Below, piece by piece: positions 1 to 37,617 of a stretch of DNA of 37,617 bases. A program made the position numbers and the translations under genes. The stretch is taken from IMG/VR virus record IMGVR_UViG_3300028840_004841, positions 1-37,617 of that record, one strand, 5' to 3'. Below the pieces are notes generated by a model. The model was not told where the DNA came from, did not search any database, and saw only the letters and a list, made by a program, of their open reading frames with translations. Every line of letters begins with the position of its first letter. Positions within the stretch are counted from its first letter, which is position 1. Source of the stretch: a virus.

Positions 1-149
1 AGTCCCTTGTCCTCGGAGAAACACGCGATTGGCAGGTCTGTCTCCTTGAGAAACTGCGTCAGGTGCCGCTCCGCGATTTCGTCGATCTTGAATGTCGCGT
101 CGCCGCTGTGGGCCTGCCCAACGATCTCCCCGCCCTTTGCCCCGAGTAC
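1..149 (-). pseudogene. Host inositol monophosphatase-family gene fragment, split by the prophage
   Basis: Read on the minus strand from base 149, an open frame runs off the window at base 1. It contains 'SGDATFKIDEIAE', then about 15 residues on 'FLKETDLPIACFSEDKG'. This is the pattern of the N-terminal part of inositol monophosphatase/fructose-bisphosphatase family enzymes: a Gly-Asp-x-Thr segment, the Ile-Asp-x-Ile-Ala-Glu helix, and the Ser-Glu-(D/E)-x-Gly loop that binds metal. The frame has no start codon in the window and stops matching the family exactly where the phage end begins. The gene's N-terminal part should therefore lie beyond the right end of the window. The assignment rests on about 49 codons only. 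Confidence 0.6.
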
Positions 150-240
150 TGTTGTCGGGTGGGACTCGCGGGCGCGAAAAGTGGGACTCGGGCGTGAACC
201 GCTATGCTGCGTAATGGGTGCGCAGCGTGTGTAATATATG
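150..240 (+). repeat. Left prophage end with transposase-binding motifs
   Basis: The terminal TGTT (150-153) is followed by two copies of GTGGGACTCG (159-168 and 181-190), the second running into GGGCGTGAAC. Further in, GGTGCGCAGCG (217-227) leads to GTGTAATATATG (229-240). The same elements occur inverted at the right end, where the GTGCGCAGCG block lies about 106 bp from the end against about 67 bp here. Shared motifs at unequal spacing resemble the L and R transposase sites of Mu, and I infer that role. Confidence 0.75.
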
Positions 241-267
241 CAAACCCCTCTATCGCTGTGAGCGTGC

Positions 268-1032
268 TCAGAAGTTCCGAATGAGCAGCTCGTTTCCTTT
301 CATGGCGGTCCGGCCGGAGACGCTCTGGGCGGTGTAGCGCGGGTTGACCTTCTGGAGCTTGTGGCCTTTGTAGAGCCTCCGGATCGGGCGGACGTCGTTG
401 TAGCTCAGGATGAAGCGTCCCTTGATGGCTCCCAGCACCTCAGCCAGCCGCTCGTGCTGTTCTTCTGTGAAATTGAACGTATAGTGGCGCATGCCCCAGT
501 ATGGCGGGTCGAGATAGAAGAAGGTCTCGCGCCTGTCGTAGAGGCGTATGAGCTTCTCGAAGTCGAGCCGCTCGATGGTCACGCCCTTCAGCCGGTCATG
601 GACCGCGCGCACCATCGCCTCGAGCTTTTCCAGGTTGACGGCCGGCCGCCTGCCCGGACTCGTGCTGAACGTCCCCTGCTTTGCGAGGATGCTGGCCTTC
701 ACGAGGAAGAAGAATCGCACGGCCCGCTCTTCGGGTGAGAGGCGGGAGGGGTCCACTTTCTTGAGTTCATTGAAGACCTCTCGAGAGACAAGCAGCCACT
801 CGAACCCGTTCAGGAACTTATTTGCCCTTCGTTTGAGTACCCGATAGAAGTTGATGAGCTCGCCGTCGATATCGTTGAGGACCTCGACGCGAGACATTTT
901 CGGGTCTTTGCCGAAGAGGACCCAGGCGGCGCCTGCGAAGGCCTCGACGTAGGTCTTATGTTGCGGGATCATGGGGATGATCGTTTTTCTCAGGTTGGAT
1001 TTTCCGCCCATCCAGCATAGTGGACTCTGCAT
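268..1032 (-). CDS. DNA adenine methylase, Dam/D12 class
   Basis: This 254-aa protein is an N6-adenine methyltransferase of the D12 class, transferring methyl from S-adenosylmethionine to adenine in DNA. The N terminus has the family pattern WMGGKSNLR (about residues 7-15) and the SAM-binding segment VEAFAGAAWVLF (about 29-40). The catalytic DPPY lies at about 175-178, and the C terminus NELLIRN is also typical. Length is normal for a Dam-like enzyme. The start has AGGAGG about 8 bases upstream. It is the last gene of the late transcript, next to the phage end, the same place as the mom modification gene in Mu. That suggests it protects packaged DNA from host restriction. The target sequence cannot be read from the gene. 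Confidence 0.9.
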   Translation of the reverse strand: MQSPLCWMGGKSNLRKTIIPMIPQHKTYVEAFAGAAWVLFGKDPKMSRVEVLNDIDGELINFYRVLKRRANKFLNGFEWLLVSREVFNELKKVDPSRLSPEERAVRFFFLVKASILAKQGTFSTSPGRRPAVNLEKLEAMVRAVHDRLKGVTIERLDFEKLIRLYDRRETFFYLDPPYWGMRHYTFNFTEEQHERLAEVLGAIKGRFILSYNDVRPIRRLYKGHKLQKVNPRYTAQSVSGRTAMKGNELLIRNF

Positions 1033-1167
1033 AGAATCAGCCTCCTTGACATGGTGTGCCGCTACGGAATAGAGTGTTTCATCATGCTAGGGGGCAGCGG
1101 CTTTGCCGTGGGCCTTGTTCCCGCAAGGCTCGGTGTCCGGAGGCTGAATCCGGATGCTTGCCCTCTT

Positions 1168-1377
1168 TTATTCTTTCTGGATCGATTTCCTGAGAAACTG
1201 CAGCATACGGCGCTGAATCTGTGCCAGATCGCCGAGCGCGGCCCGGGCCTGGTTAAGGTCCATTCCGCCGGCTGAATCCTCGATATTTTGGAGCCGGTCA
1301 ACGGCGGTCTGGTACTGCGCTGCAAGCGTTCGCCGGTCGGCATCTTCGGCGACGGCAACGGGATTATAAGTCGACAT
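1168..1377 (-). CDS. Small hypothetical protein of the distal late operon
   Basis: A 69-aa protein beginning MSTYNPVAVAEDADRR, mostly helical and rich in Gln, Arg and Ala, ending in a basic helix (RRMLQFLRKSIQKE). I do not recognise a family. I chose the ATG at 1377, preceded by an AGGAAGGA box, over the TTG nine codons upstream. The start overlaps the end of the preceding gene, so translation is probably coupled. The position after the tail fibre-type gene suggests a small virion or assembly protein. Between this gene and the methylase (1033-1167) I see only two short hairpins (1112-1129 and 1137-1154). Confidence 0.6.
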   Translation of the reverse strand: MSTYNPVAVAEDADRRTLAAQYQTAVDRLQNIEDSAGGMDLNQARAALGDLAQIQRRMLQFLRKSIQKE

Positions 1378-1636
1378 GTTCGGTCCATCCTTCCTTTTCG
1401 ACAATAGTTAAATCCGTTTTGACGTGATATTTCGGGTCGCCCTCGGCGTCGCGTTTCCCCAGGTATCGCCGAATGTCCTGGCAGAGCGTTTTATTGTCCT
1501 CGATCTCGTCAATGTCGAGCGTGGACATGGCCGCCTGTGTTGAGTGCGAGAACGTGAAATCCTCGGTATCGAGAACGGCGTAATAGATGTGGTGAAGATC
1601 ATCGACAACGGGAGCGGTAGAGTAGTAAAGTTTCAT
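1364..1636 (-). CDS. Small acidic hypothetical protein
   Basis: A 90-aa protein starting MKLYYSTAPVVDDLHHIYYA. It is acidic, with repeated Asp/Glu clusters in the middle (DIDEIEDN) and no membrane segment. The start lies nine bases after the stop of the beta-helix protein, with a GGAGGC box upstream, so it is part of the same late transcript. It overlaps the next gene by 14 bases. I recognise no family; being co-transcribed with tail genes, it may be a chaperone or accessory for the protein encoded upstream, but that is only inference. Confidence 0.65.
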   Translation of the reverse strand: MKLYYSTAPVVDDLHHIYYAVLDTEDFTFSHSTQAAMSTLDIDEIEDNKTLCQDIRRYLGKRDAEGDPKYHVKTDLTIVEKEGWTEHVDL

Positions 1637-1645
1637 GGGTGCCTC

Positions 1646-3178
1646 CTAGCTGTTGTAGCCGAATGTGTTGGCGTCGGCGTCTTCGTCGGTGTCGTTGTTT
1701 ACAAAGCTCTGTGAGGTTGCGTTGAGGCCCATGGAGCCTAGTTCGGTGTAGATGCCGTAGTCGCCGGCGACGCCGTGATTTTTGATGTAATTCACGTTTC
1801 CAGAGGTCCAAAAACTGGCAACGGCATTGCGTTGGAGAAGTACGCCCTTGTTGAGGTTGGCGGCAATGTAGTTTCTTTTGAATTGGAAATTCGCGGCAAC
1901 CAAATGGACGCCCGCGACGGAACCGCAATCAAAGACCCAGTTGTCATAGAGATTTCCCGCTGATGTGTCGAGCGTAATCCCCCTGGCGTCGGAATCCACC
2001 TGGTTGCTCTGGAGCAAGACTGTGGATCCCTCGCCGATCCAGAGCCCACCCGTGGTTTGTGAATCGAAATCGCACGCCTGAACGGTATTGGCGACGCTCG
2101 CGGACTGGGCATAGACGCCGTATTTCCCGGCGGAAAACAGGAAATATTTGATGGTCACTCCGGCCTGGTTTGTCAGTGTGAAGGCGGTGTTGCCCGCTCC
2201 GGGTGAGATCGTGGTTCCCATGGTGTCAATGGAATAAGTCGTCGTGGCGTCCGGAGTGGTTTCCCACCTGCCGGCAATTGTGAGTGTATCGGCGGTGTTT
2301 GAGTAAATCCATCGTTCCTGCCCGTCGCCGGTTCCGCCGGTGAGGCGAACAAGGTCGTACTGATGGGCATTGACGCCCCACGCTTTGTCGGTATCCTGGA
2401 TGGTGCTCGTGCCGCCTGCCTCGGCGGTGCCGGTATCGGAATTGGAGAGCGTTCCCCGAATCGTGATAGAGGCGTTCGCCGCCGCGATGGTTTTTCCAGA
2501 GAAAACGAGAGTCTCGGTGTATGTGTCGGCGTCGACGTCGATGATGGTGGGCTCGAGGACGAGCGGGGGGATGACGTCCCAGGCTTTTGCGATGGTGGCG
2601 ACTTTGGAGCTGGACGTCCCCAGGTTTGAGTCGCTGCCCGCAGACGTATCAACATAGATATACCGCGTGCCGCCGGAGACTTCGCCATAATCCATCTCTG
2701 TCGCATCGAAGGCTTTCTGGAAACTGACCATCAGCGTGGCGTATACCTGGTCGGCGGCGGGCGTGCCCTCATTCGTGATGGCGCGCGCGAATACGCCGTC
2801 CTGGAATACCTGTACGCCTTTAGCCGAGCCTGCCGTTGTCGAGGTGATGAGCCAATCGCCTCTCGAGACGGCATCGCCGGTCACATTCACGGCCACACGC
2901 CCGCCGGAGATTCGTATGCCGCAGTTGTTGTTGATCGCGACGGTCTCGAAGGCGACGCCTGCGACGAGCTCGGAGGCCTCCGTCGTCGTGGTTTTCACAG
3001 CGTAGGATGTCCCGCTATCGAACACCACGACGTCGCCTGCTGTGACGGCAGACGTGGCGTAGTAGTCGTAGGCGGCGGCCCGGGCCGGTGGCGGCTCAGG
3101 CGTAAACAGCATGAACGGCACGAATGCCAGCGCAAGAAGTATCACAAGGATGATTGAGATTTTGCCGATGTTTTTCAT
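1646..3178 (-). CDS. Beta-helix surface or tail-fibre-like protein with an N-terminal signal or anchor
   Basis: A 510-aa protein. Residues 5-25 form a strong hydrophobic segment (ISIILVILLALAFVPFMLF) after MKNIGK, followed by a proline-rich stretch and ARAAA, which looks like a signal peptide with a possible AxA cleavage site. Residues about 35-150 resemble the small beta-barrel of DUF2190-type phage proteins (TAGDVVVF, VAVNVTGDAV, ASTTAG-like turns). From about 170 onward, repeats with Asn, Gly and aromatic ladders (YGVYAQSAS, RGITLDTSAGNLYDN, GVHLVAANFQFKRNYI) indicate a right-handed parallel beta-helix, the fold of tail spikes and pectate lyases. The gene follows the tail tip gene, the usual place for receptor-binding proteins. 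A signal peptide is odd for a virion part. Confidence 0.65.
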   Translation of the reverse strand: MKNIGKISIILVILLALAFVPFMLFTPEPPPARAAAYDYYATSAVTAGDVVVFDSGTSYAVKTTTTEASELVAGVAFETVAINNNCGIRISGGRVAVNVTGDAVSRGDWLITSTTAGSAKGVQVFQDGVFARAITNEGTPAADQVYATLMVSFQKAFDATEMDYGEVSGGTRYIYVDTSAGSDSNLGTSSSKVATIAKAWDVIPPLVLEPTIIDVDADTYTETLVFSGKTIAAANASITIRGTLSNSDTGTAEAGGTSTIQDTDKAWGVNAHQYDLVRLTGGTGDGQERWIYSNTADTLTIAGRWETTPDATTTYSIDTMGTTISPGAGNTAFTLTNQAGVTIKYFLFSAGKYGVYAQSASVANTVQACDFDSQTTGGLWIGEGSTVLLQSNQVDSDARGITLDTSAGNLYDNWVFDCGSVAGVHLVAANFQFKRNYIAANLNKGVLLQRNAVASFWTSGNVNYIKNHGVAGDYGIYTELGSMGLNATSQSFVNNDTDEDADANTFGYNS

Positions 3179-3190
3179 GGGTGCCTCCTT

Positions 3191-5839
3191 TCAGTCGTAC
3201 AGATCCTGCCAGTTGGCGTCTTCGACGACGTTCTTGGGTAGATAGAGCGCGCCGGCTGCGGTCACCTCGGCGGCCCGGACTGAGCCGATGTTGAACCACA
3301 CCTTTGATGCGTCGCTCTCGATGGAGTCGGCGGTACCGCCGGCCCCGAGCGTGCCCTGGTCTTCGACGGCATCGACCGGCAGGCGCAGGTTGCCGCTTTT
3401 GTCGATCTCCATGACGCATGTGTCGTCGTTGAGCGCGAAATCGATCCGCTCCGTCGTGACGTCCCACGTGATCGGGTTGTCGCTCGCAGCGGCCAGCGTT
3501 TGATCCTGTATGATGAATCCTTTGATGTAGAACGTGCCGTCGGAGGCGAGCCGGGCGACGATCTCGTTATCGATGACGAAGTACCAGGATGAGTCGGCGA
3601 GTCGCGCGAACGCGCCCGTGGTGGCGGACATCCAATCGGGATCGAACGCCTCAAGCCAGAGCTGCAGCTCGACGATGTCGGTGCGTTCTTCTTTGGCGTT
3701 GCCCGGAATCAGGCGAATCTGCTGGATCTCGCCTTTCGCTTTGACGGCGCGGAGCTTGGGGATGCTGAGTTCGAGGACGTCTGCGCGTTCGAGGTCGAAA
3801 TTCTTTATCGGCGTTTCCACCTCCGCGACGTAGTGGACATCTTTCTTCACGGCTTTCCTCTGTGTGAGTATCGCTTCGGCGCGTGCCTGCGTCCTCAGAA
3901 AATCGAACGTGAATATCTTGCGCCGCTCCCCATAGTCTGTGATCGATGTCGCATCGGTGATCTCATCGGTCATCTGGATCGCGTCGTCATCGCTCGATGA
4001 AAGATACCAGAGTTTCCCGTACTCGGCCTGGAGCGTGTTTTCGACCTGGGCAGGCGACCCGCGCCGGATGAGCGGATCGGGCAGCACGTCGCCCATGTCC
4101 GTGATGTGCCGCTGCGAGGCGCCGAGACTCGATGATTTCATGAGCATCGTCACGTTATCTGCCTTCGCCCAGAGGTAGCATTCCGACTCGAATGCGAGCT
4201 GCTGGATGAGGTGGAGCGATTGTATCGGCATGTCGACGCGCCCGGCATTCTTCATGGCGGCCGACGTCAGCGCCGTCACTGCTGTCGCAAAATCTGTCGT
4301 GTTTATGTCGGCGGTTGCGGCCCCGCAATAATCCACGAGCAGTTTCCGGATGATGTGGGGCGAGTACTCGAGGAGCGCATCGGGCGTGCCGGTGATCGTG
4401 CCGGAGCCATCGTCCTTCAGTCCCTGCACGTTCGCCGTGATGGTCGGGTCGTAATCGATGCTCGTGTGCGGGATGTACGTGAGTTCGAGCCACACCTCGT
4501 AGATATAGTACTGCCAGTGGGGGCCGGCGTCGTTGTGCTGTGCGACGCGCATGCATTTCCATTTCAGCCTCGCGGCGGATTCGTGTGGGAACTTTTTCGT
4601 CTTGCGCGTACCCGCCGTGCCGCCCATCTCCCCGATGGGATTCCACGAGCTGCCATCCCATTGCTCGAAATCCGCCTTGTTGCCGATATCGTCATACGGG
4701 TCGTATTCGACGTACCAATCCTGGGCCAGGATTTTCCCGAGGTATGTGTCCTCGAAATATTGTTTTGTGGTCTCGTCGTAGTCTGCCAGATCATAATATG
4801 TCTCGCTGTCGCCGTCGCCGGTCTCCGCATCCTCGACCGATGAGGGTCGAATCGTGGCCGTTACCGAATCACCGCTTTCATCGAGCGGTCTCGAGGGAAA
4901 CCTCACGAGCGCGAGCGTCTTCCCGCTCACGAGCGTCGTGTTCGCCGTCTCGTACACGGCCGACGCCGAGGATACGCCGTTGATCTTCCCGCCGGTGACC
5001 TGTTTCACCTCGTGCCCGGCGATGAGATATATCCACGGATTCGTGCCCGAGAGAACCTCGTACACGTGTGTGCCGGCGCTGTACGGCAGTTCGCGCGTGC
5101 TGTTCGCCCCTCGTGTGCAGCCCGTGAACGTCGTCGCCGTCGTGCCCGTGTAGGTGATCTCCTCCTCGCCGACGATGATGGTGCCCGAACTCGGAAACGT
5201 GGAGGCGTCCTTCACCGTGATCGTCGTGACGCTGTCCGTGTGACCCTCGGAGAGCTGCGTGAGGCCTCCGGTCGCGACGGGGATCGCCGGCACGTCCTCA
5301 TCGCTGAGGTCGCCGATGACGATCGGCATGATCTGCCCGATGCTTTCCTTCGGCGCATTCGGGAAATCGGTCTCGGTGATGATGTCGCCCAGCAACGTGT
5401 CGAACTTTTTCAGGATGCCCTGGACGGGGATCGTGATGAGTTCATCGCCGATATCGATGCCGTTGGGCTCGGTCCAGACGATGCCGCGAAAGATGAGTTC
5501 CATGTCGGCGGCCACGAGGCCGTCGAAGAACTGGTAGATCCGGACCTCCTTCCGTTCGATGCCATAGGAATGGATGTAGTCGCTGAAGCGGAAATCGTCG
5601 GTGTTGATGAAGATGAGTGAGCAATTATCGATGATCGGCGCGGCGTCGGGCGCCAGATTCAGCATGATGTCGGAGATGTCGGCGAGCACGCCGAGGTACG
5701 GGTTGCCGCCAACCGTCTCGGCGACTGCGGCGTAGTACCCAGTGACCGTATCGGACCAATCGATCTGCACGAGCAGCTTGGGATAATTTTGCTGCGCATT
5801 TTTCTGCGCCGCGCAATCGGTTGTGAGTGTCTTGACCAT
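3191..5839 (-). CDS. Tail tip / central hub protein
   Basis: An 882-aa protein starting at ATG 5839 (MVKTLTTDCAAQ). The open frame extends upstream, but that part reads through a repeat and the previous gene, so it is not coding. Features: residues about 200-260 carry a strand-rich segment (GTIIVGEEEITYTGTT, then FTGCTRGANST) that recurs in phage tail proteins. Residues about 400-650 are large and mixed. The last about 130 residues (YFVIDNEIVARLASDGTFYIKG and on) resemble fibre-like C-terminal domains in tail tip proteins. It follows tape measure and a 132-aa tail protein, the siphovirus order for the central tip. Its start lacks a close ribosome-binding site: the GGAGG box lies at the end of the previous gene, and a dRS3-like palindrome sits between. 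Confidence 0.75.
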   Translation of the reverse strand: MVKTLTTDCAAQKNAQQNYPKLLVQIDWSDTVTGYYAAVAETVGGNPYLGVLADISDIMLNLAPDAAPIIDNCSLIFINTDDFRFSDYIHSYGIERKEVRIYQFFDGLVAADMELIFRGIVWTEPNGIDIGDELITIPVQGILKKFDTLLGDIITETDFPNAPKESIGQIMPIVIGDLSDEDVPAIPVATGGLTQLSEGHTDSVTTITVKDASTFPSSGTIIVGEEEITYTGTTATTFTGCTRGANSTRELPYSAGTHVYEVLSGTNPWIYLIAGHEVKQVTGGKINGVSSASAVYETANTTLVSGKTLALVRFPSRPLDESGDSVTATIRPSSVEDAETGDGDSETYYDLADYDETTKQYFEDTYLGKILAQDWYVEYDPYDDIGNKADFEQWDGSSWNPIGEMGGTAGTRKTKKFPHESAARLKWKCMRVAQHNDAGPHWQYYIYEVWLELTYIPHTSIDYDPTITANVQGLKDDGSGTITGTPDALLEYSPHIIRKLLVDYCGAATADINTTDFATAVTALTSAAMKNAGRVDMPIQSLHLIQQLAFESECYLWAKADNVTMLMKSSSLGASQRHITDMGDVLPDPLIRRGSPAQVENTLQAEYGKLWYLSSSDDDAIQMTDEITDATSITDYGERRKIFTFDFLRTQARAEAILTQRKAVKKDVHYVAEVETPIKNFDLERADVLELSIPKLRAVKAKGEIQQIRLIPGNAKEERTDIVELQLWLEAFDPDWMSATTGAFARLADSSWYFVIDNEIVARLASDGTFYIKGFIIQDQTLAAASDNPITWDVTTERIDFALNDDTCVMEIDKSGNLRLPVDAVEDQGTLGAGGTADSIESDASKVWFNIGSVRAAEVTAAGALYLPKNVVEDANWQDLYD

Positions 5840-5850
5840 GGTGATTATGG

Positions 5851-5870
5851 ATTCCCGCTTTCGCGGGGAT
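5851..5870. repeat. dRS3-like palindrome between two tail genes
   Basis: ATTCCCGC and GCGGGGAT form the arms of a short inverted repeat around a 4-base centre. Similar units occur at 22672 and 23520. Read as protein these give the familiar 'DSRLRGND' type string, a sign of a widespread dispersed intergenic repeat rather than of a gene. Confidence 0.7.
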
Positions 5871-5879
5871 GACGGTGGG

Positions 5880-6278
5880 TTACACCTCCTCGATGAGTTC
5901 GACAGTGGCGGAGCAGTTGTTGTGCCAGTTGCGCTGCCAGTTGCCGCCCTGCGGATCGTTGCTGAATCGGACCGTGAGAACGTTCGAGTCGGCATCGACG
6001 TAGTCGAACGCGCGGCGCTTGCCGAGCACGATCGTTTTGAAAAAATTGAGGAGCCCCTCGTAGTCCGTTGTCGCGTCACCATCGGCCAGGTGCCTGAACA
6101 CGAGTGTGGTCTTGTTTCTCACCGGTCCTTTTTGCGAAATGTACGGCGTGCCCCCCATTGTCTCCACGCGGACGGCAGGCAGGACGGGTTGTGCCGGCGT
6201 CGGATAACTGGGGTGCGAGGTGAATGTCAGCGTATTTGTGGGTGAGTCGGCGTTGGGATATTTGAAATAGATGGCCAT
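5880..6278 (-). CDS. Probable distal tail protein (hypothetical)
   Basis: A 132-aa protein lying between tape measure and tail tip. It is strand-rich (KTTLVFRHLADGD, NVLTVRFSND) and ends in NNCSATVELIEEV. The pattern of a segment describing a replaced range of a field, with Arg-Trp and Asn-Trp residues near the C terminus, is like small tail-completion or distal tail proteins that occupy this place in siphoviruses. I cannot name a family with confidence. The start is two bases from the stop of the tape measure gene, so the two are translated together. The stop codon is embedded in a GAGGAGGTG string that may be the ribosome-binding site for the next gene. Confidence 0.7.
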   Translation of the reverse strand: MAIYFKYPNADSPTNTLTFTSHPSYPTPAQPVLPAVRVETMGGTPYISQKGPVRNKTTLVFRHLADGDATTDYEGLLNFFKTIVLGKRRAFDYVDADSNVLTVRFSNDPQGGNWQRNWHNNCSATVELIEEV

Positions 6279-6279
6279 A

Positions 6280-8262
6280 TCATCCCAGCTTGAGCTGCCC
6301 CGCTTTTACCTGTCTCTCGATTTCCTGGCCGAGGACCTTGCCGGCTTCGCGAATTGTCTGCTGGCTGGAGAACCCCTGGAAGACGGCCGTCGGCGCGATA
6401 TTGTATTCGTACTTGGTTTGCTGAGGCGCGGGCGCGGAGGATGGCAGGATGCTCTGCCCGGGAGGCGGCGCACCGACACCGCCTGGCCCCGTTGTCGTGG
6501 AGGTCGTCAGCGGACCGCCGATCGGCCCCGCAACAACGCGGTTCACGAAATTCGCGAAATGATCAATCGCCGGAACGAGGACGACGCGAAGCTGTCGTGC
6601 GGTCGCATCGGCCTGAGTCGCGACGTCGCCAAGGCCGCCCGCCGAACTGATGGCCGAGCCCTCGAGACCGAGCAATTCGTTCATCGATGTATCGAGCGCG
6701 TCGGCGAGCGTCCGATTGCGGTCTGCGACGGTGTCTGTGGTTTCGAGTATGCGTTGATAGACATCGGGCAGCTTGTCGGCTATATCGACGAGGTCCCTGT
6801 CGACCGTCAACCGGGAGCGCGCTTTCTCGATCTGCTCTCTCAGTTCCTGGTCGAGTTCGCCAAATGCATCCATCATGTCATCGATCCCACTCCTGAAATC
6901 GAGCATCTGGTTGATGAGGTCGAATTGTTCCGCTCTCGCCGCGTCGGCCTGCGCGCCGCGCTGTTCGGCCAACAGCCGCGAGCGCTCGGCCGCATCGGTG
7001 TATCTCTGCGTCGATTCTTTGTCCCATGGCGTGAGCAATTTGAGCGCCTTGGCCTGCATCATGTTGAATCCGGCCTCGAGGTAGTGATACCAGGAGGCGA
7101 CGCGGTTGGTGATCACTTCCCAGTCCTTGCCGAAACTCTTGAAGAAGAGCTCATAGCCCTTGAGGAAGTAGGCGGCCTCGAGCAAGAGGCGGAGCGGCAT
7201 TACGAGTACCTCCGACCATTTGAGTGAGGCGACCGCCGTGCGAAGCGTGCCGCCCTCGATGTCGGCGAGCGTCTCACGCGTTCGCACGAGTACGATGCGG
7301 GCCTTGTCGAAGATTCTGTCCCAATCCATCTTGCCGACGACGTCATTCACGGATTTGACGCGGTCGCCCATCCAGCCGATGACCTGCTGGAACGCGGCGG
7401 AGTTGACGAGTGCCAGGCCGATGGTGATGGTGATGTTCTTGATCTGCTCCCACATGCGCCGGAGCTTGTTCGTCGGCGAATCGAGCGTGCGATCCAGATC
7501 CCCCTGGGCCTTGGCGGTCTGCTCGAGGATCGCGTTGTAACGCGCGATCACTTTTTCGGCCTCGGTCATTTCCCGACCCGTCGCATTGATGGAGCGGGCG
7601 TAGTTGGTCTGTTTTATGAAGTTGTCGGTGACGAGGATGCCGAGGCGCTTGAGCGGTTCGGCCTCGCCGGTGATCCCCGAGCGGAGCTTTTCGAATATTT
7701 CGGCCGGGCTCTGATTGTAGAATGATGCCATGTCGTATGAGAGCTGGCTGATGCCACGCGCCATCGCGTAGGCGGCGTCTGTGCCGAGGCCCATGGATTG
7801 CGACATCACGAATATTTCGGCGACGTTCGTGCGGAGCTGATACGCGTTGAGTCCGAGCGCATCGCTGATGCGTTGGGTCCAGTCTCGAGCCTTGTCGGCC
7901 ATCGCTCCCATCGCGACAACGAATAGATTCTCCGACTCGACCGCATCCATGCCGAATTTTATGAGCGCCGCGCCTGCGGCCGTGATGGCGGCGCCGGCCG
8001 CGAGCACGGCCTTTTTGACGATGGAGAACGCGCGGGTTGCGACCGGGGCGATGGTTTGGAGGCCCCGCCTCACGATGTCGATGCCGTAGGAGCGAATGCG
8101 CTGGAGCGCTGCAATGGCTCCCAGTGAGAATGTCGCGAACTTGCGTTTGGCTTTAGGGTCGGCGGCGGAGGAGAGTTCGTCGACGGCGTTTTTGCCTTTG
8201 CGGACCTCTGAGCTGAGGTCGTCTTTGCCGGTTACCCTGACTTCGACGTCATAGCCTGGCAT
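6280..8262 (-). CDS. Tail tape measure protein
   Basis: A 660-aa protein with the profile of tape measure proteins. There is a charged N-terminal helix (VTGKDDLSSEVRKGKNAVDEL). Hydrophobic, Ala/Gly-rich helices follow at about 55-105 (KKAVLAAGAAITAAGAALI). A conserved minor-tail segment at about 110-230 contains FEKLRSGITGEAEPLKRLGI, the usual N-terminal signature. Long helical and coiled segments follow, then a Pro/Gly-rich linker near the C terminus (PPPGQSILPSSAPAPQ). Tape measure length sets tail length; at the usual 0.15 nm per residue it suggests a tail of about 100 nm. It starts three bases after the stop of the frameshifted chaperone. A long tape measure with no sheath gene supports a non-contractile tail. 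Confidence 0.92.
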   Translation of the reverse strand: MPGYDVEVRVTGKDDLSSEVRKGKNAVDELSSAADPKAKRKFATFSLGAIAALQRIRSYGIDIVRRGLQTIAPVATRAFSIVKKAVLAAGAAITAAGAALIKFGMDAVESENLFVVAMGAMADKARDWTQRISDALGLNAYQLRTNVAEIFVMSQSMGLGTDAAYAMARGISQLSYDMASFYNQSPAEIFEKLRSGITGEAEPLKRLGILVTDNFIKQTNYARSINATGREMTEAEKVIARYNAILEQTAKAQGDLDRTLDSPTNKLRRMWEQIKNITITIGLALVNSAAFQQVIGWMGDRVKSVNDVVGKMDWDRIFDKARIVLVRTRETLADIEGGTLRTAVASLKWSEVLVMPLRLLLEAAYFLKGYELFFKSFGKDWEVITNRVASWYHYLEAGFNMMQAKALKLLTPWDKESTQRYTDAAERSRLLAEQRGAQADAARAEQFDLINQMLDFRSGIDDMMDAFGELDQELREQIEKARSRLTVDRDLVDIADKLPDVYQRILETTDTVADRNRTLADALDTSMNELLGLEGSAISSAGGLGDVATQADATARQLRVVLVPAIDHFANFVNRVVAGPIGGPLTTSTTTGPGGVGAPPPGQSILPSSAPAPQQTKYEYNIAPTAVFQGFSSQQTIREAGKVLGQEIERQVKAGQLKLG

Positions 8263-8264
8263 GG

Positions 8265-8971
8265 TTACCTATTCCTTCGTTCGAGATCTTTCGCTTTCTT
8301 GTTCTGATGCGCCGTTCGTTCTTCGTGCAGCAGCTCGAGGCCGCGCCATTCGTGGACGCTGAGATCGTCGAGCAGGAACCGGCAGCCGCATTGGACGAGC
8401 CGATCGAGCCACAGGATATGACTCGTCCATGGCAAAACAATCGGGGCCTGCGCTTGGCATCCCTCGCAGGCCGTCGGGTCCATTTTCAGTCGCGTGCATT
8501 GTTCTTCTCCGGGACATGGATCGACATCCGATGTTTCGATCAGTCGTCGGATGTCGTCTCGAAGTTTTTTTCCGTGTCCTCGTCCGCGTTGGGGGCCCAC
8601 ACCTGGCCGAGTTTGACGATGGCCTGCGATTTGTGGAGGATATCCATCCGGCGCTTCCAGTCCTCGCCGGAACAATCTAGCGGCTGCCCGGCTTTCGTGT
8701 AGCCCTCGACGCGAATGATGACCTCGCTCCACAGGCGCTCGCGGGCTGCGAGGGTGCGGTCCTTCACTTCGATGTCGCGGCCGCCCGTTTTGTATTTGTT
8801 GATGGCCTCCTGGTATTCTTTCCACTGTTTGGCCGTTGGCCTGCGGAGATAGTGTTTGAGTGTGAATATCTTCCCGCGCTGCTCGGCCTTGAGAATGATG
8901 ACGACTTCGGTTTCGTCGAGGTCGAAGCCGGCTGCGAGTTGTTCCGCGTTGTTCCGAGGTTCGTCTGTCAT
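8265..8971 (-). CDS. Tail assembly chaperone, -1 frameshift fusion (gpGT-like)
   Basis: If ribosomes slip back one base at 8564-8570, translation leaves the 143-aa frame after residue 136 and continues for 99 more codons to a stop at 8265, giving about 235 aa. The extension begins LRDDIRRLIETSDVD. It contains six cysteines, including CEGC and CGC, and then a basic helix ending LERRNR just before the tape measure start. The extension has no start codon of its own and no ribosome-binding site. It fills the gap between the short product and the tape measure gene exactly, as in lambda gpG/gpGT. The Cys-rich extension could bind metal. The fusion is inferred from the site and frames. Confidence 0.75.
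8540..8971 (-). CDS. Tail assembly chaperone, zero-frame product (gpG-like)
   Basis: A 143-aa protein (MTDEPRNNAEQLAAGFDLDE). It has a strand-rich N-terminal region, a segment LKHYLRRPTAKQWKEYQEA typical of tail chaperones, and an acidic C terminus ending NFETTSDD. In siphoviruses the gene between tail tube and tape measure encodes a chaperone that coats the tape measure during assembly. A fraction is made longer by a -1 frameshift, and that signal is present near the 3' end here. The start has AAGGAGGCGCGAA just upstream. A large hairpin separates it from the tail tube gene. Confidence 0.8.
   Translation of the reverse strand: MTDEPRNNAEQLAAGFDLDETEVVIILKAEQRGKIFTLKHYLRRPTAKQWKEYQEAINKYKTGGRDIEVKDRTLAARERLWSEVIIRVEGYTKAGQPLDCSGEDWKRRMDILHKSQAIVKLGQVWAPNADEDTEKNFETTSDD
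8564..8570 (-). promoter_or_regulatory. Programmed -1 ribosomal frameshift site, A AAA AAC
   Basis: On the minus strand the codons read ACG GAA AAA AAC TTC. This puts the heptamer A AAA AAC in the zero frame with the correct X XXY YYZ phase. It is one of the most efficient bacterial slip sites. After slippage the next codons are CTT CGA GAC, which enter the open frame that runs to the tape measure gene. Confidence 0.8.
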
Positions 8972-8991
8972 TTCGCGCCTCCTTGTTGTTC

Positions 8992-9052
8992 GGGGACACG
9001 ATGAGAGTCATGTCCCCACCTCTATCGGGGACATGACTCTCATCGTGTCCCC
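8992..9052. repeat. Perfect 26-bp inverted repeat between tail tube and tail chaperone genes
   Basis: Two 26-bp arms (8992-9017 and 9027-9052) are exact reverse complements around a 9-base loop. Each arm itself begins GGGGACA and ends TGTCCCC, so each is nearly palindromic. Single arms of the same family occur at 11523 and 13835. The transcript would form a very stable hairpin in the middle of the tail operon. It could reduce expression of downstream genes relative to the abundant tail tube. There is no T-run, so it is not a standard terminator. Confidence 0.85.
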
Positions 9053-9066
9053 GTTCCCCGATCAGG

Positions 9067-10074
9067 TTATGCCTCGGCGGTGAGAAAGCCGGTGCAGAGA
9101 TTGTTGACGACGGCCTGCACGAGGTAGCCGACACCGGAGTCGTACAACAGGTTGCTCTTGACGTTGTACAAGACCATGTTGTCCTCGGACCCCATGGGCA
9201 GCGCCTTGTATTTCAGCTTCGGCAATGTGAGCACGAGCTTGTGGTAGTACGTGGATTCGATCAATGCGCCCTGGGCGGTGATGATCGCCTTGAGTGCGTC
9301 GTTCGCCTCGAGATGGTCCAGCTCCGTGGTGTTCGCATCGAGGAGAAGATCGAACTCGAGCGTTCCCGTGCGCCTGCCGTGCTCGAGTCGGCCGCGCACC
9401 TGGCCGCTGCCCGGGTAGTAGCCGTCGTCCTCGAGGGGATGGTTGTCCCACTCGAAGCTCCACTTCTTCAGCCTGTCCGAATCGTCCACCTCGGACCCGG
9501 ACGCTCCTATCTCGAACGTGACGCCGTGTGTGCGCAGGAATGAGTCGGCGCTGATGGTCGGGAACGAGAGCGCCGATGATGCCACGTGCCCGGAGCCGAT
9601 CAGGTCGAACTCGAGCTTGAGCCGCTGTTTGCCTTCGCCCGAAATTTTGAATCGGGCGACGGCGATGTCGCGGACCTTCCGCTTGATGCCCGCAGTCGGC
9701 TGCACGGCGATTGTCGTGACAGGCAGTTGCTTGGATGCCGTGATCGGGATGTTCGTGTGGCTGTAGGCCGTCGTGTCGAGCAGCGCGGGCGTGCTGTTGC
9801 CGAGGCCGAACGCGGTCACCCACCCGAGCATCCACGTGCCGCAATCGTAGCCGAGGCTCATGCGGCAATCTTTCATCTCCTGGTTCTGGTCGGTGGGCCA
9901 TTCGCCGATGCCGACCTGGTCATCGTTCGGCACGAACCCGGGATCCTCCTCGAGGAACGCGACTCCATTCATCGGGTAGAACGTGTCGAGGCTGCCGTCG
10001 ACGAGCGCCGTGCCGTAGGCCGATTGTTTTTCCGGCCCCACGGCGATTTTCATGTCATAATCTCTTTCGCTCAT
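9067..10074 (-). CDS. Major tail tube protein
   Basis: A 335-aa protein starting MSERDYDMKIAVGPEKQSAYGT. The order (DUF1834, this gene, chaperone pair, tape measure) fixes it as the tail tube subunit. The sequence is strand-rich with many Gly, Ser and Thr, and has a pattern such as KRKVRDIAVARFKISGEGKQR and LEFDLIGSGHV found in tail tube proteins of non-contractile Mu-like phages. At 335 residues it is longer than the lambda tube protein, so an extra surface domain is likely. A ribosome-binding site (AGGAGGTTCGC) precedes the start. No sheath gene accompanies it, unlike Mu itself. Confidence 0.8.
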   Translation of the reverse strand: MSERDYDMKIAVGPEKQSAYGTALVDGSLDTFYPMNGVAFLEEDPGFVPNDDQVGIGEWPTDQNQEMKDCRMSLGYDCGTWMLGWVTAFGLGNSTPALLDTTAYSHTNIPITASKQLPVTTIAVQPTAGIKRKVRDIAVARFKISGEGKQRLKLEFDLIGSGHVASSALSFPTISADSFLRTHGVTFEIGASGSEVDDSDRLKKWSFEWDNHPLEDDGYYPGSGQVRGRLEHGRRTGTLEFDLLLDANTTELDHLEANDALKAIITAQGALIESTYYHKLVLTLPKLKYKALPMGSEDNMVLYNVKSNLLYDSGVGYLVQAVVNNLCTGFLTAEA

Positions 10075-10083
10075 GCGAACCTC

Positions 10084-10542
10084 CTATGTCTGGACGTAAT
10101 CGCACATGGTCTGGAACCTCAGCGCGTAGATGTACGCGCGCGCGTCTATCAATACCGGCCTGCGCCGGACGATCCTGAGCGGCTCGATGTTCAGGCTCAG
10201 CTTCTGCCCGACGAGTTTGCTCCGCACATCGTCGAGCATCTCGTAAACGCCGACCTCGGAGCCGACGCCATGCCGCGCACCGACGTCGCCGCGCAGGTTG
10301 CGGGCGGCCACGAGCACGTCCCAATCCATGACGCGATTGAACACCGTGTTCGCCCCGATGGGCGAGCGAAACTCATCGCCCCCGAAGACCACGAGGATCG
10401 CCGGCAGAATGAGCAACACTTTGTTCACGTCTTGGGCGAGCTGCCCGGAGTAGGTCTTGATCGTCTTGGCATACGTGTTGATCGGCGACACGTCGAGCGC
10501 CGCGATCATCGCATCCTCGATTGTGTCGAGCGAATATGCCAT
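10084..10542 (-). CDS. DUF1834-family protein (Mu gp37-like)
   Basis: A 152-aa protein resembling DUF1834, a family found next to tail genes of Mu-like phages. Typical features are the N-terminal IEDAMIAAL helix followed by a conserved Tyr-x-Gly-(Q/E)-Leu segment (TYSGQLAQDVN). A strand LLILPAILVVFGG and a middle VLVAARNLRG follow; the C terminus has a strand-rich arm (LSLNIEPLRIVRRRPVLID). It probably caps or joins the tail end to the head. The start codon is preceded by the end of the gpG-like gene, with which it shares one base, so the two are translationally coupled. Confidence 0.75.
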   Translation of the reverse strand: MAYSLDTIEDAMIAALDVSPINTYAKTIKTYSGQLAQDVNKVLLILPAILVVFGGDEFRSPIGANTVFNRVMDWDVLVAARNLRGDVGARHGVGSEVGVYEMLDDVRSKLVGQKLSLNIEPLRIVRRRPVLIDARAYIYALRFQTMCDYVQT

Positions 10543-11081
10543 CAGCCCCCCACCAGGTAGTCGCCGATGATGCGGCCATACGTGTCGAGGTCCTCGTCCT
10601 GGACGAGCATGAACGGCCTCGCCGGTATCGTCGTGTTCATTTTCCTTGTGTGCTGCCTGACCGTGACCGTCTTCGGCGCGATCGGCCTGCCGAACGCCTG
10701 CTGGATGCGCCGCTCATGCGCCGGCACGGTGACCGTCCCGGAGAATGTGTGGCCGAACTGGTGCGTGGTCGCATAGATGCGGTCGCTGCTCACCCTGGCC
10801 CAGTCCTCGCCGGAGTCGCCGATGATCGAATCGAACAAATCGCCGTCATCGATGAGGATCTTCGTCTTCGGCGCTTTCGCGAGCAGCGTCGAGTCCTCGA
10901 GCGGCGCCCACGGATCGGGCCTGCCGCCTGCCTGAAAATTCTCGATGACCGAGTTCGTCAGCTCAATCGCGATGACCTTCATCGGGACCGTCAGGTCCTG
11001 CGCTCGCAGCGCGATCCCCTCGAGGTCCTCGGAGAGTTCCTCCAGGTCCTCAATCGTGATTATGAGCGCGACGCCCGGCAT
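10542..11081 (-). CDS. Phage virion morphogenesis protein (Mu gpG / P2 gpS-like)
   Basis: A 179-aa protein of the virion morphogenesis (tail completion) family. Visible family features are the helical N terminus, then a segment NFQAGGRPDPWAPLEDSTL, which in relatives reads 'F..GG.P.GW.pL...T'. After it come ILIDDGDLFDSI and YATTHQFG, also conserved, and near the C terminus IPARPFM. This protein is needed for joining heads and tails. Length matches the family. Its stop overlaps the start of DUF1834, and its own start overlaps the end of the DUF1320 gene by one base, so these three form a tightly coupled connector cluster. Confidence 0.88.
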   Translation of the reverse strand: MPGVALIITIEDLEELSEDLEGIALRAQDLTVPMKVIAIELTNSVIENFQAGGRPDPWAPLEDSTLLAKAPKTKILIDDGDLFDSIIGDSGEDWARVSSDRIYATTHQFGHTFSGTVTVPAHERRIQQAFGRPIAPKTVTVRQHTRKMNTTIPARPFMLVQDEDLDTYGRIIGDYLVGG

Positions 11082-11506
11082 CAGAAATTCTCCATCGTGT
11101 CGTCATCGAAGATTCGGTCGCGGTCCTCGCTCGTGCTCTGGATCGATGAGCCGGTCTCGCTCTCCTGCGGATCCGCCCCCAGCTTGAGCGTGCCGGCGGC
11201 GATCTCTTTCAGCATGCGGATCGCGGCGTCGTACCGTCTCTGTCGGGTCTCTTGCACGATGTCGCGGCGACTGTAGAAATAGTAGATCGCGATCTCGACG
11301 CTCAGGTTTTTGATCAGCTCCGGTACCGTGTCGAACGGGACCGTATACCGCTCCTGGCAGTAGCCGTCGATGATGCCGTCGGCGTGCGCGATCCCCTCGG
11401 CGATGACGAGCGCGTCGGCGACGTCGTCCTCATCGTCATCCGTGAGCTGTATCAGGTCCGCCGAAGGCAACAGCTTCGTGATGTCGGCCTGGGTGCAATA
11501 CGCCAT
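11081..11506 (-). CDS. DUF1320-family head-tail connector protein (Mu gp36-like)
   Basis: A 141-aa protein of the DUF1320 family. The N terminus MAYCTQADITKLLPSADLIQLTDD matches the usual 'YaT..Dl......lIqLTDd' pattern. Next come a helix with ADALVIAEGIAHADGIIDGYC, a segment around YTVPFDTVPELIKNLSVEIA, and YYFYSRRD; all are typical. The last about 30 residues are acidic and probably disordered. Relatives sit just after the capsid gene and are thought to form part of the head-tail connector. The region upstream (11507-11627) holds a palindromic repeat and no gene. Confidence 0.88.
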   Translation of the reverse strand: MAYCTQADITKLLPSADLIQLTDDDEDDVADALVIAEGIAHADGIIDGYCQERYTVPFDTVPELIKNLSVEIAIYYFYSRRDIVQETRQRRYDAAIRMLKEIAAGTLKLGADPQESETGSSIQSTSEDRDRIFDDDTMENF

Positions 11507-11522
11507 GTGTGCCTTTCACATC

Positions 11523-11548
11523 GGGGACATGATTCTCATCGTGTCCCC
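11523..11548. repeat. GGGGACA...TGTCCCC palindromic repeat, copy 2
   Basis: A 26-bp unit differing by one base from the second arm of the hairpin at 9027-9052. Its ends GGGGACATGA and TCGTGTCCCC make it nearly self-complementary. It lies between DUF1320 and the small acidic gene, with no coding function apparent. Together with copies at 8992/9027 and 13835 it is a dispersed family, resembling REP-type units. Confidence 0.8.
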
Positions 11549-11627
11549 GCCAATTCGAGCTTCACGAGCTCGTCGCCAGGGGGTCACCCGGGACATCGAG
11601 GACCAATGTGCAGGCGTCCCCCGGATT

Positions 11628-11867
11628 TCATTTCCCCTTGCCCTTCGCTGATGCAGCGGGCGGCGCTTTCTCTTCCGGCGCTTCCTCCGGAGCCTTCTCT
11701 TCCGGCTCTTCTTTCGCCGGTTTCTCGAGGGCAACCCAGTTGGCCTTTACCCACGGATGGTTCGGGCCGAGCTTCTTGCGCTCTACGCCGTCGTATTCAT
11801 CGCCTGGCATGAACACCTTGTCGCCCTCCTGGATTCGCTTTTTGATGATCCATTTCTCTTCCGCCAT
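11628..11867 (-). CDS. Small head-region protein with a charged Pro/Glu/Lys tail
   Basis: A 79-aa protein. Residues 1-50 form a folded part (EEKWIIKKRIQEGDKVFMPGD, then NHPWVKANWVAL). Residues 51-79 are a low-complexity tail of Pro, Glu, Lys and Ala ending GKGK. Its place between capsid and DUF1320 is that of Mu gp35-type small proteins. The short 'K..I..GDKVFMPG' turn resembles small beta-barrel (SH3-like) modules of phage head proteins. The start has GGAGGAATGAC close upstream. No firm family call is possible. Confidence 0.7.
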   Translation of the reverse strand: MAEEKWIIKKRIQEGDKVFMPGDEYDGVERKKLGPNHPWVKANWVALEKPAKEEPEEKAPEEAPEEKAPPAASAKGKGK

Positions 11868-11883
11868 GTCATTCCTCCTTCGC

Positions 11884-11909
11884 GGGCAGGCACGGGGGCC
11901 TGCCCCTAC
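11884..11909. repeat. Palindromic repeat ending GCCCCTAC
   Basis: GGGCAGGC and GCCTGCCC arms around a 5-6 base centre, followed by CTAC. It belongs to the same style as the GTAGGGGCG units at 14990, 21242, 26552 and 33785. It lies between the capsid stop and the next gene. Confidence 0.65.
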
Positions 11910-11933
11910 AAAATCGCTGACCGTTCACGACGA

Positions 11934-12893
11934 TTACGTCGTGATGTTGTCCATCAGATAGCCGACGTCGGTGCAGACGATCTTCTCGGTTGTGTCGTGA
12001 CGCACGCGGATGACGTTGCCGCGAATTTTCTCGTCGCGATATTCCTCGACGATTGTCGTGTCCTCGCCGCTCCCGCTTTCCTCGGTCCACACGAAGGTGC
12101 GGCCGAGCGCGGGCTCCTCCAGGTCGCCGCTGGTCGCAACACGGCAGAGCATCGCATACTCGCTGCTCCAGATGCCCGACATGCTCGCGTCCTGGCCGGC
12201 CTTCGCCGCGTCGTAGTAAGCATCGCCCACGAGCACCTTGTCGAGCGCGAAATAGCTGGCGAGCATCTGCGCGGAAATCTCGCCGCGCTGTACTGCCGGG
12301 CTCACGTATTTCAACCTGTCCACCACGTCATCGCAGAGGCCGAGGTCTAGGAACGTCGAGTACGCGATGACGAGCGCGTTCGGCGTGATCCCCGTCGCGT
12401 CCTTGATCGCCTTTTTCCCGGTCGTCACGTCGCTGAGCGGCACTGCGTTCGTGGCGTCATCCCATTCATGCGTGATCGACACGGCAGTCCACGTGCTCGT
12501 GTTGAAGACGGCGTCGGCGATCCGCTTTTCCTGCGCGCGCAGGATGATGCTCATTGCGCGCCGCGTGGATATGACCTCGGCGTCGAAATACCGGGCGTAG
12601 AGCTTCGCCTGCTTGTCGTCGACGGGCTCTTCCCAGCCATGCTCGACACAGGCGAAATTGTCGAGGTCGAATCGCCAGTCCCCACGGTTGTATCCGCTCT
12701 TGGCTGCGCGCCGGGTCTCGGGCATTTTCATCATCGATTCACGCGTGATGATCGGATATTCCCCGGTCGCTATCTCGCTGCGGAACGCCGGCAGCACCTG
12801 GAAGCCGATGAACCCGCTCTTGCCGGCATCGCGCATCACCTCCGACGCGATGGCCCCGAGGTCGGGCCGTTGAGTTGTGCTTGAGGGTATCAT
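11934..12893 (-). CDS. Major capsid protein
   Basis: A 319-aa protein. The C-terminal half has the familiar coat-protein pattern: GITPNALVIAYSTFLDL, then DRLKYVSPAVQRGEISAQM, the segment YFALDKVLVGDAYYDAAKAG, and the loop with WSSEYAMLC. These match the HK97-fold coat proteins of Mu-like siphophages. The N terminus (GFIGFQVLPAFRSEIATGEYPII) corresponds to the N-arm and first strand of such proteins. The gene follows the decoration protein and the protease/scaffold gene, the normal order. The start has GGAGGATCGAGA just upstream, good for a heavily made protein. Confidence 0.9.
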   Translation of the reverse strand: MIPSSTTQRPDLGAIASEVMRDAGKSGFIGFQVLPAFRSEIATGEYPIITRESMMKMPETRRAAKSGYNRGDWRFDLDNFACVEHGWEEPVDDKQAKLYARYFDAEVISTRRAMSIILRAQEKRIADAVFNTSTWTAVSITHEWDDATNAVPLSDVTTGKKAIKDATGITPNALVIAYSTFLDLGLCDDVVDRLKYVSPAVQRGEISAQMLASYFALDKVLVGDAYYDAAKAGQDASMSGIWSSEYAMLCRVATSGDLEEPALGRTFVWTEESGSGEDTTIVEEYRDEKIRGNVIRVRHDTTEKIVCTDVGYLMDNITT

Positions 12894-12944
12894 TCTCGAT
12901 CCTCCTGTTTATTCCATTGTCATTGGCGCACGCGTGCGCCGCTT

Positions 12945-13802
12945 TTATGCCGAGAGTGCCTCGTATTCCATCCACGTCGCGTAGACGTAGAGGGCGTCCG
13001 TGGTGTGCGCCGCCGGTGTCAGCTCTATCGAGAGTGTCTGCGCTCCGGCGGGAATGTCGGCCGCCGCAATCGTGATCGTGTACTCGGCGACAGTTGCGCC
13101 CGTGATGGCAGCCGACGCATCCGAGACCTTCGTGTCGCCCTCATTGAAGAAGGAGTCGGCATCGATGACCGGCGTGTCCGTTGTGCCCGCCATCGCAGCG
13201 CGCATGTGGAGCACGAGATCGGCTCCCGCGTTGAGATCGGGCGGAAGCGGTATCTGCGTCGCGATGGCATTCGAATCCGACGCATCCCATGTGAGGCGGA
13301 TCGCCGAGTCGGTGTCGGCGTTGGTGAACTCGAGGTTCGGCGTCGCGTCCTTCGCCAATATTCCGCCGTGCGCCGCGAGGTTCTGAATGTCGTTGGTTCC
13401 GACCTCACGCCAATCGGTGAGTGGAATGCCCAACCATCCCTTCACGCGGGCGACGCCGAGCTGGATGCATTCGACATGGTCGCCGTCGGCTGTCGCGGCC
13501 TCGAGCGCCATCGCGATGGGCTGCCCGAGCTGCGTGTCGTCGACCTTCCCGTCGTCGGCGGGATAGAGCAGGGCTTTGCGGGAGAACGCGCCGGCAGCGG
13601 TCAGCAGCATCGTGCCGGTCGCTGTGATCGGCTGAATCGCTACCGATGTGGCGTCGGCGACTTTCTCGAGCGTGACGCCGATCGCGATGTCATTCGCATC
13701 GGCGTAGACCGCGTCGCCGCTCGCATCGAGCTTCACGCGGCGATACTCTTCGAGGGCCTCACCGGACTTCAGCGTGAGCGGCCCTTCAACGTACTTTCCC
13801 AT
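12945..13802 (-). CDS. DUF2190-type capsid decoration protein with a C-terminal beta-sandwich extension
   Basis: A 285-aa protein. Residues 1-110 look like the DUF2190 family, a small beta-barrel stabilising capsids: MGKYVEGPLTLKSGEALEEY, then DIAIGVTLEKVADATSVAIQ, and ATGTMLLTAAGAFSRKALLY. Typical family members are about 110 residues. The extra 170 residues form strand-rich repeats (LTWDASDSNAIATQIPLP, ADLVLHMRAAM, SIELTPAAHTTDALYVYAT) like an immunoglobulin or carbohydrate-binding sandwich that would be displayed on the head. The gene lies between protease and capsid. A GGAGGCAATC box precedes the start, and the repeat at 13835 is just upstream. Confidence 0.75.
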   Translation of the reverse strand: MGKYVEGPLTLKSGEALEEYRRVKLDASGDAVYADANDIAIGVTLEKVADATSVAIQPITATGTMLLTAAGAFSRKALLYPADDGKVDDTQLGQPIAMALEAATADGDHVECIQLGVARVKGWLGIPLTDWREVGTNDIQNLAAHGGILAKDATPNLEFTNADTDSAIRLTWDASDSNAIATQIPLPPDLNAGADLVLHMRAAMAGTTDTPVIDADSFFNEGDTKVSDASAAITGATVAEYTITIAAADIPAGAQTLSIELTPAAHTTDALYVYATWMEYEALSA

Positions 13803-13834
13803 GATTGCCTCCTTGTTCGGTTTGTTTGCCCATC

Positions 13835-13860
13835 GGGGACACGATGAGAATCATGTCCCC
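13835..13860. repeat. GGGGACA...TGTCCCC palindromic repeat, copy 3
   Basis: A 26-bp unit of the family seen at 8992-9052 and 11523-11548, here in the orientation GGGGACACGA...TCATGTCCCC. It sits between the protease/scaffold and decoration genes. All copies are in gaps, never inside a conserved gene. Confidence 0.8.
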
Positions 13861-13871
13861 GATCTGTGTCG

Positions 13872-14972
13872 CTACTTCGTTTCGGAGCAATGCTCGAGGA
13901 ACGCGGCATGCAGATCGGGCTGCGTCTTCACGACGTGCGTCATGGCGGCGCTCATCCCGCAGTCCTTGTCTTGGGCGTACTGCCTCGCGACCTGCATGAA
14001 CTCGTGCTCCTCGCCGGATGCAGCCGGCGTGTCGCCGGAGCGCGGCGCGACCTCTCCGAACTCGACGAGCTTCGGCATCGCGCCCAGCAGGTTCTTGAAA
14101 AACTCCGCCGGCGTTTGCTCATCCTTCAGCGCACCCGAGAATTTCTTTTTGCCCTCGGAATCGAGCGAGAGCATGAACTCCTCGAGTCCGGCATCCTGCC
14201 ACGCAGGCAGAAGCTTGCCTTCGCGCTTGAGGTCCTCGCAGAAACTGTGAATTTCCTCTTTGCGCTTCGCCTCGGTCGCCTCCGCCAGTTCCGCCTTTAG
14301 CTTCTTGTTCTCCTCCTGCAGGGTGGAGAACTGCTGCTGGTCGAACTCCGCCTGCGCGAACGCGGCGGCCGACGCGACATCCATTGATTTGTTGTCGGTG
14401 TCGCCTGTGGGCGCTTCGTCGGCTGTGCCGATGCCGAACTCTTTCTCGTCGAGCCCGTCAACGGCGGTTGAGAACAATCGCTTCAATGCATCTTTAAATT
14501 TCGACACGATATCACCTCCTCCTGTTTTCGTGTCATTGGTGTCATGGTTGTCATGTGTGACATGCTCGTCATAGACGAAGCATGCTTTTTGCTGGCCATC
14601 GCTGAACTTCGGATCGATCATCCCGGGGACAGCCGGATTCGCGGCTCCGAGGAACGTGACCGCCCCGAGGTATGGCCTGCCTGTCTGCCTGAGCTGAGTG
14701 TAAATTTCTACGCTCCGCTTCCGATATTGCCCGCTCTGATATGCCGCATACAGTTCCGGGTGCATATCGCGAACGGTGGCGACGACGGTGTCGCCCTCGA
14801 GCCTGAGCGCCGACACCCATCCGAACGCGGGACCCCATTGAATGTGATCGAGCGTGAGCGGCGCCTCGATCAGATTCACCGGATCGTAATCCGCCACGAT
14901 CTGCGCGACCATCTCCGGCGTCCACTCGCCGATCGCGTAATTCCCCGGCTTGAACACTTCAAACTCAAACAT
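13872..14972 (-). CDS. Phage prohead protease with scaffold C terminus (Mu gpI-like)
   Basis: A 366-aa protein of the Mu I protease/scaffold type. Residues 1-130 are the protease part: FKPGNYAIGEWTPEM, the His-containing segment LTLDHIQWGPAFGWVSAL, and the Ser-containing QYRKRSVEIYT; these His and Ser residues are the expected catalytic pair. After AANPAVPGM and a linker comes an Ala/Glu/Lys-rich coiled region (FSTLQEENKKLKAELAEATE), typical of the scaffold half. The short version may be made separately as in Mu, though I see no strong internal start. Two adjacent ATGs follow the AGGAGG box; the second (14972) has the better spacing. An Asp/His/Thr-rich stretch (HDNHDTNDTK) is repeat-derived. 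Confidence 0.82.
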   Translation of the reverse strand: MFEFEVFKPGNYAIGEWTPEMVAQIVADYDPVNLIEAPLTLDHIQWGPAFGWVSALRLEGDTVVATVRDMHPELYAAYQSGQYRKRSVEIYTQLRQTGRPYLGAVTFLGAANPAVPGMIDPKFSDGQQKACFVYDEHVTHDNHDTNDTKTGGGDIVSKFKDALKRLFSTAVDGLDEKEFGIGTADEAPTGDTDNKSMDVASAAAFAQAEFDQQQFSTLQEENKKLKAELAEATEAKRKEEIHSFCEDLKREGKLLPAWQDAGLEEFMLSLDSEGKKKFSGALKDEQTPAEFFKNLLGAMPKLVEFGEVAPRSGDTPAASGEEHEFMQVARQYAQDKDCGMSAAMTHVVKTQPDLHAAFLEHCSETK

Positions 14973-14989
14973 CATTTCACCTCCTTAAC

Positions 14990-15146
14990 GGGCGGTTCGC
15001 GAACCGCCCCTACAAGTTCTTCTTTTTCCATCCGTGTTCATCTGTGTTCATCTGTGGTTCCAAGGATTCTTCTTTTTCCCTTTTCCTCTCGGTTCTTCGT
15101 TCGTGCAATTCGTGTAATTCGTGTTCCACGGTTCTTTTTCTCATCT
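14990..15146. repeat. Cluster of dispersed repeats between protease and portal genes
   Basis: No gene here. From left to right: an inverted repeat GGGCGGTTCGCGAACCGCCC followed by CTAC (14990-15013), the CCGTGTTCATCTGTGTTCAT type repeat (15032-15060), and a CAATTCGTGTAATTCGTGTT repeat (15107-15126). The same strings recur at 22680-22790, 23520-23640 and 31790-31955, showing mosaic insertion of repeated sequences into gene gaps. Confidence 0.75.
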
Positions 15147-17387
15147 TTATGCTGCGAGTCCCAGTTGTTCCATCGGCGTGCCCTCGAAACCGTCGTCGGG
15201 CTCAAAGCCCGGATACTCGCTCGGCGCGACCTTCTTCTTCGCCGCCTCGTATTTGGAAATGGCGCGCACCCGGCACCGGCACCGGTACCCGTTGGGCGTC
15301 CACCAGGTGTCCCACACGGGATCGTCGCGATGCGCGATGAACCGGTGCATCGCCTTGTGCGACGGGCGCACCGACTCGTCGCCGGCAGTGAGGTACTGGT
15401 AGTACGGAAAATAGTCGGCGACGTCGGGATCGTGCATGACCTCCCAGTTGCCGGCGCTGTAGGCCGTGTGGAGGTTCGTCGTGAACACATTCTCGATGTG
15501 ATGCTTCGAGAGCCTCGATATCCCTTCGGAATCGAACACCGCGTTCACGCGCTTGCGGAACTCGCCGACCGTGATCCCCGATTCAAGCGCATCCTCGATG
15601 CCCGCCTTCGCGAGCGCGAGAATCCGCGCGTTCTCGATCTCCGCGATCCGGAACCCGTACCGCTCGAGCTTTTCGTCCAGCTCCGTGATCTCGGCAGCGG
15701 TAACCGGAATCAATTTCTTGAAGAACTCGATTGCCTTCTTGGCCGGCATCGGCCCCCAGGTGATTTCCGCAAAGGGGGCAGCCCCGATATTCCGGATTTG
15801 CCCAATCCTGAAATTCTCCAACTGCCCCCTTTGAGCGGACATCTTATTGATCTCCTCAACGACGTCCTCATGCTCGGCATAGAAATGCACCCAGGCCATG
15901 AGGTCGGCCACCAGGAGCGTGTCGCGCAGCAGCTCCGCGAGCGGCTTCGGGTCGAGTTCTATTTCTGCGATGAGGTTCAGCATGTCAGCGGTCACCTGGG
16001 CGTCGTCTTTTTTTTTTGCGACCGGCTTCATCGCCGCGTCGGTCAAGTTCTCGTAGATGTCGCCTGCGCGTTTCTGCGCGGCCGCATTCAGTTGCTCGGT
16101 GTCTTTCAGGTACCGGTCCTGCGCATCGGCGAAGTGCGCCTTCCGATCTGCCGAGAATGCCGGCGGCATCGCGGGACCGCTCGTTTTGATCTCGAGGAGC
16201 GTCTGCTCGTCGGTCGGTCGAGGAATGCCGTAGGTATCGTAGAAATAGTCCTCGGCGACCGGCACGGTCAGTTCCTTGAACAGAATCCGATCCCGCTTGG
16301 CGAGGCCCTCCAGGTCGCCGGGTTCCTCGAAATGGATTTTAAATTCCGGATAGTAGAGGACCCCGGTGTAATTGAAATCGACAAGCCACGTGATGAGCTG
16401 ATTGAGGACCGGCATGAGCGATTTGGCGTCGGCCTCGATGTAGTCCTGGCGGACGCCCTGGTGGACGCGCCCGAGCGCCTGCGTGCCGTGCTGACCCTCG
16501 GACGCCGTGAGCGTCTGCCCCAGGATCGCCTTCGAGATCTGCGCGTCCATGTAGTTCGCGAATGCCTGATATGTGTCCGTCGAGCTTTTGCGCTGCTGCT
16601 CGAGCATCTCGACGAGCATGTTCTCCGGGATGACAATGCCGGTCTCGGTCTGAATCTTTTCGATGATCCCGAGCAGCTTATCCTGGTCTTCCTTCGACGT
16701 GCCCGGCGGATATTTCCCGACGGTGGGCGGCGTGCCGAATTTCTCCGCGAACATCGCCCAGAACTTCACGCCGTTCTTTTTGAACCAATGGAACCAATAG
16801 CATTTCTTGAGCACCGGCTCGCCATAGGGATTCTCATATTTCGGCGCGAACGTGTGCACGAGGAATTTGAACGGCGGAACCTCGATGCCGTCGAGCATCG
16901 CGGCGCGCGTCTTCAGGCGCGGCCGGTTGTCGGTGTCGAACACGAACCGGCGCGGATCGCGACTCTTCAGCTCCTCGATCACGATCATCCCGTCGCGCAC
17001 GCCCCACATGATCTCGGAGAACGAGACGCCCTTCGGGATCGCATCGAGCGACTCCTTCAGATCGCGGTCGAAATACGGGATGTTCCAGATCACGCTCTGG
17101 ACGAATTCGCAGATCTCCTGATCACGCGGCTCGTCGGAGCCGGGCAGTATCTCCCAGGGCTTGGAAATCACGCCGAGCTTGCGCGTCTGCACGCACGAAA
17201 ACAGGTGTGGGTCCTTGTCCTCCATCTCGTCGTAGAGTTGGTGCGCTTTGCCCGCCGATTCCTTCTGCAGGATGTAGTCCGGATTCTGGAGCGTCTTCCC
17301 GAGCCACGTCCGGAAAATGTCGTTTTCGACCCCGGCGATCTCGTTGATCTCCGGTTTCGGGGTTTTCTCTGTCTGATTTTCAGCCAC
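15147..17387 (-). CDS. Portal protein (DUF935) fused to MuF head-morphogenesis domain
   Basis: A 746-aa protein combining two usually separate Mu proteins. Residues about 1-440 are a DUF935 portal (Mu gp29-like): FRTWLGKTLQNPDYIL, SCVQTRKLGVISKPWEI, KKNGVKFWAMFAEKFGTPP and SKAILGQTLTASEG. Residues about 440-620 are a helical link with a basic KPVAKKKDD. Residues about 630-735 are the MuF-like domain: ENVFTTNLHTAYSAGNWE, the strongly conserved DESVRPSHKAMH, and WWTPNGYRCRCRVRA. The portal is the DNA channel, and MuF acts in head maturation or is injected. The fusion removes the separate F gene; no stop or slip site lies between the parts. Confidence 0.9.
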   Translation of the reverse strand: MAENQTEKTPKPEINEIAGVENDIFRTWLGKTLQNPDYILQKESAGKAHQLYDEMEDKDPHLFSCVQTRKLGVISKPWEILPGSDEPRDQEICEFVQSVIWNIPYFDRDLKESLDAIPKGVSFSEIMWGVRDGMIVIEELKSRDPRRFVFDTDNRPRLKTRAAMLDGIEVPPFKFLVHTFAPKYENPYGEPVLKKCYWFHWFKKNGVKFWAMFAEKFGTPPTVGKYPPGTSKEDQDKLLGIIEKIQTETGIVIPENMLVEMLEQQRKSSTDTYQAFANYMDAQISKAILGQTLTASEGQHGTQALGRVHQGVRQDYIEADAKSLMPVLNQLITWLVDFNYTGVLYYPEFKIHFEEPGDLEGLAKRDRILFKELTVPVAEDYFYDTYGIPRPTDEQTLLEIKTSGPAMPPAFSADRKAHFADAQDRYLKDTEQLNAAAQKRAGDIYENLTDAAMKPVAKKKDDAQVTADMLNLIAEIELDPKPLAELLRDTLLVADLMAWVHFYAEHEDVVEEINKMSAQRGQLENFRIGQIRNIGAAPFAEITWGPMPAKKAIEFFKKLIPVTAAEITELDEKLERYGFRIAEIENARILALAKAGIEDALESGITVGEFRKRVNAVFDSEGISRLSKHHIENVFTTNLHTAYSAGNWEVMHDPDVADYFPYYQYLTAGDESVRPSHKAMHRFIAHRDDPVWDTWWTPNGYRCRCRVRAISKYEAAKKKVAPSEYPGFEPDDGFEGTPMEQLGLAA

Positions 17388-17486
17388 GCCTAGCCTCCCA
17401 AGTCCCCGCCAAACGCGCGAGGTTGGTTTATTTTTTGTTTTGAACGAAATCCCCTGTCACTTGTACGCCCGTGCATTGTCAACGCC

Positions 17487-19037
17487 TTAGAATCGATTTC
17501 CGATCTTCACCGTTTCCCGCTGGATTCCCGTGCTCTGCCCCTCGATCGACACGACAACCGTCTCGGCCCATTTGATGGCCGCGCAGATGCCTCCGTCGGG
17601 ATAGTGGTCTTTGTCCTTAACGATCTTCCCGTCCTTTTTCCGCCAATTCTTGTACTGCGAAATGAGTTCCTCGAATCGCTTCGGGATTCTCAGCCGATGC
17701 TTCTCCGTTACGTTCTTAAGCCACCCCGCTCCGAGGTCCTTGAATTTCTGAAACGGCACGGGAGTCACCGTGAAACCGTAATCGTTCGCCAGATTCAGGT
17801 TTTGATATGGGTGCGAGCCATCGGCGTTGATCTCCCACACGCCGTATTCATCGCGATGCTGCACGCATCGCTGATAGATAACCGAGTCGGGCGCAAGATG
17901 ATAGTCGTCGGCCTCGATGATGGCGAATGTGTGATCCTCCTGTTCCTGGAAGAGCGTGACGGTAGCCATTCCCATCAGCCCCCAGTCGATTGCGATGACG
18001 GCGGGCATGCCGGGCATGAACTGCGTGTCGGGAACAATGCATGCATCGATGTCTTCGGGCTTGAGCACGAGGCCCGAGGCGCTTGGGCGTCTGCCGAGCA
18101 TCTCAACTTCGAAGTCGTCCCAACTTTTCTCGCGGAAGAACTGCTTGATTGTCTTGATCTTCATCCAGCCCTTGCCAGCGGATGACGTCCTGGCCTTGCC
18201 GACACAGCCCGGCTCGAATCCGGGATTCTTTTTGATGAACTCCGCCCACTCCGGATGCAGCTCGCCGGCGAACTCGACGAAGCACTCCTCGCAGCGGTCG
18301 GTGCACGGCTCGGCGATGTCGAAACAGTCCCAACGGTAAACCGTGTAGTTCCAGTCGGAGGCGTTATCCATCAGCGTGGCGAACGTGCCGACCACCTTGT
18401 GGAACGTGGACGCGCGAATGATCACCGCCGGGTCCGCCGTGTTCACCATGTACAACGAGCCCTCGATGACAGTATCCTTCGCCTCGCATTCCTCGTCGAT
18501 CATCAGGCAGCCACCGTGCTGCTCGAAGCCCATCTCGCTGTGGGGATCCCCCGCATGAGGCCCGCGCGTGGCCGTGCTGCTGCAGGCGAGGCATTTCAAC
18601 CAGTTACCCTTCTTCGATTCGGCCACGGTTGTGAGGACGTCTTCGGAGAAGCTCTCGATAGTCGGATTGTCGGTGAGGATCTCCGAGGTGTAGGTGTAGT
18701 CGTTTTTTGATTGCTCGGCCGAGCCGCCGAGCATGATGACATCGAACAGTTTGAAGACGTAGAGCGCCGACGCGAGAGAGGAGAGCAGCTGCGACTTCCC
18801 GCCCCCGCGACATGCCACCAGGACGGCGCGATCAACCCGCTCATAAAAGATGTCGAGAATAACGCGGCGCAGTTTCGGCGGGAATGTTTTCCCGAATTGC
18901 TCGAGGAACTCGACGGGCTTGTCCCGGTATTCCTCGATCAGGTCGTCCAGATCACCCGCCAGAAGCTGATCGCGGATGCCCTCAAGCTGCGCGCTCGATT
19001 TTCTCGAGGATCGCCTTTTTGTTTTTCTCGATGGCAT
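17487..19037 (-). CDS. Terminase large subunit
   Basis: A 516-aa DNA-packaging motor. The ATPase part has a Walker A variant ACRGGGKS (75-82) and a Walker B CLMIDEE (177-183). The nuclease part begins with AIDWG, the first catalytic Asp at 351, and continues to the YPDGGICAAIKWAE segment near the C terminus. Between them, C238, C245, C249, C252 and C278 form a Cys cluster that may bind zinc. Length is normal. It starts inside the TerS gene, overlapping it by 56 bases. The 99-bp gap to the portal gene holds a T-rich stretch and nothing coding. Confidence 0.93.
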   Translation of the reverse strand: MPSRKTKRRSSRKSSAQLEGIRDQLLAGDLDDLIEEYRDKPVEFLEQFGKTFPPKLRRVILDIFYERVDRAVLVACRGGGKSQLLSSLASALYVFKLFDVIMLGGSAEQSKNDYTYTSEILTDNPTIESFSEDVLTTVAESKKGNWLKCLACSSTATRGPHAGDPHSEMGFEQHGGCLMIDEECEAKDTVIEGSLYMVNTADPAVIIRASTFHKVVGTFATLMDNASDWNYTVYRWDCFDIAEPCTDRCEECFVEFAGELHPEWAEFIKKNPGFEPGCVGKARTSSAGKGWMKIKTIKQFFREKSWDDFEVEMLGRRPSASGLVLKPEDIDACIVPDTQFMPGMPAVIAIDWGLMGMATVTLFQEQEDHTFAIIEADDYHLAPDSVIYQRCVQHRDEYGVWEINADGSHPYQNLNLANDYGFTVTPVPFQKFKDLGAGWLKNVTEKHRLRIPKRFEELISQYKNWRKKDGKIVKDKDHYPDGGICAAIKWAETVVVSIEGQSTGIQRETVKIGNRF

Positions 19038-19479
19038 TCTTTACTTCCGGTATCTCCATCAGCAGCTGGAACACTTGATTGTTGTCCAGGTCCACGGCGT
19101 CGCTCGGCGCGCCGTCGTCCGCGTGCAGGAGCTGCAGGAGCGTGCGCGTGACCTTGTCGTATGCGTAGATTTTCTGCGGATCGGCAGTCGCCTCATGGGC
19201 GATCATGTCGTTGTACAAATCTTTGCGGAGCTTGATCATCTCCATGAGCATCTCATTCGTCGTCTGCTCGGCCGTCTCCTCGTAGGCTTTTACCCGCTCG
19301 CGGTAGCGCCTGCGCGCATCCTCGAAACCGTGCCGATCGATCCAGCCGCTGTCGCCGTACAAATTTTTTCTGGACCACGTCGGCCAGTCCTTGCGCATCT
19401 CCTGCTCGATGCGGTCATGCGGCACGCCGCGCACGTACAGGTTCTGGCATTTCTGCACCGCTTCCTGCGGATACCCCAC
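18982..19479 (-). CDS. Terminase small subunit (DUF1804-like)
   Basis: A 165-aa protein directly before and overlapping TerL. The N terminus (QEAVQKCQNLYVRGVPHDRIE, then WPTWSRKNLYGD) fits a helix-turn-helix that would recognise phage DNA. The middle is a long helical region (EQTTNEMLMEMIKLRKDLY) and the C terminus is Lys-rich, as in Mu gp26/27-type small terminases. It binds the packaging start site and hands DNA to TerL. I infer the role mainly from position and architecture. Start context includes GGGGGAATCTGAGC. Confidence 0.75.
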   Translation of the reverse strand: MGYPQEAVQKCQNLYVRGVPHDRIEQEMRKDWPTWSRKNLYGDSGWIDRHGFEDARRRYRERVKAYEETAEQTTNEMLMEMIKLRKDLYNDMIAHEATADPQKIYAYDKVTRTLLQLLHADDGAPSDAVDLDNNQVFQLLMEIPEVKNAIEKNKKAILEKIERAA

Positions 19480-19494
19480 GCTCAGATTCCCCCG

Positions 19495-19581
19495 TTATCC
19501 ATACAACGCGTACACAATCAAACCCATAACAACGAATGTGATCCCGACGGAGATCACGAATATTTTGGTGAACCGATCCAT
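19495..19581 (-). CDS. 28-residue single-span membrane protein
   Basis: A tiny frame not covered by usual length cut-offs: MDRFTKIFVISVGITFVVMG followed by LIVYALYG. It is one hydrophobic helix with a basic N terminus, so the N terminus probably faces the cytoplasm. It starts 14 bases after the stop of the 40-aa gene, with GAAGG just upstream, and ends 15 bases before TerS. The position between holin-like gene and terminase suggests a lysis accessory. A GAAGGCGATG start context is close to ideal but spacing is short. Confidence 0.55.
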   Translation of the reverse strand: MDRFTKIFVISVGITFVVMGLIVYALYG

Positions 19582-19595
19582 CGCCTTCGGCCCGG

Positions 19596-19718
19596 TCAGA
19601 TCCTGCTCGCAAGCTCCCGTCGCTCGCGTGTCATCGCATCGTTCATGTCTTCGACGCTGCGATAGTAATGGTAGTTAAAGACCAGGCGGTGCCACAGGCG
19701 TTTGATTGCGTCCATCAT
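19596..19718 (-). CDS. 40-residue basic protein in the lysis region
   Basis: A short frame beginning MMDAIKRLWHRLVFNYHYYR and ending ELASRI. It is basic and aromatic with an amphipathic N-terminal helix, with no clear membrane span. Two adjacent ATGs follow a GGGGGAAAAAT box. It overlaps the last 44 bases of the holin-like gene in another frame and is followed closely by the 28-residue membrane protein. I do not recognise it. Overlap with a neighbouring lysis gene recalls embedded spanin or regulator genes, but no lipobox is present. Confidence 0.5.
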   Translation of the reverse strand: MMDAIKRLWHRLVFNYHYYRSVEDMNDAMTRERRELASRI

Positions 19719-19899
19719 ATTTTTCCCCCGTCACATGTCCTCGCAGAATTTTCATGAGAAGCTGCTCTTTGGCGCTCACGCTTTCCTCGAGCTTCCGAAA
19801 CAGTCTCACGATGGTGAGTCCCATCACGACGTTCGCGATGAGGCTGAGCAGCAGCGCCACGTTCGGCGACTGCGCAAGGTTTTGCAGTTGCTCGATCAT
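19675..19899 (-). CDS. Small membrane protein, holin-like candidate
   Basis: A 74-aa protein with one clear membrane helix (about residues 13-33, VALLLSLIANVVMGLTIVRLF). A charged cytoplasmic helix follows (RKLEESVSAKEQLLMKILRG), then a hydrophilic tail. Size, single span and location (just below endolysin and lipoprotein genes, above terminase) make it a holin or related lysis protein, but one-span holins are hard to tell from other small membrane proteins. The start is six bases after the upstream stop. Its end overlaps the 40-aa gene. Confidence 0.6.
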   Translation of the reverse strand: MIEQLQNLAQSPNVALLLSLIANVVMGLTIVRLFRKLEESVSAKEQLLMKILRGHVTGEKYDGRNQTPVAPPGL

Positions 19900-19905
19900 C
19901 GGCGC

Positions 19906-20211
19906 TCAATCTCTCGTCAGGGTGATGTTCGCCGCGTTGCGAAATGCCCGCAAGAGCCCGAGCGTGCGCTTCGCCATCCGCAGGAGCACCTGGTCTTTCA
20001 GGATCTCCGGATCGCTGTTGATGAGCGCGAACACCTCGAGCAGCTCCGCCTCGAAGTCCACGCCGAGCTGGCTTGCCCCTGCCCCGTTGAATGCGCCCTT
20101 CTCGATGAGACCCTCAGCCAACGATTTCAGTGACTCCTCATCGTCGGCCAGGAGGATCCCCCTGATCGCATCCAGCTTCGTTGCCTTGAGCCCCGTCGTT
20201 TTCCCTGCCAC
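19906..20211 (-). CDS. Hypothetical helical protein
   Basis: A 101-aa soluble, mostly helical protein beginning MAGKTTGLKATKLDAIRGIL, with acidic DDEESLKSLAEGLIEKG and hydrophobic DFEAELLEVFALINSD in the middle. No family recognised. It stands between the lipoprotein and the holin-like gene in the late transcript. The start has a GGAGGCGACAGTG region nearby. The upstream gap (20212-20388) contains a perfect 9-bp hairpin (20284-20304) and a fragment of a CTCTGCGGTGAAACGG-type repeat, no gene. Confidence 0.6.
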   Translation of the reverse strand: MAGKTTGLKATKLDAIRGILLADDEESLKSLAEGLIEKGAFNGAGASQLGVDFEAELLEVFALINSDPEILKDQVLLRMAKRTLGLLRAFRNAANITLTRD

Positions 20212-20388
20212 TGTCGCCTCCTCAGTTCACCAGGATTATCAAAAAGCTATTTGCCACAGAGATCACCGAGACCCCGGAGATGGAGAAAGAGAGAATCTCT
20301 TTCTGTCCTCTGCGGTGAAACGGTTTTCCCCTGAATCTTCGGTTTTTCTTCTTTTCTCTGCTTCCTCCTGTTCCGAATTCTTTTTCTT

Positions 20389-20763
20389 CTATTCCGCCAA
20401 ATATTTTTCCGCGTCTATCTCGATGGTGGTAATGTTGCCGGTGTGCACGGCGGCTCCGTTTTCTGCGGAGACGGTGACATCGTGCTCGTTGACGAACCGC
20501 GCTCCCTCGGTATCATTGAGCGGCGTCGCCAGGACGACTGTATCGGTCCGCCAATATCCGACTCGCGGCGTGGGCAGGTTGCCCTGCGCCGGCTGATCGA
20601 ATCCGATGCCGATATTCCATGAGTGGTTCTGGAGCACATACGTTTTCAGCGCATACGTGCCCTCGGCCTCCACGAGCTGCGCCATGCCGGCACAGCTGAT
20701 CAGCGGAGACAAGATCAGCATCAGGAGCGCAATGCAGAGAATCGTTCGATGTGTTTTTCCCAT
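20389..20763 (-). CDS. Lipoprotein, lysis-region
   Basis: A 124-aa protein. Start chosen at ATG 20763 (MGKTHRTILCIALLMLILS), which has GGAGG seven bases upstream; the open frame continues upstream through the end of the endolysin region in another frame but is not needed. A signal peptide is followed by the lipobox LISC at about residues 22-25, so the mature protein is a lipoprotein. The remainder is strand-rich and ends IDAEKYLAE. Next to the endolysin it could be an outer-membrane spanin-like component, though it lacks the Pro-rich shortness of typical o-spanins. Other lipoprotein roles, such as superinfection exclusion, are possible. Confidence 0.7.
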   Translation of the reverse strand: MGKTHRTILCIALLMLILSPLISCAGMAQLVEAEGTYALKTYVLQNHSWNIGIGFDQPAQGNLPTPRVGYWRTDTVVLATPLNDTEGARFVNEHDVTVSAENGAAVHTGNITTIEIDAEKYLAE

Positions 20764-20773
20764 TGTCCGCCTC

Positions 20774-21223
20774 CTACAGTTTGAAAAACTTGTGCCGGCC
20801 GATTTGACAGGTCTGTTTTCGCGGGTCCGCCCACGACGGGGGATCGATGGAGTCTGCGAAATAATGATTCGCGCCGCCGGTGCTGTCGCGCGCGCCTCCA
20901 CACATCACATTTTCCGCGATCGCCAGCGCCTTCCCGAATGCGGCCGGCTCGGCATAGATTCGGCGAAAGAGCACGCTCGCCGGGAGATCGTTGAAGCAGG
21001 AAAATTGCATGGGCTGCAGGATCACCTCCTGAAGGGATTCACCGTATCGGTGAGGTTCTTCCACGCGGTTCATCGGCACGTGGGCGACCGCATACTGACC
21101 ATCCTCTGGCTCGCCGCGTGCCTCGAGGAAGACCGTCAGCGCTAGCAGAAACAGATCGGCCTTCATGAGCACCAACATTATGAGGTCGCGCTCAGCCGCT
21201 TGTGCTCGTTCATCATTCCTCAT
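20774..21223 (-). CDS. SleB/Hydrolase_2-type cell wall hydrolase (endolysin)
   Basis: A 149-aa protein with the cell-wall hydrolase (SleB) pattern: LALTVFLEARGEPEDGQYAV with the probable catalytic Glu, NRVEEPHRYGESL, a QPMQFSCFND segment, and the C-terminal GGANHYFADSIDPPSWAD then GRHKFFKL. These enzymes cut glycan strands as lytic transglycosylases. The catalytic part begins near residue 28. The first 15 residues come from an ATGAGGAATG-type repeat, so the true start could be ATG 21178 or 21166, whose hydrophobic start (LMKADLFLLALTVFLEA) could act as a signal. It opens the late region, just after the palindromic control region. Confidence 0.85.
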   Translation of the reverse strand: MRNDERAQAAERDLIMLVLMKADLFLLALTVFLEARGEPEDGQYAVAHVPMNRVEEPHRYGESLQEVILQPMQFSCFNDLPASVLFRRIYAEPAAFGKALAIAENVMCGGARDSTGGANHYFADSIDPPSWADPRKQTCQIGRHKFFKL

Positions 21224-21241
21224 TCCTCATTCCTCATCTTC

Positions 21242-21265
21242 GTAGGGGCGCAGCATGCTGCGCCC
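21242..21265. repeat. GTAGGGGCGCAGCATGCTGCGCCC palindromic-type repeat
   Basis: The unit begins GTAGGGGCGCAGC and ends GCTGCGCCC, with a central GCATGC. An exact second copy lies at 26552-26575 and a diverged one at 33785-33807. Part of the repeat set found in gaps across the prophage. Confidence 0.75.
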
Positions 21266-21281
21266 ATTGCCGCAAGGGAGT

Positions 21282-21315
21282 GCGCCGGGCCTGAGGCGCG
21301 GGACAGGCCCGGCGC
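21282..21315. terminator. Long G+C hairpin upstream of the lysis genes
   Basis: GCGCCGGGCCTG and CAGGCCCGGCGC form a perfect 12-bp stem around a 10-base loop. Leftward transcripts from the early region would meet it just before the endolysin. No U-run follows, so it would be a pause or a Rho-assisted stop rather than an intrinsic terminator. It may equally be a dispersed repeat. Confidence 0.4.
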
Positions 21316-21345
21316 GGTCATCGGGATTGGAGAGAAGTAGGTTCT

Positions 21346-21367
21346 GCATGGCTCCAGTGAGCCATGC
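21346..21367. repeat. 9-bp hairpin in the early/late boundary
   Basis: GCATGGCTC and GAGCCATGC flank a CAGT loop, a perfect short inverted repeat. It lies between the 12-bp stem at 21282 and the phased AT-rich repeats at 21402. Its role is unknown; a protein-binding site or an RNA hairpin are both possible. Confidence 0.45.
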
Positions 21368-21401
21368 CTGGTCTTGGAATTGCAAGCTCCAGGCTTTACG
21401 G

Positions 21402-21431
21402 CTATTTACAACTACTTACGACTATTAACAG
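21402..21431. promoter_or_regulatory. Three phased 10-bp repeats, candidate activator site for late genes
   Basis: CTATTTACAA, CTACTTACGA and CTATTAACAG stand directly head to tail, one helical turn apart, in an AT-rich island within high-GC DNA. They lie between the HTH gene (stop at 21484) and the endolysin, where Mu has its middle/late control point. I infer an activator or operator site. No clear -35/-10 pair was seen next to it, which would suit an activator-dependent promoter. Confidence 0.4.
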
Positions 21432-21483
21432 AATTTTTGGGGAAATTTCGGTCAGAGCGGCACGCCAGGCGTAGGGGCGCGCC

Positions 21484-21726
21484 TCATTTTGGTGGGTTCG
21501 ATTTGAGATACTCGAGTAGAGAAAGGCGCGTAACACGCGGGGAACTGCCCACGCGGCGAATCTCAAACTGGCCGGAGCCGATCATGGCGTAGAGCGTTGG
21601 TTTCGAGCAACCGAGGATCCCGCACACTTCCTCGAGTGTGAACAGGGCCTTGTCTCCGTAGCGCTCGGAGAGGTATTCATCCCATGTCTGTAGCGGCTCG
21701 CTCCTGGCAGCTCCGCGTTTCGCCAT
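21484..21726 (-). CDS. Excisionase/MerR-type helix-turn-helix protein
   Basis: An 80-aa DNA-binding protein. Start chosen at ATG 21726 (MAKRGAARSE), with GGGAGGAG three bases upstream; the open frame runs further up, but only through a dispersed palindrome. Residues about 27-70 are the HTH_17 type: LFTLEEVCGILGCSKPTLYA, then IGSGQFEIRRVGSSPRVTR, ending in LLEYLKS. This family includes excisionases and small regulators that bind repeated sites. It is the last gene before the control region and endolysin, so it is a candidate late activator replacing Mor/C of Mu, to which it is not visibly related. Confidence 0.75.
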   Translation of the reverse strand: MAKRGAARSEPLQTWDEYLSERYGDKALFTLEEVCGILGCSKPTLYAMIGSGQFEIRRVGSSPRVTRLSLLEYLKSNPPK

Positions 21727-21744
21727 TCGCTCCTCCCTATTAAT

Positions 21745-21793
21745 GGGGTCAGCGCGTTCAAACATTGTCGTTTATGTTTGAAGGCCTGACCCC
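21745..21793. repeat. REP-like palindrome GGGGTCAG...CTGACCCC, copy 1
   Basis: Arms beginning GGGGTCAG and ending CTGACCCC, with an inner pair GTTCAAACAT and ATGTTTGAA around a short loop. Copies with unrelated inner sequence but the same outer arms lie at 24249 and 34831. This is the form of REP units mobilised by REP-associated tyrosine transposases; none is encoded in the window. Confidence 0.8.
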
Positions 21794-21799
21794 CAAGCC

Positions 21800-21934
21800 C
21801 TATTTTTCCTTCAGTCGCTCCAGTTCGTCCTCGATGCTGTCAATGTTGCGTTGCGCTTCCGCCATAAGCTCCCTCAGCCTCTTCATGATTTCAGGATCGT
21901 ATAAATCCTCTCTGAATTGTTCCATCCCCGGCAT
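21800..21934 (-). CDS. 44-residue coiled-coil protein
   Basis: A short frame: MPGMEQFREDLYDPEIMKRL, then further helix with IDSIEDELERLKEK at the C terminus. It is charged and predicted to be one long coiled-coil helix. It begins two bases after the stop of the nucleotidyltransferase gene, with AGAGGTG upstream, so coupling is likely. It may be a small partner of the nucleotidyltransferase, by position alone. No family recognised. Confidence 0.6.
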   Translation of the reverse strand: MPGMEQFREDLYDPEIMKRLRELMAEAQRNIDSIEDELERLKEK

Positions 21935-21936
21935 GT

Positions 21937-22452
21937 CTACACCTCTCTTTCCCACGGCTCCCTATACGGCAGCCTCAGCGCCTCAAAGATGTTCCGCTCC
22001 GCTGAGCAAAAAAGCGGCTCGCCATTATTGTCCTCCAATCCCCTCCCGTCCGCATGCAATTTCATCCCATAGTCCCAGGCTCGATGACACATCATGATGT
22101 TGTGCTCCTTCGAGCCCGTCCGTATCAGCACAATCGTCGGCCACGTCCACACCGTCGCGATGTACAGGTCCACGGGAATTCCCTTCCACCGGAACTTCAG
22201 CGTCTTCTCGCCGCCTTTCGGGCTGATCCGATGCCGCTCGAAAAACGGCTGCAGCGACACGCCCTCGCCCGGGATGATCACGATATCGATATCATGAACA
22301 TCCGGCCTCTGCCGCCGAATACTGCCCCCGATGCTCACCCGCTCGCAATACTCCTCCAGCTCATCCGCGAGCGCCTCCGCCGCCGCCCGCGCCTCCTCCA
22401 GCGGCCACCGCTTCGGCGCCTCCACCTCAAACAGCTCCATCCCCTCAGCCAT
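21937..22452 (-). CDS. DNA polymerase beta/X-like nucleotidyltransferase domain protein
   Basis: A 171-aa protein starting MAEGMELFEVEAPKRWPLEE. It shows the palm of the polymerase X group: a helix RAAAEALADELEEYCERV, then the nucleotidyltransferase motif SIGGSIRRQRPDVHDIDIVI with the two metal-binding Asp residues. A further strand with the third acidic residue is in KGIPVDLYIAT, followed by the thumb-like region (LIRTGSKEHNIMM to IFEALRLPYREPWERE). PolX enzymes fill DNA gaps; here the 8-kDa and HhH parts are missing, as in phage-encoded compact versions. It could act in gap repair after transposition, which leaves 5-base gaps, but this is inference. The start overlaps the stop of the 69-aa gene. 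Confidence 0.85.
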   Translation of the reverse strand: MAEGMELFEVEAPKRWPLEEARAAAEALADELEEYCERVSIGGSIRRQRPDVHDIDIVIIPGEGVSLQPFFERHRISPKGGEKTLKFRWKGIPVDLYIATVWTWPTIVLIRTGSKEHNIMMCHRAWDYGMKLHADGRGLEDNNGEPLFCSAERNIFEALRLPYREPWEREV

Positions 22453-22654
22453 TCCCGAGTTCCTCCCCAACCTCAATTGCGAAGCATGTCGCCTGATCGA
22501 ATGGACCTGTGATAGGTCCCCAGAATGCGTCTACGGACACAAAGACCTGATTGTATGTATCCCCTTTGCGCCCTCTGGTTTTTTCCGCCACTAGTAACAC
22601 AGGATAGTTATCCGGGATGCCCGTCATTTTGAGTTTCAACTCTCCAACCGTCAT
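22445..22654 (-). CDS. Small hypothetical protein
   Basis: A 69-aa protein beginning MTVGELKLKMTGIPDNYPVL, a layout seen in many small phage and bacterial proteins where an 'L...L..lPDd.pV' helix-strand unit is followed by a central DAFWGPI-type segment. Function unknown. Its ATG overlaps the stop of the 138-aa gene (ATGA), and its own stop overlaps the next ATG, so it is translated as part of a tightly coupled chain. Confidence 0.7.
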   Translation of the reverse strand: MTVGELKLKMTGIPDNYPVLLVAEKTRGRKGDTYNQVFVSVDAFWGPITGPFDQATCFAIEVGEELGNG

Positions 22655-23067
22655 ATTCTTTCCTCCCTGTCATTCCCGCGCAGGCGGGAATCCATCTTCG
22701 GTTTTCCATCCGTGTTCATCCGTGTTAATCCGTGGTTCCAATCTTCTTCTTTTTCTTTTTTTCTCTGCGCCCTCTGCGCCTCTGCGGTGAACATTCCCCG
22801 ATCATCCGCGCACCTCCTCAGCTTCCCCACGTCCCCCCTGATCTCCTGCAACCCCCGCATCAGTTCTTTTCTTTTTACCTCATCCGCCTCGATGATCCCC
22901 CGCATCACCCGTTTCAGGTTCGTCGCGATATCCGTCATCGCGTCGATGCTCGCCACGCGCCACCACTCCACCTGGCCGGCTTTTTCTTTCTCCCGCACCG
23001 CCGCCGATCGCGCCCGCTGCCTGCGTTTCAGCGCATCCAGCCTCGCGCCCTCAGTCTGTGTTTGCAT
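22651..23067 (-). CDS. Helical protein whose C terminus is made of dispersed repeats
   Basis: A 138-aa protein. Residues 1-93 are a basic helical protein (MQTQTEGARLDALKRRQRAR to LQEIRGDVGKLRRCADDRGM). The remaining 45 residues match three repeat types read as protein: AEAQRAQRKKEKEE, RMNTDGKPK and MDSRLRGNDR. These strings appear in many genomes as translated intergenic repeats. Here they extend the frame to the ATGA junction with the next gene. The original C terminus has evidently been replaced or extended. It overlaps the upstream 57-aa frame by 17 bases. No function can be assigned. Confidence 0.65.
   Translation of the reverse strand: MQTQTEGARLDALKRRQRARSAAVREKEKAGQVEWWRVASIDAMTDIATNLKRVMRGIIEADEVKRKELMRGLQEIRGDVGKLRRCADDRGMFTAEAQRAQRKKEKEEDWNHGLTRMNTDGKPKMDSRLRGNDREERI
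22672..22790. repeat. Repeat cluster: dRS3-like, TCCGTGTTCATCC type and CTCTGCGCC type
   Basis: In the plus direction: ATTCCCGCG/CGCGGGAAT-type palindrome (22672-22691), CATCCGTGTTCATCCGTGTT (22708-22727) with AATCCGTGG, and CTCTGCGCCCTCTGCGCC with TCTGCGGTGAA (22764-22793). Three separate families stand in tandem and all lie within the 3' part of the 138-aa gene. Confidence 0.75.
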
Positions 23068-23224
23068 TTGCCGTTTCCAGCGTCAGCACACGCTGTTCCA
23101 GGTGTTCCAGCCGGTCTGTGAGTTTCGCCACGCCTACCGCCACTGTAACCGCCAGCGCCTCCGCCTCCCGCTGCGCCACCTCCAGCGGCCACCTCTTCGC
23201 CCCCTCCACCGGAAACAATTCCAT
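23051..23224 (-). CDS. 57-residue protein, paralogue of the nucleotidyltransferase N terminus
   Basis: A short frame: MELFPVEGAKRWPLEVAQRE, then AEALAVTVAVGVAKLTDRL, ending LTLETANANTD. The first 25 residues match the N terminus of the polymerase-X-like protein (MELFEVEAPKRWPLEEARAA then AEALA) very closely. After that the two diverge, this one becoming a coiled helix. It looks like a partial duplication of that gene's 5' end fused to a new tail. ATG overlaps the upstream TGA (TGATG) and the 3' end overlaps the next gene by 17 bases. A role as a decoy or partner subunit is possible. Confidence 0.65.
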   Translation of the reverse strand: MELFPVEGAKRWPLEVAQREAEALAVTVAVGVAKLTDRLEHLEQRVLTLETANANTD

Positions 23225-23502
23225 CACCTCAGCGTCCCCCCAAAGAAGCGAATAGAAGCGAATATGTCTACTTGTGGCAGCGCCCTGATCTTGCTGACCA
23301 CGTCTTCCATCGCGCTCACAGCCGCCGTCTCTGAATCAAAGACGGGCTGAGTGTTTAGTAGATCGTGATCATAGATATTATCTCGATACAGGCTGATCCA
23401 CCCGGTCCATTTGCCATGATCATTCGGCCCACCTGCAAGGCACCGGACATCATCGCCCCGCGTCTGTATGATTGCGGCCGTCAATCTGCTTATACCTCTC
23501 AT
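23224..23502 (-). CDS. Hypothetical protein
   Basis: A 92-aa protein (MRGISRLTAAIIQTRGDDVR). It contains a segment CLAGGPNDHGKWTGWISLYRD and ends RFFGGTLR. The fold looks mixed alpha/beta with no membrane part. No family recognised. It is first in a coupled run of four small genes down to the nucleotidyltransferase. A repeat cluster (23520-23640) separates it from the dockerin-like gene, which may mark the start of a transcription or insertion unit. Confidence 0.6.
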   Translation of the reverse strand: MRGISRLTAAIIQTRGDDVRCLAGGPNDHGKWTGWISLYRDNIYDHDLLNTQPVFDSETAAVSAMEDVVSKIRALPQVDIFASIRFFGGTLR

Positions 23503-23519
23503 ATCCCATCCTCCCTGTC

Positions 23520-23640
23520 ATTCCCGCGCAAGCGAGAATCCATCTTCGGTTTCCCATCTGTGTTCATCTGTGTTCATCTGCGGTTTCAATCTTCTTCTTT
23601 TTCTTCTTCTTTCATTCGTTCAATTCGTGTAATTCGTGTT
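23520..23640. repeat. Repeat cluster upstream of the small-gene run
   Basis: Contains a dRS3-like unit (23520-23539), CATCTGTGTTCATCTGTG (23553-23570) and a CAATTCGTGTAATTCGTGTT string (23621-23640). The order dRS3, TCGGTTT, CCATCTGTG is the same as at 22672-22727, so a composite block has been duplicated, about 850 bp apart. Confidence 0.75.
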
Positions 23641-24235
23641 CCGATTTTTCAGTCCTCGGCTTCCTCGGCTTCCTCGGCTTCCTCGGCTTCCTCGGCTTGC
23701 GCGCGCGCAGCAGATCCTCGAACACCTTCAACGCCAGCTCCGCGCTCATCCCCGGATTGTCTCGCTGGAAGGCGAAGACAAAATCGAACAGGTCGCGATG
23801 ATGAATCCAGCAGTCATCATCGAAATCGAGCACGACGTCGTACAGCTCGTCCCCGCACCGCGCGCCCCAGGCACGCGTCAGGATAAACAGGTCCTCCCAC
23901 GTGATCCAGCCGTCGCGATTCGCGTCCCCCTTGCGCACCGCGATCCCGACGCAGAGAAAAACGGCCACCGGCTCGGCCGACTCCGTCCGAAACGTGAGGT
24001 AACAATCAGGCAGGTCCTCGGCCGCGATGATCGGCGGGCATGGACACTGCATCCCATCGAGCCAGAACTCATACGGCGCGCACTCCAGATCGCACACGAG
24101 CGCCTCGCAGTCGCCCGCCGGAACCTGAAACGCTAGCTCCGGCAGCGTCCCCTCATCCTTGCTGAAAAGAACAACCCATCTCTCCTGCGCAAACGCCGTG
24201 GAAGAGAACACAGCAAACGCCACGGCAAACGCCAT
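23612..24235 (-). CDS. Secreted dockerin-like (paired EF-hand) protein, cargo
   Basis: A 207-aa protein from ATG 24235 (MAFAVAFAVFSSTAFAQERW), an obvious signal peptide with AFA cleavage; the frame continues upstream but only through repeats. Residues about 25-95 are Cys-rich (GDCEALVCDLECAPYE, CPCPP). About 103-155 is a dockerin type I-like pair: GDANRDGWITWEDLFILTR and DFDDDCWIHHRDLFDF, each with calcium-loop Asp residues. The second loop is less regular. A 9-base tandem repeat (23653-23699) then encodes RKPRKPRKPRKPRKPR, and the last residues derive from another repeat. Secreted dockerin proteins are host-type genes. Flanking repeats suggest acquisition. Confidence 0.7.
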   Translation of the reverse strand: MAFAVAFAVFSSTAFAQERWVVLFSKDEGTLPELAFQVPAGDCEALVCDLECAPYEFWLDGMQCPCPPIIAAEDLPDCYLTFRTESAEPVAVFLCVGIAVRKGDANRDGWITWEDLFILTRAWGARCGDELYDVVLDFDDDCWIHHRDLFDFVFAFQRDNPGMSAELALKVFEDLLRARKPRKPRKPRKPRKPRTEKSEHELHELNE

Positions 24236-24248
24236 GGCAAAGAGCACA

Positions 24249-24296
24249 GGGGTCTGACGTTCACAGATCGCCTTGTATCTGTGAAGGTCTGGCCCC
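24249..24296. repeat. REP-like palindrome GGGGTCTGAC...GTCTGGCCCC, copy 2
   Basis: Outer arms GGGGTCTGACGTTCACAGAT and ATCTGTGAAGGTCTGGCCCC around a short loop, with an inner stem CACAGAT/ATCTGTG. Same layout as copies at 21745 and 34831. It lies immediately upstream of the dockerin-like gene. The rest of 24297-24561 shows only a CCGTCGGCGGCGACTCGCCGC string, repeated in diverged form at 26578. Confidence 0.75.
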
Positions 24297-24561
24297 ATAT
24301 TCTCAGTCCGTGGTTTCAAAGCTTCTTCTTTTCCTCTGTGCGCTCTGCGGCTAATTCTTAAAATTCCCCAGGGGCATGGGCGCATGCTCCGTGGATGTGC
24401 CGTGAGTTGTTTGCGTCTGTCAATCTCTGCACGTTCATCCCTTTTCCAACGTTCTCACCGCGTCTAAAACTACACGGCGGACCCTCCTGTTTATTTTCCA
24501 CCGCGCCCATGCGACTCTCCCCTGAGAGATTCTTTTTGCCCCGTCGGCGGCGACTCGCCGC

Positions 24562-25056
24562 TCATGCCGATTCCGGTCCCCGTTTTCTCTCATAGATTTT
24601 CTTGAGCGCCTCGATCACCGAGCGCGCCTCCTGGAGCGTGAGCTGCCGGATCTCCCGCTTCCGCCCCTTCGTATGTTTCTCGATGATCTTCGAGATCGAG
24701 CTGCACTCCGTGCCCGCTTCGTTCCATCCCTTCTGCCATCGCAATTTCTTCCTTGCGAATGTGCGGATGAACGCCTTCTGTTCCGGCGTCGCAATCTCGA
24801 TGATTGCGCTGGAGGAGTCTCGCTTCTTCGTTCTCTTCATCCGCCGCTTCGGCTTCTCCCCGTAGATCTCCTCCACGCGCGCGAACCACGCTTTGAATCC
24901 ATCCATCGACATCGCGGAGATCGAGCGGCCGCCGGTCACCTGCTCGGCCACGTCGCGCACCAGCTCGTCGCTCATGCCGAACGATCTGGCCGTCCCCCAC
25001 AGCGCACGAATCCACGTGTTGTACATCTCTTTATTTGTAAAACTCGCATGCATCAT
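24562..25056 (-). CDS. GemA-like protein (Mu gp16 family)
   Basis: A 164-aa basic protein resembling GemA (DUF1018), an early Mu protein that modulates host gene expression and DNA topology. The family pattern is visible as WGTARSFGMSDELVRDVAEQ, then TGGRSISAMSMDGFKAW. After a basic linker (KRRMKRTKKRD) comes a C-terminal part with IATPEQKAFIRTFARKKL, ending TLQEARSVIEALKKIYE. Length is typical. Its start overlaps the stop of the Cys-rich gene upstream by four bases. The 3' end runs into a repeat shared with 26578, which may have altered its last residues. Confidence 0.75.
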   Translation of the reverse strand: MMHASFTNKEMYNTWIRALWGTARSFGMSDELVRDVAEQVTGGRSISAMSMDGFKAWFARVEEIYGEKPKRRMKRTKKRDSSSAIIEIATPEQKAFIRTFARKKLRWQKGWNEAGTECSSISKIIEKHTKGRKREIRQLTLQEARSVIEALKKIYERKRGPESA

Positions 25057-25247
25057 TCATCATCCTCAGGCCAGGCACATGCCGGCTGGACGTTCACCTG
25101 ATACTGGAACAAAGCCCAGCACTCGCCGTTACAGAAGAACTCTTCGCTCTCGACCACAAATTCATCATGCGTGATGAACCGTCCATGCTGAACGCGCACG
25201 CAATGCCTGTCTACCGTAGCGGAACACATCTCGCATTTCGGCATCAT
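25053..25247 (-). CDS. Small Cys-rich, probable zinc-binding protein
   Basis: A 64-aa protein starting MMPKCEMCSATVDRHCVRVQ. Cysteines are in CxxC (5,8), then C16, CNGEC (about 48-52) and C near the end, a pattern suiting one zinc site. The start ATG overlaps the stop of the previous gene (TGATG), which fixes it over an upstream alternative. The C terminus is acidic (AWPEDDE). It is one of three consecutive small Cys-rich genes. No named family; FYVE- or treble-clef-like small proteins of phages look similar. Confidence 0.65.
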   Translation of the reverse strand: MMPKCEMCSATVDRHCVRVQHGRFITHDEFVVESEEFFCNGECWALFQYQVNVQPACAWPEDDE

Positions 25248-25510
25248 CAGTTCGTCGCTCCGGGCCGATCGTTCCAATCGCGCAGGTGCCCGGTGCGGGC
25301 CCCAACCCGCTCCGGTTCGTCGGGCAAAAGTTTGTGCGCCTCGGCAGGCTCATACGTCAGGCAGATCGCGTGGGCGACGTGTCCGCTCGAGTGGCCGTCC
25401 ATCACCTGGATGCGTGGCCTCTCCGCCATGCAGCCGCCGTCCACGTCGGCGCAGAAGTGCCTGCACTCCTCCGCATCGCACCGAAAATCTATCTCCTGTA
25501 TCCCGTTCAT
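25247..25510 (-). CDS. Small Cys-rich hypothetical protein
   Basis: An 87-aa protein (MNGIQEIDFRCDAEECRHFC). Cysteines at about 11, 16, 20 and 27 form a C-x4-C-x3-C-x6-C cluster, likely a metal site. A second half contains HSSGHVAHAICLTYEPAEAH and is soluble. The gene overlaps both neighbours (four bases with the upstream stop, three downstream), so it is in a translationally coupled trio of Cys-rich proteins. I do not recognise the family. Confidence 0.65.
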   Translation of the reverse strand: MNGIQEIDFRCDAEECRHFCADVDGGCMAERPRIQVMDGHSSGHVAHAICLTYEPAEAHKLLPDEPERVGARTGHLRDWNDRPGATN

Positions 25511-25890
25511 GTCGCCATCGCCTCCAGCCGTTTCGTCACGTACTCCAGCACGCGATCGCGCGCATCCTGCTCGAGCGGTCTGAGCCCTGCATACACATAC
25601 TCGATCGCGCGCGCCTCATCCTCGATGGTCTCGTCGAGTGCGAGGAATGGCGCCGGCTCCAGCGCCTCGTCGATATCTGGTTCTTCCGTTTTTCTCGATG
25701 GAAGGCGAGATCGCTTATCGCGCTCCGCCGGAAATTTCTTCGGAAACTCATCGAGCCGGCCATCCTTCTGCGCTCTCTTGTAGCAGGTGCCGCACAGTCC
25801 CCGAGCCACGAGCGGTCGCACCCTCTCGCAGTCCCTGCACTTCGGCGGCGGCCCATCCTCCAGCCCCGTTATCGTATGTTCTTCACTCAT
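25507..25890 (-). CDS. Zinc-ribbon-like early protein
   Basis: A 127-aa protein. Start at ATG 25890 (MSEEHTITGLEDGPPPKCRD), with GGAGGAAC upstream. Residues 18-40 contain CRDCERVRPLVARGLCGTCY, a CxxC...CxxC zinc site of the type found in small phage regulators. The middle is basic (KRAQKDGRLDEFPKKFPAER) and the C terminus helical and acidic with a repeated Leu pattern. DNA or RNA binding is plausible. No family name can be given safely. Confidence 0.7.
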   Translation of the reverse strand: MSEEHTITGLEDGPPPKCRDCERVRPLVARGLCGTCYKRAQKDGRLDEFPKKFPAERDKRSRLPSRKTEEPDIDEALEPAPFLALDETIEDEARAIEYVYAGLRPLEQDARDRVLEYVTKRLEAMAT

Positions 25891-25910
25891 ATCCCCGTTC
25901 CTCCCTGGTT

Positions 25911-26516
25911 TCAAAATACCCTTTCCAGTATCCCGCCGATCGCGCCTTGCGCCTCTTTCAGTTTCACCACGTCCTCGTGCGACAGAAACATCGGCGCGAA
26001 CCGTTTCTGCAGTTTCCGGATCTCGGCCGCGTACTGCTCCGGGTTGCCCGCATATTTCTCCAGCAGCGCCGTGATCGTCGCCAGGTGCGTCGGCATGCGC
26101 TCGGCCTCAGCGATCCCCGGCATGTCGGCGCCGACCCCGTCATCGAACTCGAACGTGAGCTGCCCCAGCAGCTCCGCCGGCGCGATCTTCTTCAGCCGGC
26201 TGACTTTCCACAGTTCATGCAGCGCATGCTTCTGGAGCGTGTTTGTAACGGCATCGAGTTCGTCGATGGACTCCACCATGTAGTAGCCCCTCGAGTGGTC
26301 GCCGATGATCGGGATCCCGAACTCGAAGATCAGGTTGTTCACGAGCTTCCGCAGCTTCCGCTGCCAGCTCCCGTTCGTTTGCTGATGCTGGAGCATGCCG
26401 CCCATGCTGTGTCGCAGCTCCCGCGCGAGCTTGCTCCCACGGATCGCGTTCTCCCGGCCCTTGTGCGCACTCAACAACTCCAGCAGCCGCGCCTCCTCCG
26501 TCGTCATCTCCCTCAT
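25911..26516 (-). CDS. Winged-helix-like regulatory protein
   Basis: A 201-aa protein. Residues about 5-85 have the layout of a winged helix: EARLLELLSAHKGRENAIRG, a recognition region RKLRKLVNNLIFEFGIPIIG, then a wing with SRGYYMVESIDELDA, the 'G.pI.s...GYY..e..eEl' pattern common in phage replication or regulatory proteins. The C-terminal 110 residues are mostly helical with acidic FEFDDGVGADMPG. It follows the MuB-like ATPase gene with a palindromic repeat between them. It may regulate replication; function not shown by sequence. Confidence 0.7.
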   Translation of the reverse strand: MREMTTEEARLLELLSAHKGRENAIRGSKLARELRHSMGGMLQHQQTNGSWQRKLRKLVNNLIFEFGIPIIGDHSRGYYMVESIDELDAVTNTLQKHALHELWKVSRLKKIAPAELLGQLTFEFDDGVGADMPGIAEAERMPTHLATITALLEKYAGNPEQYAAEIRKLQKRFAPMFLSHEDVVKLKEAQGAIGGILERVF

Positions 26517-26551
26517 CCCATCACCTCCCTATTCATGCGTGTTCGGGTTTT

Positions 26552-26575
26552 GTAGGGGCGCAGCATGCTGCGCCC
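26552..26575. repeat. Second exact copy of the GTAGGGGCG palindromic repeat
   Basis: Identical over 24 bases to 21242-21265 (begins GTAGGGGCGCAGC, ends GCTGCGCCC). It stands in the short gap between the winged-helix gene and the MuB-like gene and is followed by GTCTGCGGCGACCCGCCGC, itself a relative of 24541-24561. Confidence 0.75.
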
Positions 26576-26598
26576 GCTCCGTCTGCGGCGACCCGCCG

Positions 26599-27858
26599 CT
26601 ATCCAACGAACCACCAGCGATCCAGCGCGTTGATCACCTCTGCGGTGACCTTCGGCTCGCTCGTCTCGAGGGCTTTCATCATCGCGTTCGACGCGAGCGC
26701 GTGCACCTGGAGGGGCGTGTCCACCATCGGCGCATCCTTGCTGGGCTTCAGCCGGCGCTTCAGCGCGCGGACCGCATCCGGTGTGAAGACCGCATCGAGC
26801 GAGCTCCCCGCTTGCTCCAGCTTCCAGCCGAGGTATTTGTCGATCTGACTAAAAATGCCCGGCAGCGGAATCATCATGCACCTGAGCGCGACCTCGCGAA
26901 GTGTCAGGTTGCTCACCGAAAACTTCTGCGTCAGAATCTCCGGCTGCGCGTACAGGATCACGGCGAGGCCCGTCTCGAACCCGCCCGACAGCTCGAGGAT
27001 GCGTTTCAGCGATTTCAGCGCTGCATTCTCGAGCGCATGGCCTTCCTCGATCTGCAGCACAACGTTCACGCCCTGCTGTCGGTGCGCCGCCAGGCTCGTG
27101 CGCGCGAGGTCATACAACGATTCGCGCCGATTCGGAAACGACGTGCGCCCCGGATTCAGGTCGCGACAGATCGCCACGGCGAGCGCGTTCGGGCGCATGT
27201 GCTCGCGTTCGGCATCGAGCGCCTGCACGAACCGCACGCGCGGATTCTTCCTCAGCCGTTCCTCGATCATCAGCCGCAGCGTCGTTTTGCCCGAACCCGA
27301 TTCTCCAACGACACAGGCGAACTCGTGATCGTCGATGGCGCGGAGGAGGCTATCGAATGCCCGCTTGAATTCGCGCGACCAGTACATGTCCTCCTTCGAC
27401 CGAATCTTCTTCGGGAACGGATTCGTCTCAAGCCCGAAGTGCTTCATACATTCCAAATCAATCATGCGAACCCCCATTCTCCGTTGTTTCATCCCGAGCC
27501 GTTTGGAATGCCCCTTGCCGTTGCCGTTCGGCGCGTCCGCGCGCTCCTCCACGGCGATCCCATCCGACCACTCCCAAAGCCCCTCGAGCTGCGCCGGCGT
27601 CGCGCCCTTCTTCATGAGAAAATTCTCGATCTTCTGCTCGAGCGCCTCGCGCTCGATCCGCAGCGGCCAATTGTTTCGATTCACCAGATTCGAGATCGAC
27701 GCAGGCGAGATGCCCCCCACGCCTGCGGCCACCTCCCGATACGTCAGGCTGAGATCGTACAGAACCTGCTTCGCCACGAGTCCCCGGCCGATGTCGGTCA
27801 CGCCTTGCCCGTGCCGAACCTTCTGGTTACTCTTCAGCCCCTGCCCCTTTGCTCCCAA
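26599..27858 (-). CDS. MuB/ExeA-like AAA ATPase, transposition target selector
   Basis: About 419 aa. In Mu, protein B is an ATP-dependent DNA-binding protein that selects targets and activates the transposase. Residues about 25-65 are a helix-turn-helix (LVAKQVLYDLSLTYREVAAG, SPASISNLVNRNNWP), as in MuB. About 140-150 is FGLETNPFPK, the ExeA/GspA-type start of the ATPase. Walker A is GESGSGKT (185-192). Walker B is NVVLQIEEGHAL, with Glu replacing the usual first Asp. A sensor region LILYAQPEIL-like (AVILYAQPEIL) follows. I chose TTG 27858, eight bases after GGGAGG; TTG 27876 and GTG 27867 are alternatives. It lies two small genes away from the transposase. Confidence 0.85.
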   Translation of the reverse strand: MGAKGQGLKSNQKVRHGQGVTDIGRGLVAKQVLYDLSLTYREVAAGVGGISPASISNLVNRNNWPLRIEREALEQKIENFLMKKGATPAQLEGLWEWSDGIAVEERADAPNGNGKGHSKRLGMKQRRMGVRMIDLECMKHFGLETNPFPKKIRSKEDMYWSREFKRAFDSLLRAIDDHEFACVVGESGSGKTTLRLMIEERLRKNPRVRFVQALDAEREHMRPNALAVAICRDLNPGRTSFPNRRESLYDLARTSLAAHRQQGVNVVLQIEEGHALENAALKSLKRILELSGGFETGLAVILYAQPEILTQKFSVSNLTLREVALRCMMIPLPGIFSQIDKYLGWKLEQAGSSLDAVFTPDAVRALKRRLKPSKDAPMVDTPLQVHALASNAMMKALETSEPKVTAEVINALDRWWFVG

Positions 27859-27863
27859 TCGCC

Positions 27864-28043
27864 TCACCTCCCGCAACGTCCAAACAGGAATCCCAAAACG
27901 ACCGCCATGCCGATCAGCAATACGGCGCCCCCGAGTATAGGTGACACAAAATCATAATCCGCTTTCGCTTTGCCGACGCGGACTGCAACTCCAACGATCA
28001 CCACAACAAAAAGCATCCATAGCAACCAACCGGGTATATACAT
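27864..28043 (-). CDS. 59-residue protein with two membrane helices
   Basis: A frame below usual cut-offs: MYIPGWLLWMLFVVVIVGVA, a short basic loop (VGKAKADYDFV), then SPILGGAVLLIGMAVVLGFL, ending in FGRCGR. Two hydrophobic helices around a basic loop indicate a hairpin with both ends on the same side of the membrane. It starts two bases after the previous stop and ends five bases before the MuB-like start, whose ribosome-binding site lies in its last codons. A membrane protein between transposase and ATPase genes is unusual; superinfection exclusion or a holin-like function are possible. Confidence 0.65.
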   Translation of the reverse strand: MYIPGWLLWMLFVVVIVGVAVRVGKAKADYDFVSPILGGAVLLIGMAVVLGFLFGRCGR

Positions 28044-28045
28044 TT

Positions 28046-28318
28046 CTAGTCCTCTCCGTGTCCTCCGTGGTCAAGCGGTTCTTCGTTTTTTGATGTTTTC
28101 TCGAGCATCATCATCCTCATGGTGGCCACAACCGCCCAATACCCCTCGCGCACCGTCTTCTCGATCTCGACGATCCGCTCCCGCGACAAGTGCCCATCGC
28201 GGCACAAAAGCAACGCGAGCGTGGCCTCATTGACCACGTTCCCGAAATTATTCGTCGCGAACGCAAACACCGCATGCCACTGCTCAGGTGTCAGCCCCGC
28301 CTCATCGATCCCGAACAT
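28046..28318 (-). CDS. Hypothetical protein with repeat-derived C terminus
   Basis: A 90-aa protein starting MFGIDEAGLTPEQWHAVFAF at ATG 28318, with GAGG eight bases upstream; TTG 28336 is an alternative. It continues with FATNNFGNVVNEATLALLL and a helix with RERIVEIEKTVREGYWAVV. The last dozen residues (EEPLDHGGHGED) are the translation of a CACGGAGGACACGGAGAG-type dispersed repeat. The body is helical and soluble, family unknown. Located directly after the transposase, it may assist transposition, by position only. Confidence 0.65.
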   Translation of the reverse strand: MFGIDEAGLTPEQWHAVFAFATNNFGNVVNEATLALLLCRDGHLSRERIVEIEKTVREGYWAVVATMRMMMLEKTSKNEEPLDHGGHGED

Positions 28319-28328
28319 GTGTCGCGCC

Positions 28329-30077
28329 TCAAGCACTGGCTGCCACCTCTCCCTCAGCCGCTTTTTCTAATCCGTGCAAATCCGTCTGCCTGTGCGTTGC
28401 ACGCAGACAGGTGCAAATCCGTGGTTGCAGTTTCTTCTCTTCCCGCTCGATCTGTTCCTCCGCCACCATCTCACCCCACGCGCCGTTGAGCCGCTCGCTC
28501 TCTTCTTTCTCGAGCTTGCGCCCCAGCCGCTCCTGCAATTCCCTTTTCGCTTCCAGCCGCGACATGCTCGGGCCGGCGACTTTGGACTCTGGACCTTGGA
28601 CTTTGGACTCGAATTCGATCCCCGCTTTCGTCATGAACCGCATATTCTTGAGCAGGTCCTCGTTCGCAAACGCTTTCACCTCGCCCGGCAGCTCGATCTC
28701 ATCCAGCCGATCGATCCGCTGTTTCCATTCCGGTGCCGCCATCGCGGGCGCCGAGCCGGGCGCCCTCATCCGGACCGCAAAACTCGGATACCCGTATTTG
28801 TCTTTGATGACGCGGGCCGGATAAAACATCTGGCCGTCCTTCGTCACGATCTTCACGCGGTTTTCGTCGAACGGACAATACATGACGGTCACGCGCTGTC
28901 CCTTCAGGGCCTGCACCGCCGGGTCGGAATAATTCTCGGTGTCGCCGAGGAACGAATACGGCACACCCTTGAATCGCACGCCGAGTTGCGAGCTGACCGT
29001 CGCCTCGTATTCGCGATAGGCGAGGCTGAGAAAATGCTCGAGGCTCGACGGCGGCAGCCGCAGGTGTTCACGCTCGACCCAGGATGAAAATGCAACCGAG
29101 CGCGGCATGCCGTATCGGCTGTGTTCGTTGATACCATTGAGTTCAATGAGGATCGGCTGTATCTTGCGGTTCAAATCTTCGACCGTGCTCGCGGGCTGAA
29201 AGCGCAGCAGCGATTCGATCGCGCGCTCGACATACCACATCAGCGTCTCCACGCTGCCCTTCGCCTGCGGCTGCCCGCGCTTGTGTGTGCGAAATTCGAC
29301 GCCCAAGTTCTCGAACAGGTTCTCGCAGAATGAGTTCTTGAGTCCGCTGCCTTTGTCGGCCAGGAGAATCTCCGGCATGCCCTTCAGGGGATACTTCGAC
29401 TCGTCCGCCTTCGGCATCCAGCCGCGCCACAACACGGGCAGCACGTTCTCCATCGCCTCCGCGCCCGTGAAATACTCCACCCAAAATGCGTTCGTAATCA
29501 CCTCGGTGTAGATGGCGCGCAGAATCGGCGGGCCTTTGCCGCGCTTGTTCTTCGTCCAGTAGATGGTGGGGTCCTGCGTGCCCACCGTCTCATCCGGCTT
29601 CAAATAATATTGCGCGCAGACCGACACGTCGAACTCGCCGAACTGATTCACGTAATCCGGCCGGCGCGGAATGTGCGGAGGCTCCGTCTGCGGAGGCCTC
29701 CGGGGATAATGCTCGCGCAGGAAACGGTTCACCATGTCCACGGTCAGCTCGCCCTCTTCCCAAAAACCCGACTGCACGCCGACGCGGATGGCGCGCTCGG
29801 TCGTGAGCGTCGGCGAGTACTTTCGTGTCGCGGTCGCATGGATGAGCTTCGCCGCGACCTCCAGTTTCTCGGCGGGCGGCGGCTTCGGCGGCGGCCCCCC
29901 GCAACCGTTCCGGCCCGAGTCGTATCCGCCGGCGCGCGCCCAGCGATACACCGTCGTTCGCCCCGCCTTGTACCGCGCCATGTATTCCTCGATGATCGCC
30001 CGCTTCCCCAGGCGCGACGCCGCCTTCAGCGTCTTCGCCAACTCCTCACACGTCCTCGAATCCATATCCACGTCCAC
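28329..30077 (-). CDS. Mu A-type DDE transposase
   Basis: A 582-aa transposase of the Mu A/retroviral integrase type, which joins phage ends to target DNA for integration and replication. N terminus: helix-turn-helix (GKRAIIEEYMARYKAGRTTV). The catalytic core has D150 (FGEFDVSVCAQYYL), D241 (EILLADKGSGLKNSF) and E277 (QPQAKGSVETLMW). A following beta-barrel part includes RFKGVPYSFLG and RVTVMYCPFDENRV. The C-terminal region, where MuA contacts MuB, carries two repeat-derived stretches: ESKVQGPESKVAGPS and PRICTCLRATHRQTDLHG. GTG 30077 is taken as start; ATG 30065 is equally possible. Confidence 0.92.
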   Translation of the reverse strand: MDVDMDSRTCEELAKTLKAASRLGKRAIIEEYMARYKAGRTTVYRWARAGGYDSGRNGCGGPPPKPPPAEKLEVAAKLIHATATRKYSPTLTTERAIRVGVQSGFWEEGELTVDMVNRFLREHYPRRPPQTEPPHIPRRPDYVNQFGEFDVSVCAQYYLKPDETVGTQDPTIYWTKNKRGKGPPILRAIYTEVITNAFWVEYFTGAEAMENVLPVLWRGWMPKADESKYPLKGMPEILLADKGSGLKNSFCENLFENLGVEFRTHKRGQPQAKGSVETLMWYVERAIESLLRFQPASTVEDLNRKIQPILIELNGINEHSRYGMPRSVAFSSWVEREHLRLPPSSLEHFLSLAYREYEATVSSQLGVRFKGVPYSFLGDTENYSDPAVQALKGQRVTVMYCPFDENRVKIVTKDGQMFYPARVIKDKYGYPSFAVRMRAPGSAPAMAAPEWKQRIDRLDEIELPGEVKAFANEDLLKNMRFMTKAGIEFESKVQGPESKVAGPSMSRLEAKRELQERLGRKLEKEESERLNGAWGEMVAEEQIEREEKKLQPRICTCLRATHRQTDLHGLEKAAEGEVAASA

Positions 30078-30080
30078 TCT

Positions 30081-30797
30081 CTACCGCGCCAGGCCTAGTG
30101 TCGAGGGATGTGCAATCCCCGTGCGAATCTGAATCCATTTTCCCTCGTGATATCCGGCGTACAAGCCGTCATCGTCCATATTTAGGTTCTGCTCTTTCGA
30201 CCTTCGAATGTTGAGATTCTCCAGATATTTCTCTATCGCTTGGCCCTTCCGCAGAACCAAGGCCCTGCAGTGTGGTGAAGCATATTGGGCTCTCCGCCTG
30301 TCAGATTTAAGGTGGCGTCTCAATGTCTCATCGACAGCCGTGACGGCGCCCATAAGAAAACTTTGCCGGTAAACGCCCGGCCGCTTCTTGCGCTTCCAAC
30401 GCTGATCCGCCTTCAGCTCTTCTCGATGTATGAGCCAGCAGTCCCAGATCGCGCGATAGAGATATGTGAAGGTATAGAGGGCCACTTCAGCGTCTGTCTC
30501 CGTTCCACAAAAACTGAGCTCGCCTGAGCTATGAAGCGCCACACAATCGAAGGGCTTTTCCACGACTGCTCCCAGATAGATCAACCAGACGGGAAGGTGC
30601 TTATAGCCTGTGCCCATACGGGCTCTGATAATAAGAGGATCCTCCGCTGTCAGCGTCTCTACCTCTGCCAGCGTGAGATTGTGTCTGTCAAGGAGTTCGC
30701 GCGCCTTCACAACGGCTGCTGCCGCCTCATTTTCATTCGGCGATTCGCTGAGTGCCAAAAGTTTTTTGATCTTGTCGATGATTTTTGCTTTTTTCAT
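30081..30797 (-). CDS. DUF2786-family protein
   Basis: A 238-aa protein whose first 50 residues are the DUF2786 signature: IDKIKKLLALSESPNENEAA, then KARELLDRHNLTLAEVE. The rest is an alpha/beta body with CVALHSSGELSFCGTETDAE, seen in many phage members, where the family is common but uncharacterised. A basic segment (RWKRKKRPGVYRQS) lies in the middle. The gene is less G+C-rich than its neighbours, a hint of separate origin. It lies just before the transposase and overlaps the upstream gene by four bases. Function unknown; a DNA-related role in early infection is inferred from location. Confidence 0.85.
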   Translation of the reverse strand: MKKAKIIDKIKKLLALSESPNENEAAAAVVKARELLDRHNLTLAEVETLTAEDPLIIRARMGTGYKHLPVWLIYLGAVVEKPFDCVALHSSGELSFCGTETDAEVALYTFTYLYRAIWDCWLIHREELKADQRWKRKKRPGVYRQSFLMGAVTAVDETLRRHLKSDRRRAQYASPHCRALVLRKGQAIEKYLENLNIRRSKEQNLNMDDDGLYAGYHEGKWIQIRTGIAHPSTLGLAR

Positions 30798-31687
30798 CCG
30801 TGTCTCTCCGTGCCCGTCCGTATCTTCGCCTGGTCCTCCTCAGAAAAAACAAAACTCTTCCCCGCGCTCCGCTCCTCCAGCCAATTCAGCATCATCCCCC
30901 GGTCCGGACCCGAATAGCTGTCGTACTTCGGGAACCGCTCCGAGAGGTAGACCTCCGCCTGCAGCAGCCGCTGCACCATCCAGCGGATGCCCTGGTAAAT
31001 ATCCATCTGAGATTTCTGGCTGATATCCGACGAGAGGCTCAGCAGCCACATGATCCCCCGATCGAAATCCCATTGCCACTCGCCGAGTTTCTTCTCGAGC
31101 GCCCGCTCATCAATCGTGCCAAGCTTCAGTGCATCGACCTCGGCCTGCAGCGCCTCGCCCTTCTCCTCCGCAGCCGCCAACTTCTCCTCGAGCTTCTCAA
31201 TCTTCGACAACATCTTCTTCACATCCGCCGGCGACCGACGCGCGACGACGCTCGGCGAGAACTTCCCAGACTCGATCTGCTCGGCCAGGGCCTCCTGTTC
31301 TTCAGTCAGCGCGCCGCCGAGCTCGTATGCATGAGAAGGATTCCGGCTCAAAGCCTTCAGGTCCGCATCCGGGATATTCATGACCGCGTCAATAGCTTTG
31401 TATGCCGTGCTTCGTGGGATGCTTCTCTTCTCGAGCTCCGACTTGAATTCCCCCTGGGGCGTTCGCGCACGAAGAACAATCAGACGACGGCCCATCTCCC
31501 ACAAACGCACGCCGGCATCCCGCTTGAAAACCGAGACCTCCGACCACAAAACATCGACATCACTCGAGAGTCCCTTCGCATACAAATGGAGAAGCTTCGT
31601 CTCAAGCTTTTTCCTGCCTTCGAGCTCCTCCTTTTTTTCGATCACCCTCCGATTGTGTTCCTCCGCATCGGCCTTTATTTTCTTCAT
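30794..31687 (-). CDS. DUF3102-like coiled-coil protein
   Basis: A 297-aa early protein. Residues about 60-125 resemble DUF3102, a family of phage and plasmid proteins: RLWEMGRRLIVLRARTPQGE, FKSELEKRSIPRSTAYKAID, AVMNIPDADL. Next is an unusually clear coiled coil (about 160-200, KMLSKIEKLEEKLAAAEEKG). The C terminus carries WQWDFDRGIMWLLSLSSDIS, an amphipathic segment. The N terminus is also charged and helical. The start has a GGGGGAAACG box. Its role is unknown; DNA-binding regulators of this family affect replication or partition. Confidence 0.65.
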   Translation of the reverse strand: MKKIKADAEEHNRRVIEKKEELEGRKKLETKLLHLYAKGLSSDVDVLWSEVSVFKRDAGVRLWEMGRRLIVLRARTPQGEFKSELEKRSIPRSTAYKAIDAVMNIPDADLKALSRNPSHAYELGGALTEEQEALAEQIESGKFSPSVVARRSPADVKKMLSKIEKLEEKLAAAEEKGEALQAEVDALKLGTIDERALEKKLGEWQWDFDRGIMWLLSLSSDISQKSQMDIYQGIRWMVQRLLQAEVYLSERFPKYDSYSGPDRGMMLNWLEERSAGKSFVFSEEDQAKIRTGTERHG

Positions 31688-31705
31688 CGTTTCCCCCTGT
31701 CTTCG

Positions 31706-31955
31706 TGTCCACGCGTGGACATCTGGAAAATTGAGGCTAATGATATCAACGACTTATGACTCACGTGTCCCAAACCGTGGGACACGTGGGACACCGAAAC
31801 AAGCTGTGAAAATCTGCGAAATCTGTGGTTGCTTTTTTCTTCTTTTTCCCTGAGACTTTGCTTTTTCAATCTGTGTCCATCCGTGTTAATCTGTGGTTCC
31901 AAAGCTTCTTCTTTTCTTTGTGTCTTCGTGCCTTTGTGGTTATCAACATCTGATA
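31706..31955. repeat. Repeat-rich gap of about 275 bp with palindromes
   Basis: No gene. It contains a perfect 16-bp palindrome TGTCCACGCGTGGACA (31706-31721), an inverted pair CGTGTCCCA/TGGGACACG (31764-31786), then AATCTGCGAAATCTGTGG, CCATCCGTGTTAATCTGTGG (31878-31897) and CTTTGTGTCTTCGTGCC units. A reading frame exists through it, but it only translates the repeats. The palindromes may act on the early transcript. Confidence 0.7.
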
Positions 31956-31963
31956 ACACGTTC

Positions 31964-32302
31964 TCATTCCAGGCTCCCCAGGTCAGCCATCTGTTTGCAC
32001 TCATTGATCTCGTGCTGGAGATCATCCTGCTTCTCCTCGAGCCGTGAGATCCTACGCCCCAGGTACACCTGCCACAGCATCGCCGCCTTCTTCCCCAGGC
32101 CCCATCGCGTCACGCCGCCGGGCGTCGCAACCTTCTGCAGCCACCCGACGCTCACCAGCGTCTCAGCCGCGTTCTTCACGGAGGCTTCCGAGAGGAACTC
32201 CCGGCACATAAACACCAGGGCCGGCGTCGCCATCGGCTCGCCCGCCTCGGCGACGACCTCCAGCAACCGAATCCCATTCGCCAGACTATCAATCCTCGCC
32301 AT
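31964..32302 (-). CDS. Winged-helix/IclR-type DNA-binding protein
   Basis: A 112-aa protein from ATG 32302 (MARIDSLANGIRLLEVVAEA). Residues 5-70 have the layout of an IclR/MarR-like winged helix: NGIRLLEVVAEAGEPMATPA, then FLSEASVKNAAETLVSVGWL, and a wing GGVTRWGLGKKAAML. The C-terminal 35 residues are a coiled coil (RRISRLEEKQDDLQHEINEC), probably for dimerisation. Its start lies inside the end of the MazG-like gene, which shows coupling. It is a candidate early regulator; targets unknown. Confidence 0.75.
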   Translation of the reverse strand: MARIDSLANGIRLLEVVAEAGEPMATPALVFMCREFLSEASVKNAAETLVSVGWLQKVATPGGVTRWGLGKKAAMLWQVYLGRRISRLEEKQDDLQHEINECKQMADLGSLE

Positions 32303-32549
32303 CCGTCTCTCCCGCCAAATAAACCAGAAATCGGATCCCCATCGCCGCCGTCTGTGCGGCCTCCAGGCGCATGCTATCAACGTTCTTGCTGCGTTGGTAT
32401 TTGTAGTTGAGAGCTGCCTGCAAAAGCTCGCCCGCTTCTTCCCCGACGATTGCGGCGCCATGGACCACATCATCGGGCCATCCAGGATGCTTTATTTCTG
32501 CCGTGGCCAACTCGCTGAATATCAGCGTAAGAGCCTCTTGCTTGGTCAT
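32289..32549 (-). CDS. MazG-like NTP pyrophosphohydrolase-type protein
   Basis: An 86-aa protein: MTKQEALTLIFSELATAEIK, HPGWPDDVVHGAAIVGEEAG with the EExGE metal-binding motif, then LLQAALNYKYQRSKNVDSMR and LEAAQTAAMGIRFLVYL. This is the helical all-alpha NTP-PPase pattern, including the second helix with Glu for magnesium. Such enzymes hydrolyse nucleoside triphosphates or alarmones and are common in phages. GGAGGCGCG precedes the start. The upstream gap (32550-32653) holds CCGTCTGTGTCAGTCCGT-like and inverted GGGCC-type repeats. Confidence 0.8.
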   Translation of the reverse strand: MTKQEALTLIFSELATAEIKHPGWPDDVVHGAAIVGEEAGELLQAALNYKYQRSKNVDSMRLEAAQTAAMGIRFLVYLAGETDGED

Positions 32550-32653
32550 CGCGCCTCCGTGTCCGTCTGTGTCAGTCCGTAATAGTCCGAGCCGCCGCCG
32601 GTGGTCGGCGGGCCGGACGCCTGGCTTACGCCCGGCTCGCCGTTCCCATCCGG

Positions 32654-33100
32654 CTACTGGCTGCGGTCGTCCCCGGCTGGCTCCGGGGCAGTAACGATTC
32701 CATAACCCGCATCGCGCAGCGCGCCCGTCAATGCGCCGTTGATGAAGATTTCTTTGCCGGGTTTGGAGCCTGGGGCGAAGATATACGCGAGCAGGCGCCC
32801 GTATTTGTCGCGTTTGGCTTTGTCGAAATGGAGCCGCAGCTCCTCATCGAGGCACCTGGCCATGACGTATGCTTTGGCTTCGCGGTAGCCGGGCTCTCCG
32901 CGCTCGGGTGCGTTGACTCCGATTAGGCGGATCTTTTCGACTTTGCCATCGATCTCGCACTTGATCGTGTCGCCGTCGATGACGTAGTGGCACATGGCCC
33001 GGACCGGTGGCGGATACTCTTGGTCTTCATCAACCGCGACGCCATAGATTGGTGAGAAAGCGAGGAATGAAATGGTGAGGATCAATATACCGAATGTCAT
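32654..33100 (-). CDS. Exported staphylococcal-nuclease-like (SNase) protein
   Basis: About 148 aa from ATG 33100 (MTFGILILTISFLAFSPIYG), a signal peptide or anchor. Then the thermonuclease fold: VIDGDTIKCEIDGKVEKIRL with the Asp metal ligand, the catalytic Arg58 and Glu66 in IRLIGVNAPERGEPG, and Arg102 in KRDKYGRLLAYIF. All key catalytic residues are present. It should degrade DNA or RNA outside the cytoplasm. Its AGAGGAGGT box lies about 17 bases from ATG 33100, too far, so a nearer unusual start (such as ATC) or TTG 33139 cannot be ruled out. An exported nuclease in an early phage operon could attack incoming DNA of rivals. Confidence 0.85.
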   Translation of the reverse strand: MTFGILILTISFLAFSPIYGVAVDEDQEYPPPVRAMCHYVIDGDTIKCEIDGKVEKIRLIGVNAPERGEPGYREAKAYVMARCLDEELRLHFDKAKRDKYGRLLAYIFAPGSKPGKEIFINGALTGALRDAGYGIVTAPEPAGDDRSQ

Positions 33101-33189
33101 GCGTGTGATGATGGGGTACCTCCTCTGTTTGGGATTCAACGTCCGAGGCCCCCGCGCTGGCGGGCTACATTATATCATAGAGCGCAGGA

Positions 33190-33663
33190 CTATTCAAACA
33201 GCACTCCGACAACCTTATATAGATAGTCGAGGTCTTCATCTTTGGCGATGATGGGAGGTTTTGGGTCGGACGTGTTGACAGACTCGAGGATCCACTCCTT
33301 CCTTTCTTTATTATAGTAGACGCGCTTGAAGAGCGGCCCTTTCCCTTTGAAACCAACAGCGGCCAAGTCGGCATCATTGAGCGAACGCTCCCGGCTACAG
33401 AGCACGCATTGCCCTGCACGAGCAAGCGGGAGCATCGAATCTCCATGGACGAAGAGGCAGATTGTGTTCCTGTCTAGCTCGGCATGTTCGTAGTCTAATT
33501 GTCCCCACTGCGCCGGAAAACGAACAGCGTCATCGAACACGTTGACCATCCTGCAGAAATGCGAATAGCCGACCCCAACATCGTCGGCTATCTCCTCCCT
33601 GCTCTTGCGCCTGCATCCGCGCACACATGCTTCTAATACTTCCTCCAATGTCCCCCGCCTCAT
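33190..33663 (-). CDS. S24-family (CI/LexA-like) transcription regulator
   Basis: A 157-aa protein from ATG 33663, with AAGGAGATTGTTG upstream. Residues about 18-42 are a short helix-turn-helix (KSREEIADDVGVGYSHFCRM). The C-terminal domain is a signal-peptidase-type fold: FVHGDSMLPLARAGQCVLCS with Ser76, ending around FKRVYYNKERKEWILESVN with Lys113. The Ser-Lys pair is intact, so self-cleavage in response to RecA is possible. Unlike Mu c, it is encoded on the same strand as the early genes, second in the operon. Perhaps it is a delayed repressor or anti-repressor. Confidence 0.85.
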   Translation of the reverse strand: MRRGTLEEVLEACVRGCRRKSREEIADDVGVGYSHFCRMVNVFDDAVRFPAQWGQLDYEHAELDRNTICLFVHGDSMLPLARAGQCVLCSRERSLNDADLAAVGFKGKGPLFKRVYYNKERKEWILESVNTSDPKPPIIAKDEDLDYLYKVVGVLFE

Positions 33664-33784
33664 CAACAATCTCCTTTCCCCAATGCCTAACGCCGAACCC
33701 GCACGTCCGGCCCTCCCGTTAGAATTCCCCGCCACATTAGTAATTGACCCCTTCGCGCCTTTCATGGTAAAATTACCTCAGGTT

Positions 33785-33807
33785 GTAGGGCGCATCATGA
33801 TGCGCCC
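33785..33807. repeat. Diverged GTAGGGCGC palindromic repeat
   Basis: GTAGGGCGCATCATGATGCGCCC is almost perfectly self-complementary around TCATGA. It is a relative of the units at 21242 and 26552. It lies between the S24 regulator and the Ner-like gene, within the early transcript, and could form a hairpin there. Confidence 0.65.
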
Positions 33808-33828
33808 AAAACACGGGGAGCTGCCCCC

Positions 33829-34056
33829 TCAGGCAGCCTGGCTAGAGGAACCCCGAGGGAACAGCTCCACAACATCCGCCCCGAGACGGGCGGCCAGAAA
33901 CTTTTCCATGCGCCTGGAACGACGGACACCCATAATCAGCATGCTCATGAACGGCTGCGAGCACCGGCCAAACTTCTTCCGCGCCTCGGCCGCCAACTCC
34001 GACACCGTCAACTCCTGCTCGATCATCAAAATCCTAATCCGCTTCGTGTCCGCCAT
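33829..34056 (-). CDS. Small Ner-like DNA-binding regulator
   Basis: A 75-aa protein beginning MADTKRIRILMIEQELTVSE, then LAAEARKKFGRCSQPFMSML and MGVRRSRRMEKFLAARLGAD, a helix-turn-helix in which 'TVSELAAEA...sqpfmSmli.G.rrSrrm' corresponds to the XRE fold. It is the first gene of the early operon, divergent from the XRE repressor-like gene, exactly the place of ner in Mu. It probably turns down the early promoter after the first transcription. The ribosome-binding site is GGAG, close to the start. Confidence 0.75.
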   Translation of the reverse strand: MADTKRIRILMIEQELTVSELAAEARKKFGRCSQPFMSMLIMGVRRSRRMEKFLAARLGADVVELFPRGSSSQAA

Positions 34057-34113
34057 TGCTCCAACACGCTCTCTTTTTAACGCCCTCAGTTATCGTTATA
34101 ACGTCCAAATAAG

Positions 34114-34142
34114 ATTATACACGCAAGTCCGTAAGTTGTCAA
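34114..34142 (-). promoter_or_regulatory. Early promoter, consensus sigma70 type, leftward
   Basis: On the minus strand TTGACA (34142-34137) is followed, after exactly 17 bases, by TATAAT (34119-34114). Both hexamers are perfect. Transcription would begin near 34107 and run into the Ner-like gene at 34056. The leader holds a perfect palindrome CGTTATAACG (34094-34103). Confidence 0.85.
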
Positions 34143-34168
34143 GTAAAATATTACGGGAATCCGTATAT
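34128..34168. promoter_or_regulatory. Candidate repressor operators around the early promoter
   Basis: TCCGTAA (34128-34134) and TTACGGGA (34151-34158) face each other and flank the -35 hexamer. A third site, TCCGTAT (34160-34166), touches the start of the divergent XRE gene. The common core TCCGTA suggests operator half-sites for the XRE or Ner-like protein. Binding would occlude the early promoter and could autoregulate the plus-strand gene. Confidence 0.6.
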
Positions 34169-34493
34169 GCAGAATCGAGAGGCTTTTAAGACAGCCCTGG
34201 GGCAGCGGTTACGCCGAATTCGCGGGGAGCGGACTCAACAAGAGTTCGCACAGCTTTTGGGAACTCTTCCGGTCCGGCTTTCGGAATATGAGAGGGGCGT
34301 GACGGAGCCACGCGCCGAATTTCTGAAGCGCTTCGCCCAAATCACCGGTTGCCGGTCCGATTGGCTTCTCACAGGAGACGGGGACCCGTATGAAAAAGTA
34401 GATTTGGTGGTTGAACAAAATGAGCGATATGGAGCTATCCAAATTCCGCTCGTCTCCAATATATCTGCAGATCCATTCGGAAGTACAGCCTGA
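34167..34493 (+). CDS. XRE-family repressor, candidate lysogeny repressor
   Basis: A 108-aa protein. Residues 7-65 are a clear HTH_3/XRE domain: LGQRLRRIRGERTQQEFAQL, LGTLPVRLSEYERGVTEPRA, then FLKRFAQITGCRSDWLLTGD. The 'DWLLTGDGDPY' ending is typical of phage repressors with a following C-terminal domain. It then ends soon after IPLVSNISADPF at a TGA, while the same frame stays open afterwards (see the 34506 gene). It diverges from the early operon across shared operators, the position of the Mu c repressor, but its orientation is toward the phage end. Start overlaps the operator region; no clear ribosome-binding site, so the message may be leaderless. Confidence 0.8.
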   Translation: MQNREAFKTALGQRLRRIRGERTQQEFAQLLGTLPVRLSEYERGVTEPRAEFLKRFAQITGCRSDWLLTGDGDPYEKVDLVVEQNERYGAIQIPLVSNISADPFGSTA

Positions 34494-34505
34494 CTGATTC
34501 CGCTG

Positions 34506-34796
34506 ATGAAGGCGACGGGAGACTTTCTGCCGCTCGAACATCTGGCTGCGCGGACCGGGCACGTCCTGGTGAAGTTGAAGAAGCTCCGCGTGCCGGCGGG
34601 CGCGGGGACGGACACGCAGAACGATCTGCATGAGTCGTTCCTGGAGGCTCAGAAAAGGCTCAGCGATTTTTTCCGGGTTCCGACGCCGGAGAACAAGGAC
34701 AAGGTGTTGTCGGCGCTGGATGTCCACCTGGGCGAGACGCTCGCGGCCCGGGCGAAGGCGGAGACGTGGGAACAGCCGGAATTGGATTTGGAATGA
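34506..34796 (+). CDS. Possible C-terminal half of the repressor, or separate protein
   Basis: A 96-aa frame (MKATGDFLPLEHLAARTGHV, LVKLKKLRVPAGAGTDTQND), acidic and helical toward the C terminus, ending WEQPELDLE. It is in the same frame as the XRE gene and separated only by TGA and four codons (CTG ATT CCG CTG). The ATG has no good ribosome-binding site. It is therefore either translated after stop read-through, or reinitiated from the XRE stop, or the remains of a longer repressor split by a nonsense mutation. No family recognised. Confidence 0.55.
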   Translation: MKATGDFLPLEHLAARTGHVLVKLKKLRVPAGAGTDTQNDLHESFLEAQKRLSDFFRVPTPENKDKVLSALDVHLGETLAARAKAETWEQPELDLE

Positions 34797-34830
34797 GCCG
34801 CGAGTCGCGGCGGACGGGGCGAGAAGAAAT

Positions 34831-34878
34831 GGGGTCAGGGCTTCACAAATACGAGACAATTTCTGAACCCCTGACCCC
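34831..34878. repeat. REP-like palindrome GGGGTCAGG...CCTGACCCC, copy 3
   Basis: Outer arms GGGGTCAGGGCTTCA and TGAACCCCTGACCCC around a short AT-rich loop. Same architecture as 21745-21793 and 24249-24296. It lies in the gap before the 100-aa gene; its right arm leads directly into GAGGGAGAG, used as that gene's ribosome-binding site. Confidence 0.75.
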
Positions 34879-34893
34879 CGAGGGAGAGACGTG

Positions 34894-35193
34894 ATGATCA
34901 AGTTTGGCAGGAAGCCGATGGTGATGGTGGGTCGGACGCCGGTGGCGAATAGCGAGGCGCAACGGGTGCGGCTCGAGATGGATCGGGAGGACGTGCAGGC
35001 ACTGCTGACGGTATCGTGGCGGGCGGCGAACAAGCTGTCCGCACCGATGATGGGTGATCGGGATGAGGAGCGGGCGCATCGCGAGCTGCTCCGCCAGGGC
35101 CACGCCAAATACTACGGATACTGGAGCACCCAACGCTACGACGACCTCCTGAAAAGCTACTTCTGCGAGGAGGAGACTGCGGCCAAGGAATAG
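34894..35193 (+). CDS. Hypothetical helical protein
   Basis: A 99-aa protein starting MIKFGRKPMVMVGRTPVANS at ATG 34894, which follows GGGAGAG; GTG 34891 is an alternative. The middle is EMDREDVQALLTVSWRAANK and the C terminus carries YYGYWSTQRYDDLLKSYFCE. It is basic at the start, acidic at the end, with no membrane part. I do not recognise the family. It is followed after eight bases by the zinc-ribbon membrane protein, so the two probably form a unit. Confidence 0.6.
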   Translation: MIKFGRKPMVMVGRTPVANSEAQRVRLEMDREDVQALLTVSWRAANKLSAPMMGDRDEERAHRELLRQGHAKYYGYWSTQRYDDLLKSYFCEEETAAKE

Positions 35194-35201
35194 GAGAGGA
35201 C

Positions 35202-35432
35202 ATGTCAGCCCCGATCTGCCAGCAATGCAACGCGCCCATGGTCCGCAAGCGCCGGGCGCGCCATTCACAAATTTTTGCCCTTTTCCTCATCCTGGTCGGA
35301 CTCGCCGTCTGCTGCACCGGCATCGGGGCCGTCATCGGGATTCCCGCGATCCTCATCGGCATCTACATGGGCTCCATCGCCGACAAGCTCTGGCTCTGCC
35401 CCCATTGCCGCATCATCATCCCCCGCGCGTGA
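35202..35432 (+). CDS. Zinc-ribbon protein with two membrane helices
   Basis: A 76-aa protein. N terminus MSAPICQQCNAPMVRKRRAR has CxxC; after two hydrophobic helices (about 26-42, FALFLILVGLAVCCTGI, and 45-57, VIGIPAILIGIYM) comes CPHC near the C terminus. Together the CxxC pairs would form one zinc ribbon bringing both ends to the cytoplasmic side of the membrane. Such proteins with a ribbon and a hairpin are often seen in bacteria as envelope sensors or exclusion proteins. The ribosome-binding site is AGGAGAGGAC. It ends the second lysogenic unit. Confidence 0.7.
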   Translation: MSAPICQQCNAPMVRKRRARHSQIFALFLILVGLAVCCTGIGAVIGIPAILIGIYMGSIADKLWLCPHCRIIIPRA

Positions 35433-35509
35433 GCGCCTTATATATAATGTAATGGGGATCCTCCCCATGGGGGGGGAAAAAATAATTTTGCGAAAACCCC
35501 GAAAAAGCC

Positions 35510-35538
35510 TTGACAAACTGCTAGCAGTGTGCTATAAT
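35510..35538 (+). promoter_or_regulatory. Consensus rightward promoter with palindromic operator
   Basis: TTGACA (35510-35515), 17 bases, TATAAT (35533-35538), all perfect. In the spacer CTGCTAGCAG (35519-35528) is a 10-bp palindrome, fitting an operator for the ribbon-helix-helix protein encoded next. Upstream, 35452-35468 has a 7-bp hairpin (ATGGGGA/TCCCCAT) and a G-run. Confidence 0.85.
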
Positions 35539-35561
35539 GATAGTAGATTGGAGGTGCGAGG

Positions 35562-35813
35562 ATGAGACAGCAGCTAAATGTGAGGGTCCCCGAGGAGTTG
35601 GTCGACGCGCTCCGTGGGCGCGCCGCCGAGGAGGACCGCAGTCTCAATAATTTCGTCGTCCGCATCCTCCGCCAGGCGCTCGATGGCGAGCAGCCCAGAA
35701 CCACAAACCGACCCGACGCTCGACTCGGCACCGAGGCCGTGGAGAGGCGCGGGGAGCGAAAGGATCAGAAAAATGAAACCCTCCACGAAACGACTCATCA
35801 GTGCAGTCCATGA
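35562..35813 (+). CDS. Ribbon-helix-helix (Arc/CopG-like) regulator
   Basis: An 83-aa protein. Residues 1-42 are a ribbon-helix-helix DNA-binding unit: MRQQLNVRVPEELVDALRGR, then AAEEDRSLNNFVVRILRQAL, with the first strand QLNVRVP inserting into DNA and the conserved turn before SLNNFV. The rest is hydrophilic, Arg/Glu/Thr-rich, likely disordered. It is first gene behind a promoter with a palindrome in its spacer, so autorepression is likely, as in toxin-antitoxin and accessory operons. Its 3' end overlaps the 345-aa gene by 41 bases in another frame. Confidence 0.8.
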   Translation: MRQQLNVRVPEELVDALRGRAAEEDRSLNNFVVRILRQALDGEQPRTTNRPDARLGTEAVERRGERKDQKNETLHETTHQCSP

Positions 35814-36810
35814 TTACGCACATCTCGATGATGCCGTGCAGCGCTGCGGCATCGATGTCCGTACCACGTATGTATCCGTGTGGTACCGCCCGGAACTCCC
35901 CATAGATCACCTGCACCTCCAGGGCAGTGAGCCTGGCACATGGGATGATGCCGACCCGCTACGAGACGAGTGGCTCCAACTGGAGCAGGACATCCTCCAG
36001 CTCCAGCTAGGCGAGTGCGTGTCTGCCCGCGTAGACACGCGGAATATCTCCCGGCAGCGGGATGCTACTCTCCGGGCGATCCGGATGTGTGAGACGGCGG
36101 ACCGCATGCTCGCACGCACGCGAAAATCGCGAGTCCGAAAAATCGCGACGCTCCAACGCCGGCAGTCCGAGATTATCCGGGAGATCCGCAGGCTCAATGG
36201 CGCGGTAGTCGTCGAGCGCCGGCGCGCCGCGAAAGCGCACCGCGAGGCCGAAAAAGAGGCTCTCGCAGCGGGCCGGTTTTGGGAATGCTCCGAACAGACG
36301 CTGAAAAATTATTTTTCTGTGCCATTCCGAAAACGCAAACTGGTCGATGTCTCCGAGCGCCATCGGGCAGCGCTATTTTTAGATCTCGATTACGAGGGGT
36401 ACGGCGTCGGCCTCCAACCCTCCGGAGTTGCCCACCTCTGTGGTATCGACGATAATGGCGAGGAGTGGGGGTTCCGCCTTTTGGTGTATCGATCTTACGA
36501 TGTTACCGTCGTGGATGCGATGATGACATGTTGGGGCGTGCGCCGCGATATCATTGAGCGCGCGACGCGGCAAGGGGAAATATTAATATGGAGTGAGAAT
36601 ATCCCTGATGATGTGCGGCTCGAATCTGCCGACGACGAGCACGATATTGCTCCGTCGCATACCGTGCGCTCGGAAACACTCCAGATTAATGGAGAGTATT
36701 TTTACGCCACGACTCCGATAATTGTGGAGCATCCGACGCATGCCGCGATCTGGCTCCAGCCCGGATCGTATCGGTATGCCTCGCACGACATGTCGGCAGA
36801 TATAGACTAG
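35773..36810 (+). CDS. 345-aa protein of unknown function in accessory region
   Basis: From ATG 35773 (MKPSTKRLISAVHDYAHLDD), preceded by AAAGGATC. The open frame extends upstream into the RHH gene, so that part is ignored. Residues about 70-195 are a long Arg-rich helical or coiled region (SRQRDATLRAIRMCETADRM, KIATLQRRQSEIIREIRRLN). The last 130 residues are a strand-rich domain (FLDLDYEGYGVGLQPSGVAH, GEEWGFRLLVYRSYDVTVVD, QINGEYFYATTPIIVEHPTH) ending in an acidic tail. No motif of a known enzyme is visible. It sits between an RHH regulator and a 161-aa unknown. Function cannot be assigned. Confidence 0.7.
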   Translation: MKPSTKRLISAVHDYAHLDDAVQRCGIDVRTTYVSVWYRPELPIDHLHLQGSEPGTWDDADPLRDEWLQLEQDILQLQLGECVSARVDTRNISRQRDATLRAIRMCETADRMLARTRKSRVRKIATLQRRQSEIIREIRRLNGAVVVERRRAAKAHREAEKEALAAGRFWECSEQTLKNYFSVPFRKRKLVDVSERHRAALFLDLDYEGYGVGLQPSGVAHLCGIDDNGEEWGFRLLVYRSYDVTVVDAMMTCWGVRRDIIERATRQGEILIWSENIPDDVRLESADDEHDIAPSHTVRSETLQINGEYFYATTPIIVEHPTHAAIWLQPGSYRYASHDMSADID

Positions 36811-36819
36811 GAGGTGTCG

Positions 36820-36888
36820 AGCCTGGCCCTGCGACATCCTGCCGAAAATCGGACAGGGGATGAAGCGCCACCGTCGCAGGGGCAGGCT
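36820..36888 (+). ncRNA. Long RNA hairpin between the two unknown accessory genes
   Basis: AGCCTGGCCCTGCGAC (36820-36835) and GTCGCAGGGGCAGGCT (36873-36888) are complementary in 15 of 16 positions. The 37-base loop has its own weaker hairpin (ATCCTGCCGA against TCGGACAGG). The structure stands right after the stop of the 345-aa gene and 22 bases before the next ATG. It could be a regulatory or processing structure, or the RNA part of the system. A GTG-start 30-codon frame overlaps it but is weak. Confidence 0.45.
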
Positions 36889-36910
36889 CATAATTACAGG
36901 AGGTGAGACG

Positions 36911-37396
36911 ATGAGGCAATTACTGCGACTATATCAGGAGACGCTGGCGGAAACGCTGCGGCGGTTTGGCGACGGTGAACTGAAGATGATGATCGATGTC
37001 AGCAACAGCACGTACCTGGCATCGGGTATCATGGGCCAGCAGATGATCCCTAATATAGAGGATGCGTTTGCGCTCGATCCCGGGAGGTACGAGCAGAAAT
37101 GGGGGATCGAGTCTGAGCCGATGCTGACCACATTGCGGGCGCTCGATATGTGGCAGCTCGCATGCCTGGAGATCTGGGCAAACGAATTGTGGTACGGCGG
37201 CGGTACGGGCGACGTGGACATCGAGGGCTATCTCCGGCCGCCGGCGATCTCGGAGGAGTTGGCGCGCGCGGGGAATCTGCTGCAGGAGGCTGTTGAGCAG
37301 ATGGGGAAATCGAGGGGCGCGTTTAAATCGGCGACCATCGCCCAGGCGCGCACGGCCACCGAACAGGCGCTCAGCATTCTCCGGGCGCATCTATAA
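36911..37396 (+). CDS. 161-aa protein of unknown function in accessory region
   Basis: Start at ATG 36911 (MRQLLRLYQETLAETLRRFG), preceded by an excellent AGGAGGTGAGACG. The protein is mostly helical: DGELKMMIDVSNSTYLASGI, GQQMIPNIEDAFALDPGRYE, then LTTLRALDMWQLACLEIWAN, and a C-terminal helix with GAFKSATIAQARTATEQALS. No membrane segment or catalytic motif is visible. The strong ribosome-binding site shows that it is a real gene. It ends 20 bases before an intrinsic terminator and is the last gene before the phage end. Function unknown. Confidence 0.75.
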   Translation: MRQLLRLYQETLAETLRRFGDGELKMMIDVSNSTYLASGIMGQQMIPNIEDAFALDPGRYEQKWGIESEPMLTTLRALDMWQLACLEIWANELWYGGGTGDVDIEGYLRPPAISEELARAGNLLQEAVEQMGKSRGAFKSATIAQARTATEQALSILRAHL

Positions 37397-37415
37397 TATG
37401 ATGTAAGGGGAGTGA

Positions 37416-37450
37416 GCCCCCGGGTGGCGTGGCCACCCGGGGGCGTTTTT
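37416..37450 (+). terminator. Strong intrinsic terminator of the accessory unit
   Basis: GCCCCCGGGTGGC and GCCACCCGGGGGC make a perfect 13-bp stem with a three-base loop GTG. GTTTTT follows directly. It ends plus-strand transcription just before the right phage end and may shield transposase sites from read-through. Confidence 0.92.
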
Positions 37451-37488
37451 CCGTCACCTGCCTGTCCAATCCCGTCCAAATCGTGTCA

Positions 37489-37617
37489 CATATATTACCC
37501 GCGCTGCGCACATATTGGAAACCCCCAGTCCAAAAACAGCCAAATTTGTCACCCACGAATGCCCCAGTTCACGCCTTCAGTCCCATTCTCACCCCCCCCC
37601 AGTCCCACTCGTGAACA
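37489..37617 (-). repeat. Right prophage end with transposase-binding motifs
   Basis: On the minus strand the end reads TGTTCACGAGTGGGACTGG. It has a further ATGGGACTG followed by AAGGCGTGAAC, similar to the left end's second unit, and deeper in GTGCGCAGCGCGGGTAATAT with ATG (37511 down to 37489), the same inner element as at 217-240. The last base of the window is probably the last base of the phage. Confidence 0.75.

Follow-up and report, generated by a model that had tools for sequence, protein, structure and literature searches.

An RHH regulator gene and the genes for two proteins of 345 and 161 residues, here called P2 and P3, form a unit with its own promoter and terminator beside one end of the phage in virus record IMGVR_UViG_3300028840_004841, a single record of 37617 bases that was analysed in full (the window). 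The P2-P3 pair recurs in nine or more further phages that are unrelated, and is therefore a real mobile phage module; we assign the two proteins to two new phage protein families. We interpret the unit as a mobile accessory operon (a moron) carried by temperate phages, which would be expressed in the lysogen, be controlled at several steps and encode P2 and P3 as a joint effector, and we give this reading a probability of about 0.4. It is ordinary in kind, as an accessory cassette, and new in its components. The initial annotation had also described a self-contained accessory unit, and the promoter, the terminator and the recurrence of the two genes together in other phages bear this out.

We identify the window as a transposable phage of the Mu/B3 type (150-37617) preceded by 149 bp of host DNA resembling that of Candidatus Abyssobacteria. 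As in Mu/B3-like phages, a MuA-type transposase (28329-30077, minus strand; phrog_310, 7.9e-36), end repeats at a 22-bp spacing and host DNA at one end were found. The minus strand also encodes a portal/minor head fusion (15147-17387), which is 31-34% identical to the portals of Mushuvirus and of the B3-like Pseudomonas phage JBD67, as well as a major head protein, a protease and a tape measure. Both phage ends carry an inverted terminal sequence with the 22-bp spaced GTGGGACTSG boxes and a common GTGCGCAGCG...GTAATATATG block, and the phage therefore spans positions 150 (TGTTG...) to 37617 (...GAACA), the repressor-side end with its transposase-type repeats occupying 37489-37617. The peptide encoded by bases 1-149 shares 77% identity with a SURF_17 protein (Candidatus Abyssobacteria) and 73% with one from a second MAG of the same phylum, and we therefore take these bases to be host DNA. 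Through this flanking DNA, the phage is linked to Candidatus Abyssobacteria, and its host would be an uncultured deep-subsurface bacterium. SURF_17 has another MuA prophage, with a transposase 30% identical to that of the window (G001:C27:46734-48275); relatives of P2 or P3 were not found in the three Abyssobacteria genomes searched.

A gene for an HTH repressor-like protein lies upstream of the unit and on the same strand (34167-34493, plus). Given the phage ends and the position of this gene, the unit sits in the repressor-side arm, between the HTH gene and the phage end. Thus, its initial placement beside the prophage end is confirmed, as is its orientation opposite to the lytic genes, which are on the minus strand while the unit is on the plus strand. 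The other phage end carries a gene for a D12-class adenine DNA methyltransferase (268-1032, minus); Mu has its DNA-modification gene, mom, at the corresponding end.

Direct searches with P2 and P3 of Pfam, PHROGs, NCBIfam, PADLOC, PDB sequences, phages and viral_contigs, and with P2 also of plasmids and genome_contigs, returned nothing. This turned out to be a limit of sensitivity, since relatives were later found stepwise. The phage fragment L004, which had been retrieved with the portal (fetched loci carry L numbers), matched P3 weakly (pairwise E 3e-9), and this match and a CLEIWA motif were used to build a DNA pattern that retrieved 23 viral stretches, of which 22 encode true P3 relatives. 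In five of these loci (L115, L122, L123, L130 and L133) a P2 relative lies directly upstream. A profile built from four P2 proteins returned 21 loci, which reduce to 15 distinct contigs in addition to the window once near-identical loci are removed; L122 and L140 are one contig, and L133 adds a partial copy. P3 is the next gene downstream of P2 in nine of the 15 (L123, L138, L139, L140, L141, L143, L154, L155 and L156), with one small extra ORF intervening in L143. The initial annotation had suggested a search for the pair and its hairpin in other prophages and had considered that the pair might be absent from any other genome. The pair does recur, in these nine contigs, but not every carrier has the RHH gene or the exact hairpin.

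The nearest relative, L155, has an RHH gene, a P2 of 346 residues (45% identical to that of the window), a hairpin and a P3 of 161 residues; the P2 of L156 is 44% identical. An RHH gene is found upstream in L155 and directly before P2 in L147 and L152, and is absent from the remaining loci examined, that is, from most relatives. Nor is the P2-P3 pair obligatory, as some P3 relatives have other neighbours, and in L137 (3554-4189) and L146 (7311-7946) P2 is followed not by P3 but by a protein of about 211 residues with a HELAH metalloprotease-like motif; the L137 protein has no Pfam, PHROG or PADLOC match. Related 341-aa proteins of an unknown family precede P3 and an RNA motif as an alternative partner in L121 (3201-4226, minus) and L126 (11633-12658).

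Several carrier contigs encode a tyrosine integrase and are therefore from temperate phages. MuA was not found in five carriers tested with the window's own transposase, most of the records being fragments (a Pfam MuA search of the carriers ran without a positive control). Together, the integrases and the MuA result indicate that the module crosses phage types. With neighbouring genes named by eye, the cassettes are antisense to adjacent terminase or portal genes in L122/L140, L123, L133, L142, L147, L149/L152 and L154, and lying opposite terminase genes is what expression in the lysogen would predict. Counting against such expression, the pair in L115/L130/L143 lies between terminase and portal genes and on their strand, which would fit lytic expression. 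In an alternative reading, the cassette assists the phage cycle, through DNA modification, packaging or host take-over, and travels with a neighbourhood of ParB, radical SAM, ASCH or terminase genes. Genes of these kinds (ParB-like, radical SAM, ASCH-like or terminase, again by eye) do lie near P2 or P3 in L137, L139, L154, L155 and L130, but the cassettes have their own promoters and are antisense in many carriers, and the unit of the window stands alone at the phage end remote from the packaging genes; we regard an auxiliary role in the phage cycle as unlikely.

As initially described, the unit begins with a perfect sigma70 promoter, TTGACA-N17-TATAAT (12/12; 35510-35538, plus), whose spacer contains the perfect 12-bp palindrome ACTGCTAGCAGT (35517-35528). 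The window holds two promoters of perfect consensus where 0.002 would be expected from its composition, and the score of the unit's own promoter was reached in none of 100 shuffles. The other perfect promoter (34142-34114, minus) points into the lytic arm, with a 75-aa ORF (33829-34056) and an S24 peptidase-like gene (33190-33765) downstream. The first gene of the unit (35562-35813, plus) encodes a protein of 83 residues whose identification as an RHH (Arc/FitA-like) regulator is supported by the Pfam models Arc (3.9e-7) and FitA-like_RHH (4.1e-7), and its reading frame overlaps that of P2 by 41 nt. The predicted intrinsic terminator was found at 37416-37444 (plus), with a 13-bp stem, a 3-nt loop and a T run.

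Promoters matching the consensus at 11-12 of 12 positions lie upstream of the first gene of the cassette in eight of the 17 loci tested (the window, L123, L140, L143, L147, L152, L154 and L155), and 0-3 of 100 shuffles per locus scored as high; about half of the cassettes are without a strong promoter. The match is perfect in the window, L123 and L155, and the latter two account for two of only five perfect consensus promoters in all 1.34 Mb of fetched loci. RHH-linked cassettes have an inverted repeat between the -35 and -10 elements, ACTGCTAGCAGT in the window, ATCTTGCTAATCAAGAT in L147/L152 and GACATTATAGCTGATGTC in L155. This layout supports autoregulation by the RHH proteins, subject to the reservation that the L155 promoter is located between RHH and P2, and ACTGCTAGCAGT is probably the RHH operator of the window. 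In the mechanism that we propose, sigma70 polymerase would start at 35510, and the RHH protein would bind the palindrome between -35 and -10 and limit its own operon, such that transcription in the lysogen would be constitutive but RHH-limited. Translation of P2 would be coupled to that of the RHH gene it overlaps, and the terminator would insulate the unit from the phage end.

The same arrangement raises the possibility of an addiction operon of the toxin-antitoxin kind, in which RHH would act as antitoxin and autorepressor, P2 as toxin and P3 as an accessory, stabilising the prophage. The RHH gene precedes and overlaps P2 in the window and stands directly before it in L147/L152, the promoters of RHH-linked cassettes contain inverted repeats, and the RHH proteins of the cassettes match the Pfam FitA-like, HicB and CopG antitoxin models. 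P2, however, is a protein of 345-430 residues with no match to toxin families, P3 has no match to antitoxin models, and most P2 loci have no RHH gene, which together make an addiction operon quite unlikely.

A hairpin lies between P2 and P3 (36819-36889, plus). It had been described as a near-perfect hairpin of 69 nt; the structure is real (-50.7 kcal/mol, z -4.4, none of 200 shuffles as stable), but it is a stem of two 17-nt arms (36819-36835 and 36873-36889; 16 pairs and one mismatch) that close a 37-nt region which folds further. No T run follows, and the hairpin is therefore not an intrinsic terminator. Stable structures occupy the same intergenic position in L123, L140 and L154, and weaker ones in L155, L156 and L141, with different sequences; no stable structure was found between P2 and P3 in L138. 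The position of the hairpin is thus conserved and its sequence is not. A distinct RNA motif, R1, which combines an outer stem with two hairpins, the first being GGCAGGAGAUGCC, is found just upstream of P3 in L121, L122/L140, L123 and L126; in L139 and L141 it precedes P2, and L124, L126 and L127 have it at other sites. Its nine copies (L121:3124-3195, minus; L123:5537-5607; L124:4656-4726; L126:10230-10303 and 12665-12737; L127:4808-4879; L139:5896-5964; L140:7145-7214; L141:5887-5962) covary strongly, with changes on both sides in 14 of 22 pairs, 94% of cells paired and none of 500 shuffles as good. Overall, R1 precedes P2, P3, ParB-like and other phage genes. The window hairpin was considered as a further copy of R1 and rejected, as it gave no match to the covariance model with filters off; an Rfam search of both RNAs gave chance-level matches at most. 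On our best reading, the position between P2 and P3 serves expression control through different RNAs, and the hairpin of the window would separate or tune the expression of P3. L126 also has a type II hammerhead ribozyme (9951-10018), within the phage region that holds P3 and two R1 copies.

P2 (35773-36810, plus) comprises an N-terminal region, a long coiled helix, a core with FW...LKxYFxxPF and LCGIDDNGxxWG, and a C-terminal domain. A single-sequence AlphaFold model places the Arg-rich long helix at about residues 90-165 (36040-36267, plus) and strands after residue 200; its overall pLDDT is 38, values of 70-84 being confined to residues 121-150 and the rest unreliable. P3 (36911-37396, plus) was modelled in the same way as all helical, with a pLDDT of 43. 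The initial picture of a P2 with an Arg-rich coiled middle and a beta-rich end, and of a helical P3, can thus be kept as a coarse description at low confidence, and both models were too poor for a fold search. P2 homologs are 345-430 residues long and 29-45% identical to the P2 of the window (E 1e-33 to 1e-96). Nearly invariant in the family are FW...K.YF..PF, DVS..RAAL, LCGIDDNG..WG, RQG, H296, H320 and H323, and also a C-terminal PG.Y. P3 belongs to a phage family with the signature FSxGELxLMIDVFNxT...KW...ACLEIWAxGFW. In the window, L155 (161 residues) and L156 (166 residues), P3 is without the N-terminal segment of about 38 residues of its other relatives and has a common C-terminal extension, GAFKS..IA.A. 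The idea that this segment is an RHH domain fused to P3 found no support (hhalign probability 2, no Pfam match), and a match of P3 to a Streptomyces STM4015 frame was judged to be due to chance.

The C-terminal domain of P2 (residues 262-345; 36556-36807, plus) resembles a family of small proteins that have the motifs GHxH and HEEH. Searching for this family with a DNA pattern gave one phage member, L020 (phrog_27831), which aligns to P2 residues 266-334 (BLASTP E 2e-7), and comparison of the P2 and small-family profiles gave an hhalign E of 3.7e-13 and a probability of 97.9. We conclude from these alignments that the C-terminus of P2 is a divergent version of a small, as yet uncharacterised protein, RQGDVLI...GHxHR...HEEHxxIxLPxGxYRV, that is usually encoded beside DUF6745 genes. 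The initial view that the large proteins have no recognised motif therefore holds for database annotation but not for this domain. P2 and the small proteins have in common a QGD...HxxH...LPxGxYR domain, with HxxH and PGxYR kept, as are H296, H320 and H323 of P2; the small proteins have an intact GHxH, whereas P2 has lost the second histidine and has SHTV there. Unlike the small proteins, P2 has the domain fused to a coiled-coil protein and no adjacent DUF6745 gene. Its three histidines may bind metal. We also considered that the middle of P2 might correspond to the C-terminus of DUF6745; this was plausible by eye and was ruled out by profile comparison.

All seven annotated plasmid members of the small family adjoin a DUF6745 gene, six of them also with STM4011-STM4015-type genes nearby, and DUF6745 is likewise the neighbour in most of the 53 viral loci. 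The searchable literature gives no function for the small family and no mention of DUF6745. The two-gene unit of the small and DUF6745 proteins (L053-L060, L061-L113) is common in phages and bacterial plasmids and often adjoins STM4011-STM4015 radical SAM clusters. The domain homology and these plasmid neighbourhoods hint at a lysogenic conversion that has nothing to do with phages, such as a role in metabolism or stress, but the middle of P2 does not match DUF6745, and neither DUF6745, in a profile search, nor STM4011-4015-type genes were detected in P2 loci, which renders such a function improbable.

The mobile accessory operon remains our preferred reading, with P2, which has a coiled coil, an LCGIDDNG core and a three-histidine domain, and P3 most likely acting together as an effector pair. 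As to its purpose, mobile, antisense units of the lysogen type in phages often protect the lysogen against other phages, and in a B3-like phage the repressor strand carries exclusion genes; for these reasons we infer that protection of the lysogen against other phages, by superinfection exclusion or defence, is likelier than any other single purpose. None of the PADLOC models matches the proteins of the window or their relatives, and the proteins of the unit have no matches to defence, toxin or exclusion families. A more specific proposal, that RHH, P2, a structured RNA and P3 constitute an undescribed anti-phage or prophage-maintenance system that temperate phages spread, with a metal site in P2, a two-component effector completed by P3 and RNAs that set the ratio of the two, is possible but doubtful. 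In either case, two families without a Pfam, PHROG, NCBIfam or PADLOC entry make up a recurrent phage gene pair with an expression unit that can be cloned, and the promoter-operator-RHH layout and the conserved residues (LCGIDDNG, the three histidines and ACLEIWA) make its function directly testable. Moreover, a domain so far tied to DUF6745 and STM4011-4015 loci is now extended to phage accessory genes.

The unit resembles RHH toxin-antitoxin operons of the FitAB and HicAB type in that a small RHH gene precedes a larger one and overlaps its frame and that the promoter contains, as a sequence feature, a predicted operator; unlike these operons, it has no recognisable toxin family or domain, and RHH is not conserved across the module. 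In the B3-like phage Fc02, olg1 and gene 10 are on the repressor strand and are transcribed in the lysogen, and one of them gives superinfection exclusion (PMC9936078). Fc02 and the window phage are both transposable and of the same broad type, but the Fc02 genes are unrelated to the unit, differ in size and lie upstream of the repressor, whereas the unit lies downstream of it, towards the phage end. Closest in kind are the morons, the general class of lysogenic accessory loci of temperate phages (PMC7067206). The unit differs from these in that its protein families have no described function, and in being known from sequence, with its expression in the lysogen predicted. Like morons, it has its own promoter (12/12) and its own terminator (a 13-bp stem and a T run), is antisense to the lytic genes and has a patchy distribution across unrelated phages, 15 distinct contigs besides the window.
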